Source: Magnetospirillum sulfuroxidans
Lineage (GTDB): Bacteria > Pseudomonadota > Alphaproteobacteria > Rhodospirillales > Magnetospirillaceae
DNA: 64,000 nucleotides
Assembly (NCBI RefSeq): GCF_018224925.1
Contig: NZ_JAGTUF010000003.1
Coordinates: 186,001 to 250,000, forward strand
Direction of reading: 5' to 3'
In this document: piece by piece, positions 1 through 64,000 of the stretch
Layout: each line of letters starts with the position of its first letter
Position numbering within the stretch: the stretch's first letter is position 1
The notes under the pieces: model-generated
What the model was told of the DNA's origin: nothing
Databases searched by the model: none
What the model saw: only the letters and a program-made list of their open reading frames with translations
Program-made: the position numbers and the translations under genes

Positions 1-1
1 G

Positions 2-1480
2 GTGATTGCCGCCGGCCGGCCGCTGACCGGGGCCGACATGGCGGTGCTGGGCGAATTTCGCGGCCGGGTGCTGGGGGCGTGGGAATTCGCTCGCATTTTG
101 GCGCGCCAACAAAATCTGAACACGGCCATGGCCGCCCCCGTCGCCGAGATCGAACAGCAATATTTCGGCACTTTCGAACGTCTGCGCGCCTCGGTTCATC
201 AGGCGGGGCAAGCGGGACAGGCCTATCCGCTTGCGGCCGGCGATTGGTTCGCCGCCGCCACCGCCGCCATGGCCACCATAACCAAGGCGCAGGCGGCGGC
301 GGCGCAGTTGGCGGTCACGGTGACCGCCAACCAGCAGACCGAGGCTTCGCGGGTTCTGATCATGTCCATTGGCGCGGCGGCAATCGCCTTGTCTCTGTGT
401 CTGTTGGGGTTGGTGGTGACCCAAAACCGGGTGATCGGTCCGGTCCGAGGCATGGAGCGGACCATGACCCGATTGTCCGGCGGCGATCTGGACGCCGAGG
501 TGCTGGGTGACCGGCGTCATGACGAAATCGGGGCCATGGCGCGGGCGCTTCGGGTGTTCCGCGATACCATGCGTGAGGCGGCGGGCTTGCGCCAACAGCA
601 GGAAAATGCTCGGCAATTGCAGGCCGAGGAACGCCGTCAGGCGCTGTTGGAGATGGCCGACACCTTAGAGGTAAACGTTCAAGGAATTGTCGGCGAGGTG
701 GTGACCGCAGCGACCCAGCTGAATTCCCATTCTCTCAGCCTGTCGGCTTTGGCCCGTCAGGCGCAGGAACAGACCGGCGCCGCCGCCGGAGCTTCGGAAG
801 CGGCCTCGGGCAGTGTGCAGACGGTGGCTTCGGCCGCCGAGGAATTGTCGGCGTCGATTGCCGAGATTTCCCGTCAGGTGGGCGATTCCGCCACGTTCTC
901 GCAAGAGGCGGTGGCGGAATTGGGGCATACCAATGCCAGTATGGAAAGCCTGCTGGAGGCGGTCAGCCGTGTCGGCGAGGTGACCAGCCTCATCAGTCAG
1001 ATTGCCAGCCAGACCAATCTGTTGGCGTTGAACGCCACCATCGAGGCGGCACGGGCGGGCGAAGCGGGCAAGGGATTCGCCGTGGTCGCCAACGAGGTCA
1101 AGGCCCTGGCCAATCAGACGGCCAAGGCCACCGACGAGATCGCCCAGCAGATCAGCGCCATTCAGGCCACCACCTCGGTCGCCGCCGGGGCCATGGATCT
1201 GGTCGGCGGCACCATCCGTCGCATCCATGAAACCGCCGCCGCCATCAGTGTGGCGGTCGAACAGCAAGGGGCGGCCACCAGCGAAATTGCTCGGTCGGTG
1301 TCCATGGCCGCCGCCGGCTCGCACCAGGTCTGCGACAATATCGGCGGCCTTTCCCAAGCCGCCAACGAGACCCATGCCCAGGCCGATCACGTCCATGACG
1401 CTTCGGAAGTGCTGTCCAGCCAGGCCGAACGCTTGCGCGCGGCTTTGGGCCATTTTCTCGATGGTTTGCGCGCGGCTTGA
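2..1480 (+). CDS. Methyl-accepting chemotaxis protein, 5' end cut by the window
   Basis: Chemoreceptor that would control CheA autophosphorylation from the inner membrane. A transmembrane segment lies at about residues 117-140, then a HAMP domain (about 141-195) with its P-x-R/DEIG signature, then a long methyl-accepting coiled coil. The coil's hairpin tip carries the near-universal [18 protein letters not shown] motif. Only the second membrane segment and part of the periplasmic sensing helices are visible. The first membrane helix must lie upstream of base 1, so the GTG at base 2 is not taken as the true start. The ligand cannot be predicted: the visible periplasmic part is all-helical and Ala-rich, like four-helix-bundle sensors. 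No che genes are nearby, so it is probably an orphan receptor. Confidence 0.93.
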
Positions 1481-1532
1481 CCTGGGGGCGGGGGTGTGGC
1501 GCAATGCGCCCATTCTGACGGAGGGTCTGTCT

Positions 1533-1814
1533 TTGTTTCCGCGTCTTGCCGCCTGCTTGTGCTTGGTCTTGGCTGGGGCCGGTTGTTCCGCCGCCTCGGT
1601 GCCCTGGCAACATCCGACCGCGCCGAAGGATCAATGGAGATCCGATTACAATAGCTGTCGCCGATGGGCCGACGAGCAGGTCGGCTATCGGGAAAGCGAA
1701 GCCGACAGCAATTTCCGCGATTATGACCGCGCCCAGGCGCGCAAGCGCATCAACGCCTATTTGGATATGTGCATGCGTGACCGCGGCTACGTTCCCGTTC
1801 GCCCCAGCCGATGA
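1533..1814 (+). CDS. Small exported protein, possible lipoprotein
   Basis: Unrecognised protein of 93 residues. I start it at TTG 1533 because GGAGGG sits 7 bases upstream and the protein then opens with a clean signal peptide; an in-frame ATG at 1461 would overlap the chemoreceptor and bury the signal. The hydrophobic stretch ends in AGAGC, with Cys18 a possible lipid-attachment site, although the -3 position is not the usual Leu. The mature part is short, charged and Arg/Tyr/Asp-rich, with Cys residues in NSCRRW and DMCMRD that could form a disulfide. Its stop overlaps the next start (ATGA), so the two are probably co-translated. Function unknown. Confidence 0.6.
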   Translation: MFPRLAACLCLVLAGAGCSAASVPWQHPTAPKDQWRSDYNSCRRWADEQVGYRESEADSNFRDYDRAQARKRINAYLDMCMRDRGYVPVRPSR

Positions 1815-1825
1815 AAAGGATGTCC

Positions 1826-2260
1826 ATGCGCGTTTTCGCTTTGGCGCTTTGCCTGTGCGCGTCCCTGCCTGCCCTGGCGCAGGAATTGCCGCAATTCCCC
1901 AAGGCCGGCCCGCCCGGTTCCCTGCCCGAGCCGCTGTGCGACACCGCCTTGGCCAATAATGGCGAATGGCTGGTCGGGCGTTGGGTCAGTCCGCAAAGCC
2001 GGTGGGAATTTCATCGCCAAGGCACCGCCCTGGTGTGGTCGCTGGAACGCAAGGGCAGCATCAATGACGGCCTGGGCTGGAGCGAAGGCACCCGCTTTGA
2101 CGGTAATGTCGACGCGGTCAGCGGCTGCACCTTCTCCATCAGTGCCGGCGGTGGCCAATTCGTCATGGAAGGCGTGCTCACCGATGGCGGCAAGGTGTTC
2201 GGCGTCGCCGCCAACGCCAAGGGCAACAGCGCCCGCTTCATCCTGCGGCGCGAGCGCTGA
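1826..2260 (+). CDS. Secreted hypothetical protein
   Basis: Function not recognised. Three in-frame ATGs lie at 1811, 1820 and 1826. I prefer 1826, because AAGGA lies 5 bases upstream and the protein then begins directly with a signal peptide (MRVFALALCLCASLPALAQ) and a likely cleavage after ALA. The mature part is about 125 residues, has two cysteines (in PLCDTA and SGCTFS) that may pair, and alternates Gly/Trp-rich strands (WVSPQSRWEF, GWSEGTRF) like a small beta-sandwich or lipocalin-type fold. It follows the preceding lipoprotein-like gene with overlapping stop and start codons, and transcription ends at a perfect hairpin just after the stop. Confidence 0.7.
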   Translation: MRVFALALCLCASLPALAQELPQFPKAGPPGSLPEPLCDTALANNGEWLVGRWVSPQSRWEFHRQGTALVWSLERKGSINDGLGWSEGTRFDGNVDAVSGCTFSISAGGGQFVMEGVLTDGGKVFGVAANAKGNSARFILRRER

Positions 2261-2263
2261 TAT

Positions 2264-2304
2264 GACCAAATCCCGATGAGGTGGGGCCTCATCGGGATTT
2301 GGTC
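2264..2304. terminator. Bidirectional terminator hairpin
   Basis: A perfect 18-bp inverted repeat (2264-2281 with 2287-2304) around a TGGGG loop. It lies between two convergent genes, beginning 3 bases after the plus-strand stop and ending immediately before the minus-strand stop. There is no long T-tract on either side, but stem length and position support a shared terminator. Confidence 0.75.
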
Positions 2305-3447
2305 TCAATAGGCGCGCAGGTCGGCGGCGATCTGGCGGCTGCGGCTCAACTGACGCGGGGTCATGCCCTTGGCCAGCGTGTCGCGGGATTCTTCCGCATC
2401 CTTTAAGCCGGCGCTGGCGGCCATGTCGTAATTGACCCAGGCCCGCACCGGATCGGGGGCGAAAAATCCTTGGCCGACGACGGCCAGGTCAGCCAGCCAT
2501 TTCATCGCCTGGGGCTCGCCGGCCAAGGCCGATATGGACAGCCAACGGATGGCTTGCGACAAGTCGAAAGGCAGATCGCGGCCGTTCAGATAAGCCTCGC
2601 CCAAGATCAGCGCCGCCTGCGGGTGTCCGTGCTCGGCCGCGTGGGTCAGCCAGAATTCGCCATGGATCATCCCCGGACGCATGATATCGGCCCGCCGGTC
2701 GCCGCCGGCCGCCTGTTCGGCCGCGTCGCGGGTCGGATACAGGCGGTCGCGCTCGGTGTTGTCCTTTTCGCGTCCGGCATCCTTGAACAACAAACGCCAT
2801 GCCGCCGGTTCGGCCAGCAGCATGCTGCCCAGGCGGTATTGCGCCTCGGCGCTGCCGGCGATGGCGGCGATGCGATACCAGCGTTGCGCCTTGGCGTGAT
2901 CGACGATCATGCCTTCGCCGAATTCGTAGATCCGGCCCAAGGCCAGGATGGCGCGGATGTTGTCCTCGCCAGCCATCTGTTCCAGCCAACGCACCCCGGC
3001 GGGACCACCGATGGAGCCGGTCTGGCCGTCCAAATACAGGCTCAGGAAGCGTTGCCGGGCTTCGGCCTGCCCCAGATCGCCGGCGCGGTACCACCAATTG
3101 GCCGCTTCCTGCGGGTCGCGCTTGCCGAACCAGCCTTGTTCGAAGCCCTTGGCCAGGGCGGCGGCGGCGGCGGCGTGGCCGTTGCTGGCGGCCAGGGTCA
3201 GCCAATCGACCGCTTGCGCCGGGTTCTTCTTGATACGCTTGTCGCCGTTCAGCAGGCTCATCCCCAGATCATATTGTGCCTGGATATCGCCTTCGGCCGC
3301 CAATTGAACAAGGCTGGGCTTGGCCGGGGTGGCGGATTTGGCGACGGGCTTGGCGGTGGGGGCCGATTTGGCGGCCGGCTTGCCTTGCGCCATGGCCGGG
3401 CCAGAGATGGCGGCGGCGAGCACGGCGACGATGACGGCAATCCTCAT
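2305..3447 (-). CDS. Exported Sel1-repeat (TPR-like) protein
   Basis: Solenoid protein of about 380 residues, probably periplasmic, used as a protein-protein interaction scaffold. I start it at ATG 3447 because this gives a normal signal peptide (MRIAVIVAVLAAAISGPAMAQ); upstream in-frame starts (3489, 3585) put about 15-45 unlikely residues before it. A Lys/Ala/Pro linker follows (residues about 22-45). Then come at least six Sel1-type units, recognised by A-x-x-x-LG-x-x-Y/L-x-x-G patterns such as AQYDLGMSLLNGD and AEAQYRLGSMLL. Sel1 proteins in alphaproteobacteria take part in envelope signalling, polysaccharide production and symbiosis, but nothing here identifies the partner. Confidence 0.85.
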   Translation of the reverse strand: MRIAVIVAVLAAAISGPAMAQGKPAAKSAPTAKPVAKSATPAKPSLVQLAAEGDIQAQYDLGMSLLNGDKRIKKNPAQAVDWLTLAASNGHAAAAAALAKGFEQGWFGKRDPQEAANWWYRAGDLGQAEARQRFLSLYLDGQTGSIGGPAGVRWLEQMAGEDNIRAILALGRIYEFGEGMIVDHAKAQRWYRIAAIAGSAEAQYRLGSMLLAEPAAWRLLFKDAGREKDNTERDRLYPTRDAAEQAAGGDRRADIMRPGMIHGEFWLTHAAEHGHPQAALILGEAYLNGRDLPFDLSQAIRWLSISALAGEPQAMKWLADLAVVGQGFFAPDPVRAWVNYDMAASAGLKDAEESRDTLAKGMTPRQLSRSRQIAADLRAY

Positions 3448-3521
3448 GGAAGCGGCGCTTTCGTGAAAAACGTGAAGGTCGGGGCGCATGATTCCACAGC
3501 CCCCGGTCAGTGTAAATGAGC

Positions 3522-3812
3522 CTATGAAAGGATTGTGTCGATCGTATGAGCGAGCGTGATGTCCTTGCCGCTTAACCCGTTGCAATCATGAGTGCTGAGG
3601 ATGATGGTGACACGGTTGTAGACGTTGCTCCATTCCGGGTGGTGGTCCTGCCTTTCGGCAGCCAAGGCGACGCGGGTCATGAAGGCGAAGGCTTGGGAAA
3701 AGTCCTTGAAAGTAAAAGATTTCTCGATGGCGTCGCGGTCCGGGCATATTTTCCAGCCGGAAAGTCCGGCCAAGGCCCGGGATCGTTCGTCATGGCGCAA
3801 GGATTGGATCAT
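3522..3812 (-). CDS. phhB: 4a-hydroxytetrahydrobiopterin dehydratase (PCD/DCoH family)
   Basis: Dehydrates 4a-hydroxytetrahydropterin during pterin recycling; in bacteria it may also support molybdopterin-type cofactor metabolism. The family signature is clear: residues [19 protein letters not shown] hold the catalytic His pair with Pro-Glu-Trp, followed by L-x-T-H-x-x-x-G-L-S. From ATG 3812 the protein has 96 residues, the usual family size; longer in-frame starts up to 3950 would run into the start of the divergent neighbour. No phenylalanine hydroxylase gene is adjacent, so the pathway cannot be read from context. The symbol is by family only. Confidence 0.88.
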
Positions 3813-3891
3813 GATGGAACTCGCCTGCGGTTTACCCATTTGGTAATGGGCACCCTTCACGGCAGGTTCAAGGCAGGGTAAGGTAATAGCC

Positions 3892-4305
3892 ATGTCACGT
3901 CTCATCCCCCCGCACACGGTTCCGCCGACTTTGGCCGATCTGGAAACCATCGCCCACGCAGCCTTCGCCGAAATCCCCGAGGAATTGCGCGCTTATGCCG
4001 CCGACGTGGTGATCCGGGTCGAAGATTTCCCCGACGAAGACACCGAGCAGGAAATGGAGCTGGAAACCCCGTTCGACCTGCTGGGGCTGTATCGCGGCGT
4101 CGCCTTGCCGTTGACCAGTTTTTCCACCACCGGTCCGCGGACCGATGTGGATATGATTTACCTGTATCGTCGTCCCATTCTGGATTACTGGTGCGAAACC
4201 GGCGAGGACCTGACATCGCTGGTCATGCATGTCTTGATTCACGAGATCGGCCATCATTTCGGTTTCAGTGATGACGACATGGAGCGGATCGAGGACGAAG
4301 CTTGA
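3892..4305 (+). CDS. Minimal zinc metallopeptidase (HExxH, minigluzincin type)
   Basis: Small cytoplasmic metallopeptidase-like protein of 137 residues. The zinc site is [14 protein letters not shown] near the C-terminus: the two His and catalytic Glu of HExxH, then an acidic helix ([10 protein letters not shown]) that supplies the third ligand in this family. The rest is a compact acidic alpha/beta fold with no signal peptide. Its stop overlaps the TTG of the next gene (TTGA), a Lon-like protease, so the two are probably translationally coupled and may act in one proteolytic process. The substrate is unknown. The zinc motif is seen directly; the family name is from knowledge of such 130-140-residue proteins. 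Confidence 0.85.
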
Positions 4306-6722
4306 GCGGAGATCAGCCGGTGTCGTTGTCGCCTTTGCCGCCCGAACGCCTGTTCACCCGTTGCGACCCGCACTCGCTGCCGTTCCAAAGCACGGCCGAA
4401 TTGGCCGATGCCGATGACGCCATCGGCCAAGAGCGGGCCATGGAGGCGATCAGCTTTGCCATGGGCATGCGCCATCGCGGCTTCAACCTGTTCGCCCTGG
4501 GGGCGGAAGGCACCGGCCGGCGTTCGCTGGTCATGCGTCTGCTGAGCCGGCAAGCAACCGAGCGCCCGGCGCCCGGCGATTGGGTCTATATCAACGATTT
4601 CGAGCAAAACCAGCGCCCGAAAGCCCTCAGCTTGCCCGCGGGCCGGGCGATCCTTTTGAAAAAGGACATGGATTGGCTGATTGGCGAGTTGGGGCAGGCC
4701 TTGCCCGCCGCCTTCGAAGCCGAGGAATACCGCAACCGCCGTCAAGCCATCGAAGACGCGCTGAAGGAACGGCAAGAGCAAGCCTTTGGCGCCATCGCCC
4801 ATGACGCGGGGAAAAATGGCGTGGCGCTGGTCCGCACGCCGGTGGGGCTGGCCTTGGCGCCGATGAAGGACACGGAGGTTTTGTCGCCCGAGCAATTCAA
4901 GCAATTGCCCGACGACCAGCAAGACCGTTTCAAGACCGATATGGCGGCGTTGCAGGAAAAGCTGGAGGCCACCCTTAAGCTGGTGCCGAAATGGGAGCGT
5001 GAATCCCGCGCCAGCTTGCGGGCGTTGGATCATGACGTGGTCGCCTTCGCCATCGAGCATCTGCTGGACGAACTGATCGCCAAATATTCCGATCTGCCGG
5101 CGGTGTTGACCTATCTGACCGCGGTGGCCGCCGACGTCGCCGCCAATGTCACTGATTTCCTTGGCGATGACGACCGTTCCGCCAAGGTGCGGCGGAGCTT
5201 GGGCGGGGACGCCTTTCGCCGCTATCGGGTCAATGTGCTGGTCGATAACGATCAGACCCAAGGCGCCCCGGTGGTCTATGAGGATTATCCAACCCAGCCC
5301 AATCTGATCGGGCGGATTGAGCATCTGGCCCAGTTCGGGGCGCTGATCACCGATTTCAATCTGATCCGCGCCGGCTCGTTGCATAAGGCCAATGGCGGTT
5401 TCCTGGTCATGGACGCGCGTAAGCTGCTGATGAATCCCTTCGCCTGGGAGGATTTGAAGCGGGCCTTGAAGGTGCGTGAAGTGCGGATCGAAAGTCCGGG
5501 CCAGTCCATGGGGATATTGTCCACGTTCAGTTTAGAGCCCGCGCCCATCGCCTTGGATCTCAAGGTGGTGCTGATCGGCGACCCCATGCTCTATTACCAA
5601 TTGTCGCACCATGATCCGGAATTTTCCGAGCTGTTCAAGGTTGCCGCCGATTTCGACTGGCGCATGGATCGCTCGCCCCAGGCGGTGCTGGAACTGGCCC
5701 GTTCAGTGGCGACGCTGACCCGCAAGGAAGGTCTGTTGCCGCTGGATCAAGGCGCCATGGCCCGCGTGGTCGAACAGGCGTCGCGGCTGGTCGAGGATGC
5801 GGAAAAGCTGTCGACCCACATGGCCTCGCTGGCCGATCTGGTGCGCGAGGCCGATCATTGGGCGATGCAAGACAAGGTCGGCATCATCGGTGCCGGTCAT
5901 GTCCAGCGGGCTATCGACGCCAGCATCCGCCGCCAGGACCGGGTGCGCGACAACGTTCAAGAAGAAATCCGCCGCGGCATCATTCATGTCGCCACCAGCG
6001 GCAGCGAAACCGGGCAAATCAATGCCCTGGCGGTACTGGAGCTGGGGAACTTCGCCTTTGGTCATCCCGCCCGCATCACCGCCCGCATCCATGCCGGCAA
6101 GGGTGACGTCATCGACATCGAGCGCGAAATCGATTTGGGCGGGCCGCTGCACGGCAAGGGGGTCTTGATCCTGTCCGGCTTCCTGGCCGCCCGGTTCGGC
6201 GAAACCGAACCGCTTTCCGTATCGGCGTCGCTGGTGTTCGAACAATCCTATGGCGGCGTTGACGGCGATTCGGCCTCGTCGGCCGAACTTTACGTCTTGC
6301 TGTCGGCTTTGTCCGGGGTGCCGATCCGTCAGGATTTGGCGGTGACCGGCTCGGTCGATCAGTTCGGCCGGATCCAGGCGATCGGGGGCGTCAACGAAAA
6401 GATCGAGGGCTTTTTTGATCTTTGTGTCTCGCGTGGTCTGAGCGGCAGCCAAGGGGTGCTGATTCCGGCCAGCAACAGCGCCCATCTGATGTTGCGCGCC
6501 GATGTGGTCGAAGCCTGCCGCCAGGGTCGCTTCGCCATCTATCCGGTTGAGCATGTGGATCAAGGCATCGAAGTGCTGACCGGCGTACCGGCGGGCGAGG
6601 CTGACGAGAACGGGCGTTATCCGGTGGGGAGCGTCAACCGCAAGATCCAGGCCCGCTTGGCGGCCTTCCTGCATCGGCCAGAACGATTGTTGGACCGCGA
6701 TAAAAAGCCCGAGCTGGATTGA
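4302..6722 (+). CDS. Lon-like ATP-dependent serine protease (AAA_32 plus S16)
   Basis: AAA+ protease of about 800 residues belonging to the LonB/AAA_32 group rather than to classical LonA. The N-terminal part has a P-loop variant (GAEGTGRRSL, about residue 67). The middle contains long helices and a second ATPase segment (GGFLVMDARKLL). The C-terminus is a Lon protease domain. The catalytic dyad is visible as Ser657 in GDSASSAE and Lys700 in GVNEKIEG, 43 residues apart as in E. coli Lon. There is no LonA N-terminal substrate domain. TTG 4302 overlaps the upstream stop. GTG 4320, with GGAGA 7 bases before it, is an equally good start and would shorten the protein by six residues. It probably degrades misfolded or regulatory proteins. 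Confidence 0.92.
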   Translation: MSGDQPVSLSPLPPERLFTRCDPHSLPFQSTAELADADDAIGQERAMEAISFAMGMRHRGFNLFALGAEGTGRRSLVMRLLSRQATERPAPGDWVYINDFEQNQRPKALSLPAGRAILLKKDMDWLIGELGQALPAAFEAEEYRNRRQAIEDALKERQEQAFGAIAHDAGKNGVALVRTPVGLALAPMKDTEVLSPEQFKQLPDDQQDRFKTDMAALQEKLEATLKLVPKWERESRASLRALDHDVVAFAIEHLLDELIAKYSDLPAVLTYLTAVAADVAANVTDFLGDDDRSAKVRRSLGGDAFRRYRVNVLVDNDQTQGAPVVYEDYPTQPNLIGRIEHLAQFGALITDFNLIRAGSLHKANGGFLVMDARKLLMNPFAWEDLKRALKVREVRIESPGQSMGILSTFSLEPAPIALDLKVVLIGDPMLYYQLSHHDPEFSELFKVAADFDWRMDRSPQAVLELARSVATLTRKEGLLPLDQGAMARVVEQASRLVEDAEKLSTHMASLADLVREADHWAMQDKVGIIGAGHVQRAIDASIRRQDRVRDNVQEEIRRGIIHVATSGSETGQINALAVLELGNFAFGHPARITARIHAGKGDVIDIEREIDLGGPLHGKGVLILSGFLAARFGETEPLSVSASLVFEQSYGGVDGDSASSAELYVLLSALSGVPIRQDLAVTGSVDQFGRIQAIGGVNEKIEGFFDLCVSRGLSGSQGVLIPASNSAHLMLRADVVEACRQGRFAIYPVEHVDQGIEVLTGVPAGEADENGRYPVGSVNRKIQARLAAFLHRPERLLDRDKKPELD

Positions 6723-6850
6723 TGCTGGTCGCGACCTGTTGCGTTTGGGCAACGCTGTGATTCATTTGACTCGGATTCGCACTCAGGGGCTTTGCACCGG
6801 CGGCGGCAACATTATATGAGTCCGCAATACATAGTGTGTCGTTGAAGGCC

Positions 6851-7456
6851 ATGATCCGAAATCTTGTCGCTTTATCCGTATGCCTGGTGATCGCCGCCCC
6901 CGCTTGGGCCGGCGAGGCGGTGCGGCCGCGTCTGGTTCCTGGCGGTGGCTCCATCGGCTTGCCGGCTTTGGCTGGTGACAATAAAGTGGCGGTTTATTCC
7001 CTTGGCGGCTTTAGTCTGGGTTCCATCGCGGCGCCGCTGGCGACGGCGGCCGATGGCGTTGCCGCCATCGACGGTATGGCGGTCGGCGGCTATGCCGCTT
7101 ATTCCAGCGATTGGGGCCGGGTGACGTCGTCGTTGAAAAGCGGCAACGGCAACGGCGTTGCCGATCTTACCGCCAGCCAGCACGTTTCGCCGTTGGGCCT
7201 GGACGGGCTTGCCGCCCTCAGTCTTGGCTATCAATGGACCCAAGCGGCGGGTTTCAGCCTTAATCCGGCGCAGATGGGCGTTTCCAGCGGCGCATTGGGC
7301 CAAGCCAGTGACCTGTCGCTATCGCTGTCCTTCACCCACGAACTGACGCCGTCCTTCAGCCTGGGCGGTTTCGCTGCCGCCAGCCGGGGTGAGGACGCCG
7401 CCAGCCTGCCTAATTCCGGCCTGCATTTCGGCGCCGGGCTGGAACTGAAGTTCTGA
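6851..7456 (+). CDS. Exported hypothetical protein, possible outer-membrane barrel
   Basis: About 201 residues with a signal peptide (MIRNLVALSVCLVIAAPAWAGE). The mature part is very rich in Gly, Ala and Ser with regularly alternating hydrophobic residues. It has a repeated beat of short strands (LSLGYQWTQ, LSLSLSFTHELT, LGGFAAASRGED) and ends in FGAGLELKF, a C-terminal Phe strand typical of proteins inserted by the BAM machinery. I infer a small outer-membrane beta-barrel or barrel-like protein; no specific family is recognised. GTG 6836 is an alternative start, but 6851 gives the cleaner signal peptide. Upstream and downstream spacing suggests a single-gene unit. Confidence 0.7.
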   Translation: MIRNLVALSVCLVIAAPAWAGEAVRPRLVPGGGSIGLPALAGDNKVAVYSLGGFSLGSIAAPLATAADGVAAIDGMAVGGYAAYSSDWGRVTSSLKSGNGNGVADLTASQHVSPLGLDGLAALSLGYQWTQAAGFSLNPAQMGVSSGALGQASDLSLSLSFTHELTPSFSLGGFAAASRGEDAASLPNSGLHFGAGLELKF

Positions 7457-7501
7457 TGCGTTCGGTCTGCGACGCATTTCCTGTCAAAGCAGAATAAGTA
7501 T

Positions 7502-8497
7502 TTATTGAGCGTCGCTATCCCAGGCATTGCTGAAAATATCCCGCAATTCCGGTATTTTATTTGGAATGGCATGGTATTGAATTGCCGCATTCTTAATTGC
7601 TTTGTATCTGTGGTCTAATTCGTTCCAGGCATTCTTGTCTGTCCTCGGCCATATGTCTTGCACATGTCCGGCTTCATTTAGCCTGAATGTTGCGATAATA
7701 GAATCATCACAGATCATGAAAGTTTCCTGGAGTGGCCAGGATAGTTGTTTCTTGACTAATTCAATACTTTCGTTCGCGAACAAAATGTGGAATTGAACCC
7801 CATATTTCAGGTGGAGTTTGAATGCTTCTCTAAATGTCAGGCAGTCTTCTTTGTCCTTTACAATAAATATTCTTTCCATGCTGACAGATGATTCGAATGG
7901 CTTTAGTTGAATGTTGTGTGCTGCAAATATTTTTAATGTTTCTTCGAGTGCGCCATTTCCCATTAATCGTTCTGCGCAAATTCCATTGATAGCTCGGATG
8001 GAGCTCATGGATGAGGCTATAATCCGAGACCAAAATTTTGGGAATTCTTCAGCTGTGTAAGGGTGCTCAAGAAGTTTTGAGAAGCTTAGGTGGGCGCTGG
8101 CGTTTAAAACTATTTCCGATAAGTGGTTTATGTCTTTGTTGAAATTGGTGATGCTGGATTCTATATCAGATTTCATTTCTTTTATTGAATTTTCGATGTT
8201 AGTAAAGGTCTTGGCGTGAATTGCATCGTATTCTGTTGGTTCTTTCTCTTTTGATTGCCTTTGCATTGCGAGAAGGGCGAACATGTAAAGAATAATTGTT
8301 AGAAGGATCAAGTCTATAGTAATTTCTGAAATTTTATCTTTAACGATCCATGTAATAATCACCAGAGCTATGGGGGGGATCGTCGACATGAAGCCGGCCA
8401 GGGCAGTGTGAATGTTTTTGGATGCGCCCGTGGCAAAAATTTTGTGTATTTCAGCCACTTCCTTGATGCCATTCTCGCTCATCTCTACAATCGCCAT
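7502..8497 (-). CDS. AT-rich orphan membrane protein
   Basis: Not recognised. It encodes 331 residues with codon use unlike its neighbours: many AAA, ATT, TTT and AAT codons and a visibly low GC content. Two hydrophobic segments (about residues 34-52 and 59-78) are separated by a short charged loop. They are followed by a probable coiled coil (IENSIKEMKSDIESSITNFN region) and a soluble C-terminal domain of about 200 residues. That domain has short beta-like stretches (MERIFIVKDK, VQFHILFANESI, FMICDDSIIATFRL) recalling a degenerate nucleotide-binding or phospholipase-D-like fold, which is only a guess. A start at 8482 (MSENGIKEV) is also possible. Composition and isolation suggest horizontal acquisition. 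Confidence 0.75.
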   Translation of the reverse strand: MAIVEMSENGIKEVAEIHKIFATGASKNIHTALAGFMSTIPPIALVIITWIVKDKISEITIDLILLTIILYMFALLAMQRQSKEKEPTEYDAIHAKTFTNIENSIKEMKSDIESSITNFNKDINHLSEIVLNASAHLSFSKLLEHPYTAEEFPKFWSRIIASSMSSIRAINGICAERLMGNGALEETLKIFAAHNIQLKPFESSVSMERIFIVKDKEDCLTFREAFKLHLKYGVQFHILFANESIELVKKQLSWPLQETFMICDDSIIATFRLNEAGHVQDIWPRTDKNAWNELDHRYKAIKNAAIQYHAIPNKIPELRDIFSNAWDSDAQ

Positions 8498-8505
8498 ACA
8501 TTTTG

Positions 8506-8519
8506 TTGAGTTAACTCAA
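8506..8519. promoter_or_regulatory. Palindrome upstream of the AT-rich orphan gene
   Basis: A perfect 14-bp palindrome (TTGAGTTAACTCAA) lies 8 bases before the start codon of the minus-strand gene ending at 7502. Its place next to the likely promoter or leader would suit an operator, but no regulator is encoded nearby. Confidence 0.35.
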
Positions 8520-8644
8520 TAATATTTTTGTTCCGAGTGGATTGCAATCAAAGATGCATGTTCATAACGTGGTGATCTTCATTTAGGTTTTATCAATATT
8601 GATTCTCGTTCTGAATGACATTTGTTCTGTGGTTAAGGTGACAA

Positions 8645-8676
8645 AAAACCCCGCCGGATTGCTCCGGCGGGGTTTT
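8645..8676 (-). terminator. Intrinsic terminator of icd
   Basis: A 14-bp inverted repeat (8645-8658 with 8663-8676, loop TTGC) with a GC-rich core. On the minus strand it is followed by a run of T, so it ends icd transcription 24 bases past the stop codon. T-rich sequence on the other side may make it work in both directions. Confidence 0.85.
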
Positions 8677-8699
8677 CTTTACGGCGAAGCCGAAAGGGG

Positions 8700-9917
8700 T
8701 CAGGCGACGCCCATCTTCTTCTTCAGGTTTTCGTCCAGCTTGTCCAGGAACTGGGTGGTGGTCAGCCACGGCTGCTTGGGGCCGATCAGGATGGCCAGAT
8801 CCTTGGTCATGAAGCCCGATTCGACCGTTTCGACGCAGACTTCTTCCAGGGCGGTGGCGAACTTGGCCACTTCGGGAGTGTTGTCGAACTGGGCGCGGTA
8901 CAGCAGGCCGCGGGTCCAGGCGAAGATCGAGGCGATCGGGTTGGTCGAGGTTTCCTTGCCCTTCTGGTGCTCGCGGTAGTGACGGGTCACGGTGCCGTGG
9001 GCGGCTTCGGCCTCGACGGTCTTGCCATCGGGGGACAGCAGGACCGAGGTCATCAGACCCAGGCTGCCGAAGCCCTGGGCGACGGTGTCGGATTGCACAT
9101 CGCCGTCATAATTCTTACAGGCCCAGACGAATTCACCCGACCACTTCAGCGCCGAAGCGACCATGTCATCGATCAGGCGGTGTTCGTAGGTCATGCCGTA
9201 TTTGTCGAACTCGGCCTTGAATTCCTTCTCGTAGACTTCCTGGAAGATGTCCTTGAAGCGACCGTCATAGGCCTTGAGAATGGTGTTCTTGGTCGACAGA
9301 TAGACCGGCCACTTCTTGGCCAGACCGTAATTCATGCAGGCGCGGGCGAAACCACGGATGGATTCATCCAGGTTGTACATGCCCATGGCAACGCCCGAGC
9401 TGGGGAAGTTGAACACTTCGTGTTCGATGACCTGACCATCTTCGCCGACGAACTTCATGGTCAGCGTGCCGGGACCGGGCACCTTGAAATCGGTGGCGCG
9501 GTACTGGTCGCCGAAAGCATGGCGACCGATGACGATGGGCTTGGTCCAGCCGGGGACCAGACGCGGCACGTTGGTGCAGATGATCGGCTCGCGGAACACG
9601 GTGCCGTCAAGGATGTTGCGGATGGTGCCGTTGGGCGATTTCCACATCTTCTTGAGGTTGAATTCCTTCACCCGCGCTTCGTCGGGGGTGATGGTGGCGC
9701 ATTTGACGCCGACGCCGTACTTCTTGATGGCTTCGGCGGCATCGACGGTAACCTGATCGTTGGTTTCGTCGCGGTATTCGACGCCCAGATCGTAGTACTT
9801 CAGATCCACATCCAGGTAGGGCAGGATCAGCTTGTCCTTAATGAATTTCCAGATGATGCGGGTCATCTCGTCGCCGTCGAGCTCGACGATAGGATTGGTG
9901 ACCTTGATCTTATTCAT
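8700..9917 (-). CDS. icd: NADP-dependent isocitrate dehydrogenase (type II)
   Basis: TCA-cycle enzyme that oxidatively decarboxylates isocitrate to 2-oxoglutarate with NADP. The 405-residue protein matches the homodimeric type II (eukaryote-like) enzymes found in alphaproteobacteria, not the E. coli type. Family stretches include [16 protein letters not shown] at the N-terminus, the substrate-loop region [18 protein letters not shown], the Tyr region [13 protein letters not shown] and [15 protein letters not shown] near the C-terminus. I choose ATG 9917, preceded by GGGGAA at suitable spacing and giving the standard family start; an upstream in-frame ATG (9953) has no ribosome binding site. 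It stands alone with its own terminator. Confidence 0.97.
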
Positions 9918-10203
9918 CGACGTGTTCCCCGTGTTGACGGTATTGGCAAACATTCCGCTGGGGCGCGGCTCACGTCACGCGGAGACCTGACAAACCCCGG
10001 ACAGCGGGGCACGATAACATCCTCGACCACGAACGCAAGCGGCAAAAACTACACCTATGGATGGGAAACGGGCAGGGCGGGCAATTCGGTATTGTTTTTC
10101 CGGCACCCATAAATTTCACAACTCGTGATATTGTCACAGACGTCCGGTCGGGCTTGGGATATAGCCCCCGACATTCAGATCAATTGGACGGAAGGATTTT
10201 CCG

Positions 10204-10662
10204 ATGCGTTCCATCACCAAGGCTTTGACCGCCGCTGTTTTCGCCATTGCCGTGACCGGCCTCGCCACCGAGGCGCTGGCTCAGCAAAAGCCGGATGAAG
10301 CCCTGAAGATGCGCCAGGGCTTGTTCCAGGCGGTAAAGATGAATTTCGGCCCGATCGGCGCTTTCGCCCAGGGGAAGGGCGATCTGCCGGCCGACGCCGC
10401 CGCCAAGGCCGAGAATTTGGTGGCCCTGGCCAAGATCCTGCCCATGGCCTTCGCCAAGGGTACGGAAAACCTTCCCCACAGCGACACCAAGGCGGAAGCC
10501 TTCACCTCGGCCGATTTCCTTAAGGGCTTCACCATGCTGGAAGAAGCCTCGGCCAAGCTGGCCGTCGCCGCCAAGGCCGGTGACGCCGATGGCATCAAGG
10601 CCGCCGTCGGTGGCGTCGGCAAGGCCTGCAAGGGCTGCCACGACAATTTCCGCAAGGATTAA
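10204..10662 (+). CDS. Cytochrome c' (class II c-type cytochrome)
   Basis: Periplasmic haem protein of the four-helix cytochrome c' family, known for binding NO and CO and common in photosynthetic and denitrifying proteobacteria. It has a signal peptide (MRSITKALTAAVFAIAVTGL, cleaved near EALAQ), a helical body starting KPDEALKMRQGLFQAV, and the C-terminal haem site KACKGCHDNFRKD (CxxCH) exactly where the family has it. GGAAGGA lies 6 bases before the ATG. The neighbouring convergent gene encodes a b561-type cytochrome, a frequent partner, so the pair may share electron transfer. Length (152 residues) is normal. Confidence 0.93.
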   Translation: MRSITKALTAAVFAIAVTGLATEALAQQKPDEALKMRQGLFQAVKMNFGPIGAFAQGKGDLPADAAAKAENLVALAKILPMAFAKGTENLPHSDTKAEAFTSADFLKGFTMLEEASAKLAVAAKAGDADGIKAAVGGVGKACKGCHDNFRKD

Positions 10663-10700
10663 TGTCGGGTCGTCCGGCCAGGACGTTCTTGTGATGAAAC

Positions 10701-10730
10701 AACCCCGCCGGAGACATCTGGCGGGGTTGT
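10701..10730 (+). terminator. Terminator after cytochrome c'
   Basis: A 10-bp GC-rich inverted repeat, CAACCCCGCC (10701-10710) and GGCGGGGTTG (10721-10730), around a 10-base loop, 38 bases past the cytochrome c' stop. TCCTTTT follows on the plus strand. The opposite gene also ends nearby, so it may serve both. Confidence 0.7.
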
Positions 10731-10774
10731 CCTTTTGCGGGGGGTGAACACGTCTCCCCGCGAGGTCTTGTCCC

Positions 10775-10814
10775 TTAAAACGCCGGAGCCGGGTCTTTAA
10801 AACGCCGGAGCCGG
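10775..10814. repeat. Tandem 18-bp repeat at the cytochrome b561 stop codon
   Basis: TTAAAACGCCGGAGCCGG occurs twice, at 10775-10792 and 10797-10814, separated by GTCT (period 22). The second copy encodes the last codons and stop of the minus-strand b561 gene; the first copy repeats them downstream. It looks like a recent short tandem duplication. Confidence 0.85.
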
Positions 10815-11477
10815 CAAGGCGGCCAAGGTGCCCCAGACCAGGGCGGCGCACACCGCCAACGCGGCCAAGGCCAGCAAGGGGTTGCGGAAACGGATGCCGG
10901 CAACGGTGGTGGGAACTTTCTTGGTGCCGGTGATCATCGCCTCGACCATGTCGTCTTTCTTGACGAAGCGGTAAAACGCCACCGCCGCCAGATGCAGGAC
11001 GATGAAGGCCAGCAACAACTTGAAGCAGATGCGGTGGACGGTCGAGATCAGGGCCACGCTTTTGGCCGACAACAGATGGGCCAGCGGCCCTTCGCTCAGG
11101 ATGTCGTCGCTGGTGAACAGGCCGGTAAGGCTTTGCACCAAGACCAGACTTAACAGCGCCAAGACGCTGAACGCGCCCAACGGGTTGTGGCCGACCGAGC
11201 GCACGGCGCCGGTGCGGGCGGCGCTCAGATAGGCGCGAATGGCCTTGGGGCCGCGGACAAAGTGGGAAAAGCGAGCGGTTTCGCTGCCGATAAGGCCCCA
11301 GACCAGGCGGAACAGGATCAACACCAGCACCGCCGGGCCGATTATCATATGGAGATCAAGTTTGCCTAATTCGCCGCTGACCCCCAACGCCACGATCAGG
11401 GCCACCAAAAGCCAATGGAACAGGCGGGTTGGCAGGTCCCAGACCTTGACCCGGTGGGAGTGATCGGATGGGCGCAT
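10797..11477 (-). CDS. Cytochrome b561-type membrane protein
   Basis: Inner-membrane di-haem b-type cytochrome of 226 residues that would pass electrons between the membrane and periplasmic cytochromes. The sequence opens KVWDLPTRLFHWLLV, the usual first haem-ligand helix, and has four to five membrane helices with further His residues in DLHMIIGPAVL, STVHRICFKLLL and IVLHLAAVAFYRF. The family resembles the b-subunit of NiFe hydrogenases, but no hydrogenase is nearby. ATG 11477 has a perfect AGGAGG 6 bases upstream, so the longer in-frame extension to 11582 is rejected. It converges on the cytochrome c' gene and probably works with it. Confidence 0.9.
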   Translation of the reverse strand: MRPSDHSHRVKVWDLPTRLFHWLLVALIVALGVSGELGKLDLHMIIGPAVLVLILFRLVWGLIGSETARFSHFVRGPKAIRAYLSAARTGAVRSVGHNPLGAFSVLALLSLVLVQSLTGLFTSDDILSEGPLAHLLSAKSVALISTVHRICFKLLLAFIVLHLAAVAFYRFVKKDDMVEAMITGTKKVPTTVAGIRFRNPLLALAALAVCAALVWGTLAALPAPAF

Positions 11478-11627
11478 GATACTTCCTCCTGTTAATTCGC
11501 CCTGATTTTCCCGCCTTGCGAGGGGGCGGTCAATGGCCTGAACCGCAGAGAGGCCATGCTGCGCTTGCTCCCAGGGACGCAAGGCGTTAGGTTTGAGGCA
11601 TATTTCATAGCCACTCAGGTGGACCGC

Positions 11628-12563
11628 TTGACCCGACCCGTACTCATATCTCTTATCGGATTGGCCGCCGCCGTGCTGGCCATCATCCTGGCCCTTAGCT
11701 TGGGTAAGGATGATGACCCCAAGACGGTGGCGCAGCCGTCATCGGCGGTGACCGCACCGGGAGTATCCGGGGATGCCGCCTCGGGCGAACCCAGTTTCGA
11801 TGTGGTCCGGATCGGCGAACGCGGCGATGCGGTTCTGGCTGGTCGGGCGGTGCCCAAGGCGGAAGTGGTGATCTTGGATGGTGGCGTCGAAATCGGCCGC
11901 ACCATTGCCGATGGTCGGGGGGAATGGGTGTTCGTGCCCAATAATCCCATGGCGCCGGGGGCGCGGCAATTGACCTTGCAGGCGCATAACCCCGACGGGT
12001 CCGTGGTCGGTTCCGGGGCTCCGGTGGTATTGGTGGTGCCGGACCGGCCGTCTGAGCAGATTCTTGCCTTCAAGCCGCTGCCCGGAGGCGGCGCCAAGCT
12101 GTTGATCGGCCCGCCCTTGGGCGAGGGCGGCATCTCCGTCGATATTGTCGAGACCGACGACAAGGGCAAGTTGTTCATCGGCGGTCGCGGCCCCAAGGGC
12201 GGCAAGGTGCACGTCTATGTCGGCAATAATTTCGTCGGCGCCGTCGTCATTGATGGTGATGGCAATTGGAAAACGCTGAGTGCGGCCCCCAAGGCGGAAA
12301 ATATCACCGTCCGGGCCGATCTGGTCGATGACAAGGGCAAGGTCCTGGCGCGGGTGGAAATGCCGATGGCGGCGCAAGCCGGCCTGCAGGCGACCGCCGA
12401 TACCGCCATTGTGGTGTCCGCCGGCAATTCGTTGTGGCGGATCGCCCGGCGGATTTATGGAACGGGCGATGCCTATACGGTGATCTACAAAGCCAATAAG
12501 GACAACATCCGCAATCCTGACCTGATCTATCCGGGCCAGGTGTTCCAGCTGCCCAAGCGCTGA
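11628..12563 (+). CDS. Membrane-anchored LysM-domain protein
   Basis: Envelope protein of about 311 residues. It starts with an uncleaved membrane anchor (about residues 5-25, LISLIGLAAAVLAIILAL), followed by a flexible Ala/Pro linker and two Ig-like or carboxypeptidase-regulatory-like beta domains with the pattern GxxxAGRAVPKAEVVILDGG and RGPKGGKVHVYVGNN. A C-terminal LysM domain carries VSAGNSLWRIARRIYGTG and ends DLIYPGQVFQLPK, as usual. LysM binds peptidoglycan. I prefer TTG 11628 because AGGTGG lies 5 bases upstream. The longer frame from ATG 11556 uses rare codons and would put about 24 extra residues before the anchor; GTG 11619 is also possible. Confidence 0.88.
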   Translation: MTRPVLISLIGLAAAVLAIILALSLGKDDDPKTVAQPSSAVTAPGVSGDAASGEPSFDVVRIGERGDAVLAGRAVPKAEVVILDGGVEIGRTIADGRGEWVFVPNNPMAPGARQLTLQAHNPDGSVVGSGAPVVLVVPDRPSEQILAFKPLPGGGAKLLIGPPLGEGGISVDIVETDDKGKLFIGGRGPKGGKVHVYVGNNFVGAVVIDGDGNWKTLSAAPKAENITVRADLVDDKGKVLARVEMPMAAQAGLQATADTAIVVSAGNSLWRIARRIYGTGDAYTVIYKANKDNIRNPDLIYPGQVFQLPKR

Positions 12564-12571
12564 TCAGGCGA

Positions 12572-13078
12572 TCAGCGCCGCGTCGCGGCGGGAAGCGCTT
12601 TTTTTCGCCATTCCGGCCGCAGGGCTGCGTCGCCTTTTTTCGCCGGCGCCATGGGCGGGCGAATGTACAAGGCGATCAGATCCAGATAGGGCGTGGCCGG
12701 GATCAGTTGTGCCGCTACCGTGGCGATCAGTTTGGTGGCGGTGACCGGGCGTTCGATGGCCATCTCGGTGCCCAGGACCATCCGGCCCAAGGCGACGCGG
12801 AAACTGGGGCTGAGAACGTCGTTGGCGCGGCGCATGATCTGGTTCAATCCAGCGCGGGCCACCGGGGATTCGGCGGAAAACGGCATCGGCCCGACATCGC
12901 CGACGATGCGCAGGGCGCCGTGTTCCTCGGCCTCTTCGTAGCGGATGGCGAAGCGGATGTCGTGGAAGGTGAAGTCGAATTGAAACACGCCGCCCGGATT
13001 GATGGGCAGCGCTTCCAGGGCTTCGATATCCAACGGCAGACACATGCCGCCGATAATGAGGTGCTTGGGATCGGACAT
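12572..13078 (-). CDS. Hypothetical cytoplasmic protein
   Basis: Family not recognised. From ATG 13078 it has 168 residues, no signal peptide and no clear membrane segment. The first half is beta-rich (KHLIIGGMCLPLDIEAL, GGVFQFDFTFHDIRFAIRYE, HGALRIVGDVGPMPF) and the second half is helical (GLNQIMRRANDVL, RPVTATKLIATVAAQLI), ending in a basic tail. It is convergent with the LysM gene, whose stop is 9 bases away, and divergent from psd. Codon use fits the genome. Other in-frame starts up to 13174 have poorer codon use. Confidence 0.65.
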   Translation of the reverse strand: MSDPKHLIIGGMCLPLDIEALEALPINPGGVFQFDFTFHDIRFAIRYEEAEEHGALRIVGDVGPMPFSAESPVARAGLNQIMRRANDVLSPSFRVALGRMVLGTEMAIERPVTATKLIATVAAQLIPATPYLDLIALYIRPPMAPAKKGDAALRPEWRKKALPAATRR

Positions 13079-13212
13079 GGGCGCTTTGATTGTTTCACGG
13101 ACACTGCGGTGACCGTAGCACGTCCGGATTCCGGATAAAACCGCCATAAGCCTATTAACGGCGGGCGCTGCCACGTTTACAATGCGCCGCCATCCAACGC
13201 ACGAGGTTTACC

Positions 13213-13920
13213 TTGCAGTCTCAAAATCTTTCGATGTCCAGCTACATCATGGTTCCCATTCATCGGGAAGGCTGGCCGTTCATCGCCTTGTTCGCGGTCG
13301 CGGCCCTGTTGCTGGGGTGGCTGTGGGGGCCGCTGGGCTGGTTGGGGCTGATGGCGACCTTGTGGTGCGTCTATTTCTTCCGCAATCCCGACCGGGTGAC
13401 GCCGACCCGCGAGGGGCTGGTGATCAGCCCCGCCGATGGCGTCGTCTGCTTGGTCGGCGACGCGGTGCCGCCGGCCGAGTTGGGGTTGGGGGATCTTGCG
13501 CGCCCGCGTGTTTGCGTGTTCATGAGTGTGTTCGACGTTCACGTCAATCGTGCGCCGCTGAGCGGCCGGGTCACCAAACTGGCCTATCACGCCGGCAAGT
13601 TCGTCAACGCGGCGCTGGACAAAGCGAGCGAAGAAAACGAGCGGATGGCCGTCGCCCTGGAATTGGCCGATGGTCGCTCGATCGCTTTTGTCCAGATCGC
13701 CGGTTTGGTGGCGCGGCGGATCAAGTGCGATCTGGTGGAAGGTCAACAAATCCGCGCGGGCGAACGCTTTGGTTTGATCCGGTTCGGATCGCGCGTTGAT
13801 GTTTATTTCCCCGATGGGGTGCAGCCGCAAGTGGCCTTGGGGCAGCGCTGCATCGCCGGCGAGACGGTTCTGGCCGATCTTGCCGCCGCCGAGCCGGCCC
13901 GTCTGGGCGAGGTGCGCTGA
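13213..13920 (+). CDS. psd: Phosphatidylserine decarboxylase, short (PSD-B-like) form
   Basis: Converts phosphatidylserine to phosphatidylethanolamine in the inner membrane. The 235-residue protein belongs to the short alphaproteobacterial class: an N-terminal membrane hairpin (about residues 22-55), [18 protein letters not shown], then [14 protein letters not shown] and [14 protein letters not shown]. The FGSR motif corresponds to the LGST-type self-cleavage site that generates the pyruvoyl group at Ser. TTG 13213 has GAGG 7 bases before it; ATG 13234 is the alternative. It runs one base ahead of pssA, so the two consecutive steps of phosphatidylethanolamine synthesis form one operon. Confidence 0.94.
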
Positions 13921-13921
13921 G

Positions 13922-14773
13922 ATGTTCCGGCAGCGCGCGCAGGAGGGGCAAAAGCGGCGGCGGATCATTCGTCCGCCGAAGCTGCCGGGTTTGTCGTTGA
14001 ACAAGTTGATCCCCAACATCCTGACCGTGTTGGCCTTGTGCGCGGGGCTGACCTCGATCCGCTTCGCCCTGCATGGCAAATGGGAACATGCGGTGCTGGC
14101 CATCGTGTTGGCGGCCATTCTCGACGGTCTGGACGGACGGGTGGCGCGGTTGCTGCAGGGGACGTCGAAATTCGGCGCCGAGCTTGACTCGCTGTCCGAT
14201 TTCGTCAGTTTCGGCGTGGCTCCGGCCATGGTGCTGTATTTTTGGACCATGCAGGGGGCGGGGGGCTTCGGCTGGGCCTTGGTTCTGCTGTTCGCGGTTT
14301 GCTGCGCCCTGCGTCTGGCCCGTTTCAACACCATGTTGGGGCAGGCCGATCTGCCGCCTTACGCCTATAATTTCTTCACCGGCATTCCGGCGCCGGCCGC
14401 CGCCGGGGTGGTGCTGCTGCCCATGGTCGCCAGTTTCGAATTCGGCCCGGCCTTTTTCGCGCGGCCCAGTGTGGTTTCGGTGTTTTTGCTGGGCGTGGCG
14501 TTTCTGATGGTCAGCACCATTCCGACCTTTTCCTTTAAAAAGGTGCGGATCCCCAATGCCTGGGTGTTGCCGGTGCTGTTGATTGTTGGCTTGCTCGCCG
14601 CTTTTTTGGTGACCGAGCCGTGGTTGACCCTGGTGGTGCTGGGATTTGCCTATCTGGGTTTGATTCCGGTCAGCATCCGGGCCTTCCGTCATCTCAAGCG
14701 TCAGGCCGAGCAAGTCGTTCACCCGTTGCCGCCCGAGGGGGCGGATAGTGGCGAAAATGCCACGGCGCCGTGA
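13922..14773 (+). CDS. pssA: CDP-diacylglycerol-serine O-phosphatidyltransferase
   Basis: Makes phosphatidylserine from CDP-diacylglycerol and serine, supplying the decarboxylase encoded immediately upstream (start one base after its stop). The CDP-alcohol phosphotransferase signature is complete: DGLDGRVARLL followed by GAELDSLSDF, that is D-x2-DG-x2-AR-x8-G-x3-D-x3-D. About eight membrane helices follow, and the N-terminus is basic (QKRRRIIRPPK). The length of 283 residues is normal for the integral-membrane type II enzyme. An in-frame extension inside psd to 13796 is rejected because it would overlap psd heavily. Confidence 0.96.
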   Translation: MFRQRAQEGQKRRRIIRPPKLPGLSLNKLIPNILTVLALCAGLTSIRFALHGKWEHAVLAIVLAAILDGLDGRVARLLQGTSKFGAELDSLSDFVSFGVAPAMVLYFWTMQGAGGFGWALVLLFAVCCALRLARFNTMLGQADLPPYAYNFFTGIPAPAAAGVVLLPMVASFEFGPAFFARPSVVSVFLLGVAFLMVSTIPTFSFKKVRIPNAWVLPVLLIVGLLAAFLVTEPWLTLVVLGFAYLGLIPVSIRAFRHLKRQAEQVVHPLPPEGADSGENATAP

Positions 14774-14879
14774 AACATTGAAGCGCCTCTAAGACGGCTG
14801 TTGCGGGCGGGCGTCGTCTTGCGGTAGAAATCCCGCTAATAGTTTGCGAACGTGATTAATGCACAAGGAAGACCTTTCA

Positions 14880-15839
14880 ATGCGCACCATGAAGACTCTG
14901 CTGGTTGCTGGCGTTCTCGCCGCCCTGCCTGTCGCCGCCAATGCCCAGTGGTATATGGGCCTTGATGGCGGCGCCAATTATCTGCAAGACCCGGGTTCGG
15001 CCACTGGCAGCGATTCCGATTGGGGTTGGGTTGGCTTGGGCCAGGTCGGTTACAGCTTCGGCGCCCCCAAGGTGGAATTCGAAGTCGGCTATCGCTCCAA
15101 CGACAGCATCGACTCGGTCAGCACCATGGTTAACGGCCTGTACGATTTCATGCCGAACAGCAAGTGGCATCCCTTCGTCGGCGCCGGTATCGGTTGGGCT
15201 TGGTTGGACGGTGATTTCGCCGGCAACAACGCCCGCAATTCCGACAATTCCTTCGCTTACCAGGGCATTGCCGGCGTCGGTTACGACATCGACAGCAACT
15301 GGGCTTTGAAGGCTCAGTATCGCTACTTCGCCACCCTGGACGCCGATGTGGGCACCGCTAATTCCGGTGACTCGGATTACCGCAACCACTCGATCCTGGC
15401 CGGCTTCACCTATAAGTTCGGCGCTCCGGCTCCGGTCGTTGCCGCCCCGGCCCCGGCCCCGGTTGCCGCCCCGGCTCCCGCTCCGGTCGCCAAGCCGGCC
15501 CCGGCTCCGCTGAAGAACTTCATCGTGTTCTTCGACTTCAACAAGTCGGACATCACCCCGGAAGCGTCGAAGATCATCACCCAGGCGGTTGATACCGCCA
15601 AGAAGGGTGGTTCCAGCCGTGTTGAACTGACCGGTCACGCCGACCGTTCGGGCCCGGACAAGTACAACATGGCTCTGTCGCTGAAGCGCGCCAATGCCGT
15701 CAAGGCCAACATGGTCAAGCAGGGCATCCCCGCCGACCAGATCTCGGTGGTCGGCAAGGGCGAAACCGCTCCGCTGGTGCAGACCCCCGATGGTGTGCGC
15801 GAGCCGCAGAACCGTCGCGTCGAAATCGTCCTGCCCTAA
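14880..15839 (+). CDS. OmpA-family outer-membrane protein
   Basis: Structural porin-like protein of 319 residues linking the outer membrane to peptidoglycan. Signal peptide MRTMKTLLVAGVLAALPVAA (cleaved after NAQ); an N-terminal eight-strand barrel of about 160 residues with alternating aromatic residues (QWYMGLDGGANYL, FAYQGIAGVGYDI). Then an Ala-Pro hinge (APAPVAAPAPAPVAKPAPAP), and a C-terminal OmpA domain starting FIVFFDFNKSDITPEAS. That domain carries the peptidoglycan-binding TGHADRSG and the closing NRRVEIVLP. ATG 14880 has AAGGAAG 8 bases upstream, better than the in-frame ATG at 14859. A strong terminator follows, as expected for an abundant protein. Confidence 0.95.
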   Translation: MRTMKTLLVAGVLAALPVAANAQWYMGLDGGANYLQDPGSATGSDSDWGWVGLGQVGYSFGAPKVEFEVGYRSNDSIDSVSTMVNGLYDFMPNSKWHPFVGAGIGWAWLDGDFAGNNARNSDNSFAYQGIAGVGYDIDSNWALKAQYRYFATLDADVGTANSGDSDYRNHSILAGFTYKFGAPAPVVAAPAPAPVAAPAPAPVAKPAPAPLKNFIVFFDFNKSDITPEASKIITQAVDTAKKGGSSRVELTGHADRSGPDKYNMALSLKRANAVKANMVKQGIPADQISVVGKGETAPLVQTPDGVREPQNRRVEIVLP

Positions 15840-15860
15840 TCGGCTGCGACGTTACGATCA

Positions 15861-15889
15861 ACCCCCGGCCGCAAGGCCGGGGGTTTTTT
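15861..15889 (+). terminator. Strong intrinsic terminator of the OmpA-like gene
   Basis: Perfect 10-bp stem ACCCCCGGCC / GGCCGGGGGT with a GCAA tetraloop, immediately followed by TTTTT, 21 bases past the stop codon. Confidence 0.93.
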
Positions 15890-16059
15890 GTTGTCTTCGC
15901 GGTGGGGCGCGTCTTGTATCGCTTGTTTTCGGCGAGGGGCTTCACCAGGGGGCGGGGCGTGGGCTTCCGGTTCGGCCCACTCAAGGGGCCGTGCCGCTCA
16001 TGCCAGGGGGGGCAGGGGGGCAGGCAGCCCGTCCGGCTGCCGCCGATTGACGCCCCCGA

Positions 16060-16090
16060 TGATCGGTTCGGATCAGCGGGATATGGGGGA
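16060..16090. repeat. Dispersed repeat, copy 1
   Basis: A roughly 30-base element, beginning TGATCGGTT and continuing GATCAGCGGGATA then GGGGG. It recurs at 52966-52996 with two adjacent bases swapped (CG in place of GC) and one T/G change. It includes the stop codon of the SGNH hydrolase gene. The first half (TGATC...GATCA) can form a small hairpin. Confidence 0.6.
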
Positions 16091-16672
16091 AGACTGAAAC
16101 CACGCCTGCCAGTGTGGCCAATCTTCGACCAGAGTGGCCAGGGCGGTGTAGCCACCGATCGCGGGATGGGCGCCGTCTTGGGCGCGGGCTTCCTCCATCC
16201 AAGCGGAGGATTGGCGTAATCGGGCATGCACCGGCAAATAGGCGATACCCAAGCTGTGGCAAAGGGATGCCATGTGCGGGCACAAGCTGGCGACGCGGTC
16301 ATCGCTGACATCATCGTCAGCGATGGGGGCGGGGCCGATCATCAGGGTTGGGGCAAAGGCCAAGGCCGCCCTGAGAATACGGGCTGTGTGATCCAGGCTG
16401 ATGGCACGGGGAACGTTCTGGGCGGCATCGTTGGCCCCGAACGAGAAGACTAATCGACGGTTGGGGTGGGCTTTGAGCCGGCTTTCGGCCTCGGCCACCC
16501 AACGGGCCAAGACGTCGCGACTGGTGTCGCCGCGAATTCCCAGATTGTAAAGGGTCAGGTCATGGCCGCCTTGGCCTTGGCGGGCACAGACGCGCCCGAC
16601 CCAGCCCAGCATGGCGGGGTCGCCGCAGCCATTGACGAAGCTATCGCCAAAAAAACAGATGCGCATGGCCAT
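16073..16672 (-). CDS. SGNH/GDSL-family hydrolase
   Basis: Esterase or lipase-like hydrolase of 199 residues, probably cytoplasmic as there is no signal peptide. All four SGNH blocks are visible: Ser in FFGDSFVNG (block I), Gly in LGIRGDTS (II), Asn in FSFGANDAAQN (III), and Asp-x-x-His in AQDGAHPAIGGY (V). The length is typical of the compact lysophospholipase L1/TesA-like group. The substrate cannot be read from the sequence. It starts at ATG 16672 or the second ATG two codons later, 12 bases downstream of another minus-strand gene, so they may be one transcript. Its last codons lie in a short dispersed repeat. Confidence 0.9.
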   Translation of the reverse strand: MAMRICFFGDSFVNGCGDPAMLGWVGRVCARQGQGGHDLTLYNLGIRGDTSRDVLARWVAEAESRLKAHPNRRLVFSFGANDAAQNVPRAISLDHTARILRAALAFAPTLMIGPAPIADDDVSDDRVASLCPHMASLCHSLGIAYLPVHARLRQSSAWMEEARAQDGAHPAIGGYTALATLVEDWPHWQAWFQSSPISR

Positions 16673-16684
16673 GACGGCCAGACC

Positions 16685-17272
16685 TTAGCCCTTGGCGTCG
16701 GCGGTGCGCGTCGGCTTGGGCTTGTCGGCCTTGGTCTTTTCCACCTTCGCCTTGGTCGGCGCCGGGGCGATGACCTTGGCTTGCTTGACCGGGCTGGCGG
16801 GCGTGGTGGCCGCGCAATTGGCGGTCGCCGGCATGGGCTTTTCGATGCTGTCGACGGCCCAGGCTTCCATTTCGGTCGGCGACAGGGCGAGCACGGTGTC
16901 GAACAGCTTGGCTTGGGTGTCGCAGTAATCTTCCACATGCTGGGCGCGCATGGAGGCGTCATTGGACAATTGCGTGACATAGCGGTCCATGCCGCTTTGA
17001 CCCTTGCCCAGGCGGCTGAACAGACCGCGCAGCTGATTGGCGTTGCTGTTCATCATCGGGCCGAAGCGGTTGACCCAGGAAGACCACTTGTCGTGGAAAT
17101 TCACCTCGCCGCCCTGACATTTCAAGGCGGCGACCATCAGTTCGTAATGCAACTGACGGACCTGCATCGCCCTGACATCTTGGTGGGTATAGCATTGCGG
17201 CTTGGCAAAGGCCGGGGCGGCAATGGTGACGCAAAGAAGGGCGGCAATGGCACTGCTGGTCTTACGGCTCAC
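16685..17272 (-). CDS. Exported hypothetical protein with a Lys/Pro-rich tail
   Basis: Not recognised. It has 195 residues with a signal peptide (MSRKTSSAIAALLCVTIAAP, cleaved after AFA). The mature domain is helical and about 115 residues long, with several Cys (PQCYTHQ, LKCQGGE, DYCDTQ) that may form disulfides. A low-complexity basic tail rich in Lys, Ala, Pro and Thr (from about residue 155) may bind nucleic acid, polysaccharide or an acidic partner. It lies 12 bases upstream of the SGNH hydrolase on the same strand. Codon use is ordinary for the window. Confidence 0.75.
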   Translation of the reverse strand: MSRKTSSAIAALLCVTIAAPAFAKPQCYTHQDVRAMQVRQLHYELMVAALKCQGGEVNFHDKWSSWVNRFGPMMNSNANQLRGLFSRLGKGQSGMDRYVTQLSNDASMRAQHVEDYCDTQAKLFDTVLALSPTEMEAWAVDSIEKPMPATANCAATTPASPVKQAKVIAPAPTKAKVEKTKADKPKPTRTADAKG

Positions 17273-17362
17273 TCAGGCCTCGCTGGGGTCAGGGGAGATT
17301 GGCGGCGCCAGTTTGGCGAAGCGCTGGGGAAATAGCAACATTTCCTGCCGTCCTATTTGCGG

Positions 17363-18382
17363 TCAAGTGGCTTTTCCCGCCGCTTTGCCGATGGGGTGCA
17401 GCAAGGTCAGGAATTGTTCGGCCACTCGGTCCCAGGAAAACAGGCCGGCATAGTCGCGGCAGCGTTGGGGCGAAATATCCAGCGCGGCCAGGGCGGCGGC
17501 GCGCAAATCCTGGCTGAGGACACCGATGGGGGCGTTGCCGATGACGTCTTGGGGGCCGGGGACCGGAAAGGCGGCCACCGGGATTCCGCAGGCCAGCGCT
17601 TCCAGCATGACCAGCCCGAATGTGTCGGTCAGCGACGGAAAGACGAAGCAATCGCCAGCGGCGAAGTAGCGCGATAATTCCTGATCGCCATTGGCGATGC
17701 GCCAGTGAACTTGGGGGAAGCGCCGCATCAGGCTGGCGCGGGCCGGGCCGTCGCCAACGACCATCTTCGAGCCCGGCAAATCAAGCTCAAGAAAGGCTGG
17801 AAGGTTTTTTTCCACCGCCACCCGCCCGACATACAGAAAGAGTGGGCGGGGCAGGTCGATAAAATCCTTGGCTTGTGGGTGAAAGGTGGCGGCATCGACG
17901 CCATGGCACCATTGCACCGCATTGTGAAAGCCCCATTCTCCCAATTCGCGATGAACCGATGGCGACGGACACATGACCGCCGCTGACGGAGCGTGAAAGC
18001 GTTGCATCAGGGCATAGGGCCAAGCCAAGGGCACGCCGGTGCGGGCGCGGACGTAATGGGGGAATTTGGTGTGATAGGCGGTGGTGAAAGGGACGCCTTG
18101 TTTCAGACACCAGCGCCGGCCGGCCCAGCCCAAGGGGCCTTCGGTCGGAAGGTGAATGGCGTCGGGGGCGAAATCGCGCAAGGCCCGGTCGATGCCGGCG
18201 GCGGCGAACAGCGACAGGCGAATTTCAGGATAGGAAGGGCAGGGGATGGACCGAAACAATCCTGGCTCGATGACCACGATCTGATGCCCCTGGTGCCGCA
18301 AGGTGTCGCACAAGCTCGTCAAGACGCGGACGACGCCGTTCCTTTGGGGGTGCCAGGCGTCGGTAACGATGGCGATGCGCAT
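17363..18382 (-). CDS. GT4-family glycosyltransferase
   Basis: Retaining glycosyltransferase of the GT-B fold, 339 residues, acting at the cytoplasmic face of the membrane. The N-terminal domain opens MRIAIVTDAWHPQRNGVV with the glycine-containing acceptor loop. The C-terminal donor domain has FLYVGRVAVEKN, the nucleotide-sugar region VFPSLTDTFGLVMLEALACG (E-x7-E-like motif) and a closing helix. The closest known groups are MgtA-like alpha-mannosyltransferases and sulfoquinovosyl-type enzymes that glycosylate diacylglycerol, but donor and acceptor are not determined by the sequence. No polysaccharide cluster surrounds it; a glycolipid role is possible. Confidence 0.9.
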   Translation of the reverse strand: MRIAIVTDAWHPQRNGVVRVLTSLCDTLRHQGHQIVVIEPGLFRSIPCPSYPEIRLSLFAAAGIDRALRDFAPDAIHLPTEGPLGWAGRRWCLKQGVPFTTAYHTKFPHYVRARTGVPLAWPYALMQRFHAPSAAVMCPSPSVHRELGEWGFHNAVQWCHGVDAATFHPQAKDFIDLPRPLFLYVGRVAVEKNLPAFLELDLPGSKMVVGDGPARASLMRRFPQVHWRIANGDQELSRYFAAGDCFVFPSLTDTFGLVMLEALACGIPVAAFPVPGPQDVIGNAPIGVLSQDLRAAALAALDISPQRCRDYAGLFSWDRVAEQFLTLLHPIGKAAGKAT

Positions 18383-18458
18383 GTGCGGCTTTCCTGATGG
18401 CGGCGTTGCGCATGCCTAGTCCGGCGATCCGTTGCCGGCAAGTGACAGAGTGATGAAT

Positions 18459-19310
18459 TTACAGATCGACCAGCTCGACCATCGGGGCGTCGCCAAGACC
18501 GGGGAAAAAACGGCCGGCGCTGGCGGAAAAGCGGCTGGCGGCATCGGTGGTGAACAAGTCGATGCGGCCCGCGCCCGTCGCCAGCAAACCTTGTTGGGTC
18601 AACATGGCGGCGGCTCGTTCGGCCACGGCTTCGGCGCAATCGACAAGAACCGGGGCTGGTCCCAAGACCTTGCGCAGCGATGCATGCAGCAAGGGAAAAT
18701 GGGTACAGCCCAAAACAAGGCAATCAGCGGCGGTGGCGCCTTCGAAATACGCGCCCAGATATTGGCGGATCATGGCTTCGGCGATCGGGCCTTCTGTCAG
18801 CCCTTCTTCGACCAGGGCGACAAACAGCGGGCAGGGTACCGGGTGGATTTCCGCCTGCGGGCGGTGGGCGGTGATGGCGCGGTCAAAGGCGCCGGAGCGG
18901 CAGGTGCCTTCGGTGGCGGCAACGACGATGCGGCCGCGCGGGGATAGGGCGGCGGCCTGTTCCGCCCCGGAATCGATAACCCCCAGAACCAGCAGATCGG
19001 GGTAATGCTGCGCCAGGGCGGCGGCGGCGTGGGCCGAGGCGGTGTTGCAGGCCAGCACCATCATTTTGATGTTGCTGGTCATGAAAAACTTGGCGGCCCT
19101 GAGGGCATATTGAATAATCGTCTGCGGGGCCTTGGTGCCATAGGGCAGGCGCGCCACATCACCAAGGTAAAGCATGCTCTCGGCGGGAAGGCGTCGGCGA
19201 AGAGCCGCGGCGACGGTCAGACCGCCAACACCGGAATCGAACACGCCAATAGGGCGGTTGCGTCCAATGATATCTAAGGTATTCACCGGAGTATCTCTGA
19301 GATTATCCAC
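18459..19310 (-). CDS. murI: Glutamate racemase
   Basis: Makes D-glutamate for peptidoglycan from L-glutamate. The family start is seen in RPIGVFDSGVGGLTVA; the two catalytic cysteines are in MVLACNTASAHA and LVLGCTHFPLLH, each with the usual Thr next to it. LYLGDVARLPYGTK is the conserved substrate-binding loop. I place the start at GTG 19310, with AAGG upstream, giving 283 residues. GTG 19286 would shorten it by eight, and ATG 19352 would add a segment with poor codon use. A small inverted repeat (ACCTGT/ACAGGT, 19326-19342) sits just upstream and may be regulatory. Confidence 0.94.
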   Translation of the reverse strand: MDNLRDTPVNTLDIIGRNRPIGVFDSGVGGLTVAAALRRRLPAESMLYLGDVARLPYGTKAPQTIIQYALRAAKFFMTSNIKMMVLACNTASAHAAAALAQHYPDLLVLGVIDSGAEQAAALSPRGRIVVAATEGTCRSGAFDRAITAHRPQAEIHPVPCPLFVALVEEGLTEGPIAEAMIRQYLGAYFEGATAADCLVLGCTHFPLLHASLRKVLGPAPVLVDCAEAVAERAAAMLTQQGLLATGAGRIDLFTTDAASRFSASAGRFFPGLGDAPMVELVDL

Positions 19311-19392
19311 AATTAAGACCTTATTACCTGTTGAGCACAGGTTCCATTTCAAAAGTATATGCCGTTATTTTCAGGCGCGGATTATCGAACCC

Positions 19393-19421
19393 TTGGCGTC
19401 TTTATGTAAATAGCCTATAAA
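19393..19421 (+). promoter_or_regulatory. Sigma-70-type promoter for the sensor-transporter operon
   Basis: TTGGCG (19393-19398) and TATAAA (19416-19421) are separated by exactly 17 bases, within an AT-rich stretch and 137 bases upstream of the first gene of the 19.5-27.7 kb operon. Both boxes are good matches to the housekeeping consensus. The long leader that follows is GC-rich. Confidence 0.55.
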
Positions 19422-19557
19422 CCTATCAGGGTGCATGGCCGGCGTCACGCAGGCGCAGGGCTGTCGGGAAGGGAGGGCTGGGGTGGTGGACAAGATGCAG
19501 TACATGCATTTGTCATCGGCTGGTGGTGCCGTCAAGCCGGTGGGGCGAGGATAGCTC

Positions 19558-20343
19558 ATGTCTTGGTCCCTGGCGCGCAAGGTCTCGGCCGCGTTAATCG
19601 CCATCTTGGTGTCCACCATGATGGTGATGTCCCTTTTTGGCTTTTTCAAGTTCGAGGAGGTGATGTCCTCGCTGGTGCGCTCGCGCTATAGCTTTGTCGC
19701 CTTCACCATCAAGAAGAAGGTTGAAGATAGCCTCAACCTTGGTTTCGCCTTGCGCCAATTGCGTCAGGTGCAAGAGACCATCGAATTGGAAAAGGCGCGT
19801 GACGAGCAGATTCAGGGAATCGAGATTTACGACGCCCGTGGCGAGATTTTGTTCAACAGTGATCGCGGCCGCATCGGCGCGTCGGTTCCGGAAACCTGGC
19901 TTGATCCGCTGACGGCGACTTCGTCGCAGCCTTTCGCCTTGATGGATGAGGATTCCAACGTCGTCGGTCTGCCGCTGGTCAATAATCTGGGCAAGGTGGA
20001 AGGCGCGGTGGTCCTGCTTTATCCTTCGGGCTATGTCGAGCGCGAATTGGGGGCGATGCTGGGGCGGCTGGCGCTTGAGATTGGCGGTTTGGTTGTTGGC
20101 TTCAGTCTGTTGACCTTGGTGGTGGCCAGTCTTGCCCTCAGGCCGGTGCGGCGACGTTTGGCGGCGATGGAGGCGGGCTTGGATCGGGCCTTGATGAAGG
20201 ATGGCGACGTGGCGATCGCCGGTCTTGGCGATCTGGGTGAGTTCGATGGTCAATTCGATGAATTCGTCGGCAAAACCCGCGAAGCGATTGAACATATCAA
20301 GACATCGACGGACGAAGTCGAACGCCTTGATCGGCTGGCGTGA
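19558..20343 (+). CDS. Membrane sensor-like protein without an output domain
   Basis: First gene of the operon, 261 residues. One membrane helix (about 12-30), a periplasmic domain of about 140 residues, a second helix (about 173-195) and a short cytoplasmic region with HAMP-like character (LRPVRRRLAAMEAGL then LGEFDGQFDEFVGKTREA). The periplasmic part has Cache-like strands (GIEIYDARGEILFNSDRG, VVGLPLVNNLGKVEGAVV). No kinase, cyclase or methyl-accepting domain follows, so it must work through a partner. The next gene overlaps or abuts it (stop 20341-20343) and repeats the same sensor architecture, suggesting hetero-oligomeric sensing. The fold is inferred; the topology is read from hydrophobicity. 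Confidence 0.8.
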   Translation: MSWSLARKVSAALIAILVSTMMVMSLFGFFKFEEVMSSLVRSRYSFVAFTIKKKVEDSLNLGFALRQLRQVQETIELEKARDEQIQGIEIYDARGEILFNSDRGRIGASVPETWLDPLTATSSQPFALMDEDSNVVGLPLVNNLGKVEGAVVLLYPSGYVERELGAMLGRLALEIGGLVVGFSLLTLVVASLALRPVRRRLAAMEAGLDRALMKDGDVAIAGLGDLGEFDGQFDEFVGKTREAIEHIKTSTDEVERLDRLA

Positions 20344-20351
20344 GGGGCGAC

Positions 20352-22451
20352 ATGCGTCTGGATAGTTCTCGCTCATTGTTGCTGCGATTGCTGATGCTGG
20401 CGGTGCTGGTGCTGGTGCCGCCCATGGCCATCGCGTCATTGCGCGCCCTTGATCGCTTTGAAGAGGGCTTGAGCCCGGAAATGGATCGCAAGGCCGCCGC
20501 CATCGGTCGCGATCTGCTGGCCCAGGTGGATCGCGCCGTCTCGTATGGCATTCCCATCGACAAGCTGGTCGGGGTCGATGAGTTCTTTACCACTCTGCTG
20601 AACGGCAATCCGGAAATTCGCTATTTGGGTCTGACCACGGCCAGCGGCGATATCTTGTTCCTGAGTGGAGCCTTGTCCGATCAATTGGCGGGACAATACC
20701 GTGCGCTGCACCTGACCGAGGCTGATATGACCGGCCGCAAAACCGATATCGGCGCGTTTGTCGATCTGGCGTTGCCCGTGCGCGGTCGCGACGGTCTGGT
20801 CGGGCAGGTTCACGTGGGCTTTGATCGCGGCTATATCGCCGCGCAATTGTTTGGCATCTTTTATGATATTGCCGTGGTGCTGGGCACCTCGCTGATCATC
20901 GCGTTCGAAATTTTGCTGTTTGTCGTTGTGTTCAATATCTCCGGGCCGATGAAGCTGGTCGCCGAAGTGGTCCATCAGGCGCGGCGCGGCGATTTTACCC
21001 GGGTGCCCGGAATCACCTCCGCCGACGAGGTCGGCCATTTTGTCCGCGCCTTCAATGGCGCCGTGCGGCAGGTGGACAACGCCTATCGTGGCCTGATGGC
21101 CTATATCGACGAAGTGCGGACCGGGCATTTCGACCGCAACGTCGCCGAAAAAGTGGGGGAAGTCGCCGACCGCGTGCGCTTCTTGTTCCGCTTCAATCCC
21201 TCGGGGGCTCCGCAGGTCCTGCGTGAGAAATTGTCGTCCGACGTTCGCTTGCCGCTGTTCTTGTTCGTCTTCGCCGAAGAAATCAGCCGTTCGTTCTTGC
21301 CGCTTTATGCCCAGGCGCTGCCGGCGCAGGTGGCCGGACTTTCGCCGGAACTGATGACCGCCTTGCCCATCGCCGTGTTCATGGCCGGGATCGCCCTTGG
21401 CTCGCTGTGGGCGGGGGCGGTGACCGAACGTCTGGGCAGCCGCAAGGTGTTCCAGTTCGGTTTGTTCCCGGCGGTTCTGGGCTGCGTCATGAGCGGCCTG
21501 TCCCATGGCGTTATCGAGCTTAGTCTGTGGCGCGGCATTGCCGGCCTGGGCTACGCCCTGGTGACGGTGGCGTGCCAAAGTTACATCTCAAAGACCACCT
21601 CCGACAGCAACCGGGCCACCGGCTTGGGCGGCTATGTCGGCGCCGTGTTGACGGCGGCCATTTGCGGCACCGCCGCCGGGGGGGTGTTGGCTGATCGCAT
21701 TGGCTATGCTCCGTCCTTCTTCGTTTCCACGGCCCTGATTCTGGTGTCGGGTTGGCTGCTTAGCCAGTTGCTGTCCATGGCGGAAATACCTCAATCCGTG
21801 GTCATGGCCGAAGAACGGCACGGCACCCATTTGCTGCGTATTTTCTCTAATTGGCGGTTTTCCATCCTGGTGCTGTTCGCGGCGATCCCCGCCAAGATGG
21901 CCTTGACCGGCTATTTCTTTTTCCTGGTGCCGCTGTCGTTGTGGGATTCGGGCCATTCGCTGCCCGAGATCGCACGGGTCATGGTGCTTTATCCCGTGGT
22001 CATGCTGGCGGTGTCGTCGTTATCGACCCGGCTGGCCGATCAGATGGGCTGGCGTATCGGCCAGGTGGCCTTGGGCGGCTTGGTTGGCGGGGCGGGGATT
22101 TTGGCGGCTTTGGCTTTTGACGGCACCTTGCCGCTGGTGATCGGGATCGTCGGCCTGGGGATTTCGCATGGGATGTCGGCGTCGCCGCAACTGGCCTCGA
22201 TTCCCGATATCTGCTGGATTGAATGTCAACGTCACGGCCGCACCCAGGTTCTGGCGCTGTTGCGGACGCTGGAACGGGTCGGGTCATTTGTTGGCCCGTT
22301 GCTGGCGGCGGTTTTTCTCCAAATGTGGGGTGGCCGTGGGGCCATTATCGGCCTGGGCGCGGTGGTGTTGGTGATGGCGATGGTCTTCGCCATGGTCGCC
22401 GGGGCCTATGGCAACGGCCCCCATCTGGAAACCGAGGAGGACGCGCCATGA
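20352..22451 (+). CDS. Sensor-HAMP-MFS transporter fusion protein
   Basis: 699 residues joining two normally separate architectures. Residue numbers below count from the in-frame GTG 20340. Part one: a membrane helix (about 15-35), a Cache-like periplasmic domain with YLGLTTASGDILFLSG, a second helix (about 175-203) and a HAMP domain (NISGPMKLVAEVVHQARRGD, then SADEVGHFVRAF). Part two, from about residue 300: a major-facilitator domain of about 12 helices with the loop motif GAVTERLGSRKVFQFG and its second-half counterpart SSLSTRLADQMGWRIG. I start at ATG 20352, with AGGGG 4 bases before it; the GTG would overlap the upstream stop. The stop overlaps the next ATG (ATGA). Either a transporter gated by a periplasmic signal, or a receptor using the MFS fold as sensor; neither can be decided from sequence. 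Confidence 0.88.
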   Translation: MRLDSSRSLLLRLLMLAVLVLVPPMAIASLRALDRFEEGLSPEMDRKAAAIGRDLLAQVDRAVSYGIPIDKLVGVDEFFTTLLNGNPEIRYLGLTTASGDILFLSGALSDQLAGQYRALHLTEADMTGRKTDIGAFVDLALPVRGRDGLVGQVHVGFDRGYIAAQLFGIFYDIAVVLGTSLIIAFEILLFVVVFNISGPMKLVAEVVHQARRGDFTRVPGITSADEVGHFVRAFNGAVRQVDNAYRGLMAYIDEVRTGHFDRNVAEKVGEVADRVRFLFRFNPSGAPQVLREKLSSDVRLPLFLFVFAEEISRSFLPLYAQALPAQVAGLSPELMTALPIAVFMAGIALGSLWAGAVTERLGSRKVFQFGLFPAVLGCVMSGLSHGVIELSLWRGIAGLGYALVTVACQSYISKTTSDSNRATGLGGYVGAVLTAAICGTAAGGVLADRIGYAPSFFVSTALILVSGWLLSQLLSMAEIPQSVVMAEERHGTHLLRIFSNWRFSILVLFAAIPAKMALTGYFFFLVPLSLWDSGHSLPEIARVMVLYPVVMLAVSSLSTRLADQMGWRIGQVALGGLVGGAGILAALAFDGTLPLVIGIVGLGISHGMSASPQLASIPDICWIECQRHGRTQVLALLRTLERVGSFVGPLLAAVFLQMWGGRGAIIGLGAVVLVMAMVFAMVAGAYGNGPHLETEEDAP

Positions 22452-23467
22452 TCGGTCGGCTGTTCTTTGGCGTCGTCACGGCGGTATTGCTGATGAGCGG
22501 ACCCGTCGCGGCCGAGCCGGCGGCGAAGCCCTATCGGATCTACATGGCGCTGTGGCGCGGTTGGGAAGACGCCGCCCAGGGCTTCAAGGATTACTTCACC
22601 AACCAGAATATTCCGGTTGAGCTGATTATCCGCGATGCCGGCCAGGACCGTTCGAAATTGCCGGAATTCGTGGCCGAGGCCAAGCAATTGGGCGTCGATC
22701 TGGTGTTCACCTGGGGGACGACGGTGACGGTGGACATGCTGGGGACCTATGACACGGTCGATCCGGCCAAGCACATCACCGATATCCCGGCGGTGTTCGC
22801 CATCGTTTCGCAGCCGGTGGGGGCCAAGGTCGTCCCCAATCTGGCGTCGTCGGGGCGCAATATCGCCGGCACCAGCTATCTGGTGCCCATGGATACCCAG
22901 ATCAACCTGCTGCAATCCTATCGGTCGGTGCGCAAATTGGGCATGGTCTACAATCCGCTGGAAAAGAACTCGCTGGTCGCCGCCGACGAATTGCGCGATT
23001 TGGGCAAGCGTGATGGTTATGATTTGGTGGTGGCGCCGGTAGAGGTGGTGGACGGCAAGCCGGTGGTGGAAAGCATCGCCAGTAAGGTTCGTGACCTCAA
23101 GGCCGCCGGGGTGGATTTCCTTTATATTCCCCCCGACACTTTCTTGAACATCAATCGCGATGTGTTGACCTCGGCGGCGCTGGCCGAAAAGATTCCCAGC
23201 TTCGCCGCCGCCGAAAACCCGGTGTTGTCGTCCAAGGCCATGCTGGGCGGTGTTTATCGCTATTACACCGTCGGCCAACTGACGGCCTATAAAGCCGAAC
23301 AGATTTTGGTCCACAAAATCGCTCCGGCGGATTTGCCGGTCGATCCGCCCAAGCGCCTGTCCATCATCATCAACATGCCGGTGGTGCGGGCCTTGGAAGT
23401 CTATCCGCCCATGAGCCTGCTCAGCTTGGCGGAAGTGGTCGATAGCGGCGTCGAGGTGCGACCATGA
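22448..23467 (+). CDS. ABC-transporter-type substrate-binding protein (PF04392-like)
   Basis: Periplasmic binding protein of 339 residues with a signal peptide (MIGRLFFGVVTAVLLMSGPV, cleaved near AAEPA). The two-lobed type I fold shows as repeated beta-alpha units: YRIYMALWRGWEDAAQGF, VDLVFTWGTTVTVDML, IPAVFAIVSQPVGAKV, NIAGTSYLVPMDTQINLL, KLGMVYNPLEKNSLVAA and DFLYIPPDTFLNINRDVL. These fit the DUF534/TrpX-like family. That family normally has an ABC permease and ATPase next door; here there are none. The gene sits in overlapping order between the sensor-MFS fusion and a formyltransferase. GAGGAGG lies 8 bases before ATG 22448. I infer that it delivers ligand to one of the membrane sensors in the operon. 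Confidence 0.9.
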   Translation: MIGRLFFGVVTAVLLMSGPVAAEPAAKPYRIYMALWRGWEDAAQGFKDYFTNQNIPVELIIRDAGQDRSKLPEFVAEAKQLGVDLVFTWGTTVTVDMLGTYDTVDPAKHITDIPAVFAIVSQPVGAKVVPNLASSGRNIAGTSYLVPMDTQINLLQSYRSVRKLGMVYNPLEKNSLVAADELRDLGKRDGYDLVVAPVEVVDGKPVVESIASKVRDLKAAGVDFLYIPPDTFLNINRDVLTSAALAEKIPSFAAAENPVLSSKAMLGGVYRYYTVGQLTAYKAEQILVHKIAPADLPVDPPKRLSIIINMPVVRALEVYPPMSLLSLAEVVDSGVEVRP

Positions 23468-24420
23468 GCAAGGAAGCCATGCCGTTGAGGGTTGTTATTT
23501 GCACCAAGCGTGATTTGGCCGGCGCCTTGATTCTCAATCAGATGTTGCCGCGTCTTGCCGGTGACACGGTGATGGTGCTGCTGTCGGACAAGACGCGGGC
23601 AGTGGAAAATGCCGTGCCGGAATTGGCCGAGATGAAGTTTCTTGAGCGCGATCTGCCCATCGACACGTTGTTTCCGCTGATCGACCGCGACCATGGCGAT
23701 GACGCCGCTTTGGCCACCTTCGCAGGCTTGGCGCGCCGATATGGCGTCACCATCCAGGTGGTCGAGGACATCAATGGGGCCGAGGGCGAGTCCCTGTTGC
23801 GTGGATTTTCCCCTGACGTGTTGCTGTCGGCGCGGTTCTCCTTGATCTTCCGCCGCAACGTCTTCGACATCCCCCGCTTCGGCACCTATAACGTGCATCC
23901 TGGGGCGTTGCCCCGCTATGCCGGCTTGTTCGCGCCGTTCCGCTGCATGCTTGACGGCGGCGACGCCATCGGCTGCACCCTGCATCGGGTCGATGACGGT
24001 ATCGACACCGGCCCGGTGGTGGGCATTGGCTGGTTGCCGGTCAAGCCGGAGCGGTCATTGCTGTGGCACGTGCTCAACACCTACCAGGCGGGGCTGGATC
24101 TCTTTTTCACCATGCTGAATGGTTTGCGCCACGGGGTGGTGCCGCGGCATTTGGAACAAGATCGCAGCCAACGGGTCTATGGCTCGCTGCCGGGGCGCGA
24201 AGCCTTTGACGCTTTCCGCGCCAAGGGGCTGCGATTGTTCGATCCCCAAGATTACAAAGAGATCCTGCGCGGCTTTGTGCCGACGGACGGAACGGTGTTG
24301 GAACATGTCATCGCCGGAGCGGCGTTGGAACACGATATCGCCGGAGCGGCGTCGGAACACGATATCGCCGGAGCGGCGGTTGAAAAGGGGGAAGCGTCAT
24401 GCTGCTGCGCACACGCGTAA
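23464..24420 (+). CDS. Formyltransferase-family enzyme with a C-terminal repeat tail
   Basis: 318 residues with the catalytic core of the methionyl-tRNA or sugar formyltransferase fold. The Asn-x-His of the catalytic triad is in YNVHPGALPRYAGL (Asn143, His145) and the catalytic Asp is in DDGIDTGPV (Asp181). The N-terminal region (LRVVICTKRDLAGALIL) is Rossmann-like. A true Fmt would carry a C-terminal tRNA-binding domain; this protein instead has about 100 unrelated residues ending in three tandem 9-residue repeats (xEHxIAGAA) and CCCAHA. It more likely formylates an amino-sugar, lipid or small amine using 10-formyltetrahydrofolate. ATGA overlap with the binding-protein gene, and a 22-base overlap with the next gene. 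Confidence 0.88.
   Translation: MSKEAMPLRVVICTKRDLAGALILNQMLPRLAGDTVMVLLSDKTRAVENAVPELAEMKFLERDLPIDTLFPLIDRDHGDDAALATFAGLARRYGVTIQVVEDINGAEGESLLRGFSPDVLLSARFSLIFRRNVFDIPRFGTYNVHPGALPRYAGLFAPFRCMLDGGDAIGCTLHRVDDGIDTGPVVGIGWLPVKPERSLLWHVLNTYQAGLDLFFTMLNGLRHGVVPRHLEQDRSQRVYGSLPGREAFDAFRAKGLRLFDPQDYKEILRGFVPTDGTVLEHVIAGAALEHDIAGAASEHDIAGAAVEKGEASCCCAHA
24298..24378 (+). repeat. Three tandem 27-bp repeats inside the formyltransferase gene
   Basis: Units at 24298-24324, 24325-24351 and 24352-24378, each coding for (L/S)EH(V/D)IAGAA. Units 2 and 3 differ by one base; unit 1 differs at a few positions. They stop just before the ribosome binding site of the next gene. The near-identity points to recent expansion. 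Confidence 0.95.
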
Positions 24421-27365
24421 CGCTGATCGTTTCCATCACCTATTCGCTGTTGGTCGGAGGCTTGACCTTCGCCGGCCTGAAAAGCGAGGAATTGGCCGAT
24501 GAACGCTATGCCCAGGCAACGCTGAACGGCCAGGAAATCTTTTGGCGCAAGCTGGTGGAAAACACCGTGCAGCGCCTGGAAACCGATGCTCGGGCCATTG
24601 CCGCCGATCAAGGGATCGTGACGGCGGTGGACCGGCATGATCCGGCCCAGACATTGGTCCATGTCGGCCCGCAGGCCGAGGCCATGAAGGCGCGCGGGAC
24701 CATCAGTCGCCTGGAAGTGTTGGACCGCGACGGCGAGCTTTTGTACAGCTCACGCGGGTCGTTGCTGGATCCGCCGATTTTGGATGCCGGCACCATTCGG
24801 GCGATCGTCGATGGCAAGCGGCCGGTGCGGGGGGTGTTGCAAGATGCCTCGCGCACCTTTACCGCCACCTTGGCCTTTCCGCTCCAGGGCAAAGACGACG
24901 TGGTCGGGATCGCCGTGCTGGCCGCCGACATGCAGCCGCCCTTATCCGAGTTCAAGGCCTCGACCGGCTCCGATATTTTCCTGGTCGATCGCAACGGCCA
25001 ACTGGCTCAGGGCACCAGCGAGGGCCTGTGGTCGGTGTTCAACGGCAAGATCACCGTGCGCAAAAGCCGCTTGCTGACCTGGCAGGACGGCGAGAAGTTC
25101 TATTCCGTCGTCGTGCTGCCGGTGCAAGATGGTTTCAACCGGGTCATCGGCGCCTTGGTCACCGCCCGCGACGTTTCGGCAACCCAGGCGCGCCAACGCT
25201 TGATCCGGCTGGTCTCCATCGGCGCGGTGGTCGGCTTCCTGGCGCTGGTCCTGGGCATTTTCTATGTCTATCTGCGCCGTTCGTTCCATCCGCTGGACGA
25301 AGCCATCGCCGTGTTGAATGCCTTGTCACGCGGCGATACCTCGGTGACGCTGGAAGTGCGTAACGACAAGGACGAAATCGGCCGCATCGCCGGGACCGTC
25401 GGCGTGTTCCGCGAAAACACCGTCAAGCTGGACCTGTTGCAGCAGCGGCGTGAGCGTCAGCGCCGCCGTCAGGAATTGTTCATCCGTCTGCAAATGCTGA
25501 AATTGTCGGAAATGCTGGAGGAAGAGGCCCGTGCCGCCATCCTCGCCGACATGAAGCAGATTGAGGCGATGGCCGAAAGAAAGCCGGGCGAAGACGAAGC
25601 CGCCGATAGCGGCAAGGGCGAATTGGAAGTGTTGGGCGTGGCCTTTCAGACCATGTCGGACCGCATCCGCGAACAGCATCTGTCTTTGGAAAAACTGATC
25701 GCCGAACGCACCCGCGAGGCGGAAGTCCTGCGGGAGGCTTTGCGCACCCGCGACCAGTTGAACGCGCTGCGTCAGGAATTGGATTTCGCCCGCGAACTGC
25801 AATTGTCGTCGCTGCCGCAGGTGTTTCCGCCCTTCCCCGAGCGCGACGAGTTCCAAATTCACGCCGCCATGGTTCCGGCCAAGGAAGTCGGGGGCGATTT
25901 CTACGACTTCTTCCTGCTCGATCATCATCACCTGGGCATCGTCATCGGTGACGCCTCGGGCAAGGGGGTGCCGGCGGCCATGTTCATCGCCATTGCCCGC
26001 TCGCTGATCAAGGCGGTGGCGCCGTTGTCACGTTCGCCCGGTGAATGCCTGGCCTTCGTCAACACCATGTTGTCGGCCGATAACCCGCAGACCTTGTTCG
26101 CCACCTGTTTTTATGCGGTCGTCGATACCCGCTCGGGCGAGGTGGCCTTTTGCAACGCCGGCCACCCGCCACCGTTGATCCTGCGCCAAGGCCGTGATGT
26201 CGAGGCGATTCGCGATGTTTCCGGCGTCGCTTTGGGGGTGCTGGAAGATCTGGAATACGATACCGGCATGTTCGTCATCGCGCCGGGCGACACCATTTTG
26301 CTGTACACCGATGGCGTCACCGAAGCCCAAGATGTCGGCGAGGTTCTTTACGATGAACCGCGTCTGATCCGAACCCTGGGCGGCTTGGGGACGATTCATC
26401 CGCAACAGATCATCGACACCGTTCAGCATTCGGTCGAGGCCTTTGTCGGCGACGCCCCGCAATTCGATGACATCACCATGCTGTCATTGCGCTTTGACCG
26501 CATCAGCGCCAGCGATTCCGCCGCGGAATCGCCACAGCGCCGGCTCATGTTGACAGGGTTCCAAGGCAGCGGCGGTGAGCCCGAATCCGCCTCCGCCCCT
26601 CGCGTCGAGCCCCCCGCACAGCAAAATACGCCGCCAGCACCGCCCGCCGCGCCGCCGCTGTCCGTTACCGCCGTCAAGACGGTGAAGCCGGTTGCGGCCA
26701 AGGCATCGGGGGCGGTTCGGTTGGTCAATCGACCGAAGGTGGTGGTGCGGCCGGCCCCGCCGGTCCAAGCGCCGGAACCGGAAGCAATTTCAGCCAAGCC
26801 GCCGATCGCGGCGGTGACCTCGGTGCAAATGGCCCGGCCCTTGGCGGCCAAGGTGGTGAGCACGCCACGGGTGGTCAAGCGTCCCAAGGTGGTGTTCCAG
26901 CCCAAGCCGGCCCCGGCAATCGCGCCAGCGGCGCCGCATACCCATCTGGAACTGACCATCGCCAATGATCTGGACGAATTAGCCCGTCTGGCCGGATTGG
27001 TTGAAGACTTTGTCGAACGTCTCGGTCTATCCGAGCGGGTGGCCTTTAATCTGAACCTTTGCCTGGACGAATTGATTACGAATATCGTCTCGTATGGCTA
27101 TGACGATAGTCATCACCATGACATCCATGTGCGTTTCTCGCTGGACAACGGGCGGCTGATAACCGAAATCATCGACGACGGCAAAGAATACAACCCCTTC
27201 TCCGAAGCCCCAGAGCCCGATCTTGGTCTGAACGTGGACGACCGCCCGATCGGTGGTCTCGGTGTGTTTTTGGTGAAGGAATTCATGGACCGCACCGATT
27301 ATCGTCGGGACGGCAGCAAAAATATCGTGACGCTGGAGAAAAACGTCACCGAGCAGGAGAGTTAA
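24399..27365 (+). CDS. Cache-HAMP-SpoIIE phosphatase-HATPase fusion (partner-switch hub)
   Basis: 988-residue membrane signalling protein. Membrane helices at about 7-27 and 268-291 flank a double-Cache-like periplasmic sensor; HAMP at about 292-345; a coiled coil (LQQRRERQRRRQELF and on). The PP2C/SpoIIE phosphatase spans about 485-690, with metal-site residues in EVGGDFYDFF, IGDASGKGVPAAM and FDDITML. A proline-rich linker (about 700-845) holds two related segments ending RPKVV. The C-terminal RsbW-type kinase (about 848-985) has LCLDELITNIVSYGY, IDDGKEYNPF and GGLGVFLVKEF. So phosphatase and anti-sigma-like kinase for one STAS protein are in one chain. The STAS gene follows 4 bases after the stop. 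AAGGGGGAAG precedes ATG 24399. Confidence 0.95.
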   Translation: MLLRTRVTLIVSITYSLLVGGLTFAGLKSEELADERYAQATLNGQEIFWRKLVENTVQRLETDARAIAADQGIVTAVDRHDPAQTLVHVGPQAEAMKARGTISRLEVLDRDGELLYSSRGSLLDPPILDAGTIRAIVDGKRPVRGVLQDASRTFTATLAFPLQGKDDVVGIAVLAADMQPPLSEFKASTGSDIFLVDRNGQLAQGTSEGLWSVFNGKITVRKSRLLTWQDGEKFYSVVVLPVQDGFNRVIGALVTARDVSATQARQRLIRLVSIGAVVGFLALVLGIFYVYLRRSFHPLDEAIAVLNALSRGDTSVTLEVRNDKDEIGRIAGTVGVFRENTVKLDLLQQRRERQRRRQELFIRLQMLKLSEMLEEEARAAILADMKQIEAMAERKPGEDEAADSGKGELEVLGVAFQTMSDRIREQHLSLEKLIAERTREAEVLREALRTRDQLNALRQELDFARELQLSSLPQVFPPFPERDEFQIHAAMVPAKEVGGDFYDFFLLDHHHLGIVIGDASGKGVPAAMFIAIARSLIKAVAPLSRSPGECLAFVNTMLSADNPQTLFATCFYAVVDTRSGEVAFCNAGHPPPLILRQGRDVEAIRDVSGVALGVLEDLEYDTGMFVIAPGDTILLYTDGVTEAQDVGEVLYDEPRLIRTLGGLGTIHPQQIIDTVQHSVEAFVGDAPQFDDITMLSLRFDRISASDSAAESPQRRLMLTGFQGSGGEPESASAPRVEPPAQQNTPPAPPAAPPLSVTAVKTVKPVAAKASGAVRLVNRPKVVVRPAPPVQAPEPEAISAKPPIAAVTSVQMARPLAAKVVSTPRVVKRPKVVFQPKPAPAIAPAAPHTHLELTIANDLDELARLAGLVEDFVERLGLSERVAFNLNLCLDELITNIVSYGYDDSHHHDIHVRFSLDNGRLITEIIDDGKEYNPFSEAPEPDLGLNVDDRPIGGLGVFLVKEFMDRTDYRRDGSKNIVTLEKNVTEQES

Positions 27366-27369
27366 GGAT

Positions 27370-27696
27370 ATGGAGATTCGGGAAGAACAAGCCGAGGACG
27401 TCGTGGTTTTGGTTCCTGTTGCTCGCGTCGACAGCGCCACCGCCAAGGCTTTCGAAGGGCGGGTTCTGGCGGCCGTCAATACCGGCGCGGCCAAGATCAT
27501 CATCGACTTCGCCGAGCTCGATTATATTTCCAGCGCTGGTTTGCGCGTGGTGTTGGTGGGGGCGAAAATGACGCGGGCGCCGCGCAAATTCTCGTTGTGT
27601 GGGATGAAGCCGCATATCCGTGAAATCTTCGACGTATCCGGTTTTGCCCGCATCTTGACCATCTTGCCCGACCGCGCTGCCGCCTTGTCGGCATAG
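27370..27696 (+). CDS. STAS-domain anti-sigma factor antagonist (RsbV-like)
   Basis: 108-residue cytoplasmic partner-switch protein. The core strand-helix motif IIIDFAELDYISSAGLRVVL includes the phosphorylatable serine (Ser54 or Ser55) of RsbV/SpoIIAA proteins. Phosphorylated by an RsbW-like kinase and dephosphorylated by a PP2C phosphatase, such proteins bind or release a target. Both activities are present in the upstream protein, which ends 4 bases before this gene (AAGGA is its ribosome binding site). No sigma factor is encoded in the operon, so the downstream target is unknown and may not be a sigma factor. This is the last gene of the operon. Confidence 0.95.
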   Translation: MEIREEQAEDVVVLVPVARVDSATAKAFEGRVLAAVNTGAAKIIIDFAELDYISSAGLRVVLVGAKMTRAPRKFSLCGMKPHIREIFDVSGFARILTILPDRAAALSA

Positions 27697-27712
27697 GGTG
27701 GGGGGGCTTGGG

Positions 27713-27741
27713 TGGCACCAACAGGCGTCCTCTGATATACT
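27713..27741 (+). promoter_or_regulatory. Extended -10 promoter for the phasin-like gene
   Basis: TGATATACT (27733-27741) is an extended -10 element close to consensus, 54 bases upstream of the ATG. The -35 position (27713-27718, TGGCAC) is weak, as is common when an extended -10 is present. Confidence 0.45.
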
Positions 27742-27795
27742 CAAGCCTTGTTCGACCGGTTTTGTTCAAGCCGGAACCTGCATCGGGAGGATGCC

Positions 27796-28029
27796 ATGGC
27801 TGATCCATTCAAAGGATTCTCTGAGTTTCAGACCGCTTGGCTGAAAGCATGGATGAATTCCGCCCAAAGCATGGCGGCGATGTTCCAGCATATGGTGGAG
27901 ACGCAGCAGAAGTTTTTGGGGCAGGCGGCGAAATATCATCGCGATCATGTGGAAATCGCCACCGGTGCGGCTTTGACCGACAAATACGGCAAGCGGGCGC
28001 ACGATATCGACCCGGAACGGGACGTCTGA
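27796..28029 (+). CDS. Small helical protein, phasin-like
   Basis: 77 residues from ATG 27796, chosen because GGGAGG lies 5 bases upstream; an in-frame extension to 27748 has no ribosome binding site. The sequence is a single amphipathic helix region (FQTAWLKAWMNSAQSMAAMF, then HMVETQQKFLGQAAKYHRDH) with the Trp/Met/Gln-rich pattern seen in short phasins and granule-associated proteins, then a short acidic tail. Phasins coat polyhydroxyalkanoate granules, but no pha gene is near, so this is a resemblance rather than an assignment. It is 4 bases upstream of the chemoreceptor-like gene and probably co-expressed with it. Confidence 0.65.
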   Translation: MADPFKGFSEFQTAWLKAWMNSAQSMAAMFQHMVETQQKFLGQAAKYHRDHVEIATGAALTDKYGKRAHDIDPERDV

Positions 28030-28033
28030 TCGT

Positions 28034-28915
28034 ATGGATGATGTGACGTGTGATGAAAGCATCCGCGAGGCGGCCAAGGATGCGGCGACAGAGTTGCGTG
28101 AAGTCGCGGAATTGATTGGCAACAGCAGTGCCGGTCTGACCGCCCAGTTTTTCGATCTGGCCCGCACCACCCAAAGTCAGACGGCTTGCCTGCGCGAGGT
28201 TCTTGATATTGCCGGGGCCGCCGCTTCATCGCCTGAATCGGGGGATTTTTCCGCAGTCATCGGCCATTTGGGCGGGACACTGAGCGAATTCGTGCAAGAA
28301 GTGCTGCACCTGTCCAAGCAGGCGGTCAGGATGGTGCGTTCCATCGATCTGGTCATCGAGGATTTATCGCGACTGCGTCATTCGGTGGATGGCATCGACC
28401 GCATCACGGCAAAGACAAATCTGTTGGCTCTTAACGCCCGGATCGAAGCGGAACGGGCCGGCGATGCCGGGCGTTCCTTTGGCGTCGTTGCCGGCGAGGT
28501 CCGCGATCTCTCGCGGGCGACCTCGGATTTGGCGGCCGGCATCAAGCAGGAAATCGCCGCCATCACCGATGCGCTGAAAAATGGTCATGCCGCCCTGGCC
28601 GAAGTCGCCTCCATGGACATGACCCGGCAGGTGGAAGCCAAGGACGAAGTCGAACAGACCTTGGTGCTGCTCAAAGAGCGCAATCGACGGCTGACCGGCG
28701 CGGCCCATGCCAGTATGGAAAATGCCGAGGCGATCGAGGCGGCGGTCTCGGGCATCGTCACCGACATGCAGTTCGAAGATCGCACCCATCAACGAATAGA
28801 GCGGGTCGCGGCGGCCTTGGATGATCTGGCCAAGACGGGAACGCTGACTTTGTCGACCGCGACTCGCAATGTGACGATTTCCGCCCAGGATGAAGACGAC
28901 GTCACTTTGTTCTGA
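28034..28915 (+). CDS. Soluble methyl-accepting-type signalling protein, short form
   Basis: 293 residues without membrane segments. The centre (about residues 90-185) is a shortened chemoreceptor signalling coil whose tip reads [21 protein letters not shown], so it keeps the CheA/CheW-contact sequence but with a shortened coil on both sides. A helical C-terminal region includes VTDMQFEDRTHQRIERVAAA, a motif seen in several cytoplasmic chemotaxis-like proteins and CheZ-like helices. There is no HAMP and no obvious ligand domain. It starts 4 bases after the phasin-like gene. It could report an internal state such as granule or redox status to the chemotaxis array, or act outside chemotaxis; this is inference. 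Confidence 0.88.
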   Translation: MDDVTCDESIREAAKDAATELREVAELIGNSSAGLTAQFFDLARTTQSQTACLREVLDIAGAAASSPESGDFSAVIGHLGGTLSEFVQEVLHLSKQAVRMVRSIDLVIEDLSRLRHSVDGIDRITAKTNLLALNARIEAERAGDAGRSFGVVAGEVRDLSRATSDLAAGIKQEIAAITDALKNGHAALAEVASMDMTRQVEAKDEVEQTLVLLKERNRRLTGAAHASMENAEAIEAAVSGIVTDMQFEDRTHQRIERVAAALDDLAKTGTLTLSTATRNVTISAQDEDDVTLF

Positions 28916-28929
28916 GCTTTAACCCAGAC

Positions 28930-28960
28930 AAAAAGGCCAGGTTTGACGCCCGGCCTTTTT
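28930..28960. terminator. Bidirectional terminator
   Basis: AAAAAGGCC (28930-28938) pairs with GGCCTTTTT (28952-28960). A T-run follows the stem on each strand. It ends the chemoreceptor-like gene and could also stop minus-strand transcription from the small gene at 29104-29208. Confidence 0.85.
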
Positions 28961-28980
28961 GGCGGCCACGGCCCCGCCTC

Positions 28981-29007
28981 AGCGTGCGTTCAAATGAAAC
29001 GCACGCT
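28981..29007. repeat. Inverted repeat in the intergenic region
   Basis: A 10-bp stem AGCGTGCGTT (28981-28990) / AACGCACGCT (28998-29007) with a CAAATGA loop. There is no T-tract. It could be a processing or regulatory hairpin. The next 95 bases hold no gene that I can support. Confidence 0.6.
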
Positions 29008-29103
29008 TTATACCGCCCGGCGCATGAACTGATCCGCTGGATCACCTCATGCCGCGCGGGCATCGCAGGCCTTATTTTGTCTGGTAGAACCTGATCCAGC
29101 GCG

Positions 29104-29208
29104 TCAGCGCTTCATGCGGGTCAGCACGAAGTACAGCAGACCACCGGTAACGACCAGAATGCTGACCAGAAAGCCCAAGGCGATGATGGCTTCAGTGTCC
29201 AAGACCAT
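29104..29208 (-). CDS. 34-residue single-span membrane peptide
   Basis: A small gene read directly from the sequence. ATG at 29208 is preceded by AAGGGGGAAT, one of the best ribosome binding sites in the window. The frame gives 34 residues and a TGA stop. The peptide starts MVLDTEAIIALGFLVSILVV, continues hydrophobic through GGLLYFVLT and ends RMKR. That makes one membrane helix with a positively charged cytoplasmic tail and an acidic N-terminus (N-out). The size and layout resemble small subunits that stabilise membrane complexes (KdpF, CcoQ, CydX types), but it does not match any that I know. It is isolated on the minus strand between two plus-strand units. Confidence 0.65.
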   Translation of the reverse strand: MVLDTEAIIALGFLVSILVVTGGLLYFVLTRMKR

Positions 29209-29537
29209 GACAAATTCCCCCTTGCACGTTGCACTGTCCGGGCAACCTAGCACCATTAGCCGTGACCTGCTTTGACATGGATCAGAGATGGGCAGGGATA
29301 AGCGTGCCGGTGTACGGATCCGAAAGGTATGTGCTTTAGGTATTGGCTAAGGTCTTCTATATTTTTTAATTCAGCTTGGGAAAATCCGTGGCGGGCGCTC
29401 GGATCGCTGATTTTGTTTACACCCTGTTTATATGCTGCCTTGGTTGATAGGCACAATGCGTCACAATTTGTGTGTGGTTACTCTTTGGAGCGTTGTTTAT
29501 CATACTAAAGAGGCAATTTAGGGAATTGGTTAGGTCC
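29209..29537. other. AT-rich intergenic region before the secretion locus
   Basis: About 330 bases, richer in A and T than the surroundings from about 29320. It probably contains the promoter of the secretion operon, but no pair of boxes stands out. A minus-strand frame at 29256-29456 (66 codons) has no ribosome binding site and no recognisable product. The first part is the leader of the small minus-strand gene. Confidence 0.5.
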
Positions 29538-31262
29538 ATGCGCATGGATGCTCAGCAAGGTGGTTTGGCGCCGGTACCTTACAGTGGCTTGCGCCGCGGT
29601 GGGTTCTATGTCGGCTTGGCCTCGGTCTTCCTGAATATCTTGGCCTTGGCCCTGCCTTTGGCATTGCTGCAAATCTATGACCGCATCATTCCCAATTCGT
29701 CGCTGGGGACGTTGCTGTTGTTGCTGGGGGGCGTGATTGCCGCCGTGGTGCTGGAAGGATTGTTGCGGGTGGCGCGGGCCGAGATCGTCGGCTGGATTGG
29801 GGTTCAGTTCGAACATGCCGCCAGCTGCCAGGCTTTTGCCCATGTATTTTCCGCTCCCGCCGACGAACTGGAAAAGGTGGGGCCGGGTGAATTGATCGAA
29901 CGGCTGGCCGGTTTGCCCACCGTGCGTGAGGTTTTCTCGGAAAACTGGACCCTGGTGGTCTGTGATTTGCCCTTCGTGCTGCTGTTCTTGGGCGCCATCG
30001 GTTATCTGGCCGGGTGGCTGGTGCTGGCGCCGGCTTTGGTGTTGCTTGCCTTTGCCGCTTTTGTCCTGCTGGGCAGCAAGTCCTCGGAAAAGGCGATCAC
30101 CGATTTCAACACGGTGCGGGATCGCCGGCAAAATTTCAGCATCGAGGTCATTCACGGCGTCCATTCGGTCAAGTCCATGGCCATGGAAGCGCAAATGATC
30201 CAGCGCTATGCCCGCTTGCAGGAAGCCGTTGCCCGCAATTCCCATCGTGTCGTTCAGGTCAACACCAATTCCCTGGGCGTGGCCGGCGTGTTCTCGCAAT
30301 TGCTGACCTTGTCGGTGGTGATCTTCGGCAGCCTGATGGTGGTTGACAACGTCCTGACCGTCGGCGGCTTGTCGGCTTGCACCTTGCTGGCGGGGCGGGC
30401 CTTGCAGCCGGTGCAAAAGGCGGTGGGGCTATGGACCCGCTGGCAGACCGCCAAGCTGATGCGGGCGCGCTTTGAAACCATCTTCCAATTGCCGGTCGAA
30501 CCCCAGGCCGAGACGCCGGTGGTGCGGCCGATCAAGGGGCAAATAGATCTGCGCGGCGTGGTTTTCCGTCATGCCGAGGATGCCGAACCGCTGTTCAAGG
30601 GCATTGATCTGCATGTCCGCCCGGGGGAACGCATCGCCATCGGCGGGGATAACGGCTGCGGTAAATCGACGCTGCTGCGCATGTTGCATGGCTCCATCGC
30701 CCCGTCCGAGGGACAGGTGTTGCTGGATGGCACTCCCTTGCAGGAACACGAACGCGACCATCTCTTGCGCTCGGACGGCATCGCCTTCATTCCGCAACGC
30801 GGCGAATTGCTGCGTGGGACGATTTTGGAAAACCTGACCATGTTCCGCGCTGACCGGCGCAAGGAAGCCCTGCGCTTGGCCGGGGTGATGGGGCTGGATG
30901 AGGTGGTTTACCGTCTGGCTCAGGGCTATCACACCCGCGTTGGCGACGGTTCCAGCGATATTTTGCCGCGCGGCGTGGTCCAGCGTATCGCTGTCATTCG
31001 CGCCCTGGTCAGTCGTCCGCGGGTGCTGTTGTTCGACGAAGCCAATGCCGCCATGGACGGCCCCGGCGATGAACGGTTACGCCAGTATTTTGAATCCATG
31101 TCCCGCGACACCACTTTGATCATGGTGACGTTGCGCCCCAGCATGCAGCGTCTGGCCGACAAGGTCTTCCGCATCGAGGGGGGCACTTTGGTCAAGGCGG
31201 CGCCGCCACAGGCGCCGGCGGTCAGTAACGATACCGGCGTTGATGGAAAGGTGACCGCATGA
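29538..31262 (+). CDS. Type I secretion ABC exporter, first of two
   Basis: Inner-membrane exporter of about 574 residues (PrtD/HlyB type without a peptidase-like N-domain). About six membrane helices (residues about 20-290) are followed by an ATPase. Walker A is GGDNGCGKST (about residue 370), Walker B is RVLLFDEANAAMD. The signature motif is degenerate: the usual LSGGQ is replaced by LPRGV before VQRIAVIRAL. The expected H-loop His is absent: MVTLRPSM stands where a switch His would be. This suggests a weak ATPase, perhaps one half of a heterodimer with the next protein. Start ATG 29538 is preferred over an upstream frame to 29472. The stop overlaps the next start (ATGA). Confidence 0.9.
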   Translation: MRMDAQQGGLAPVPYSGLRRGGFYVGLASVFLNILALALPLALLQIYDRIIPNSSLGTLLLLLGGVIAAVVLEGLLRVARAEIVGWIGVQFEHAASCQAFAHVFSAPADELEKVGPGELIERLAGLPTVREVFSENWTLVVCDLPFVLLFLGAIGYLAGWLVLAPALVLLAFAAFVLLGSKSSEKAITDFNTVRDRRQNFSIEVIHGVHSVKSMAMEAQMIQRYARLQEAVARNSHRVVQVNTNSLGVAGVFSQLLTLSVVIFGSLMVVDNVLTVGGLSACTLLAGRALQPVQKAVGLWTRWQTAKLMRARFETIFQLPVEPQAETPVVRPIKGQIDLRGVVFRHAEDAEPLFKGIDLHVRPGERIAIGGDNGCGKSTLLRMLHGSIAPSEGQVLLDGTPLQEHERDHLLRSDGIAFIPQRGELLRGTILENLTMFRADRRKEALRLAGVMGLDEVVYRLAQGYHTRVGDGSSDILPRGVVQRIAVIRALVSRPRVLLFDEANAAMDGPGDERLRQYFESMSRDTTLIMVTLRPSMQRLADKVFRIEGGTLVKAAPPQAPAVSNDTGVDGKVTA

Positions 31263-33448
31263 CCGCCCCTTCGCATCATGGCGCCGCCCCGAGTTGGGAT
31301 GCCCCGCCGCCGCGTTTCGACCTGAACGAGGATCGCGCGGCCGAAGGGCATTTGGGCGGGTTCGAGGCGGTTACCGACGTCGCCGCCTGCATCTTGCCGT
31401 TGCTGTCCTCGCTGGGCTGGGAAGGCGATCTGGTTCATGTGGCGGAATCGTTGCCGCACTTCGCCGATACCTTGGACCTGACCGATCTTTTGAACATCTT
31501 GGCCAATCTGGGCTATGCCAGCCGCTCGTTGGATCTGGCGCCGTCGCGGATGGATCGGCGCCTGATGCCCTGCCTGTACATGGCGCCGGGCGAGTTGGCC
31601 ATGGTGTTGGTGCGCGAGGCCGAGGACGACAAGATCGTCGCTTTCGACGCAGCCCAGCGGGCCTATGTGACCATTGATCCGCCGATTCTGCGCGGCCGCA
31701 TTTACCGCTTTGCCCAACTCGACGATGACGAGCGCGCCAAGCTCGAGGAATCGCCGAAGAATTTCGTCTTCGCCGTCACCGGCCGCTTCAAGCCCTTGTT
31801 CGTGCGCATGCTGGCGGCGTCCTTGGTCTCGAACCTGCTGGTTCTGGTGACGCCTTTGTTCATCATGGCCATTTATGACCAATTCCTGCCCACCGGTTCG
31901 GTGCCTTTGCTGGTGTCGCTGCTGGCTGGTTCGGTCATCGCCATTTTAGGCGATTACGCCATCCGCGGCGTGCGGTCGCGGATGATCGCCTATATGGGGG
32001 CGCGGCTGGATCACCTGCTGGGTTTGGCCATTTTCCGCCGTCTGCTGATGCTGGCGCCGCCTTATACCGAACAGGCCAATTCCAATTCGCAGATCGCCCG
32101 CTTGCGTGATTTCGAGATGGTGCGTGAATTCTTCACCGGGCCGCTGGCCACCACCTTGGCCGAGGCGCCTTTCATCATCGTCTTTCTGATCGCCATGGCG
32201 TTGCTGGGCGGGCCGCTGGTGTTCGTGCCGCTGGGGGCCTTGTGCCTGTTTACCCTGATCGCGGTGACCACCCGGCCGGTGGTCGAGCGCAAGGTGTCGG
32301 CGGCCACCCGCGCCGCCTCGCGGCGGCAGGAATTCCTGGTCGAGGCCCTGTCCAAGCCCCGCGCGATCAAGGAAGCCGGCGCCGCCGGCATCTGGGGCGA
32401 ACGGTATCGGGCCTTGTCGGCCGATGCCGCCCTGAAGAACCACCTTTCCACCCGCGCCAACGTGGTGGTGGCCACCGCCTCGCAGGGCTTGGTGATGCTG
32501 ACCGGCATCATCACCCTGGGGTGGGGAGTCGACCGGGTGCTGGGGGGCAACATGACCGTGGGCGGCCTGATGGCGTCGATGATCGTGGTGTGGTGGGTGC
32601 TGCGGCCCTTGCAGACCGGTTTTACCCTGGCGGCTCAGATCGAGCGGGTGCAGGCCTCGATCACCCAGATCAACCGATTGATGCAGTTGAAGCCGGAACG
32701 CATGCTGGCGCCGTCGATTCAGACCTTGCCGCAATTCCGCGGCAAAGTGACCTTGACCAACGTGTCGTTGCGGTATTCCGCCGATGCCGATCCGGCCGTG
32801 CTGGGCTTGGCCTTGCAGGCCGAGCCGGGCGAGGTGGTGGCGTTGATCGGCCCCAACGGTTCGGGCAAGTCCACCGTGCTGAAATTGCTGTTGGGTCTGT
32901 ACCGGCCGCAGACGGGTGCGGTGATGATCGACGATATCGATATTCGCCAGCTTGACCCCATCGAATTGCGCCGGCTGATCGCCTATGTGCCGCAGCAACC
33001 GGATATGTATTTCGGCACGGTGGCGCAGAATCTGCGTCTGGTGCGGCCCGAGGCCAGCGACGAGGAAATGCGCTGGGCCTGCTCCGAGGCTGGGTTGCTG
33101 GATGACATCTTGGATCTTCCCCGGCAATTCGAAACCAAGCTGGGGGACGGCGCCACCGACCGCTTGCCGGCCAGCTTCCGCCAACGCCTGTCCTTGGCGC
33201 GGGCTTATCTCAAGCGCGCGCCGATCACGCTTTTTGACGAGCCGGCATCCAGTCTGGATTTCATGTCCGACCGTCAATTCATGAAAACCCTGGAACGCAT
33301 GAAGGGACACAGCACCGTGTTCTTGGTCACCCACCGCCCCAGCCATTTGAAATTGGCCGACAAGATCGTCGTGCTGGTTCAGGGCCAAGTGCGCATGGTC
33401 GGGCCAGCCAAGCAGGTGCTTGACCGCCTGCCGCCCAATTTCTTCTGA
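31259..33448 (+). CDS. Type I secretion ABC exporter with N-terminal peptidase-like domain
   Basis: 729 residues. The N-terminal 150 residues form a C39-peptidase-like domain (LSSLGWEGDLVHVAESL to DPPILRGRIYRF) that lacks the catalytic Cys, i.e. a CLD domain that docks unfolded cargo rather than cutting it. Then six membrane helices and an ATPase: Walker A GPNGSGKST, Walker B PITLFDEPASSLD, switch His in LVTHRPSH. Its signature motif is also unusual (LPASF instead of LSGGQ before RQRLSLARAYL). It overlaps the first ABC gene and lies 17 bases before the membrane fusion protein. CLD exporters serve very large RTX-type adhesins, in agreement with the giant protein downstream. Confidence 0.93.
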   Translation: MTAPSHHGAAPSWDAPPPRFDLNEDRAAEGHLGGFEAVTDVAACILPLLSSLGWEGDLVHVAESLPHFADTLDLTDLLNILANLGYASRSLDLAPSRMDRRLMPCLYMAPGELAMVLVREAEDDKIVAFDAAQRAYVTIDPPILRGRIYRFAQLDDDERAKLEESPKNFVFAVTGRFKPLFVRMLAASLVSNLLVLVTPLFIMAIYDQFLPTGSVPLLVSLLAGSVIAILGDYAIRGVRSRMIAYMGARLDHLLGLAIFRRLLMLAPPYTEQANSNSQIARLRDFEMVREFFTGPLATTLAEAPFIIVFLIAMALLGGPLVFVPLGALCLFTLIAVTTRPVVERKVSAATRAASRRQEFLVEALSKPRAIKEAGAAGIWGERYRALSADAALKNHLSTRANVVVATASQGLVMLTGIITLGWGVDRVLGGNMTVGGLMASMIVVWWVLRPLQTGFTLAAQIERVQASITQINRLMQLKPERMLAPSIQTLPQFRGKVTLTNVSLRYSADADPAVLGLALQAEPGEVVALIGPNGSGKSTVLKLLLGLYRPQTGAVMIDDIDIRQLDPIELRRLIAYVPQQPDMYFGTVAQNLRLVRPEASDEEMRWACSEAGLLDDILDLPRQFETKLGDGATDRLPASFRQRLSLARAYLKRAPITLFDEPASSLDFMSDRQFMKTLERMKGHSTVFLVTHRPSHLKLADKIVVLVQGQVRMVGPAKQVLDRLPPNFF

Positions 33449-33465
33449 TCTCGGGAAAAGTGATT

Positions 33466-34839
33466 ATGTCCGAAGCCGCCGCCATCGTCCCGACCCCGCC
33501 GAACATGGGTCCGCCCAAGCTGGAAAAGGCCGCCCGCCAGATTCGCCACCTGGCGCAATTCGCCATCGTCGAGGAATCGGGGATTTCGGCCGTCTCGCGC
33601 GCGGCGGTGGTCATCGTTTCGGCGGTGGTCGCGGCCTTTATCGTCTGGGCCAGCTTCATGCGCATCGACGAAGTGGCGGTAACCTTCGGCACGGCCGTGC
33701 CGTCGCGTTCGGTTCAGGTGGTTCAACATCTGGAAGGCGGGATCGTCCGCGATATCTTGGTCGAGGACCGGGCCATGGTCGAAGCCGGCCAGGTGCTGGT
33801 GCGGCTTGATCCGATCCAGGCCACCGCCGAATTGGATCAGGCGCAAAGCCGTCGCGCTGGTCTGGCCGTCAAGGCAGAGCGTCTGCGCGCCTTTGTCGAG
33901 GAGCGGCAGCCTGATTTTTCCGCTTTTGACGGCAAATACGCGCCGCTGGTCAACGACCAGATGGAAATCTTGCATGCCAATGGCGAACGTTGGAAATCCC
34001 AGCGCACGGTGTTTGACGAACAGATCATGCAAAAGCGCGAGGAAATCCGCGCGGCGCAAAATCAGCAGCGTTCGGCCGAGGAGCAGCTGAAGCTGGTGAC
34101 CGAAGAGGTCGGCATGCGCGAAACGCTGTTCAATGCCGGCTATTCCAGCAAGGTCGATTATTACGCCGTGCGTCGCCAGCGCGCCGCCGTCGAAGCGGAA
34201 TTGTCGCGGTTGAAGGGCCAGGAAGCCACTGCCGGCAAGGCCTTGGAGGAATTGTCCCGGCGGATCGGCGATCTGGACAATAACATCCGCCAAGATGCGT
34301 TGGGCGAATTGGGCACGGTCAGCGCCGAGATGGCGCAAATCGACGAATCGCTGGGCCGTTTGCAAGATCGCGTGCATCGTCTGGAAATCATCTCGCCGAC
34401 CAAGGGTTTCGTTCAAAACCTCAAGGCCAAGACCGTCGGCGCCGTGGTGCCGGCCGGTGGCATGCTGATGGAAATCGTCCCGGTCGATGATGAATTGCTG
34501 GTGGAAACCCGCATCAGTACCCGTGACGTCGGTCATCTTCACAGTGGTCAAAAGGTCATCGTCAAGGTGGCCAGCTATGATTTTGTCCGTTTCGGCAGTG
34601 TCGAGGGAACGCTGCGCGACATTTCAGCCACCACCTATGTGGATGAAAAGGACAACCAGCCTTACTATAAAGGCTGGGTGCTGTTGCAGCATCCTTATGT
34701 GGGAAAACAAGAAGGAAAAAACCGCATTCTGCCCGGTATGACCGTGCAGGCGGACATTATTACTGGTGACAAAACCTTGCTGCAATACTTGCTCAAGCCG
34801 TTGCAAGCATCGTTCTCGCAGGCGTTCCGCGAACGCTGA
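33466..34839 (+). CDS. Type I secretion membrane fusion protein (HlyD/LapC family)
   Basis: Periplasmic adaptor joining the ABC exporter to an outer-membrane TolC channel. About 457 residues: short cytoplasmic N-terminus, one membrane helix (about residues 48-68, VVIVSAVVAAFIVWASF), a lipoyl half-motif HLEGGIVRDILVED, a long coiled-coil hairpin (about 110-290), the second lipoyl half SPTKGFVQNLKAKTVGAVV, and a beta-barrel domain ending NRILPGMTVQADIITGDKTL. I use ATG 33466 (GGGAAAA upstream) rather than GTG 33460. No tolC-like gene is in the window, so the outer-membrane component must be elsewhere. Confidence 0.95.
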   Translation: MSEAAAIVPTPPNMGPPKLEKAARQIRHLAQFAIVEESGISAVSRAAVVIVSAVVAAFIVWASFMRIDEVAVTFGTAVPSRSVQVVQHLEGGIVRDILVEDRAMVEAGQVLVRLDPIQATAELDQAQSRRAGLAVKAERLRAFVEERQPDFSAFDGKYAPLVNDQMEILHANGERWKSQRTVFDEQIMQKREEIRAAQNQQRSAEEQLKLVTEEVGMRETLFNAGYSSKVDYYAVRRQRAAVEAELSRLKGQEATAGKALEELSRRIGDLDNNIRQDALGELGTVSAEMAQIDESLGRLQDRVHRLEIISPTKGFVQNLKAKTVGAVVPAGGMLMEIVPVDDELLVETRISTRDVGHLHSGQKVIVKVASYDFVRFGSVEGTLRDISATTYVDEKDNQPYYKGWVLLQHPYVGKQEGKNRILPGMTVQADIITGDKTLLQYLLKPLQASFSQAFRER

Positions 34840-34871
34840 GTTCTTGATCTTTGGGGGGAGTGGAGAAAATC

Positions 34872-37800
34872 ATGGCTGAAGATAATGTGAACCAGCCCGA
34901 GAACGAAGCACCGAGCAATGAAGGTGCCGAAATTTCCACTTTGGATGCCTTGCATCTGGATGGGAAAGGCACGGATCGTCTGGACGACGCCGAAGAGCAG
35001 GAGATGCCCGAAGGTGGCGCCGGCGAGAAGGAAGACGTCAAGGGCTTCGCCAATGTGCAAAGCGCCAACCGTGAAACCTTTGAGAAAATGCAGGCCGGCG
35101 CGCCAGCCGAGCGGGGGGCTGCTCCGGTTGGCGATCAGGTGATTGCGGACGTCTATACCCCGAGCGAGCCCGACAATACGGTCGTGGCTCAGTTCGAGAA
35201 TCCTTTCCCGCAATTCCCGCAGGAAAGCATCGCCGAGACAGAACAAAGAGATACTTCCGCCAGCCGCGAAGCGCCGCGTCCGGTCGATGGGCAAGAAGCG
35301 CCGCGCCCCACCGCCAATGGCCCTGGCGAGGATGACGGGGAAGATGCCGCCCCGGTGACGACGTTCGCCGATCAGCCCTTGCCGGAAGACGCGCCGTTAC
35401 CGGTACCGCCCGCCGTTACGCCCGAACTTGATCCCAATCCGCCGGTGGCCCAGGCTCCGGTTCTGACCGTCACCGCCGCTTCGGGCACCGAGGACGTGCC
35501 GACCAAGCTGAACATCACCGCCAGCACCGCCGACACCGATGGCGGTTCGGAAAGCCTGTCTTCGATCAGCATCAGCGGCATTCCCGATTACTTTGTTATC
35601 GTCGATAGCCATGGCAATCCGATCGGGACATTGAGCGGCGGCACCTGGACTCTGTCTAATCCGACCCAGGCGCAACTGGACGATATCTATCTGAAAAATC
35701 TTGATGATGACGATGACGGCGATTTCAGCGGCCATCTGGACCTGACCGTCACCGCGACCTCGTCCGATACCGGCACCACCGCGACGTCATCCCAGGCTTT
35801 GGCCGTCGACATCGTCGCCGTCGCCGACGCGCCGGGTCTGAGCGTCGAAGATTCCGCCGGCATGGAAAACAGCTGGATTGATCTGTCCATCAACGTCGTC
35901 GACAAGGATGTGGGCGTCGATAATTCGGAAACCCAGACCATCTATGTCTCGGGTCTGCCCGATGGCGCCACCTTGCGCTATACCGATGGTGACGGCACTG
36001 TCCACAATGTCGGGGCCAATGTGGTCAGTGGCGACGCCCATTTGCCCGACGGTACCTATTACCAGATTCCGGCCGAATTCCAGGGCTCGGTCGAGGTGCT
36101 GCCGCCGACCAATGACAGCCATGACTTCAACCTGACCGTTTACGCCAAAAGCGTTGAGGATTCCAACGGCGATACCGCGTTCAGCGGTCCGCAGACCATC
36201 CAGGTGGATGTCGGCGTGGTCGATCCCCTGCTCAGCGGTTCGGGCAGTGGCGATGAAGATGGCTGGGCCGATCTGACCATGTCGGCACGGGTCGATGCCG
36301 CTGATGGCACCGAGACCATCACCGTCTATATCGAGGATATGCCGGACGGCGCCATCTTGCGCGACAGCAGCGGCACCGTGCTGACCACCACCAGCTATAC
36401 CGATGCCAATGGCGTTACGCACACGGGATATGACGTAACCGCCTATCGCCAGGCTGATGGCAGCGTCACCGGATTGCAGGTGGGGTGGGACACCAGCAAG
36501 CCCGCCACCACCCATCTGGACGACAACATCAATTTCAATCTGCGCGCCGTGGTCCGCGACGGTAACAGCGATAATGATTCGGGCGAATACCGCGACACCG
36601 GCACCAGTGTGGGATCCCGTGCCCCCGACGTGTCCGACACCGTGATCGCGGTGGAGGTGGTGGTCAAGGCGGTGGCCGATGAACCGCCATTGACCGCCAG
36701 CGCCATCGGTGTCGAGGACAAGTGGTTCAGCCTGAACATCGACACCGCCCTGGTCGATACGGATGGCAGCGAAACCCTGTCCATCACCGTCACCGGCGAT
36801 CCCAATGACTTCACCTTGCGCAATGGCGCCACCGGGGACACCTATACCGCCACCGATAACGGCAACGGTACCGTCACCTACAGCTTGACCCCGGACGATC
36901 TGACAAATCTACAGATCAAGGGCGCCCGAGACAGCGATTCCGATTTCAATCTGACGATCAAGTCCACCGCCACGGAATCCGCCACCGGCGGCGAACTGAC
37001 CACGGCTTCCGCCACCGCCACCCAGATCATCACCGTCAAGGTGTTGTCCGATGCCGATATTCCGGTGATCGAGGTGGTGCAAGACCCGCAACAGGTCAAC
37101 GAGGATCAGTTCATCGGCTTGCGCGACCTGATCGCCGGCACCAGCGCCGTGCAGGGCTGGTTGGGCGAATTTGGCGGCGCCGATGGCGGTGCCCAGAGTC
37201 CCGACGTTTCCGAAACCCTGAGCTTCGTGCTGACGGCCAAGGACGAATCGCGCATCTGGATCGATGCCGATTCCGATGGCGTTCAAGATGCCGGCGAGGT
37301 CCAGGTCCTTCATCCGGGGGATTCCGTCACCCTGACCGCCGCTCAGGTGTTCGGCAATCAGGTCAAGGTCGGCGGTGCCTCCGATTGGGCCAGCACCAAC
37401 GCCAATGATCTGGTGCAGTTCGACATCAAGACGGTGGCGACCGAGGCCAATGACGCCACCGATGATGGTTTGGAAAGCCAGTTGGCAGCCGGCCAGACCC
37501 GTTCCGGCGTGGCCGAAAGCGTGCCGCAGACGCTGTCGCTGTATATCGAGCCGGTTTTTGACAGCTCCAGCGTTTCCGCCAGCAATACCGGCGTCGAGGA
37601 TCAGTTCGTCGAACAGGGCCAAGGCCGCATCGCCCTGACCCCGACGGTGGTGTTCACCGATACCGATGGTTCGGAACAGCCCGACCCCACCGGCACCACC
37701 ACCATCACCACCACCGATCCCGAAATGCTGGGCGGTGATCTGTACGTCAATGGCACGCTGCTGACGCCGTCCAGCGTCACCTATGCCGCCGATGGCGTCA

Positions 37801-40800
37801 CCATCACCTCCAAATCGTGGGATGTTCCCAATTCCAATTTGTCGGAAACCTCTGACAATACGTGGGTGATGAACAACCTGACCTTCCAGTCCGAGCGCCA
37901 TGTCGCCGGCGAGGCCAGCTATTCCATCTCGGTCGATGTCTATGACACCCAGACCGCGGTCACCGGCACGGTCAGCGGTACCGGCACCATCGATATCCAG
38001 GCCATCGCCGATACCCCGTCCGTGGTCGGCGCCGATGTCCATACGACGGAAACCGCCGGGGCGCAGAGCATCGCCTTGTCCATTACCCCGACCATCGTCG
38101 ATGGCGATGGTTCGGAAACCCTGTATGTCTATGTCACCGGTCTGCCGTCGGGGGTGACCTTGAATCACGGCACCGCCGTGGCCGCGGGCACCGTGGTCGA
38201 TGGCGTTACCTTCACCGGCACCACCTATAAGCTGACCCAAGCCGAATTGTCGGGTCTGGCCGCCAACGTTCCGGCCGGCTATTCCAACGATTTCGAGCTC
38301 AGCGTCTATTCGGCCACGGTGGAAAGCACCACCGGTCAGCATGTGGCCGCCGGCCAGGGAACCGCCATCAGCGCCGTCGATACCATCAAGGTGGAAATCG
38401 GCGTGCTGGACCCCGAAATCCATGTCGGCACGTTGTCCACCACCGAGGACAGCTCGTATTCGCTGGCCGGGATCAGCATCACCCTGCCGGCCCACGATGC
38501 CACCGACACCCTGACCGTCTATATCGAAGACCTGCCGGCCGGCTTTACCCTGCATAAAGCCGATGGCACCGCGTTGACCGCCGATGCGTCCGGCAGATAC
38601 ACCATTCCCAGCACTCTGGTGGTCAATGGCGCCTTGTCGGGCGTTTACATCAAGGGCACCGGCAATTCCGATGCCGACGCCACCTTCACCGTGCGCGCCG
38701 TCGATCGCGACGTCGATGTCGGCACCAGCACCGAAGATGCTTTGGGCACCGCCTATCAAGATAGCGGCGAAGACAGCCAATCGGTGACGGTGACCTTTAA
38801 GGCGGTCGCCGATGCGCCGACGTTGTCGGCCACCGCCATCGGTGTCGAGGATAAGTGGATCAACCTCAACATCTCGGCGGCGCTGACCGACACCGACGGC
38901 AGTGAAAACCTGACCGTGGTGATTTCCGGCGTCCCCGACAGCTTCACGCTGAGTTCGCCCAACACCACGGTGACGGCGGTGACCAGCAACGGCACCACCA
39001 CCTACACCATCGGCCCGGCGGAAGATAACGCCGAGATGCAGTCCTGGCTGTCCGATCTGCGCCTGACCGGCTTGGCCGAGAACAGCGATTACGGCCAGAA
39101 CGCCAGCGACTTCACCTTGACGGTCAAGGCCATCGCCACCGAGGAAGCCAGCGGCGGCGATCAGGTCGCCAGCCAGACGGCGGAAACATCGGCCACCGTC
39201 AAGGTGGTGATCTATGGCGATGCCGACACCCCATTGGTCAGCGTGGTCGAAGGCGCCAGCGAGGCGGCGGCCGTGCAGGTGAGGGAAGATGAGTTCTATA
39301 ACCTCAAGACCGCTTTGCTGGGGCAATCGGGCGAGGCCGGCAGCGTGCTGGGCGCCAGCACCAGCCTGGATGGTTCCGAGACCCTGAGTTTCCGCATCAC
39401 CGCGACCGAACCGTCGCGCATCTGGATCGATGACGGCGACGGGATTCAAGAAAGCGGCGAAGTCTTCACCTTGGCGGCGGGGCAGTACAAGGACGTCAGC
39501 GCCGTCCAGGTGGCGGCCAATAAGGTGTGGGTCGGCGGCGTCGAGAATTGGGGCGACGATACCGTCCGCTTCCAGATCACGCCGAAAGCGACGGAAAAGG
39601 ACGGTGATACCGGCGGTGAGCGCACGGCCGCCAATTCCGCTTTGACCGACAGCAATAATTTCGACAGCAATACCGCCAACGATTTGACCCGCTTGCATGA
39701 AAAATGGGGCGAGGCGAAGGATTTTTATCTGCGCATCAACCCGGTGGTGGATGAGACCTATATTTCCTCCAGCATCAGCGGTGACGAGGATCAGGTTGGC
39801 GGCATTGCCTTTAATCCGGTGATCCAACTGACCGATACCGACGGTTCGGAAAAGCTGGTCGGCGATGTCGATATCTTGGTCAAGCAAGGGACCATGCATG
39901 GCGATCTGATCCATGACGGATCGGCGCTGACCGTGGTCGGCACCTATACCGATCCCGATACCGGCACTGTCTATGACGTCTATCGCGTTTCCGTCGATGA
40001 CCTTTCCTATAACGGTACGGCCAAGTCCTATCAGGTGAACGGCGTCACTTATGTGCCCGACGAACATTCCGATCTGGACTTCACCTATCGGGTTCGCACC
40101 ACCACCCAGGACGGCGAGGGCGCGGGCGCCGACACCTATTCCACCATTACCAGCGAGGCCACCGTGGTGGTCAATGCCGTCGCCGACGCGCCGGTTCTGA
40201 CCATCGGCGGCGGCGTCGCCGATGCGGGCGGCGTCATCACCGTGACCGGTGATGAAAATGACGGCAAGCCCAGCTATCACGGCATCACCTTGGATCTGTC
40301 GGCGCAATTGCCCGACAATGACGGCTCGGAATCCCTGGCCAATGCCGAATTGCGCAATGTCCCCGACGGTTGGACGGTGTCGTATTACGACGCCAACGGC
40401 ACGTATCTGGGTGACGCGGTCAAGGGGGCGGCCGATGCCGAGGGTGATTTTACCTGGACCTTGAATACCAGCTACGTCAAGGACGGCTCTGGGGTTTCCG
40501 TCGTGCTGGTGCCGCCGGTCCATGCCGATGCCGATGCCGCCAACGTGGTGTTTTGGGCCAAGACCATCGAAGATACCCTGAATGACGGCGATACCGACGA
40601 TCAGGTCAAGGCCGGCGCCGGTTCGGCCGAAAGTTCAGTCAGCTTCAACGTCTTGGTCAACGCGGTGGCCGATCAGCCCAACCTGCAAGTCACCAATGTC
40701 CGGGTCAACGAGGACGAGAGCGTCAAGTTGGATATCCGCGGGTCCTTGGTCGATACCGATGGCTCGGAAGTGCTGACGTATCAGATCACCGGAGCGCCCG

Positions 40801-43800
40801 CCGACGCCAGCTTCGTCGATGCCAATGGTCAGCCGGTGGGCAGCTATAGCGGCGGGGTGTGGACTTTCAGCGCGTCGCAGGTGGGCAATCTGTATTTCAA
40901 GCCCGGCGCCGACAGCAACGCCGATTCCACTCTGACGGTTACCGCCGTGGCGACCGAAAGCAACGACAACGGCAGCGCCGCCGATAACGTCGCCACCAGA
41001 TCGGCGACCATTCAGGTCATCGTCACCGGCAAATCCGACGGCGCACTGGATCAGAACGGCAACGCCATCACCGCCACCAGCGGCAATCTGACCGCCACCG
41101 GCACGGAAGATCAGCTGATCGATCCGCAATTGGGGCAATATCGCGTCGCCGATCAGGATGTGGCCTTGGGCCGGGCGCAGTCGGAAACCATGTCCATGGT
41201 CTTGTGGGGCATTCCCGCCGGCATCGCCTTGGTGCTGGTGGACAGCACCGGGGCGGTGGTCGAGACCACGGATTACCTGAAATACATCGGCACCGCCGCC
41301 GACGGCACCGCGCAATGGTCGGTGGCGCCGGAATATCTGTCCATGGTTCGGTTCCAGGCACCGGGCAATTATGCCGGTACCTTTGACGTTAAGCTGCGGG
41401 TGATCACCACCGAAAACGACGGTGACAGCCTGGCTCTGAACAAGACGCTGACGGTGACCGTCAACCCGGTGGTCGATAATCCCAATGGTTCGGTTGTCGG
41501 TTCGACCACCGAGGATGCTTGGCTGGCCGGCGGTGTCGATCAGGGGATCGATTTCGGCTTTACCGTCGATGTCGGCGACAAGGGCGGCGGCAACGCCACC
41601 ATCGGCTCTGGCGTGTCGGAACAGGTCACCGACGTGGATGTGACGGTGGATGTCAGCGAATTGGTGGCCAAGACCGGATCGGTGGCCGGAATTTCCGTCA
41701 CCTATGGCGGCCAGACTTATACGCCGACCTTGGTCGGCGGCAAGTGGGTGATCGTCATCAATGATGTGCCGGTTACTCCTGGCGCCGATGTCGATGTCAG
41801 CGGCTTCAAGTTGTTCGGCGTGCCGGAAAACTGGTCCGATGACGTGCCGGTGACCCTGTCGGTGACCGCCACCGACACGCTGGGGGCGACCACCAGCAGC
41901 GTCACCAAGGACATCTCGGGCTCGATCCGCATCGCCGCGGATGCCGACGCCCCCAGCTTCAACATCAATCTTGGGGCCTCGGACCTGGATGCGTCGGACG
42001 GCACGGCGACGCTGTCGGGCAATATCGCGGTGACCGATACCGACGGCTCGGAATCCATGTATCTGGTGGTCTCCGGCGTCCCCAACGGTGTGACCATTCC
42101 CGGCGGCATCAATAGCGGCGGCGGCGTTTGGATCGTCCCCAGCACCGACGGATCGATCGAGAATCTGACCTTTAATTCCAGTCAGAAGACCGGCTCGCAT
42201 ACGCTGACCATCAAGGCCTTGGTCACCGACACCGATCCCGATACCGGCGCCAAGGATTACGCCGAGTCCAGCACCACGGTGACCATCGATTTCGGCACTC
42301 CCGAAGGCGGCGGCGGCACCGATCCGGGGACTGATCCCGGCACTGATCCGGGAACTGATCCTGGCACCGATCCGGGTGGTTCGACCATCATCCCGGTGGC
42401 GGTTGCCGTCGGGTCGTTGCAAGGCATTGAGGATGGTTCGCTCAATCTGTCTAATCTGAGCTTCACCATTACCGATAACGATGCCGGCACCAGCCACACC
42501 TATACCCATACCGGCGCCACCGTCTCCAACGAGTTGGGCGAGACGGTCGGCACGCTAAGCGTGTCGATCAAGCTGCCGGCGGGGTGGAGCATTTCCGGCA
42601 ACGCTTATTACGACGTCGATAGCGGCAGCTACACCATCCCCTATGGTTCGCTGGCTTCGGTCAGCGTCACCCCGCCCAAGGATTATGCCGGCACCGCCTA
42701 TGACCTGGAGGTGCGGGGCATCGTCACCACCACCAACGGGCTGTACGACACGTCCAGCGGCAACAGCTATGTGGATATCCCGGTGACGGTGATCGCCGAG
42801 ACCGATGGCGCGACGATCAGCGCCAGTGCGGGGGCAGGAACCGAGGATAGTGCGGTGGCCATCAGCCTCAGCCTGTCGGCCACCGATATCGACTTCTCGG
42901 AAGTGCTGACCACCGGCGCCATCACCATCACCATCGACACGGTCAAGGGGGCCGACGGTCTGTACCACGCCCCCGGAACCCTGACGGGAGCCGGAGTGGT
43001 CGATAACGGCGACGGCACCTATACCGTTCAACTGTCGCCGGCGCAGATCGCAGAATTCTCTACTGCTGGCCACGGCGTGGTGACGGTCAGTGGCCTGAGC
43101 TTTGTTCCCGATGCCAATTTCTCGGGACAGGTGAAGATTCACTTCTCCACCGATGTGGCCGAGGATGATCCGGCCACCACCGGAGTGGTCGAGAATTTCG
43201 ACAGCGAAACCTCAAGCACCACCTTGACCATCACTGTCGGCGCGGTGATTGACGACACCACCATCACCGCCGGAATTGTGTCGGGCAACGAAGACAGCGC
43301 CATCAGCTTGGATGTCAGCATCGCCCACCAAGATATTGCCGGCACCGACACCTGGGGATCGGAAACGGTTTCCATCGTCATCGGCGGCGTGCCGGCGGGG
43401 GCGGTGATCCAAGGCGCCCTTAACAACGGTGACGGGACCTGGACGGTCAAGGGCGCCAATCTGGTGATGACCGATAGCGGCATCACCCTGAGCGGGGTCA
43501 AGTATCTGCCGGGTCAGGATGATTCGTCCGATCATCAGTTGTCGATCACCACCTATATCTTCGAAAAGGGCAATTCCACCCCTCAGGTCACCACCGGAGA
43601 TTTCTGGGTTCGCGTCAACGCCGTCACCGACGGCGCCACCGTCAACCCGTCCGACGTGACCACCACCGAGGATGCGGTGATCGGCCTGAACCTGGGGGCC
43701 CAGTTGCTGGACGTGATCGGCACCTCGGAAGCCACCTTCATCACCATCACCGGCGTTCCGGCGGGGGCAAGCTTCGCCAGCGATGGCGGCGATTTCGCCA

Positions 43801-46124
43801 ACACCGCCGTCGGTCAGGCGGTGGATAATGGCGACGGGACCTATAGCTGGACCTTCAGCATCGCTGAAGTGAAGGCCATGGGGCTGATGAGCGGCGGCAT
43901 CTTGTACTTCAAGACCGAGCATAACGCCTCGGGCAGCTGGACCATGAACGTTCAGGCCACCACCCAGGATATGGACAGCGCCAGCGATGGCACCCCGGTC
44001 GCCGGCGCGGTGGTGACCAGCAATATCTTGCCGTTCACCGTCACCCAGACCGGTGTCGCCGATGCCCCCACCTTGTCGGTGGCGGCCACCGCCTCGGCCA
44101 CCGAAGAGACGGTGCAATTGCTCGATATCAGCGCCGCCCTGGCCGACGCCGATTCGGAAACCCTGGCCCTGACCATCAGCGGGGCGCCGGAAGGCACGGT
44201 GTTCTATTATCAGGAAGGCGGCAATTGGATCGCCGTCCACGCCGACAGCAACGGCGTGTGGACCATCAATGGCGGCACCGCCGATGCCCTGTCCGGCATT
44301 CGCATGCTGACGCCGACCAACTATAACGGCTCGTTTACCCTGACGGTTCAGGCCATGGCCTCGGAAGACGGCACCACCGCGCTGGATTCCCTGGCTCAGG
44401 CCGGTACGCCGCAGACCATCGCCGTGACTGTGGCGGCCGTCAACGATGCGCCGACCTTGGATATCACCACCGGCGCCGGCGCCGGCAGCGGTAGCCATGA
44501 CAGCCCGATCTATGTGGTGCCGGAAAATCCCGATCCGGCCATCACCAACGAGATCGTGTTGAGCGACGTCGACAGCACCATCTTTACCAAGATGACCATG
44601 GCCATCGGTGGCGCCGGCATGGCCGGCAGCGACAGCCTGTCGTTGACCGGGCTTGATGTCAGCCTGGGCGCTGACGGCAAGCTGTACACCAGCATCGATG
44701 GCGCCACGGTGGCCATTTCCTACGATCCAGCCACCCATACCCTGACCTTTGAAGGCAATGCCAGCGCCGCCCAGTACCAGGATCTGGCCAAGCATGTGGC
44801 GTTGACCAATAGCACGGGGTCGTTGGCCGGCGGTATTCGGGTGGTCACCGTCACCGCTTATGACGATCAGGGGGCCAGCGGTTCCGACACGGCGACGGTG
44901 ACCATCACCGACACCACCGGACCGGCGGTCTTGACCGGCAGCGCCTTGGGCGACGTTTCGTTCGCCGCCGATGGTTCGCCGGTTCTTGCTTCCAGTGTGG
45001 TCAGCGGGACCGAGGATCAGGCGATTTCCCTGACCCTGGACATGCCCGACGCGGTGGCGCCGACACAAAGCGTGCACCTGACCGGTATTCCGGCCGGGAC
45101 CGAGTTCTTGCTGGCCGATGGCGGAACCGTCATCGCCGGGGCGGATGGGGCCACCTTGCAGGGCAGCCAGTTGACCGGCCTCAGCATGCATCTGCCCGAT
45201 GATTGGAACGGCAGCGCCACCTTGGTGCTGACCGCGACGTCGGCCGGGGAAACCCTGTCGGAAACGGTGTCGGTCAATGTGGCCGCCGTCAATGACGCTC
45301 CGGTGGTGGGGGGAAGCGATCCCACCGACATTCTGGCCGGCGGCATCAATGATCCGATCCATGTGGTCAGCGGCTTCACCGTTGATGACGTGGATTCGAC
45401 TTTGAACGGTCTGACCGTGCAGATGACCGGAGCGGACATGGGCGATAGCCTGGCATTGTCCGGGTTGGATCTGACCCTTGACGGCAATGGGGGGCTTAAG
45501 GTGTTCGGCACCGATATTTCGGTGGATTACGATACCGGCACCCATACGCTGACCTTTAGCGGCGCCGGTTCAGCCAGCATCTACCAAGAGATCGCCAATT
45601 CGGTGGTGCTGTCCAACGATAGCGGTACGCTGGAAGCCGGAACCCGGCAGTTCACCATGACCATGTACGATGTCGAGGGCGCGTCCGACAGCCTGACCAC
45701 CGACGCCAATCTTGGCGCTCAGGTCACCTTGGCCGACGACGCCCTGGGCGATGTCCGCTGGGGCGCCGACGGCACCAGTCTGGGCGATGACATCAAGGTC
45801 ATCCATACCGGGGCCGGTGACACCAGCATCAATGGGCAATTGGCCAATTATCTCAATGGCGGCGCCGGTTACGACAGCGTCACCTTGGAATTGGCCGATG
45901 GCAGCAATGGGTGGGTGTTCGATGTCGATGACGGCGATCCGACCAAGATCACCGCCACTTCGGCCACCGACGATAACTTTGTCGTTCATATCGATTCGAA
46001 TGTCGCCGCCTCGGTCGACGCCAATACCGGTGATCTGGTGTTCAACGGCGACGCCAGCGGTTCGATCAGCTTTGACGACAATACCTCGGTCCATTTCGCC
46101 CATATCGAGCGTTTGGTCGGGTAG
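34872..46124 (+). CDS. Giant repetitive type I secreted protein (adhesin/biofilm type)
   Basis: About 3750 residues, the probable cargo of the secretion genes just upstream. No signal peptide. The N-terminal 190 residues are acidic, Pro/Glu-rich and disordered. Then come roughly 20-24 tandem beta-sandwich repeats of about 130-160 residues, each with an ED start, a (D)TDGSE turn, a SGVP/GLP turn, a DFxLTV strand and a closing VxAVADxP linker. At about 37.24 and 39.41 kb are paired inserts SRIWIDADSDGVQDAGE and SRIWIDDGDGIQESGE, which look like calcium-binding DxDxDG loops. A GTDP repeat linker interrupts at 42.3 kb. The last two repeats are of another type. The C-terminus has only one RTX-like GGAGYD. 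I see no cysteine. ATG 34872 has GGAGA 5 bases upstream. Confidence 0.92.
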   Translation: MAEDNVNQPENEAPSNEGAEISTLDALHLDGKGTDRLDDAEEQEMPEGGAGEKEDVKGFANVQSANRETFEKMQAGAPAERGAAPVGDQVIADVYTPSEPDNTVVAQFENPFPQFPQESIAETEQRDTSASREAPRPVDGQEAPRPTANGPGEDDGEDAAPVTTFADQPLPEDAPLPVPPAVTPELDPNPPVAQAPVLTVTAASGTEDVPTKLNITASTADTDGGSESLSSISISGIPDYFVIVDSHGNPIGTLSGGTWTLSNPTQAQLDDIYLKNLDDDDDGDFSGHLDLTVTATSSDTGTTATSSQALAVDIVAVADAPGLSVEDSAGMENSWIDLSINVVDKDVGVDNSETQTIYVSGLPDGATLRYTDGDGTVHNVGANVVSGDAHLPDGTYYQIPAEFQGSVEVLPPTNDSHDFNLTVYAKSVEDSNGDTAFSGPQTIQVDVGVVDPLLSGSGSGDEDGWADLTMSARVDAADGTETITVYIEDMPDGAILRDSSGTVLTTTSYTDANGVTHTGYDVTAYRQADGSVTGLQVGWDTSKPATTHLDDNINFNLRAVVRDGNSDNDSGEYRDTGTSVGSRAPDVSDTVIAVEVVVKAVADEPPLTASAIGVEDKWFSLNIDTALVDTDGSETLSITVTGDPNDFTLRNGATGDTYTATDNGNGTVTYSLTPDDLTNLQIKGARDSDSDFNLTIKSTATESATGGELTTASATATQIITVKVLSDADIPVIEVVQDPQQVNEDQFIGLRDLIAGTSAVQGWLGEFGGADGGAQSPDVSETLSFVLTAKDESRIWIDADSDGVQDAGEVQVLHPGDSVTLTAAQVFGNQVKVGGASDWASTNANDLVQFDIKTVATEANDATDDGLESQLAAGQTRSGVAESVPQTLSLYIEPVFDSSSVSASNTGVEDQFVEQGQGRIALTPTVVFTDTDGSEQPDPTGTTTITTTDPEMLGGDLYVNGTLLTPSSVTYAADGVTITSKSWDVPNSNLSETSDNTWVMNNLTFQSERHVAGEASYSISVDVYDTQTAVTGTVSGTGTIDIQAIADTPSVVGADVHTTETAGAQSIALSITPTIVDGDGSETLYVYVTGLPSGVTLNHGTAVAAGTVVDGVTFTGTTYKLTQAELSGLAANVPAGYSNDFELSVYSATVESTTGQHVAAGQGTAISAVDTIKVEIGVLDPEIHVGTLSTTEDSSYSLAGISITLPAHDATDTLTVYIEDLPAGFTLHKADGTALTADASGRYTIPSTLVVNGALSGVYIKGTGNSDADATFTVRAVDRDVDVGTSTEDALGTAYQDSGEDSQSVTVTFKAVADAPTLSATAIGVEDKWINLNISAALTDTDGSENLTVVISGVPDSFTLSSPNTTVTAVTSNGTTTYTIGPAEDNAEMQSWLSDLRLTGLAENSDYGQNASDFTLTVKAIATEEASGGDQVASQTAETSATVKVVIYGDADTPLVSVVEGASEAAAVQVREDEFYNLKTALLGQSGEAGSVLGASTSLDGSETLSFRITATEPSRIWIDDGDGIQESGEVFTLAAGQYKDVSAVQVAANKVWVGGVENWGDDTVRFQITPKATEKDGDTGGERTAANSALTDSNNFDSNTANDLTRLHEKWGEAKDFYLRINPVVDETYISSSISGDEDQVGGIAFNPVIQLTDTDGSEKLVGDVDILVKQGTMHGDLIHDGSALTVVGTYTDPDTGTVYDVYRVSVDDLSYNGTAKSYQVNGVTYVPDEHSDLDFTYRVRTTTQDGEGAGADTYSTITSEATVVVNAVADAPVLTIGGGVADAGGVITVTGDENDGKPSYHGITLDLSAQLPDNDGSESLANAELRNVPDGWTVSYYDANGTYLGDAVKGAADAEGDFTWTLNTSYVKDGSGVSVVLVPPVHADADAANVVFWAKTIEDTLNDGDTDDQVKAGAGSAESSVSFNVLVNAVADQPNLQVTNVRVNEDESVKLDIRGSLVDTDGSEVLTYQITGAPADASFVDANGQPVGSYSGGVWTFSASQVGNLYFKPGADSNADSTLTVTAVATESNDNGSAADNVATRSATIQVIVTGKSDGALDQNGNAITATSGNLTATGTEDQLIDPQLGQYRVADQDVALGRAQSETMSMVLWGIPAGIALVLVDSTGAVVETTDYLKYIGTAADGTAQWSVAPEYLSMVRFQAPGNYAGTFDVKLRVITTENDGDSLALNKTLTVTVNPVVDNPNGSVVGSTTEDAWLAGGVDQGIDFGFTVDVGDKGGGNATIGSGVSEQVTDVDVTVDVSELVAKTGSVAGISVTYGGQTYTPTLVGGKWVIVINDVPVTPGADVDVSGFKLFGVPENWSDDVPVTLSVTATDTLGATTSSVTKDISGSIRIAADADAPSFNINLGASDLDASDGTATLSGNIAVTDTDGSESMYLVVSGVPNGVTIPGGINSGGGVWIVPSTDGSIENLTFNSSQKTGSHTLTIKALVTDTDPDTGAKDYAESSTTVTIDFGTPEGGGGTDPGTDPGTDPGTDPGTDPGGSTIIPVAVAVGSLQGIEDGSLNLSNLSFTITDNDAGTSHTYTHTGATVSNELGETVGTLSVSIKLPAGWSISGNAYYDVDSGSYTIPYGSLASVSVTPPKDYAGTAYDLEVRGIVTTTNGLYDTSSGNSYVDIPVTVIAETDGATISASAGAGTEDSAVAISLSLSATDIDFSEVLTTGAITITIDTVKGADGLYHAPGTLTGAGVVDNGDGTYTVQLSPAQIAEFSTAGHGVVTVSGLSFVPDANFSGQVKIHFSTDVAEDDPATTGVVENFDSETSSTTLTITVGAVIDDTTITAGIVSGNEDSAISLDVSIAHQDIAGTDTWGSETVSIVIGGVPAGAVIQGALNNGDGTWTVKGANLVMTDSGITLSGVKYLPGQDDSSDHQLSITTYIFEKGNSTPQVTTGDFWVRVNAVTDGATVNPSDVTTTEDAVIGLNLGAQLLDVIGTSEATFITITGVPAGASFASDGGDFANTAVGQAVDNGDGTYSWTFSIAEVKAMGLMSGGILYFKTEHNASGSWTMNVQATTQDMDSASDGTPVAGAVVTSNILPFTVTQTGVADAPTLSVAATASATEETVQLLDISAALADADSETLALTISGAPEGTVFYYQEGGNWIAVHADSNGVWTINGGTADALSGIRMLTPTNYNGSFTLTVQAMASEDGTTALDSLAQAGTPQTIAVTVAAVNDAPTLDITTGAGAGSGSHDSPIYVVPENPDPAITNEIVLSDVDSTIFTKMTMAIGGAGMAGSDSLSLTGLDVSLGADGKLYTSIDGATVAISYDPATHTLTFEGNASAAQYQDLAKHVALTNSTGSLAGGIRVVTVTAYDDQGASGSDTATVTITDTTGPAVLTGSALGDVSFAADGSPVLASSVVSGTEDQAISLTLDMPDAVAPTQSVHLTGIPAGTEFLLADGGTVIAGADGATLQGSQLTGLSMHLPDDWNGSATLVLTATSAGETLSETVSVNVAAVNDAPVVGGSDPTDILAGGINDPIHVVSGFTVDDVDSTLNGLTVQMTGADMGDSLALSGLDLTLDGNGGLKVFGTDISVDYDTGTHTLTFSGAGSASIYQEIANSVVLSNDSGTLEAGTRQFTMTMYDVEGASDSLTTDANLGAQVTLADDALGDVRWGADGTSLGDDIKVIHTGAGDTSINGQLANYLNGGAGYDSVTLELADGSNGWVFDVDDGDPTKITATSATDDNFVVHIDSNVAASVDANTGDLVFNGDASGSISFDDNTSVHFAHIERLVG
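42318..42377 (+). repeat. Five 12-bp repeats coding (TDPG)n linker
   Basis: Five units of 12 bases coding Thr-Asp-Pro-Gly, with third-base variation, starting at 42318. They are flanked by Gly-rich sequence and separate two blocks of beta repeats in the giant protein, making a flexible linker. Confidence 0.9.
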
Positions 46125-46140
46125 TCGGCTTTAACCAACG

Positions 46141-46177
46141 GAGCGGCCGTCCCCTGGCGGGGCGGCCGCTCTGTTTT
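46141..46177 (+). terminator. Terminator after the giant secreted protein
   Basis: GAGCGGCCG (46141-46149) pairs with CGGCCGCTC (46163-46171) and is followed by TGTTTTT. It lies 17 bases past the stop and just before the convergent gene that ends at 46178. Confidence 0.88.
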
Positions 46178-46375
46178 TCAGTCGTAGAATCCGTCGGGGG
46201 GCCGCATCATGGTTTCGCCGCCGGAAAGCTGGCGGGCCCGTTCGGCGGCTTCCTCGCAATCGGTGATAAAGCTGCGAAGCGCCGACACGGCGCAATCGGC
46301 CGGGCTGCGGCCCAGGCGGCGGGCGATCAGGTGCAGACGTTGCTCAAGATCGCGATCAAGCTCCAGGCTTAGCAT
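46178..46375 (-). CDS. Ribbon-helix-helix (CopG/Arc-like) small protein
   Basis: 65 residues from ATG 46375, which has GGAGG 6 bases upstream; a TTG at 46390 would add five residues. The N-terminal part reads LSLELDRDLEQRLHLIARRL followed by GRSPADCAVSALRSFI, the strand-helix-helix pattern of RHH DNA-binding proteins and type II antitoxins. The tail (GGETMMRPPDGFYD) would be the toxin-binding region in an antitoxin, but no toxin gene is adjacent: prfC diverges on the other side. It may be an orphan antitoxin or a small regulator. Function not certain. Confidence 0.75.
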   Translation of the reverse strand: MLSLELDRDLEQRLHLIARRLGRSPADCAVSALRSFITDCEEAAERARQLSGGETMMRPPDGFYD

Positions 46376-46429
46376 GGTCTCCTCCGTCAATTCCCTTGAT
46401 TTATAGCGCTGTTCGGGACAAAAACCCGC

Positions 46430-48016
46430 ATGACTTCACTTGCTCAAGAAACCGCGCTGCGGCGCACCTTCGCCATCATCTCTCACCCTGACGCCGGTAA
46501 GACGACGTTGACGGAAAAGCTGCTGATGTTCGGCGGCGCCATTCAGATGGCCGGCGCCGTGCGCGCCCGTGGCGAGCAGCGGCGGACCCGTTCGGATTGG
46601 ATGGCCATCGAAAAGGAGCGCGGCATCTCGGTGTCGGCCTCGGTGATGAGCTTCGAGCATGAGGGCTTGTCCTATAATCTGCTTGATACGCCGGGCCACG
46701 AAGACTTTTCCGAGGATACCTATCGCACCCTGACCGCCGTCGATTCGGCGGTGATGGTGCTGGATGCGGCCAAGGGCATCGAAACCCAGACCTTGAAGCT
46801 GTTCGAGGTCTGTCGCATGCGCGATATGCCCATCGTCACCTTCATCAACAAGGTGGATCGCGAAGGGCGCGAGCCCATCGACCTGTTGGACGAAGTGGAA
46901 AAGACCCTGGCGCTGGACGTGGTGCCGGTCACCTGGCCGATCGGCATGGGCCGCGACCTCAAGGGGGTCTACGATCTGGTCAACGACCGCGTCATCATGT
47001 TCGATCCCGGTCGTGGCGATCATATCGCCGAAATGGCGGTGGACGCCCCCTTGGACAGCCCGGCCTTGGACGAGGCGGTGGGCAAGGCCGCCGCCGACCG
47101 CTTGCGCGACGAAGTGGAACTGGTCCGTGGCGGCTATCCCGAATTCGATCTGGAAAGCTTCCGTGCCGGCCATATGACCCCGGTGTTCTTCGGCTCGGCC
47201 TTGAAGACCTTTGGCGTCGCCGAGTTGCTGCGCGGCATCGGCCGGCTGGCGCCGCCGCCGCAGGCGCGCAAGACCGATGTGCGGGTGGTTGAGCCGGAAG
47301 AAGAAAAGGTCGCCGGCTTCGTCTTCAAGATCCAAGCCAACATGGACCCCAATCACCGCGACCGTATCGCCTTCTTCCGCATCTGTTCGGGCCGTTTCCG
47401 CCGCGGCATGAAGATCAAGCACGTGCGCTCGGGCAAGGTGATGGCGTTGGTCAACCCGGTGTTCTTCCTGGCGCAAAGCCGCGAATTGGCGGAAGAAGCC
47501 TATCCCGGCGATATCATGGGCATTCCCAATCACGGCCAGTTGCGTATCGGCGACACCTTGTCGGAATCGGAAGACATGAATTTCCTGGGCATTCCCACCT
47601 TTGCCCCGGAAGTGCTGCGCCGTGTCCGCCTGGACGATCCGATGAAGGCCAAGCAATTGCGCAAGGCCTTGGACGATCTGGCCGAAGAAGGTGTTTCCCA
47701 GGTGTTCAAGCCGGTGGACGGGGGATCTTGGATCGTCGGCGTCGTCGGCTTGTTGCAGTTCGACGTCCTCACCACCCGCATCGAATCGGAATACGGCATC
47801 AAGGCCGGTTTCGAGGATGGCGGCTTCGTCACCGCCCGCTGGGTGACGGCGGAAGACGCCAAGGAAATGGATCGTTTCGCCCTGGCCAATAAATCCAACA
47901 TGGCCGAGGACCGCGAAGGCGCCGCCGTCTATCTGGCGCGCAATACCTGGCAATTGGGGCGAGCCCAGCAGGATTTCCCGGCCATTCGCTTCACCGCGAC
48001 ACGGGAACAGCACTAA
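46430..48016 (+). CDS. prfC: Peptide chain release factor 3
   Basis: Translational GTPase that recycles RF1/RF2 from the ribosome after termination. 528 residues. G1 is AIISHPDAGKTTLTEK, the RF3-type DAGKTT; switch I region SDWMAIEKERGISVSASV; G3 DTPGHEDFSEDTYR; G4 INKVDREGR. The order of domains after the G domain (domain II from about 310, LNH-type domain III) fits RF3 rather than EF-G, and GGAIQMAGAVRARG is characteristic of RF3. It stands alone with its own terminator. Not essential in E. coli; widespread but not universal in alphaproteobacteria. Confidence 0.97.
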   Translation: MTSLAQETALRRTFAIISHPDAGKTTLTEKLLMFGGAIQMAGAVRARGEQRRTRSDWMAIEKERGISVSASVMSFEHEGLSYNLLDTPGHEDFSEDTYRTLTAVDSAVMVLDAAKGIETQTLKLFEVCRMRDMPIVTFINKVDREGREPIDLLDEVEKTLALDVVPVTWPIGMGRDLKGVYDLVNDRVIMFDPGRGDHIAEMAVDAPLDSPALDEAVGKAAADRLRDEVELVRGGYPEFDLESFRAGHMTPVFFGSALKTFGVAELLRGIGRLAPPPQARKTDVRVVEPEEEKVAGFVFKIQANMDPNHRDRIAFFRICSGRFRRGMKIKHVRSGKVMALVNPVFFLAQSRELAEEAYPGDIMGIPNHGQLRIGDTLSESEDMNFLGIPTFAPEVLRRVRLDDPMKAKQLRKALDDLAEEGVSQVFKPVDGGSWIVGVVGLLQFDVLTTRIESEYGIKAGFEDGGFVTARWVTAEDAKEMDRFALANKSNMAEDREGAAVYLARNTWQLGRAQQDFPAIRFTATREQH

Positions 48017-48020
48017 AAGA

Positions 48021-48050
48021 AAGGGCCGGTCTCCCCCGAGACCGGCCCTT
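48021..48050. terminator. Bidirectional terminator of prfC and the cytochrome gene
   Basis: A 13-bp perfect stem AAGGGCCGGTCTC / GAGACCGGCCCTT with a CCCC loop, 4 bases past the prfC stop and 22 bases from the opposing stop at 48072. A/T-rich flanks on both sides suit two-way use. Confidence 0.9.
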
Positions 48051-48071
48051 CTTCCTGATATCGTCAGATGA

Positions 48072-48446
48072 TCAGTTGTTCTTGGCGCCCTGCTTGATCC
48101 ACTTGCGGATCAGGTCGCGGTCGCACGATGACAGCTTTTTCTTGCCATGGGGCATTTGCAGCGACTTGTCGGCCTTGCCGTCGATCAGCACCATCAGGTT
48201 GCTGGTGACCGGGTCGCCGGCGACGATCATCGGACCGTGCTTGGTGCCCTTCATCAGGCCTTCATAGGAGGTCATGTCCAGACCGCTCTTTTCCAGGCCA
48301 TCGCCTCCGGGCTGATGGCAGACGGCGCAGCGGATCTGCAAGATCGGCTGAATGTCCTCGGCGAAGCTGACCGGCTCTTGCTTGGCGAAGGCCGGAGTGG
48401 CGAGGCACACCGCCAGGGCGGCGGCGGCAATCGTGGTGATTTTCAT
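48072..48446 (-). CDS. Exported mono-haem c-type cytochrome-like protein
   Basis: 124 residues with a signal peptide (MKITTIAAAALAVCLATPAF, cleaved after AKQ or AFA). One haem-binding CxxCH is at RCAVCHQPGG, and the region SFAEDIQPILQIRCAVCH with LMKGTKHGPMIVAGDPVTSN matches the c-type domain found in planctomycete-type and surface-cytochrome proteins. A Met that could be the sixth haem ligand is in KSLQMPHGKKKLS. It would act as a periplasmic electron carrier. No partner oxidase or dehydrogenase is next to it. GGGGAG precedes the ATG. Confidence 0.9.
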   Translation of the reverse strand: MKITTIAAAALAVCLATPAFAKQEPVSFAEDIQPILQIRCAVCHQPGGDGLEKSGLDMTSYEGLMKGTKHGPMIVAGDPVTSNLMVLIDGKADKSLQMPHGKKKLSSCDRDLIRKWIKQGAKNN

Positions 48447-48661
48447 AACCGGAAACTCCCCTGTCCTAAATTCACTAAAGAATGATCCCTAGAGCAATCC
48501 TAACGTAATTTGGCCCCATCGTCGCGGGGCAATACGGGGAAGCCGTGGGGCCGGACTGCGATTTCAACGGGGGCAAACCCGTCGATTGAACAAGAAAAAG
48601 CCTCCCCCCCGACGGCGCTTCATGCTTTATTAGCGCCCTTGCTCCGGTTGGATGGATTGGG

Positions 48662-49882
48662 ATGACCAGCTTGAACACCTACCGCGCCGGCCCTGACGAG
48701 CGCGGCCATTTTGGTATTTTCGGTGGCCGCTTCGTGGCCGAAACCCTGATGCCGCTGATTTTGTCGGTCGAACAGGCCTATCAACAGGCCAAGGACGACC
48801 CCGCCTTTCAGGCGGAATTGCGCACGTGGCTAAAGCAATATGTCGGCCGCCCCAATCCGCTGTATTTCGCCGCGCGGCTGACCGAAGCCTTTGGCGGCGC
48901 CAAGATTTATCTGAAGCGCGAAGACCTGAACCACACCGGCGCCCATAAGATCAACAATTGCATGGGCCAGATCCTGCTGGCCAGCCGCATGGGCAAAAAG
49001 CGCATCATCGCCGAAACCGGCGCCGGTCAGCATGGCGTCGCCACCGCGACGGTGTGCGCGCTGCTGGGGTTGGAATGCGTCATCTATATGGGCGCCACCG
49101 ACATCGAGCGGCAGGCCCCCAACGTCTATCGCATGAAGCTGCTGGGGGCCGAAGTGCGCCCGGTCACCTCGGGCGCGGCGACCTTGAAGGACGCCATGAA
49201 CGACGCCTTGCGCGACTGGGTCACCAACGTCGACGACACCTATTATCTGATCGGCACGGTGGCCGGCCCGCATCCGTTCCCGGCCATGGTCCGCGATTTC
49301 CAATGCGTGATCGGCGAGGAAGTGCGGGCCCAGATGCTGGAAGCCGAAGGTCGGTTGCCCGATTCGCTGGTCGCCTGCATTGGCGGCGGCTCGAATGCCA
49401 TGGGTCTGTTCCACCCGTTCTTGGACGATTCCTCGGTCCGCATCATTGGCGTCGAGGCTGGCGGTCACGGCCTGGACAAGCTGCATGCGGCGTCGTTGAC
49501 CGGTGGCCGTCCTGGTGTTCTGCACGGCAATCGCACCTATCTGCTGCAAGATGGCGACGGCCAGATTCAAGAGGCTCATTCCATTTCCGCCGGCCTGGAT
49601 TATCCCGGCATCGGCCCCGAACATTCGTGGCTGCATGACATCGGCCGGGTTGAATATGTCTGGGTCAAGGATGACGAGGCCTTGGCCGCGTTCCAGCAAT
49701 GCACCCGGTTGGAAGGCATTATCCCGGCGCTGGAATCCAGCCATGCCTTGGCCCATGCCGCCAAGATCGCCGGCGGCTTGCCCAAGGACCACCTGATGGT
49801 CCTTAACATGTCCGGTCGTGGCGACAAGGACGTCAACACCGTCGCCCGCGCCTTGGGTGATGATTTCGGGGGATCCTTGTAA
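48662..49882 (+). CDS. trpB: Tryptophan synthase beta subunit
   Basis: Condenses indole and serine to tryptophan with pyridoxal phosphate. 406 residues. The PLP lysine is Lys96 in [15 protein letters not shown]; the phosphate-binding loop is [12 protein letters not shown]; the family also has [15 protein letters not shown]. It is followed by trpA with a TAATG overlap (trpB stop and trpA start share a base), so the two subunits are translationally coupled. trpF, usually just upstream in related genomes, is absent: the 215 bases before it hold no gene that I can support. Confidence 0.98.
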
Positions 49883-50694
49883 TGAGCCGGCTGGCTGCGC
49901 GCTTCGCCAAACTGGCCGCCGAGAACCGGGCGGCCCTGGTGACCTATTCCATGGCCTTCGATCCCGACCGGGCGGCGAGCCAGGAATTGCTGAACGGATT
50001 GCCGGCGGCGGGGGCCGACATCATCGAATTCGGCATGCCGTTCACCGACCCCATGGCCGATGGTCCGGCGATTCAATATGCCGCGCAGCGATCGCTGGCG
50101 GCGGGCGGCACCCTGAAAGGCGTGCTGGAAATGATTGCCGCCTTCCGCCAGGGCGACAGCGAAACGCCGATCATCCTGATGGGCTATTACAACCCCATTT
50201 ATTCCTGTGGGGTGGAAAAGTTTTGCGCTGATGCCGCCACGGCCGGCGTCGATGGCCTGATCCTGGTCGATCTGCCGCCGGAAGAAGCCGGCGAATTGTT
50301 GCCCTCTTGCCGGGCCAACGACATCGACTTCATCTTCCTGACCACGCCGACCAGCGATGACGCGCGTTTGCCGGTTATCGTCAGCAATGCGTCGGGCTTC
50401 GTTTATTACGTCTCCATCGCCGGCATCACCGGCACCGCCTCGGCTTCGGCTTCGGCCATCGGCGACGCGGTGACCCGGATCAAGCGTCATACGACATTGT
50501 CGGTTTGCGTCGGTTTCGGTATCAAGACGCCGGAACAGGCGGCTGAGGTGGCGCGGCTGGCCGATGGCGCCGTGGTCGGTTCGGCCATCGTCGCCGCCGC
50601 CGCCGAAGCCAAGGAACGGGGTGAGAATCCGGCCCAGGCCGCCTTGGCCCTGGTCCGCGAACTCGCTGCCGGCGTGCGCGGCGCGCGTGGTTAA
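49882..50694 (+). CDS. trpA: Tryptophan synthase alpha subunit
   Basis: Cleaves indole-3-glycerol phosphate to indole, which tunnels to TrpB. 270 residues, TIM-barrel. The catalytic pair Glu49 and Asp60 lies in [16 protein letters not shown]; the phosphate-binding loop is around [14 protein letters not shown] and [15 protein letters not shown] 49882 overlaps the trpB stop. accD follows 15 bases later, so carboxylase and tryptophan genes share a transcript, as is common in alphaproteobacteria. Confidence 0.98.
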
Positions 50695-50709
50695 CAAAAA
50701 GGATTTCCC

Positions 50710-51630
50710 ATGAACTGGTTGACCAATTACGTCCGTCCCAAGCTTCAGGCCCTGGTGCGGCCCAAGGAAGTGCCGGATAACCTGTGGCACAAATGCCCCA
50801 GTTGCGGTCACATGATCTTTCATCGCGATCTGGAAAAGACGCTGAACGTCTGCCAGCATTGCGGCCATCACATGCGGTTGGCGGTGAAGAAGCGCTTGGA
50901 AATGCTGTTCGACGACGGCAAGTACACCCGCATCGAATTGCCCAAGGTTGCCGATGATCCGCTGAAGTTCAAGGATCAGAAGCGCTATACCGACCGCCTG
51001 AAGGATACGCGGGCCAAGACCGGCGAACACGACGCCATCGTCGTCGCCCATGGCCGTTGCGCCGGCCAGAACGTGGTCATCGCCGCCTTCAATTTTGATT
51101 TCCAAGGCGGCTCCATGGGCGTCGCCGTCGGCGAGGGCATTGTCGCGGCCGCCGAACTGGCCGTGCTGCAAGACGCGCCCCTGATCGTCATTCCGGCTTC
51201 GGGCGGCGCCCGCATGCAGGAAGGCATCTTGTCCTTGATGCAGATGGCCCGAACCACCGTGGCGGTGGACAAGGTCAAGGAAAAGCGCCTGCCCTATATC
51301 GTGCTGTTGACCGACCCGACCACCGGCGGCGTCTCGGCCAGCTTCGCCATGCTGGGCGATATCGCCATTTCCGAGCCCGGCGCGGTGATCGGCTTTGCCG
51401 GCGCCCGCGTGATCGAAAGCACCATCCGCGAAAAGCTGCCCGAAGGTTTCCAGAAGGCGGAATACCTGCTGGAGAAGGGCATGATCGACATGGTCGTCGC
51501 CCGCAAGGATCTGCGCGATACCATCGGCCGCATCATTTCCATGCTGCGGAATCGCGGTTCGGCCGGCGATCTGGTGATGTTGCCGGTCGATACGCCCGAT
51601 TTCGACCCGGAAACCGCTGCGCGGCTGTGA
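50710..51630 (+). CDS. accD: Acetyl-CoA carboxylase carboxyltransferase beta subunit
   Basis: With AccA it transfers CO2 from carboxybiotin to acetyl-CoA in the first step of fatty-acid synthesis. 306 residues. The N-terminal zinc ribbon has Cys29, Cys32, Cys48 and Cys51 (KCPSCGHMIF and VCQHCGHHM). The crotonase-like core shows GGSMGVAVGEG and SGGARMQEGILSLMQM, the acyl-CoA oxyanion region. Placed between trpA and folC; AAAAAGGA precedes the ATG. Confidence 0.98.
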   Translation: MNWLTNYVRPKLQALVRPKEVPDNLWHKCPSCGHMIFHRDLEKTLNVCQHCGHHMRLAVKKRLEMLFDDGKYTRIELPKVADDPLKFKDQKRYTDRLKDTRAKTGEHDAIVVAHGRCAGQNVVIAAFNFDFQGGSMGVAVGEGIVAAAELAVLQDAPLIVIPASGGARMQEGILSLMQMARTTVAVDKVKEKRLPYIVLLTDPTTGGVSASFAMLGDIAISEPGAVIGFAGARVIESTIREKLPEGFQKAEYLLEKGMIDMVVARKDLRDTIGRIISMLRNRGSAGDLVMLPVDTPDFDPETAARL

Positions 51631-51631
51631 C

Positions 51632-52936
51632 ATGATCGATAGCGTCCTCGAGCGTCTCACCCGGTTGCACCCCAAGGTTATCGACCTGTCCTTGGACCGG
51701 GTGCTGACGCTGTTGGACAAGTTGGGGCATCCGCAGAACCTGCTGCCGCCGGTCATCCATGTGGCCGGCACCAACGGCAAGGGCTCGACGGTGGCGTTCC
51801 TGCGCGCTTTTTGCGAGGCCGCCGGATTGCGCGCGCATGTCTACACCTCGCCGCATCTGGTGCGTTTCGCCGAACGCATCCGCGTCGGCGGTCAGATCAT
51901 TTCCGACGATGCCCTGCTGGCTCTGCTGGAAGAGATCGAGCAGGTCAATGGCGACGATCCCATCACCTTTTTTGAAATCACCACGGCGGCGGCCTTTTTG
52001 GCCTTTTCCCGCAATCCGGCCGATGTGGTCATTTTGGAAACCGGGCTGGGCGGGCGATTGGACGCCACCAATGTGGTGGAGCGCCCGGCGCTGACCGTCA
52101 TCACCCCCATCGCCATGGATCATGAAAGTTTCCTTGGCGGCCGGATCGAGGCGGTGGCGGCGGAAAAGGCCGGCATCATGAAGCGCGGCATCGCCTGCAT
52201 CCTGGCCGATCAGGGCCGGGCGGTGAGCAAGGTGCTGGAGGCGCGTTCGTTGGAAATGGGCGTGCCACTGATCAAGGAAGGCAAGGATTTCTTTGTCCGC
52301 GCCACCCCGGATGGCGGCACCTTGTACAAGGGGGTGGCGCAAGAGCTGGAGCTGCCGCCGCCGGCTTTGCTGGGGGCGTTCCAGATGCGCAATGCGGCGG
52401 TTGCCCTGGCCGCGCTTGAACGCCTGAGCCTGGGTGAAAAACCGCCGATCCTGCCGGAATTTGCCGCCGCCGCCCTGAGCTTGGGGATGAAAACGGTGCA
52501 ATGGCCGGCGCGCTTGCAGCGTCTGACCGCCGGTCCGCTGGTCGATCTGTTGCCGGACGGCTGGGAGCTGTATTTGGACGGCGGTCATAATCCGCATGCG
52601 GCCGAGGCCATCGCCCGTCACCTGCGCTCGTGGCGCGACAAGCCGTTATTGGGGGTGTTCGGCATCCTTGCCAACAAGGATGTGGATGGTTATCTGGGGC
52701 ACATGGCCACCCGCTTTCACTCCCTGCGCACGGTGGCCATTCCGGGCGAAGCCGCGACGCTGTCGGCGGAAGATGCCGCCTTGTGCGCCACCAAGCATTT
52801 CGCCATGGACGCCAAGCCGGCGGATTGCGTCGATGGCGCCCTGCGCGCCCTGATCGCCGGTCACCCCGGCCCGGCTCGGGTGTTGATTTGCGGTTCGCTC
52901 TATCTCGCCGGCACCGTGCTGGCCGACAATTCCTGA
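51632..52936 (+). CDS. folC: Folylpolyglutamate synthase / dihydrofolate synthase
   Basis: Adds glutamates to folates (and glutamate to dihydropteroate in bifunctional forms). 434 residues. The P-loop is HVAGTNGKGSTVAF, then the omega-loop YTSPHLVRFAERIRVGG and ILETGLGGRLDATNVV with the conserved Glu and metal ligands. It begins one base after the accD stop, completing the trpB-trpA-accD-folC cluster. The product is a Mur-ligase-like two-domain enzyme in the cytoplasm. Confidence 0.96.
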   Translation: MIDSVLERLTRLHPKVIDLSLDRVLTLLDKLGHPQNLLPPVIHVAGTNGKGSTVAFLRAFCEAAGLRAHVYTSPHLVRFAERIRVGGQIISDDALLALLEEIEQVNGDDPITFFEITTAAAFLAFSRNPADVVILETGLGGRLDATNVVERPALTVITPIAMDHESFLGGRIEAVAAEKAGIMKRGIACILADQGRAVSKVLEARSLEMGVPLIKEGKDFFVRATPDGGTLYKGVAQELELPPPALLGAFQMRNAAVALAALERLSLGEKPPILPEFAAAALSLGMKTVQWPARLQRLTAGPLVDLLPDGWELYLDGGHNPHAAEAIARHLRSWRDKPLLGVFGILANKDVDGYLGHMATRFHSLRTVAIPGEAATLSAEDAALCATKHFAMDAKPADCVDGALRALIAGHPGPARVLICGSLYLAGTVLADNS

Positions 52937-52965
52937 ACGCAGGGCGTCCGATCTTTCAGCCTCCC

Positions 52966-52996
52966 TGATCGGTTGCGATCAGCGGGATAGGGGGGG
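52966..52996. repeat. Dispersed repeat, copy 2
   Basis: Same element as at 16060-16090: TGATCGGTT, two variable bases, GATCAGCGGGATA and a G-run, here in the intergenic region after folC. TGATCG/CGATCA can pair as a 6-bp hairpin. The remaining 90 bases up to the next gene show nothing else. Confidence 0.6.
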
Positions 52997-53086
52997 CCGT
53001 CGTTTGGCGCGCTTGCGTCCGCGCCAAACGCCAAGAAACTGTGTATAGAAAAGGCGATACGCTTTTCAGGGACAAGGGGAACGGGG

Positions 53087-54238
53087 ATGCAAGAGCAAGA
53101 GGACGTCGCCGTCGAGGTGACCGAGCGCGGCTGGATGAACCGGATTGGCGATTCCTTCAAGGCGATGCTGGTCGGCCTCGTCCTTATTGTCGTGTCCTTT
53201 CCTGTGCTGATCTGGAACGAGGGACGGGCCATCGATGCGGCTCGGTCGCTGGCCGAAGGCCGGGCGACGGTGACCGCCGTGGCGGCTGACGCGGTCAGTC
53301 CCGGCAATGACGGTCATCTGGTCCACCTCAGCGGTCGGCTGACTTCGTCGGACGTGCTGGTGCCGGCGACGGTGCTTGCCCGGCCGGCCATCAAGCTGCA
53401 CCGAAATGTCGAGGTGTTCCAATGGGAAGAGTCGAGCCAATCGCAGACGCGCGACAAGGTCGGCGGCGGCTCGACGACGGAGACCACCTATACCTATCGC
53501 AAGGCGTGGTCCGGCGGTCTGAACGATTCAACCCAATTCCATAAGCCGGGCGGCCACAAGAACCCGGCCGCCATGCCGGTTTCCGATGCCACTCAGGTGG
53601 TGGAAAATGCCCGTGTCGGTGCTTTTCGCCTGACCCGCCCGGTGCTTGATCAAGTGGATTTCTATCAACCGGTGCCGGCGGAATCGCTGTCGGCGCTGGC
53701 CGCGCGTGATTTGCGCCGGTCCCTGACCGTCGCCGGCGAATGGGCCTATTCCGGCGCTGCCGATGATCCGAAGGTGGGGGATTTCCGGGTCGCCTACAGT
53801 TTGGTGCCGGCGGCCGAAATCAGCATCATTGCCCGCCAAAACCGCGCCACCCTTGAACCCCACCATACCCGCAACGGCGAAGAATTGCTGATCGTCAGGC
53901 CGGGCGTGGTCGGAGCCGATACCATGTTCGCCGAGGCCGAGCGGGATAACGCAATCCTGACCTGGATTTTGCGGCTGGTCGGCTGGCTGGTGATGTTGTT
54001 CGGCTTCGTGATGCTGAGCCGGTTGCTGGTGGCGTTGGCGGCGGTCATTCCGCTTTTGGCCGATATCGTCGCTGGCGGGATTTTCCTGGTGGCGCTGCCG
54101 TTGTCGCTGTGCCTGTCCTTGGTCACCATCGCCCTTGCCTGGATCGCTTTCCGCCCGTTGATCGGCATTCCGCTGCTGGTGCTTGCCGGCGCGGCGGCGG
54201 CGGCGCCGTTTCTGCGCCGCCGTTTCGTCAAGGCTTAA
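53087..54238 (+). CDS. TMEM43-family membrane protein
   Basis: 383 residues matching the TMEM43 (LUMA, PF07787) family, which is found in bacteria and animals and whose bacterial role is not established. One membrane helix near the N-terminus (about 28-46, MLVGLVLIVVSFPVLIWNEG, the family's WNEGRAI), a large extracytoplasmic domain of about 240 residues (EVFQWEESSQSQT, TYTYRKAWSGGLNDSTQF), then three to four C-terminal helices ending in a basic tail. Conserved family features are the WNEGR, F/VQWxE and YxxxW motifs. AAGGGGAAC precedes ATG 53087. It is a single gene between folC and a minus-strand operon. Confidence 0.9.
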   Translation: MQEQEDVAVEVTERGWMNRIGDSFKAMLVGLVLIVVSFPVLIWNEGRAIDAARSLAEGRATVTAVAADAVSPGNDGHLVHLSGRLTSSDVLVPATVLARPAIKLHRNVEVFQWEESSQSQTRDKVGGGSTTETTYTYRKAWSGGLNDSTQFHKPGGHKNPAAMPVSDATQVVENARVGAFRLTRPVLDQVDFYQPVPAESLSALAARDLRRSLTVAGEWAYSGAADDPKVGDFRVAYSLVPAAEISIIARQNRATLEPHHTRNGEELLIVRPGVVGADTMFAEAERDNAILTWILRLVGWLVMLFGFVMLSRLLVALAAVIPLLADIVAGGIFLVALPLSLCLSLVTIALAWIAFRPLIGIPLLVLAGAAAAAPFLRRRFVKA

Positions 54239-54283
54239 AGCAAGGCGCCTTCAATCAGCGGCGCGTTGCATCAACGACCGATA

Positions 54284-55606
54284 TTACTTCCGCAATACGG
54301 CCACCGCTTCCAGGTGAGCGGAATGGGGGAACTGGTCGATGGGGGTGATGGTTTCCACGCCATACCCGCCCTTGACCAGGATGGCCAGATCGCGGGCCAG
54401 GGTGGCCGGGTTGCACGATACCGCCACCACGACCGCCGGGCCGGCTTCGGCCAGGTGTTCGGCCTGAGCTTGGGCGCCGGCACGGGGCGGGTCGAAAACC
54501 ACCGCCTGGAATTTCTTCAATTCATGCGCCAGCAAAGGCCGGCGCGCCAGATCGCGGGTTTCCGTGGTGATCTTGAGGCCGGCATGGTTGGCGCTGGTTT
54601 CCAGACTGAGCAGAGGCGCTTCGTCGCCCTCCACCGCATGAAGGGTGGCGCCGGTCGATGCCAGCGGAAAGGTGAAGCTGCCGCAGCCGCAATAAAGATC
54701 GGCCACGGTTTTGGCCTTGCCGACACCATCGACCACCAGCCGGGCGATGGCTTTTTCTCCGGCTTCGGTCGGTTGCAGGAAGTTGCCCGGCGGCGGCTCG
54801 ACGGCGATAGCGGCAAAGTGCAGCAGGGCGGGCTGACGGCGGGCGATGGGTTCGATGAAGCCGGCACCGGGGCGACGCCAGGACAAGCGGGCCAAGTTCT
54901 GGCTGTCGGCGAAGGCGGCCAGTTTCTCGCGGTCGAACAGATCAAGGCGGGCATCGGCTTCGATCAGCAGATCCAGGCCGTTTTCACTGAGATTGACGAC
55001 GACGTCGCCGTCCTCGCCCTCGGCCACGGTGGTGGTCAGGATCGCGCGCAACGGGGCGATGATCGCCACCACCTTGCGGTCCAGCAGCAGACAATCGTCA
55101 AGGTCGATGATGGTGTGGCTGGCGCGGGCATTGAAGCCCAGCACGGTGGAGCCCTTGCGGCGGTGAAAGGCGAAGGCGGCGCGGCGGCGGCTGCCGGTGG
55201 CAACCCGCAGCATCGGCGCCACCGGCACCTCGCCCAAGCCATGACGGGCCAGTTGGGTGATCAGCAGGCCACGCTTCCATTCGGCATAAGAGAGGTCATC
55301 CAGATGTTGCAGCGAACAGCCGCCGCAACGGCCGTATTGGGGGCAGGGGGGCACGGCCCGGCCGGGACCGGATTGGGTCACCTCGATCAGGCTGGCGGCA
55401 AGGCCATCTCCGCGCCGGCCTTCGATGCGGGCGACGGCGCGGTCGCCGGGCACGGTGAAGGGGACGAATACCAGATCGTCACCCAAGCGGGCGACGCCGT
55501 CGCCTCGGGCGCCGATTTCGGTGATTTCGACTTCGACGTTTCGGGGCGGCGGGGTGGAACGCGGCTTGGCGCGGTTACTGCTTCTGGCGGGTTTGCGCTT
55601 GATCAT
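54284..55606 (-). CDS. Class I SAM-dependent RNA m5U methyltransferase (RumA/TrmA type)
   Basis: 440 residues. N-terminal TRAM domain (VEVEITEIGARGDGVARLGD), an iron-sulfur site CPQYGRCGGCSLQHL plus a later Cys in DLDDCLLL, then the methyltransferase: DLYCGCGSFTFPLA (SAM loop), FDPPRAGA, and catalytic Cys in AVSCNPATLARDL. The known family methylates uracil C5 in 23S rRNA (RlmC/D) or tRNA (TrmA); the substrate is not decided by sequence. It is the last gene of the minus-strand operon, its start overlapping the lipoprotein stop (ATGA). Its place after a lipid-transport operon looks incidental. Confidence 0.94.
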   Translation of the reverse strand: MIKRKPARSSNRAKPRSTPPPRNVEVEITEIGARGDGVARLGDDLVFVPFTVPGDRAVARIEGRRGDGLAASLIEVTQSGPGRAVPPCPQYGRCGGCSLQHLDDLSYAEWKRGLLITQLARHGLGEVPVAPMLRVATGSRRRAAFAFHRRKGSTVLGFNARASHTIIDLDDCLLLDRKVVAIIAPLRAILTTTVAEGEDGDVVVNLSENGLDLLIEADARLDLFDREKLAAFADSQNLARLSWRRPGAGFIEPIARRQPALLHFAAIAVEPPPGNFLQPTEAGEKAIARLVVDGVGKAKTVADLYCGCGSFTFPLASTGATLHAVEGDEAPLLSLETSANHAGLKITTETRDLARRPLLAHELKKFQAVVFDPPRAGAQAQAEHLAEAGPAVVVAVSCNPATLARDLAILVKGGYGVETITPIDQFPHSAHLEAVAVLRK

Positions 55607-56208
55607 GGCGAGGTCTTCATGGTTTGGGCCGCCCGGCCGAGATCGGCGAGGAAGGCGGCGATGATGTCGGAACTGGCCCGGGTCAGCGCCGCGACTTCCG
55701 CTTGCGGTCCGGCGGCGCTGCTGATATTGGCCTGATAGCTCTTAAGCAGCAGCAAACTGCCGTCGCGGGCCGAAACCACCGTCAATTCCACCGCGGCATT
55801 GGCTTGCCCCGCCGCTGTCGTCATCTCGAAGCGGTTCAGTCGGCCACGCACGATCCAATCTGGCGGCACCCGCGTTTCCGGGGTGATCACGGTGGCGGCA
55901 ATGCCCGATTGGCGCAGCGCTTCGACCAATGCCCCTTGCAGCAAGGCGGTGGGCGGTTCGGCCCACAGATCATAGCGATAACGGCCCAAAGCGCCATCGG
56001 CGTCTTGATAGGCCAAGGGGCGTTCCGACAGCACGCCATCGGTGCTGAGATGGCCGACTTCGACGATGCCCAGTGCCGGCGTGCTGAAAAGGGCTGATTG
56101 GCGGGCGGTTTCCAGCCGGTAGAAGCGGTCCTTGGGCGGCGCGGGTTGGGCGCAGGCGGCCACAAGGGCGGCCATGGCGCAAGACAGAAGAAGGCGAGAC
56201 AGAATCAT
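55603..56208 (-). CDS. ABC-type transport auxiliary lipoprotein (PqiC/MlaC-substitute type)
   Basis: About 201 residues. A lipoprotein signal peptide (MILSRLLLSCAMAALVAAC) with lipobox VAAC and the attachment Cys19. The mature part has the PF03886 fold typical of PqiC: YRLE near the N-terminus, SERPLAYQD, RYDLWAEPPTALLQGAL and a Val/Ala-rich C-terminal half with VRGRLNRFEM. Such lipoproteins are partners of MCE transporters in the outer membrane. Its position directly after mlaD supports that. No mlaC-like binding protein follows, so this lipoprotein may take that place. A longer form from ATG 56229 is possible. Confidence 0.85.
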   Translation of the reverse strand: MILSRLLLSCAMAALVAACAQPAPPKDRFYRLETARQSALFSTPALGIVEVGHLSTDGVLSERPLAYQDADGALGRYRYDLWAEPPTALLQGALVEALRQSGIAATVITPETRVPPDWIVRGRLNRFEMTTAAGQANAAVELTVVSARDGSLLLLKSYQANISSAAGPQAEVAALTRASSDIIAAFLADLGRAAQTMKTSP

Positions 56209-56270
56209 TATGCGAATTGCCTGTTCCATGGCCGGGTCGGCTCCGCCCCGGCGGAAGGGACCCAATAAAA

Positions 56271-57221
56271 TTAGCGCCGTCCCGGTCCGTCCTCGGCCCC
56301 TTTGGTGCCGCCGATCAGCACGCCTGGGTTATCGCGGATCTGGCGGCTGAATTCATGCACGTTGCGGCTGGTTCCTTCAAGGTTATAGGCGATGGAATCG
56401 ATATTGCGAGCCAACGCTTGCAAGGTATGGCGCAAATCCTTGATGGATTGGTCGATGTTGCCTTTGTTGCCGTCAATGGTGGCGACGACATTATCCAGTT
56501 TCTTGCGTGTTTCCACCAGCCCGGCGGTCAATTCGGCGGTATTGGCCAGCGAGGCGGAGATGGCGGCGGCATTGCTGTCGTTAATCACCTGGGTTGACAG
56601 CGTGCCGGTGATTTTTTGCACATCGCTGGTGATCCGCGGCGCCTTGGCGGCCAGATCGCTGGACAGGGTAACCAGATTGGCCAGCAATTCCGGGGCTTGC
56701 TTTTGCATGATCAGCCCCAAGGCTTCGACCTGGGTATTCAACGTCGCCATCAGCGGCAACAAGCCCTGGTCGTTGAGCTTGGAGACTTCGCCGGCCATGG
56801 AATTCATGGTGGCGAAGATGTTGGCGGCGGCGCCGCCGGGAATTTCCGCGCCAGGGGGAAGCAGGATGTCCGAGGTTCCGCCCTTGATATCCAAGGTCGG
56901 CGCCGCCAGGATGCCTGGCGCGGTAATGCGGGCAATGGAGCCTTCGGGCACCGCCCAGCCTTGGCGGACGGCCATGGTGACGCGGAACCAGGTGCGGCTG
57001 TCCTTTTGATAGCCTTGGATTTCCTCGACCTGGCCGACGACGAAGCCTTCATAGGTGACCTTGCTGCCGTATTTGATGCCGCTGACATTGGGCAATTGGG
57101 TTCGGTACAGATCGACCGAACCGGTCTTGCCGGTCAACAGCGCCACCGACACGATCAGGGCCACCAGCATGGCCAGCACGAAAACGCCGACGATGATGTA
57201 ATTTGTGCGTGCGTCCCTCAT
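56271..57221 (-). CDS. mlaD: MCE-domain lipid transport protein
   Basis: 316 residues. One N-terminal membrane helix (about 8-30, YIIVGVFVLAMLVALIVSV), then the MCE domain (VSGIKYGSKVTYEGFVVGQV to LDIKGGTSDILLPPG), then a long helical C-terminal region (about 150-300) with heptad-like repeats. MlaD forms a periplasmic hexameric ring on the MlaFE ABC complex and guides phospholipids. The C-terminal helical extension (about 150 residues) is longer than in E. coli MlaD and resembles PqiB/YebT or alphaproteobacterial forms that may build a needle. ATGA overlap with mlaF. Confidence 0.94.
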   Translation of the reverse strand: MRDARTNYIIVGVFVLAMLVALIVSVALLTGKTGSVDLYRTQLPNVSGIKYGSKVTYEGFVVGQVEEIQGYQKDSRTWFRVTMAVRQGWAVPEGSIARITAPGILAAPTLDIKGGTSDILLPPGAEIPGGAAANIFATMNSMAGEVSKLNDQGLLPLMATLNTQVEALGLIMQKQAPELLANLVTLSSDLAAKAPRITSDVQKITGTLSTQVINDSNAAAISASLANTAELTAGLVETRKKLDNVVATIDGNKGNIDQSIKDLRHTLQALARNIDSIAYNLEGTSRNVHEFSRQIRDNPGVLIGGTKGAEDGPGRR

Positions 57222-58057
57222 AGCCCGTTCCTTTTGTCGTCCGCCGTGTCGTGGTGGTTTTCTTTTTCCCCCAAGAGCCGGCGCAAATAGGCATCGGGGT
57301 CGATCTCGGCTTCTTCGGTGCGGCGGTTCAGCAGGTTCTGGATGCGCTCGTTGTCCGCGTTCTTGATCGCCTCGACCGTGTCCAGCGCCAGCACCTCGCC
57401 CTTATCGAGCACACAGATGCGGTCAGCGATCTTGAAGGTGCTGTCCAGGTCGTGGGTGACGACGATGATGCTCATGCCCATGGCGTCGCGCAGGCGCAAG
57501 ATCAGGTCGTCGATGGAAGACGCCACCACCGGGTCCAGCCCCGCCGATGGTTCGTCGCAGAACAGCAGGCGGGGATCCATGACGATGGCGCGGGCAAAGG
57601 CGGCCCGCTTGATCATGCCGCCCGACAGTTCTGACGGCATCAGATCCTCGAACCCGGCCAGCGAGACCACCTCCAGCTTCAGGCGGGTGACGATGCCGAT
57701 GGTGGTTTCATCCAAGGCGGTGTGTTCGCGCAACGGCAAGGCGATATTGTCGCCGACGCTCATGGACGAAAACAACGCGCCCGATTGAAAGGCGACGCCC
57801 ATGCGGGTGCGCAGATCCTGGCGTTCCAGGGCGGACAGGGTGTTGATATCCCGGCCCAGGATGCGGATGGTTCCGGATGTGGGACGCAGCAATCCCAACA
57901 GGTGATTGAGAAGCGTGGTCTTGCCCGACCCCGATCCCCCCATGATAACGAAAATCTCGCCCGGCATGACGGCCAGCGACACGTTCTTGAGGACGTGGCG
58001 GTCGCCGTAATGGGTGTTGAGGTTGACGACCTCGACGCTGGGGGTGTCACGGCTCAT
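57218..58057 (-). CDS. mlaF: Mla-type ABC transporter ATPase
   Basis: Energy-supplying subunit of the MlaFE lipid transporter, 279 residues. Walker A GGSGSGKTTLLNHL, Q-loop MGVAFQSGALFSSM, signature LSGGMIKRAAFARA, Walker B LLFCDEPSAGLDP, switch His in VVTHDLDSTF. The signature with GGM and the family insertions are typical of MlaF/TTG2A. Overlaps mlaE and mlaD by ATGA. The protein continues past the ATPase with about 35 residues (TEEAEIDPDAYLRRLLGEKE), as in other MlaF proteins where this tail contacts the neighbouring subunit. Confidence 0.96.
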   Translation of the reverse strand: MSRDTPSVEVVNLNTHYGDRHVLKNVSLAVMPGEIFVIMGGSGSGKTTLLNHLLGLLRPTSGTIRILGRDINTLSALERQDLRTRMGVAFQSGALFSSMSVGDNIALPLREHTALDETTIGIVTRLKLEVVSLAGFEDLMPSELSGGMIKRAAFARAIVMDPRLLFCDEPSAGLDPVVASSIDDLILRLRDAMGMSIIVVTHDLDSTFKIADRICVLDKGEVLALDTVEAIKNADNERIQNLLNRRTEEAEIDPDAYLRRLLGEKENHHDTADDKRNGL

Positions 58058-58851
58058 CGGGTCACCAGGAAAACGAAGATCATGTCGGTGATGACAATGG
58101 CGGAAATGGCATGCACCACCGAGCGGGTGGTCATGCGGCCGACGCCTTCGGCCCCGCCCGACACCGAGGCCCCGTTGACGACGCCGACAATGGTCACCAA
58201 CACCCCGAAGATGGCGCTTTTGGCCAATCCGTGCAGCAGGTCGTTCAGCTTCAACAGCGACAGCACCTCGTCGGCATAGCCGGCGATGGTGCCTTGCAAT
58301 TCAAGGCTGATATAGAGACCGGCGGCGAACAGCCCGACCAGATCGGCCCACAGGGTCAACAGCGGCATCAAGATCATCATCGCCAGCAGCGGCGGCGCCA
58401 CCAGGAAACGGATCGGGTTGATGCCCATGACGGTGAGCGCGTCGATTTCCTGGTTGATGCGCATGGTTCCCAGCCGTGCCGCCAAGGCTGAACCAGAGCG
58501 CCCGGCGACCAGGATGCCGGTGATCAAGGGGGCGAATTCGCGCACCACCGACAAGACCACGCCCAAGGTGACCCGGCTTTCGGCGCCGAAAGTCCTGAGG
58601 GTATAGATGCCTTGGATCGCCAGCATCAGGCCGATGGTGGTGGACAGCACGGTAATGATCGGCAAGGCGGCGATGCCGATATCCATGGCCTGGGCGGCGA
58701 CGGCGGGGGCGCGGACCGGTTGGCGCCGCCAATGTCCCAAGACCAGCCAATAGATCGCCAGACCCAGCAACGTGGCGGCAAAGCCGAATTCGGACAATCC
58801 TCGGGCGGCGCCGCGGCCCAAACGTTCGAGAAATCGGGTGAAGGCGGACAC
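58054..58851 (-). CDS. mlaE: Mla-type ABC transporter permease
   Basis: Membrane subunit of the phospholipid transporter, 265 residues with five to six membrane helices. Family motifs: GTMRINQEIDALTVMGINP and FLVAPPLLAMMILMPLLT, then the C-terminal GASVSGGAEGVGRMTTRSVV. I start at GTG 58851, which is 5 bases after the STAS gene's stop and gives the family length; longer readings of the same frame overlap the STAS gene entirely. The N-terminal amphipathic segment (FTRFLERLGRGAARG) fits the interfacial helix known in MlaE. Confidence 0.95.
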   Translation of the reverse strand: MSAFTRFLERLGRGAARGLSEFGFAATLLGLAIYWLVLGHWRRQPVRAPAVAAQAMDIGIAALPIITVLSTTIGLMLAIQGIYTLRTFGAESRVTLGVVLSVVREFAPLITGILVAGRSGSALAARLGTMRINQEIDALTVMGINPIRFLVAPPLLAMMILMPLLTLWADLVGLFAAGLYISLELQGTIAGYADEVLSLLKLNDLLHGLAKSAIFGVLVTIVGVVNGASVSGGAEGVGRMTTRSVVHAISAIVITDMIFVFLVTR

Positions 58852-58856
58852 GGCGG

Positions 58857-59183
58857 TTACGCTTTCAGGCCGGCCTCGACCGTGTCGGCCAGGGCGAACA
58901 CCTTGTCGAGCCGGGCCAGTTGCAGAACCCGCATGGCCGGGGCGCTGACCGCGGCCAGGACAAAGCGGGTGCCGTTCTTGCGAGCCTGTTGATAGGCCTC
59001 GACCAGCGAGGCGATGCCGGAGGAATCGATATAGACGACGGCGGCCAGATCGACGATCACCGGCCGCCGTTCGAACATCAGCTCCATCAGGTGCTTGCGG
59101 ATGGTGGGGGAGTGTTGCAAATCCACTTCCCCGGCCAGCGCCACCACCACGGCTCCGTCTATTTCGCGGCTTTCGATCTTCAT
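58857..59183 (-). CDS. STAS-domain protein in the mla operon (RsbV-like / MlaB position)
   Basis: 108 residues. Strand-helix core PVIVDLAAVVYIDSSGIASL with the DSSG motif (Asp53, Ser54, Ser55, Gly56), the phosphorylation site of RsbV/SpoIIAA proteins. In E. coli the mla operon also contains a STAS protein, MlaB, which binds MlaF and is needed for transport. Here the STAS gene lies on the other side, between a SpoIIE/HATPase protein (ATGA overlap) and mlaE (5 bases apart). It could be both the MlaB equivalent and the target of the phosphatase/kinase. The sequence is more RsbV-like because of the serine pair; this dual role is inference. Confidence 0.92.
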   Translation of the reverse strand: MKIESREIDGAVVVALAGEVDLQHSPTIRKHLMELMFERRPVIVDLAAVVYIDSSGIASLVEAYQQARKNGTRFVLAAVSAPAMRVLQLARLDKVFALADTVEAGLKA

Positions 59184-60856
59184 AGCCCACCCATGCGCTT
59201 GATCATGCGTAACAGATTGCCTGCTCCGGGCGGCGGTGCCAAGAACTCCACGTCATCCATGACCATCCGCATGAAATGCGTGCCCAAGCCGCCGGGGCGG
59301 ATGTCGTCGAGGTCACGGGGGCACACCCTGGCCGGATCGACCGGCGCGGCGAAATCGATCAGCTGGATATCCAGGCACGCGGCGTCGCCGCGCACCTGCA
59401 CGATCAGGTCACCCTCGCCGCCGCCATAGGCGTGCCGGATGATGTTCTGACAGGCCTCGTCCACCGCCAGCACCACGTCGGGGATGACGGCGGGCGGGCA
59501 CGCCAGATGCTCCAGCGCCTGAGCGACGGCGGCGCGGATCGCCGCCAGACTGGCCGGTCGGGCCTGAAATTGCCGATAGAGCGCGGGGGTCTGGCGGGCG
59601 TCTTCGATCACCACCATGGTCAGGTCGTCTTTCAACGTCATGCCATCGTCAACGATCTGGCTGACCAGGGCGCGCAGGCGGTCAGGGGCGGGGCGGACCC
59701 GGTGCGGCATCAGCCGGCGGGCGACGCCGTCGGCGCCCAGCATGCCGTGGCTGTTGCCGGCCTCGGTCAGGCCATCGGTGAACAGGTACAGCGTGCCGCC
59801 ATTGAGATCGATGATGCTTTCCGGGCAGCCTTGGGCGAACAGCTCGGGGACGATGCCCAAGGGCGGCATACCGTCATCGATGCGTTCCTGACGGGCGCCG
59901 CAGCATAACAGCGGCGGTTCATGGCCGGCATTGGCCAAGACCACCGTGCCGGCGGCCGGGTCCAAGATGCCGGCGATCATGGTGACGAACATGCCGGCCG
60001 AACTGGTTTCGGCCAGTTCGGCGTCAATGGCTGACAGCACCGCCGCCGGGCCATCCAGGCGTTTGGCCAGGCACCGGAACAAGCTGGCGGTCTTGGCCAT
60101 CAGCAGGGCGGCGTTCATGCCCTTGCCGGAAACGTCGGCGATGGCGAAAGCCAGCTTGCCGCCGGGCAATTCGACCACGTCGAAAAAATCCCCAGACACC
60201 CCGCGCGCCGCCAGATTGATGCCGTGAATGGGAAATTCCGCCGGCCGTTCGGGGGGCAGCATGGCGCGTTGGATATCGGCGGCCAGGGCCAGTTCGCGCC
60301 GCATGACTTGTTGTTCGGCCATGGCGGCGGCTTGGCGGGCATTGATCAGAGCCAGGGCGGCGGAGGCCGCCAAGGCCTGCAACACCCGGCGGTCGGCGGA
60401 ATCGAAGCTGCCGCCGCCGATCTTGTTGAACAGCTCGATCGCCCCCAGACGTTCGTCGCGCACCGACATCGGCGCGCACAGGACCGAGCGGGTGATGAAA
60501 CCGGTCTTGCCATCGACCTGATGGGCGAAATCGGGATCATTGCCGGTATCGCGCACCAGCTCGGTGGCATTGCGGTTGACGGCGCGCCAGACGATCCCTT
60601 GACCTTTGACCAGCCGCAGGCCGGTGACGTCGGTGGGGCCGGAGCAGGCGCGGCAAACCAGATCGCCGGTTTCTGGTTCCATCAGGAAGATGGACGCGGC
60701 TTCGGCGTCCATGCGGCTGGTGATGTGGGTGATGCCGATGCGCAGGGTTTCCTCGATATCCAGCGAGCGGGCGAAATCGGCGGTCATCTCGGCGATCAGG
60801 TCCAGATCGTCGGCCAAGTTTGTCGGCAAAGCGTGCGGGAGTTCTTCGATGCGCAT
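59180..60856 (-). CDS. GAF-SpoIIE phosphatase-HATPase partner-switch protein
   Basis: Cytoplasmic regulator of 558 residues. GAF sensor at about 15-175 (DAEAASIFLMEPETGDLVC to LGAIELFNKIGGG). PP2C/SpoIIE phosphatase at about 200-405, with metal-site residues in GVSGDFFDVV, IADVSGKGMNAAL and LKDDLTMVVIE. RsbW-type kinase at about 420-555, with VVLAVDEACQNIIRHAY, then DFAAPVDPA and RPGGLGTHFMRMV. In the G1 box the usual DxG reads DFA, as in some RsbW proteins with DFG-like variants. Start ATG 60856 is used; the frame extends to 60931 with unlikely residues. First gene of the mla operon. Confidence 0.93.
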   Translation of the reverse strand: MRIEELPHALPTNLADDLDLIAEMTADFARSLDIEETLRIGITHITSRMDAEAASIFLMEPETGDLVCRACSGPTDVTGLRLVKGQGIVWRAVNRNATELVRDTGNDPDFAHQVDGKTGFITRSVLCAPMSVRDERLGAIELFNKIGGGSFDSADRRVLQALAASAALALINARQAAAMAEQQVMRRELALAADIQRAMLPPERPAEFPIHGINLAARGVSGDFFDVVELPGGKLAFAIADVSGKGMNAALLMAKTASLFRCLAKRLDGPAAVLSAIDAELAETSSAGMFVTMIAGILDPAAGTVVLANAGHEPPLLCCGARQERIDDGMPPLGIVPELFAQGCPESIIDLNGGTLYLFTDGLTEAGNSHGMLGADGVARRLMPHRVRPAPDRLRALVSQIVDDGMTLKDDLTMVVIEDARQTPALYRQFQARPASLAAIRAAVAQALEHLACPPAVIPDVVLAVDEACQNIIRHAYGGGEGDLIVQVRGDAACLDIQLIDFAAPVDPARVCPRDLDDIRPGGLGTHFMRMVMDDVEFLAPPPGAGNLLRMIKRMGGL

Positions 60857-60983
60857 GGAGCGATGATGCCCCGGAATGGCGAAGGGGTAAAATCCCTTTT
60901 CGCTACGGGGGTATAGTCGTGAAAAAAGCATGAAATTTCAGGCGGTTGTTCGGTGAAATTTTTGTTGCGGCGCGAAGGCTTCG

Positions 60984-61011
60984 TTGACTTGGCCGGTCTG
61001 GTGATGAGAAT
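60984..61011 (+). promoter_or_regulatory. Possible sigma-70 promoter for the EAL-GGDEF gene
   Basis: TTGACT (60984-60989) and GAGAAT (61006-61011) with 16 bases between, 34 bases before the ATG. The -10 box is only a 4/6 match. A 6-bp inverted repeat (CCTAAA / TTTAGG, 61020-61034) follows next to the ribosome binding site. Confidence 0.35.
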
Positions 61012-61044
61012 CCCCTGTGCCTAAAATCTTTAGGGAAACCGGAC

Positions 61045-62922
61045 ATGTTCACTTTGGCAAATGCATTGGGCGAAATGCCGAAGCCGCCTTCGGCTCATAT
61101 CCGGGTTCTCAGCCGGGATCACCGGCCATTCCCCATTCCGGGCCGTCCATCGGTACAGCCGTCGGACGATCATTGGAATGAGATCCTGGCGACATTGGAT
61201 GTGGCCTTTCAGCCCATCGTCAATATCCATACCGGCGCTTGCTATGGGTACGAGGCGCTGCTGCGCAACACCGCCGAGGCCGGTTTCGAATCCATCTCCG
61301 ATTTCTTCGATACGTGCCACGCCCTGGGCGTGCTGACCGACGTGGAAATGGCGTTGCGGGAAAAGGCGGTGGCCAAGTTCCTGCAACTGGACCATTGGCG
61401 GCAAAGCAAGCTGTTCTTGAATCTGGACAATCGCGGCCTGGAACTGGAAGGCGATTTGCCGCTGCGGACCCGCAAGATGCTGGAGCGCTATGGCATCGAG
61501 GAATCCCAGGTGGTGTTCGAGGTTTCGGAACAGCACCCCTTTGGCCAGCCCAACCATGCGGCGGCCATCTTCAATCATTACAAGCGCAACAATTTCCGTC
61601 TGGCCATCGACGATTTCGGCACCGGCTTTTCCGGCCTGCAATTGCTGTATTTCGCCGCTCCGGATTTTTTGAAAATCGACCGTTTTTTCGTTTCCGACAT
61701 CGCCAATGATTCGAAGAAGAAACTGTTCTTGTCGCAGATCGTCAACATCGCCCATCTGCTGGGGGTGGTGGTGCTGGCCGAAGGGGTGGAAACCGAACGC
61801 GAGTACTTTGTCTGCAAGGATATCGGCTGCGACCTGATCCAGGGCTATCTGGTGCAATATCCTGATCGCGACATGAGCTTGATGCTGCCCCATTACGACC
61901 ACATTGACCGCATGTCTCGGCGCGAACGGCGGGTGGCGGTGTCGGATCAAAAGCTGATTGCCGACCAGATCGCCTATGTCGATCCGATCCGGCTGGATTG
62001 CACCATGGAGGACGTGTTCGAACGTTTCCGCGCCGACAAGACGGTGACTTTTTTCCCGGTGGTGGATGCGGCGGGCGAACCGGTGGGCATCGTGCGCGAG
62101 ACCGAGCTGAAGGATTACACCTATTCGCTTTACGGCAAGGCGCTGATTTCCAACAAGACCTTGGGTCGCCGGCTCAAGAGCTTCGTCACCCGCTGCCCGA
62201 TGGCCGATATCAACACCCGGGCCGAGCATATCTTGCAGGCCTATTCGGCGGTGGAGAAATCGGAAGGCATCATCATCGTCGAGGACATGAAGTATGTGGG
62301 CTTTTTGTCGGCCCATTCGCTGTTGCGCGTCATCAATGAAAAAAATCTGGCGGCGGCGCGGGATCAGAACCCGTTGACCAAACTGGCCGGAAATAATCTG
62401 ATCCATGAATACGTGTCGGAAGCCCTGGGGGCCATCGACAGCGAATTCGTGTTGGCCTATTTCGATTTCGATAATTTCAAGCCGTTCAACGACAAATACG
62501 GCTTCCGCCTGGGCGACCGCGCCATCTTGCTGTTCGCCGAATTGCTGGCCAAGACCTTGCCGCGGGATACCGGCTTTCCCGCCCATATCGGCGGCGATGA
62601 TTTCTTCGGCGGTTTCCGCCGCACCGATTTCGACGAAGCGTTGCGGGTTTCCGCCGAATTGTGCGCCACTTTTTCGCGTGACGTGGAAAGCTTTTACGAC
62701 GACGAGACCCGCCGCTTGGGCCATATCGTCGGCCAGGATCGCGTGGGCAACGTGGTGCGTTTCCCGCTGATGACCATTTCAGCGGCGGTGGTTCACCTGC
62801 CGGCCGGTCGGCCGGTCTATTCGGTCGATGACGTCAGCCAATTGATCGCCGAGCTGAAAAAGGAAGCGAAGAAATCGCCGGATCATGTGGCCTCGGCGGC
62901 GCTGGTGAGCGGGCATAGCTGA
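61045..62922 (+). CDS. EAL-CBS-GGDEF cyclic di-GMP protein
   Basis: 625 residues, cytoplasmic, with the EAL domain first (about 40-285), a CBS pair (about 290-445), then a GGDEF domain (about 455-615). EAL active-site residues all seem present: YEALLR, LFLNLDN, FEVSE, AIDDFGTGFSG, LKIDRFF, VLAEGVET, so it is probably a working phosphodiesterase. The GGDEF site reads GGDDF, with Asp for the usual Glu, and FDFDNFKPFNDKYGF is the substrate-binding part. The GGDEF half may be inactive or a GTP sensor. The CBS pair would bind adenine nucleotides. It stands alone. Both halves together suggest second-messenger breakdown tied to energy state. Confidence 0.95.
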   Translation: MFTLANALGEMPKPPSAHIRVLSRDHRPFPIPGRPSVQPSDDHWNEILATLDVAFQPIVNIHTGACYGYEALLRNTAEAGFESISDFFDTCHALGVLTDVEMALREKAVAKFLQLDHWRQSKLFLNLDNRGLELEGDLPLRTRKMLERYGIEESQVVFEVSEQHPFGQPNHAAAIFNHYKRNNFRLAIDDFGTGFSGLQLLYFAAPDFLKIDRFFVSDIANDSKKKLFLSQIVNIAHLLGVVVLAEGVETEREYFVCKDIGCDLIQGYLVQYPDRDMSLMLPHYDHIDRMSRRERRVAVSDQKLIADQIAYVDPIRLDCTMEDVFERFRADKTVTFFPVVDAAGEPVGIVRETELKDYTYSLYGKALISNKTLGRRLKSFVTRCPMADINTRAEHILQAYSAVEKSEGIIIVEDMKYVGFLSAHSLLRVINEKNLAAARDQNPLTKLAGNNLIHEYVSEALGAIDSEFVLAYFDFDNFKPFNDKYGFRLGDRAILLFAELLAKTLPRDTGFPAHIGGDDFFGGFRRTDFDEALRVSAELCATFSRDVESFYDDETRRLGHIVGQDRVGNVVRFPLMTISAAVVHLPAGRPVYSVDDVSQLIAELKKEAKKSPDHVASAALVSGHS

Positions 62923-62993
62923 TTTCGCACTATTCCCCTTGCAATCAAACGGTGCCGCTGCTTTTATTATATGCCTAAAGGCATAGGTGATTT

Positions 62994-63440
62994 ATGGTTC
63001 ACGGCGCAGCACTTGGTCGGAAGCGGTTGGGGCGACAGATTGTCGTGGCGGCATTGGTGGCGCTGTTGATCGGGGCGGCCAACGATCTTGTCAGCCCGCT
63101 TTTTTCCTTCAGCGCAGAGGTGGTCATTGGGCTGAGCCTGCTGAGCGGGGGGCTGGTGATCGTTGGTGGTCTTGGTCGCAACGGTCTTGGTCGCAACGGT
63201 CTGGGGCCGGCGGCGGTGGTCAAGCCATTGCTGCGCTGCGCACGCGGCTCCTCGGTATGCTGTCTTGTCACCATGATCCTGACCGTGGCCGCCATGGGGC
63301 ATTGGACTGTCTTGCATCAGCCGCAGGGCGGGGGGCTGGCGGCGGCGCTGCCGGCGGCCGTGACCATTCAGCATGGGCTGGGCATTACCGAGATCTGCTT
63401 GGTTGACGACGATTATCAGGTTTCCGGGGGGGCAGACTGA
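62994..63440 (+). CDS. Small membrane protein with GLGRN repeats
   Basis: 148 residues, not recognised. Hydrophobic segments at about 15-30, 42-60 and 88-102 make two or three membrane helices. A loop between them has a short repeat GGLGRNGLGRNGLG from a 15-base tandem repeat. The C-terminal part (QHGLGITEICLVDDDYQVSG) is soluble. AGGTGA lies 5 bases before the ATG, and a palindrome (ATGCCTAAAGGCAT, 62971-62984) is just upstream. Its stop overlaps the end of the convergent methyltransferase by 25 bases, so expression of one may affect the other. The reading frame is plausible but without a family match. Confidence 0.6.
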   Translation: MVHGAALGRKRLGRQIVVAALVALLIGAANDLVSPLFSFSAEVVIGLSLLSGGLVIVGGLGRNGLGRNGLGPAAVVKPLLRCARGSSVCCLVTMILTVAAMGHWTVLHQPQGGGLAAALPAAVTIQHGLGITEICLVDDDYQVSGGAD

Positions 63441-64000
63441 TCGCCCTTCCGCGACAGCTTGCGCAGGACGACGACCATACCCGGAACATCGACGCCGCCA
63501 TCCTTGCGGGTCACCGCATCTTCCAGCAATGCGACGGCGAAACCGGCGAAATCGGCTTGTTCGCGCACATATCTTGGCCCATGGGCATAGCGGTGCTTGG
63601 CTCCCAGCATATAGCTGTCGCTGTCCTCGGCTTTTTCCAAGGTGAAGGCCAAGACGCCGTCATCGCGCAAGGCATTGCGGGCGGCGGCCAGGACCGGGGT
63701 CAGATTGCCCATATAGACGATGACATCGGCGGCGGCGATCAGGTCATAACGATCCGGGCTGATATTCAGGAATTCTTCGAGTTCGGCTTCGTGCAGGTGA
63801 TCGTATAATCCGCGTTCCCTCGCCTTGGCGACCATGGCGGGCGACAGATCCAGCCCATCAAGGGTGAGCGCCAATGGCCGCAGGACGGGGGCGGCTAATC
63901 CGGTGCCGCAGCCGGCGTCCAGAACGGTCATTCCCTCGGTCCGTTCCAGGCAGCGGGCCAGGGCATCGGCCAACAAGGCCGGGCCGCGATATTCCAGCGC
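63416..64000 (-). CDS. SAM-dependent methyltransferase, 5' end beyond the window
   Basis: C-terminal 195 codons visible; the frame is open to the end of the window, so the start is outside. SAM motif I is VLDAGCGTGLAAPVL, then LDGLDLSPAMVAKARERG (motif Post-I), AADVIVYMGNLTPVL (motif II) and FTLEKAED (motif III). It belongs to the group of class I methyltransferases often with TPR or N-terminal helices; the sequence before motif I (ALEYRGPALLADAL) agrees with homologues that begin with a YxAPxLL segment. The substrate is not known. The final 25 bases overlap the convergent membrane-protein gene. Confidence 0.9.
   Translation of the reverse strand, partial: ALEYRGPALLADALARCLERTEGMTVLDAGCGTGLAAPVLRPLALTLDGLDLSPAMVAKARERGLYDHLHEAELEEFLNISPDRYDLIAAADVIVYMGNLTPVLAAARNALRDDGVLAFTLEKAEDSDSYMLGAKHRYAHGPRYVREQADFAGFAVALLEDAVTRKDGGVDVPGMVVVLRKLSRKGDQSAPPET

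Follow-up and report, generated by a model that had tools for sequence, protein, structure and literature searches.

In Vibrio fischeri, a single protein, SypE, carries a serine kinase and a PP2C phosphatase and acts on SypA, a STAS-only protein with a conserved serine, whose unphosphorylated form is described as the active output (PMC8256260, PMC10120452). The hub protein (S5) of the operon studied here is similar, in that it also has kinase-type and PP2C parts and a STAS-only partner. However, SypE is presented in the parts of the source consulted as a response regulator with the order kinase-REC-phosphatase (PMC10120452), whereas the hub is a predicted transmembrane protein in which Pfam found the order dCache-HAMP-PP2C-HATPase and no REC domain, and which comes together with S1, S2, a binding protein and an enzyme. 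SiaA of the Pseudomonas aeruginosa SiaABCD system is, like the hub, a membrane HAMP-PP2C phosphatase, but no fused HATPase, and for SiaABCD no MFS protein, binding protein or acyl-transfer enzyme, appears in the parts of the sources consulted (PMC7647112). The alphaproteobacterial partner switch RbaV/RbaW/RbaY of Rhodobacter capsulatus likewise includes a STAS protein, and no sigma factor gene is predicted near it; unlike the present operon, it is described with a soluble REC-PP2C input and a separate RsbW, and no sensor-transporter core appears in the parts of the source consulted (PMC3999984).

In the TRAP, TTT and TAXI-GltS systems, a periplasmic binding protein is genetically coupled to a secondary transporter, as it is here (PMC12344293), but the transporter of the present operon is an MFS protein, is fused to a sensor and has an efflux-like nearest fold. 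The SLC5/STAC histidine kinases CbrA, CrbS and RpuS join a transporter and a signalling domain in one polypeptide, as S2 does; however, their transporter is SLC5 and not MFS, their output is a histidine kinase, and no binding protein or enzyme is named in the parts of the source consulted (PMC9100948). An earlier note on this DNA knew of no described system with this gene set, and a literature search by titles and abstract openings found no published description of one.

Anatomy of the operon

The operon lies in the window, the whole stretch of 64,000 nucleotides that was analysed. Its six open reading frames are on one strand (Table 1), and the coordinates and Pfam domains agreed with the six genes described in the earlier note.

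Table 1. Position, predicted product and basis of assignment of the operon genes and one downstream gene; gene limits are from the ORF listing of the window.
Feature	Position	Strand	Predicted product	Length (aa)	Basis
S1	19558..20343	+	Membrane sensor, TM - single Cache - TM - HAMP, without output domain	261	Hydrophobic segments, AlphaFold, Foldseek, homology to the N-terminal part of S2
S2	20340..22451	+	sCache-HAMP sensor fused to MFS transporter; ATG 20352 likely start	703 (as annotated)	Pfam, AlphaFold, Foldseek
S3	22448..23467	+	Periplasmic substrate-binding protein, PF04392 / TrpX-like	339	Pfam and PDB profile matches
S4	23464..24420	+	Formyltransferase (FMT), PF00551	318	Pfam and residue alignment
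S5 (hub)	24399..27365	+	dCache-HAMP-SpoIIE/PP2C-(Pro/Ala-rich linker)-HATPase_c_2	988	Pfam and residue alignment
S6	27370..27696	+	STAS-only protein, conserved YISSAGL, likely phospho-acceptor Ser55	108	Pfam and residue alignment
D1	27793..28029	+	Candidate operon member; gap of about 97 bases after the operon	78	

Four of the five junctions reported previously were exact, namely overlaps of 4 bases at 22448 and 23464, an overlap of 22 bases at 24399 and a gap of 4 bases at 27366. The fifth, an overlap of S1 and S2 at 20340, is doubtful, because the relatives of S2 begin at the residue coded by ATG 20352 and the motif GAGGGG lies just upstream of this codon. S2 probably starts at ATG 20352 and not at GTG 20340, and the S1-S2 junction would then be a gap of 8 bases. 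The 22-base overlap of S4 and S5 recurred in 19 of the 21 measurable loci of the window's GTDB family; in this count starts were picked close to where the window's protein predicts them, which biases the length slightly towards that of the window, and L070, in which S2 and FMT share one open frame (possibly a frame error), was left out. Because the gene order is kept in the family and this overlap recurs, the arrangement is more than chance; the stoichiometric production previously read from the overlaps is an assumption. A scan for consensus promoters was uninformative, giving 3 sites where shuffled sequence gave 2.7 on average, and 16 terminator-like sites were found against 10.7 in shuffles.

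Pfam matched the hub to SpoIIE (8.4e-51), HATPase_c_2 (2.7e-25) and HAMP (6.1e-11), with dCache_3 just below its cut-off (25.0 vs 25.7). The PP2C metal-binding aspartates D500, D518, D638, D690 and D691 were invariant in all 33 aligned hubs. In the HATPase domain, the N-box Glu and Asn and the GGxG motif were present in all 28 members that have the domain, but the G1-box Gly is Ala in 19 of the 28, which makes the kinase activity of the hub uncertain. The best NCBIfam match was SiaA (NF038263), with 80.6 bits over residues 402-700, far below the 700-bit cut-off. S6 matched Pfam STAS (3.3e-14) and TIGR00377 (56.5 bits, above the cut-off of 53.45), and its S54 and S55 were kept in 30 of 30 aligned members. 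By these alignments, the hub is a fusion of a PP2C phosphatase with an RsbW-like ATPase, and the STAS protein encoded next to it retains its predicted phospho-site; the suggestion that STAS phosphorylation is the likely readout was supported. No sigma factor or other switched third partner is encoded among the six genes according to Pfam.

S4 matched Formyl_trans_N (PF00551) at 7.4e-15 (55.6 bits, cut-off 26.1), and N143, H145 and D181, which we take to be the Asn-His-Asp catalytic triad of these enzymes, were kept in 22 of 22 aligned FMT members. It was below the equivalog cut-offs for Fmt (38.6 vs 201.5 bits), PurN (39.3 vs 150.1), ArnA (45.8 vs 777) and PRK06988 (50.3 vs 316). A Cys-rich, CCCAHA-like tail of the FMT was rejected as a functional metal site: it is an out-of-frame reading of the conserved MLLRTRV start of the hub, it results from the 22-base overlap with S5, and the stand-alone FMT of L087 lacks it.

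Distribution of the core

The 97 fetched loci are not a random sample; 35 are from the family of the window, 30 from the rest of the order, and 32 from the class and phylum. The family loci represent 34 genomes (G020 twice), and G028, split between contigs, was left out. The order loci cover 30 of the 42 other S2-positive genomes, the 12 left out being mostly of one genus (g45), and G756 and G355 were left out of the class and phylum set. Counts over 96 loci exclude L087, which has no S2, and in 7 of the 96 the sequence breaks off less than 1.5 kb from S2.

The full six-gene order was present in 19 of the 35 family loci (in L080 and L091 with S1 broken into two frames), and the earlier view of a co-inherited unit with close gene spacing was supported. 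Six other loci keep the remaining five genes without the FMT, and their genomes had no FMT match elsewhere at 1e-20. The rest comprise one locus with a split FMT (L097), two whose hub is truncated by a contig end (L068, L079), six divergent loci (L081-L086), and L087, which has the FMT alone, without sensors. The FMT of some family loci (e.g. L067, L071, L077, L091, L092) was masked by antisense or overlapping ORFs and became visible when ORF competition was ignored.

S2 was matched in 77 of the 297 order genomes, in 29 of 289 class genomes and in 12 of 398 from the phylum; within the family, 20 of 55 genomes had no match. The core of the unit is S1, the sensor-HAMP-MFS protein S2 and the PF04392 binding protein, and this core is more widely distributed than the six genes. 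The six genes had been taken as the unit itself, but the FMT is dispensable and one of several interchangeable enzymes, and the hub and STAS protein are missing near many relatives that keep the sensor, MFS and binding protein. T6SS genes lie beside the core in L183, L193 and L196.

Sensors, transporter and binding protein

No Pfam family was above cut-off for S1. Its AlphaFold model showed an sCache-like fold and HAMP helices (mean pLDDT 71; this model and that of S2, mean pLDDT 68, were built from 7 sequences each), and Foldseek matched it to WalK (2.2e-05) and CitA (6.8e-05). S1 is homologous to the N-terminal part of S2 (hhalign probability 97.3, E 1.9e-11, 229 columns), and together with the modelled fold this profile match suggests that S1 is a sensor with the layout TM-sCache-TM-HAMP. 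The two proteins are versions of a single sCache-HAMP sensor, and S2 alone has the MFS domain. Pairs of S1 and S2-like genes lie directly upstream of the hub in several loci, and single-ORF fusions join S1, S2 and MFS in L196 and L197 (one genus) and the S2 sensor and hub in L211. The idea of three membrane sensors with a binding protein, already put forward, was supported.

S2 matched Pfam MFS_1 (1.2e-26), and HAMP was below cut-off (19 vs 25 bits). The best Foldseek matches of its model were VMAT, VAChT, MdfA and NorA; among the best 50 of 921 matches (E <= 10), ranks 1-47 were these four or entries named 'protein A', rank 48 was a D-galactonate:proton symporter and rank 50 was URAT1. This ranking of a modelled fold says little about the direction of transport, and the sequence profiles of S2 matched exporters and importers alike. 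In TM5, G443, G447 and G448 were kept in 32, 33 and 32 of 33 aligned members, and a position that is usually Pro in DHA1-type MFS antiporters was Thr in 25 of 33 S2 members. The acidic residue of what we take to be MFS motif A was not strictly kept among the aligned S2 members.

S3 matched ABC_sub_bind (PF04392) at 4.8e-26 and the PDB profiles of 6hni (4.7e-20), 3lkv (1.5e-15) and 3lft (1.9e-12); against the TrpX tryptophan-binding model NF041285 it scored 89.9 bits, below the 390-bit cut-off. The genes for S2 and the binding protein were the tightest pair, no more than 1 kb apart on the same strand in 77 of 96 loci and, with strand disregarded, no more than 3 kb apart in 88, and in family loci they often overlap by 4 bases.

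Beyond the observed anatomy and association, we infer a ligand, a direction of transport and an output. Our preferred reading, to which we give somewhat less than an even chance, is a self-contained export-and-sense circuit, in which an acylated amino compound is produced by the enzyme and exported by the MFS, the binding protein and the paired sensors read it, and the hub sets the phosphorylation of the STAS protein. S4 would formylate a small amine, probably amino-acid-like, and the MFS domain of S2 would export the formylated compound. The binding protein would capture it in the periplasm and dock on an S1/S2 heteromer, perhaps also on the Cache domain of the hub. The HAMP domains would relay this state to the hub, which would shift the STAS protein between phosphorylated and unphosphorylated forms, and free STAS protein would then act on a further target. 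An enzyme swap would change the chemical dialect and leave the chassis as it is. The earlier note had the ligand coming in and a formylated product going out; formylation or another acylation that makes or modifies the exported and sensed compound seems more likely. The proposed circuit resembles LuxPQ autoinducer-2 sensing, in which a periplasmic binding protein and a membrane sensor read a self-made small molecule, but LuxPQ has no transporter fusion, another synthase and a phosphorelay output.

The close pairing of S2 and the binding protein, with its frequent 4-base overlaps, would also suit an uptake 'transceptor', in which the binding protein takes an external nutrient, S2 imports it while signalling the flux to the hub through its HAMP domain, and intracellular processing of the nutrient is the task of the enzyme. 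The match of the PF04392 protein to the tryptophan-type TrpX model, although below cut-off, and the D-galactonate symporter among the best 50 of 921 fold matches are in line with uptake, and TAXI-GltS is a precedent for a binding protein coupled to another secondary transporter (PMC12344293). We consider uptake unlikely, since the MFS model ranks nearest to antiporters that clear their substrate from the cytoplasm, ligase-type and PanB-type enzymes (see below) would be odd for nutrient processing, and MFS was not found among the binding-protein-dependent transporter families in the parts of the sources consulted, PMC12344293 among them. Should uptake be correct, the systematic pairing of a binding protein with a sensor-fused MFS would still be new with respect to the literature consulted.

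Exchangeable enzymes

One enzyme type was found in 65 of the 96 loci with S2: FMT in 25, GNAT in 21, ATP-grasp in 8 (and another ATP-grasp type in 1), GCS2 in 6 and PanB-like in 4. No two types occurred together in any of the 96, and 31, some of them on cut contigs, showed none. Given these 31 loci and the six family loci without FMT, the compound would not always be made by a neighbour.

At E <= 1e-15 the GNAT family was found in 28 of the 297 genomes of the order, all 28 of which are S2-positive, and the gene was within 2.4 kb of S2 in 27 of them. FMT was found in 26 of the 297 genomes, and in 24 it adjoins S2. Outside the order, the association recurred with other gene orders and strands (L147, L195, L205). 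One FMT-like match in G739, a genome without an S2 match, means that the FMT-S2 specificity is not perfect (7.9e-26, fourth of its search, partial, in a 617-aa frame). The enzyme label followed a quick MFS tree, with 6 changes for 6 labels against a minimum of 26 in 500 shuffles, and with the tree thinned to 43 tips there were 6 changes against 19 in shuffles. This clustering is partly plain inheritance.

Inheritance alone would be expected to give such clustering, and the lone FMT of L087, its absence from six otherwise intact loci and the weak match in G739 also fit an operon whose genes differ in part in function and are neighbours by descent only, FMT and others having been carried along. 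This explanation is very improbable: the association persists outside the order in other gene orders and strands, GNAT at the threshold used is confined to S2-bearing genomes among the 297 searched, and natural fusions occur (L196, L197, L211).

The best PDB matches of the GNAT profile were YncA and phosphinothricin-type N-acetyltransferases, although weak (2.6e-04 to 0.0024). Together with the efflux-type nearest folds of the MFS model and the T6SS genes in L183, L193 and L196, they would suit a system for sensing a toxic amino-acid-like compound, inactivating it (by formylation or acetylation) and expelling it through the MFS, while the partner switch raises a response. However, the ligases (GCS2, ATP-grasp) and the PanB-like hydroxymethyltransferase appear to be enzymes that build molecules and do not detoxify them, many cores keep the sensors without a nearby enzyme of these types, and post-translational PP2C/STAS control is unusual for resistance. 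We regard such a detoxifying role as quite unlikely.

A broader form of the export-and-sense circuit is rather unlikely. It would be a new kind of modular system for cell-cell signalling in Alpha- and some other Proteobacteria, in which a fixed chassis (paired sCache-HAMP sensors, sensor-fused exporter, binding protein) is combined with an exchangeable synthase (formyltransferase, GNAT, ATP-grasp ligase, GCS2 ligase or PanB-like) that sets the signal, and feeds a PP2C/STAS switch or a type VI secretion cluster. If the circuit works in the way proposed, a sensing system that is self-contained and chemically diversified is present in several proteobacterial lineages, built of parts that resemble an ordinary MFS transporter, a binding protein of ABC type and a SpoIIE phosphatase. 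MFS would join the transporter families tied to binding proteins, HAMP signalling would be linked to a transporter by way of a heteromer of sensors, and the enzyme products would be a clear source of candidate signals.

'PANX' ORFs, which run antisense to the PanB-like gene and matched no Pfam family, were discarded as an artefact. A divergently oriented gene resembling murI (so named by eye) lies next to the operon, or next to the lone FMT, in 29 of the 35 family loci; a functional link to the operon was dropped, and the adjacency was looked at in family loci only. D1 is present after the operon in 23 of the 35 family loci.

The six-gene operon and its conservation in the family

The window contains the six open reading frames which the earlier note had described as an operon, and their arrangement was confirmed: a membrane sensor (S1), a sensor-HAMP-MFS protein (S2), a binding protein (S3), a formyltransferase (FMT), a dCache-HAMP-SpoIIE/PP2C-HATPase protein (the hub) and a STAS protein. 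Pfam searches identified MFS and a weak HAMP in gene 2, the PF04392 binding protein in gene 3, a formyltransferase in gene 4, SpoIIE and HATPase_c_2 with HAMP and a marginal dCache in gene 5, and STAS in gene 6. The layout of the earlier note held, with one probable correction at the start of S2, on which its overlap at 20340 depended. Because the relatives start S2 at the residue of ATG 20352, which has GAGGGG directly before it, the true start may lie there, and an 8-base gap would then replace the overlap. The 22-base overlap between FMT and hub was seen again in 19 of the 21 family loci in which it could be measured. The conserved CCCAHA-like tail of FMT is accounted for by this overlap: it is the MLLRTRV start of the hub read in another frame.

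Features located in the window
Feature	Position	Strand	Content
Six-gene operon	19558-27696		S1-S2-S3-S4 (FMT)-S5 (hub)-S6 (STAS)
murI-like gene	18459-19352	-	named by eye
Repeat units in FMT C-terminus	24300-24390		EHDIAGAA-like
D1	27793-28029		78 aa, family not recognised
Second partner switch	58857-60931	-	583-aa GAF-SpoIIE-HATPase_c_2 protein, then 108-aa STAS protein; overlapping ORF, by eye an MlaE-type permease

S2 was matched (E <= 1e-20) in 35 of the 55 genomes of the GTDB family, five of them just 28-35% identical, and FMT was matched in 25 of the 55. Rather than being scattered in relatives, which the earlier note had named as a finding against its reading, the genes kept the full order S1-S2-S3-S4-S5-S6 in 19 of the 35 fetched family loci. 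In the remaining loci, FMT was split (one), the stretch ended in the hub at a contig edge (two), only FMT was lacking (six), the version was divergent (six), or FMT stood alone at the syntenic place (L087). The cassette is real and conserved. D1 lay downstream of the operon in 23 of the 35 loci, and stays beside FMT in L087, where the other operon genes are lost. In 29 of the 35 loci the murI-like gene pointed away from the operon, or from FMT where that stood alone. The FMT repeat units were absent from the 12 aligned relatives. A locus 80% identical to the S2 of the window was found in a record titled 'Stygiobacter sp.' (L151), which may be a mislabelled alphaproteobacterial bin.

The conserved core and its exchangeable enzymes

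In the order sample, 77 of 297 genomes matched the S2 profile (E <= 1e-40); the corresponding figures were 29 of 289 for the class and 12 of 398 for the phylum, each sample counting the window's own genome. The 97 stretches fetched comprised 35 from the family, 30 from the 42 other order-sample genomes and 32 from the class and phylum samples; profiles built from family members served to label their ORFs. Among the 96 loci having S2, 82 had an S1 match on the same strand at most 1.5 kb from S2, 88 a binding protein at most 3 kb away and 52 a PP2C hub at most 7 kb away; a HATPase was present in 42, and a STAS protein, within 9 kb, in 41. On these neighbour counts, the core is S1-S2-binding protein, and hub and STAS are frequent, not constant. 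Type VI secretion genes were among the neighbours in four loci, identified by Pfam in L196 (TssF, a ClpV-like AAA protein, FHA/T6SS_FHA_C), L193 (VgrG, DUF6931) and L183 (VgrG, FHA), and by phmmer in L194 (a VgrG-like protein). The core was also placed inside or beside such genes in L197, by L196-like gene lengths only. The one TssF gene of the window's genome is located on a different contig.

A single enzyme type was present in 65 of the 96 loci, two types in none and no type in 31. The types were FMT (25), GNAT (21), D-Ala-D-Ala-ligase-like ATP-grasp (8), GCS2 (6), PanB-like (4) and a second ATP-grasp type (1, L211, in two copies); L181 additionally carried an alanine racemase. Pfam and NCBIfam searches on examples of each type gave PF00551 for FMT (L195, L205), PF07478 for ATP-grasp (L187, L211), PF04107 for GCS2 (L086, L184) and PF02548 for PanB-like proteins (L122, L202). 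Of five GNAT proteins tested, three matched PF00583 at 9e-05 to 0.004, one above the cut-off, and two gave no match; the GNAT profile matched YncA in the PDB at 2.6e-04. The GNAT assignment is weaker than that of the other types.

Whole-genome searches for GNAT and FMT show specificity for the S2 core. The GNAT family (E <= 1e-15) was found in 28 of the 297 order genomes, all S2-positive, and lay within 2.4 kb of S2 in 27; in the remaining one, whose assembly is fragmented, GNAT and S2 are on different contigs. FMT was found in 26 order genomes. In 24 of these it adjoined S2: in 22 of the family loci that were fetched, in the window and, on the opposite strand, in G190; it was split across two contigs in G028 and alone in G016. 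The four FMT matches in the 289 class genomes were that of the window, two in genomes from beyond the order, both next to S2 (L195, L205), and a weak, partial one in a genome lacking S2. No genome of the order sample had FMT and GNAT together, against 9.1 expected among 77 (p 5e-07, uncorrected for kinship). The enzyme-core link persists across altered gene order and strand. On a quick MFS-domain tree, with enzyme-less tips excluded, the 6 enzyme labels required 6 changes, and none of 500 shuffles required fewer than 26; after thinning to 43 tips the changes were again 6, with a shuffle minimum of 19. This clustering is partly simple inheritance.

Proposed sensor pairing and direction of transport

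The sensor part of S2 aligned with S1 over 229 columns (hhalign, prob 97.3, E 1.9e-11), and the N-part of the hub matched either sensor weakly, over 82-94 columns at the HAMP end. In AlphaFold models (mean pLDDT 68 for S2 and 71 for S1, 7 sequences), both sensors had the same layout: long helix, helix, two strands, helix, three strands, second long helix and HAMP helices. The S1 model matched the sensor domains of WalK and CitA by Foldseek. HAMP domains act as dimers, and an S1:S2 heteromer is therefore the natural inference. S1, S2 and MFS formed a single ORF in two loci of one genus (L196, L197), and L211 had its hub fused to an S2-type sensor; these natural fusions support contact between the fused parts. 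Nine loci (L084, L127, L128, L181, L195, L198, L204, L206, L210) had, next to the hub and in several cases directly before it, a second S1 and an S2-like protein whose MFS was degenerate or not recognisable; the two S2-like proteins tested by Pfam (L204, L128) gave no match. Sequence searches linked the binding protein to the solved structures 6hni, 3lkv and 3lft.

The S2 model matched MFS structures, led by VMAT, VAChT, MdfA and NorA, antiporters which carry substrate out of the cytoplasm. An uptake symporter (rank 48) and URAT1 (rank 50) were also in the list, so the hint of direction is weak; it is the fold that suggests outward transport by S2. Acyl transfer, amide ligation and hydroxymethylation, the reactions of the enzyme types, point to a small amine as the putative ligand. 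We tentatively propose, at somewhat less than even chances, an export-and-sense cassette: the enzyme would make or modify a small amine, S2 would export it, its periplasmic level would be read via the binding protein together with the sensor pair, and the hub would turn the sensed level into STAS phosphorylation.

Two other readings share the cassette anatomy, and the differences lie in the ligand of the binding protein and the pumping direction of S2. Binding-protein-dependent uptake is unlikely. In the accessible parts of PMC12344293 and a review, the transporters that depend on binding proteins are of the ABC, TRAP and TTT kinds, together with the recently described TAXI-GltS; neither 'MFS' nor 'major facilitator' appears in the text of the TAXI-GltS paper (PMC12344293), and the review has them only in the title of a reference. 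A response that senses, modifies and expels a compound is rather improbable.

The phosphatase/STAS branch

Among the members aligned, the PP2C aspartates of the hub, the serines of STAS and the triad of FMT were all invariant. The G1 glycine of the hub ATPase was replaced by Ala in 19 of 28 aligned members, and kinase activity of the hub is, judging from its sequence, likely but not certain. Phosphatase/STAS logic, in whole or in part, is common to the cassette and to SypE/SypA, SiaABCD and RbaVWY, but the sensor-MFS-binding protein core was not seen in the available parts of those descriptions. Hub and STAS are of a known kind; for an MFS fused to a sensor and accompanied by a binding protein and an exchangeable enzyme, these partial sources offered no matching kind. 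Full-text searches covering few subscription journals gave, among the papers listed, none that by title or abstract start described the gene set, and the cassette is apparently undescribed. By analogy with what is accessible on SypA (PMC8256260) and RbaV (PMC3999984), the STAS protein may be active when unphosphorylated. A second partner switch is encoded in the window, and the whole genome gave 7 SpoIIE and 12 STAS matches.
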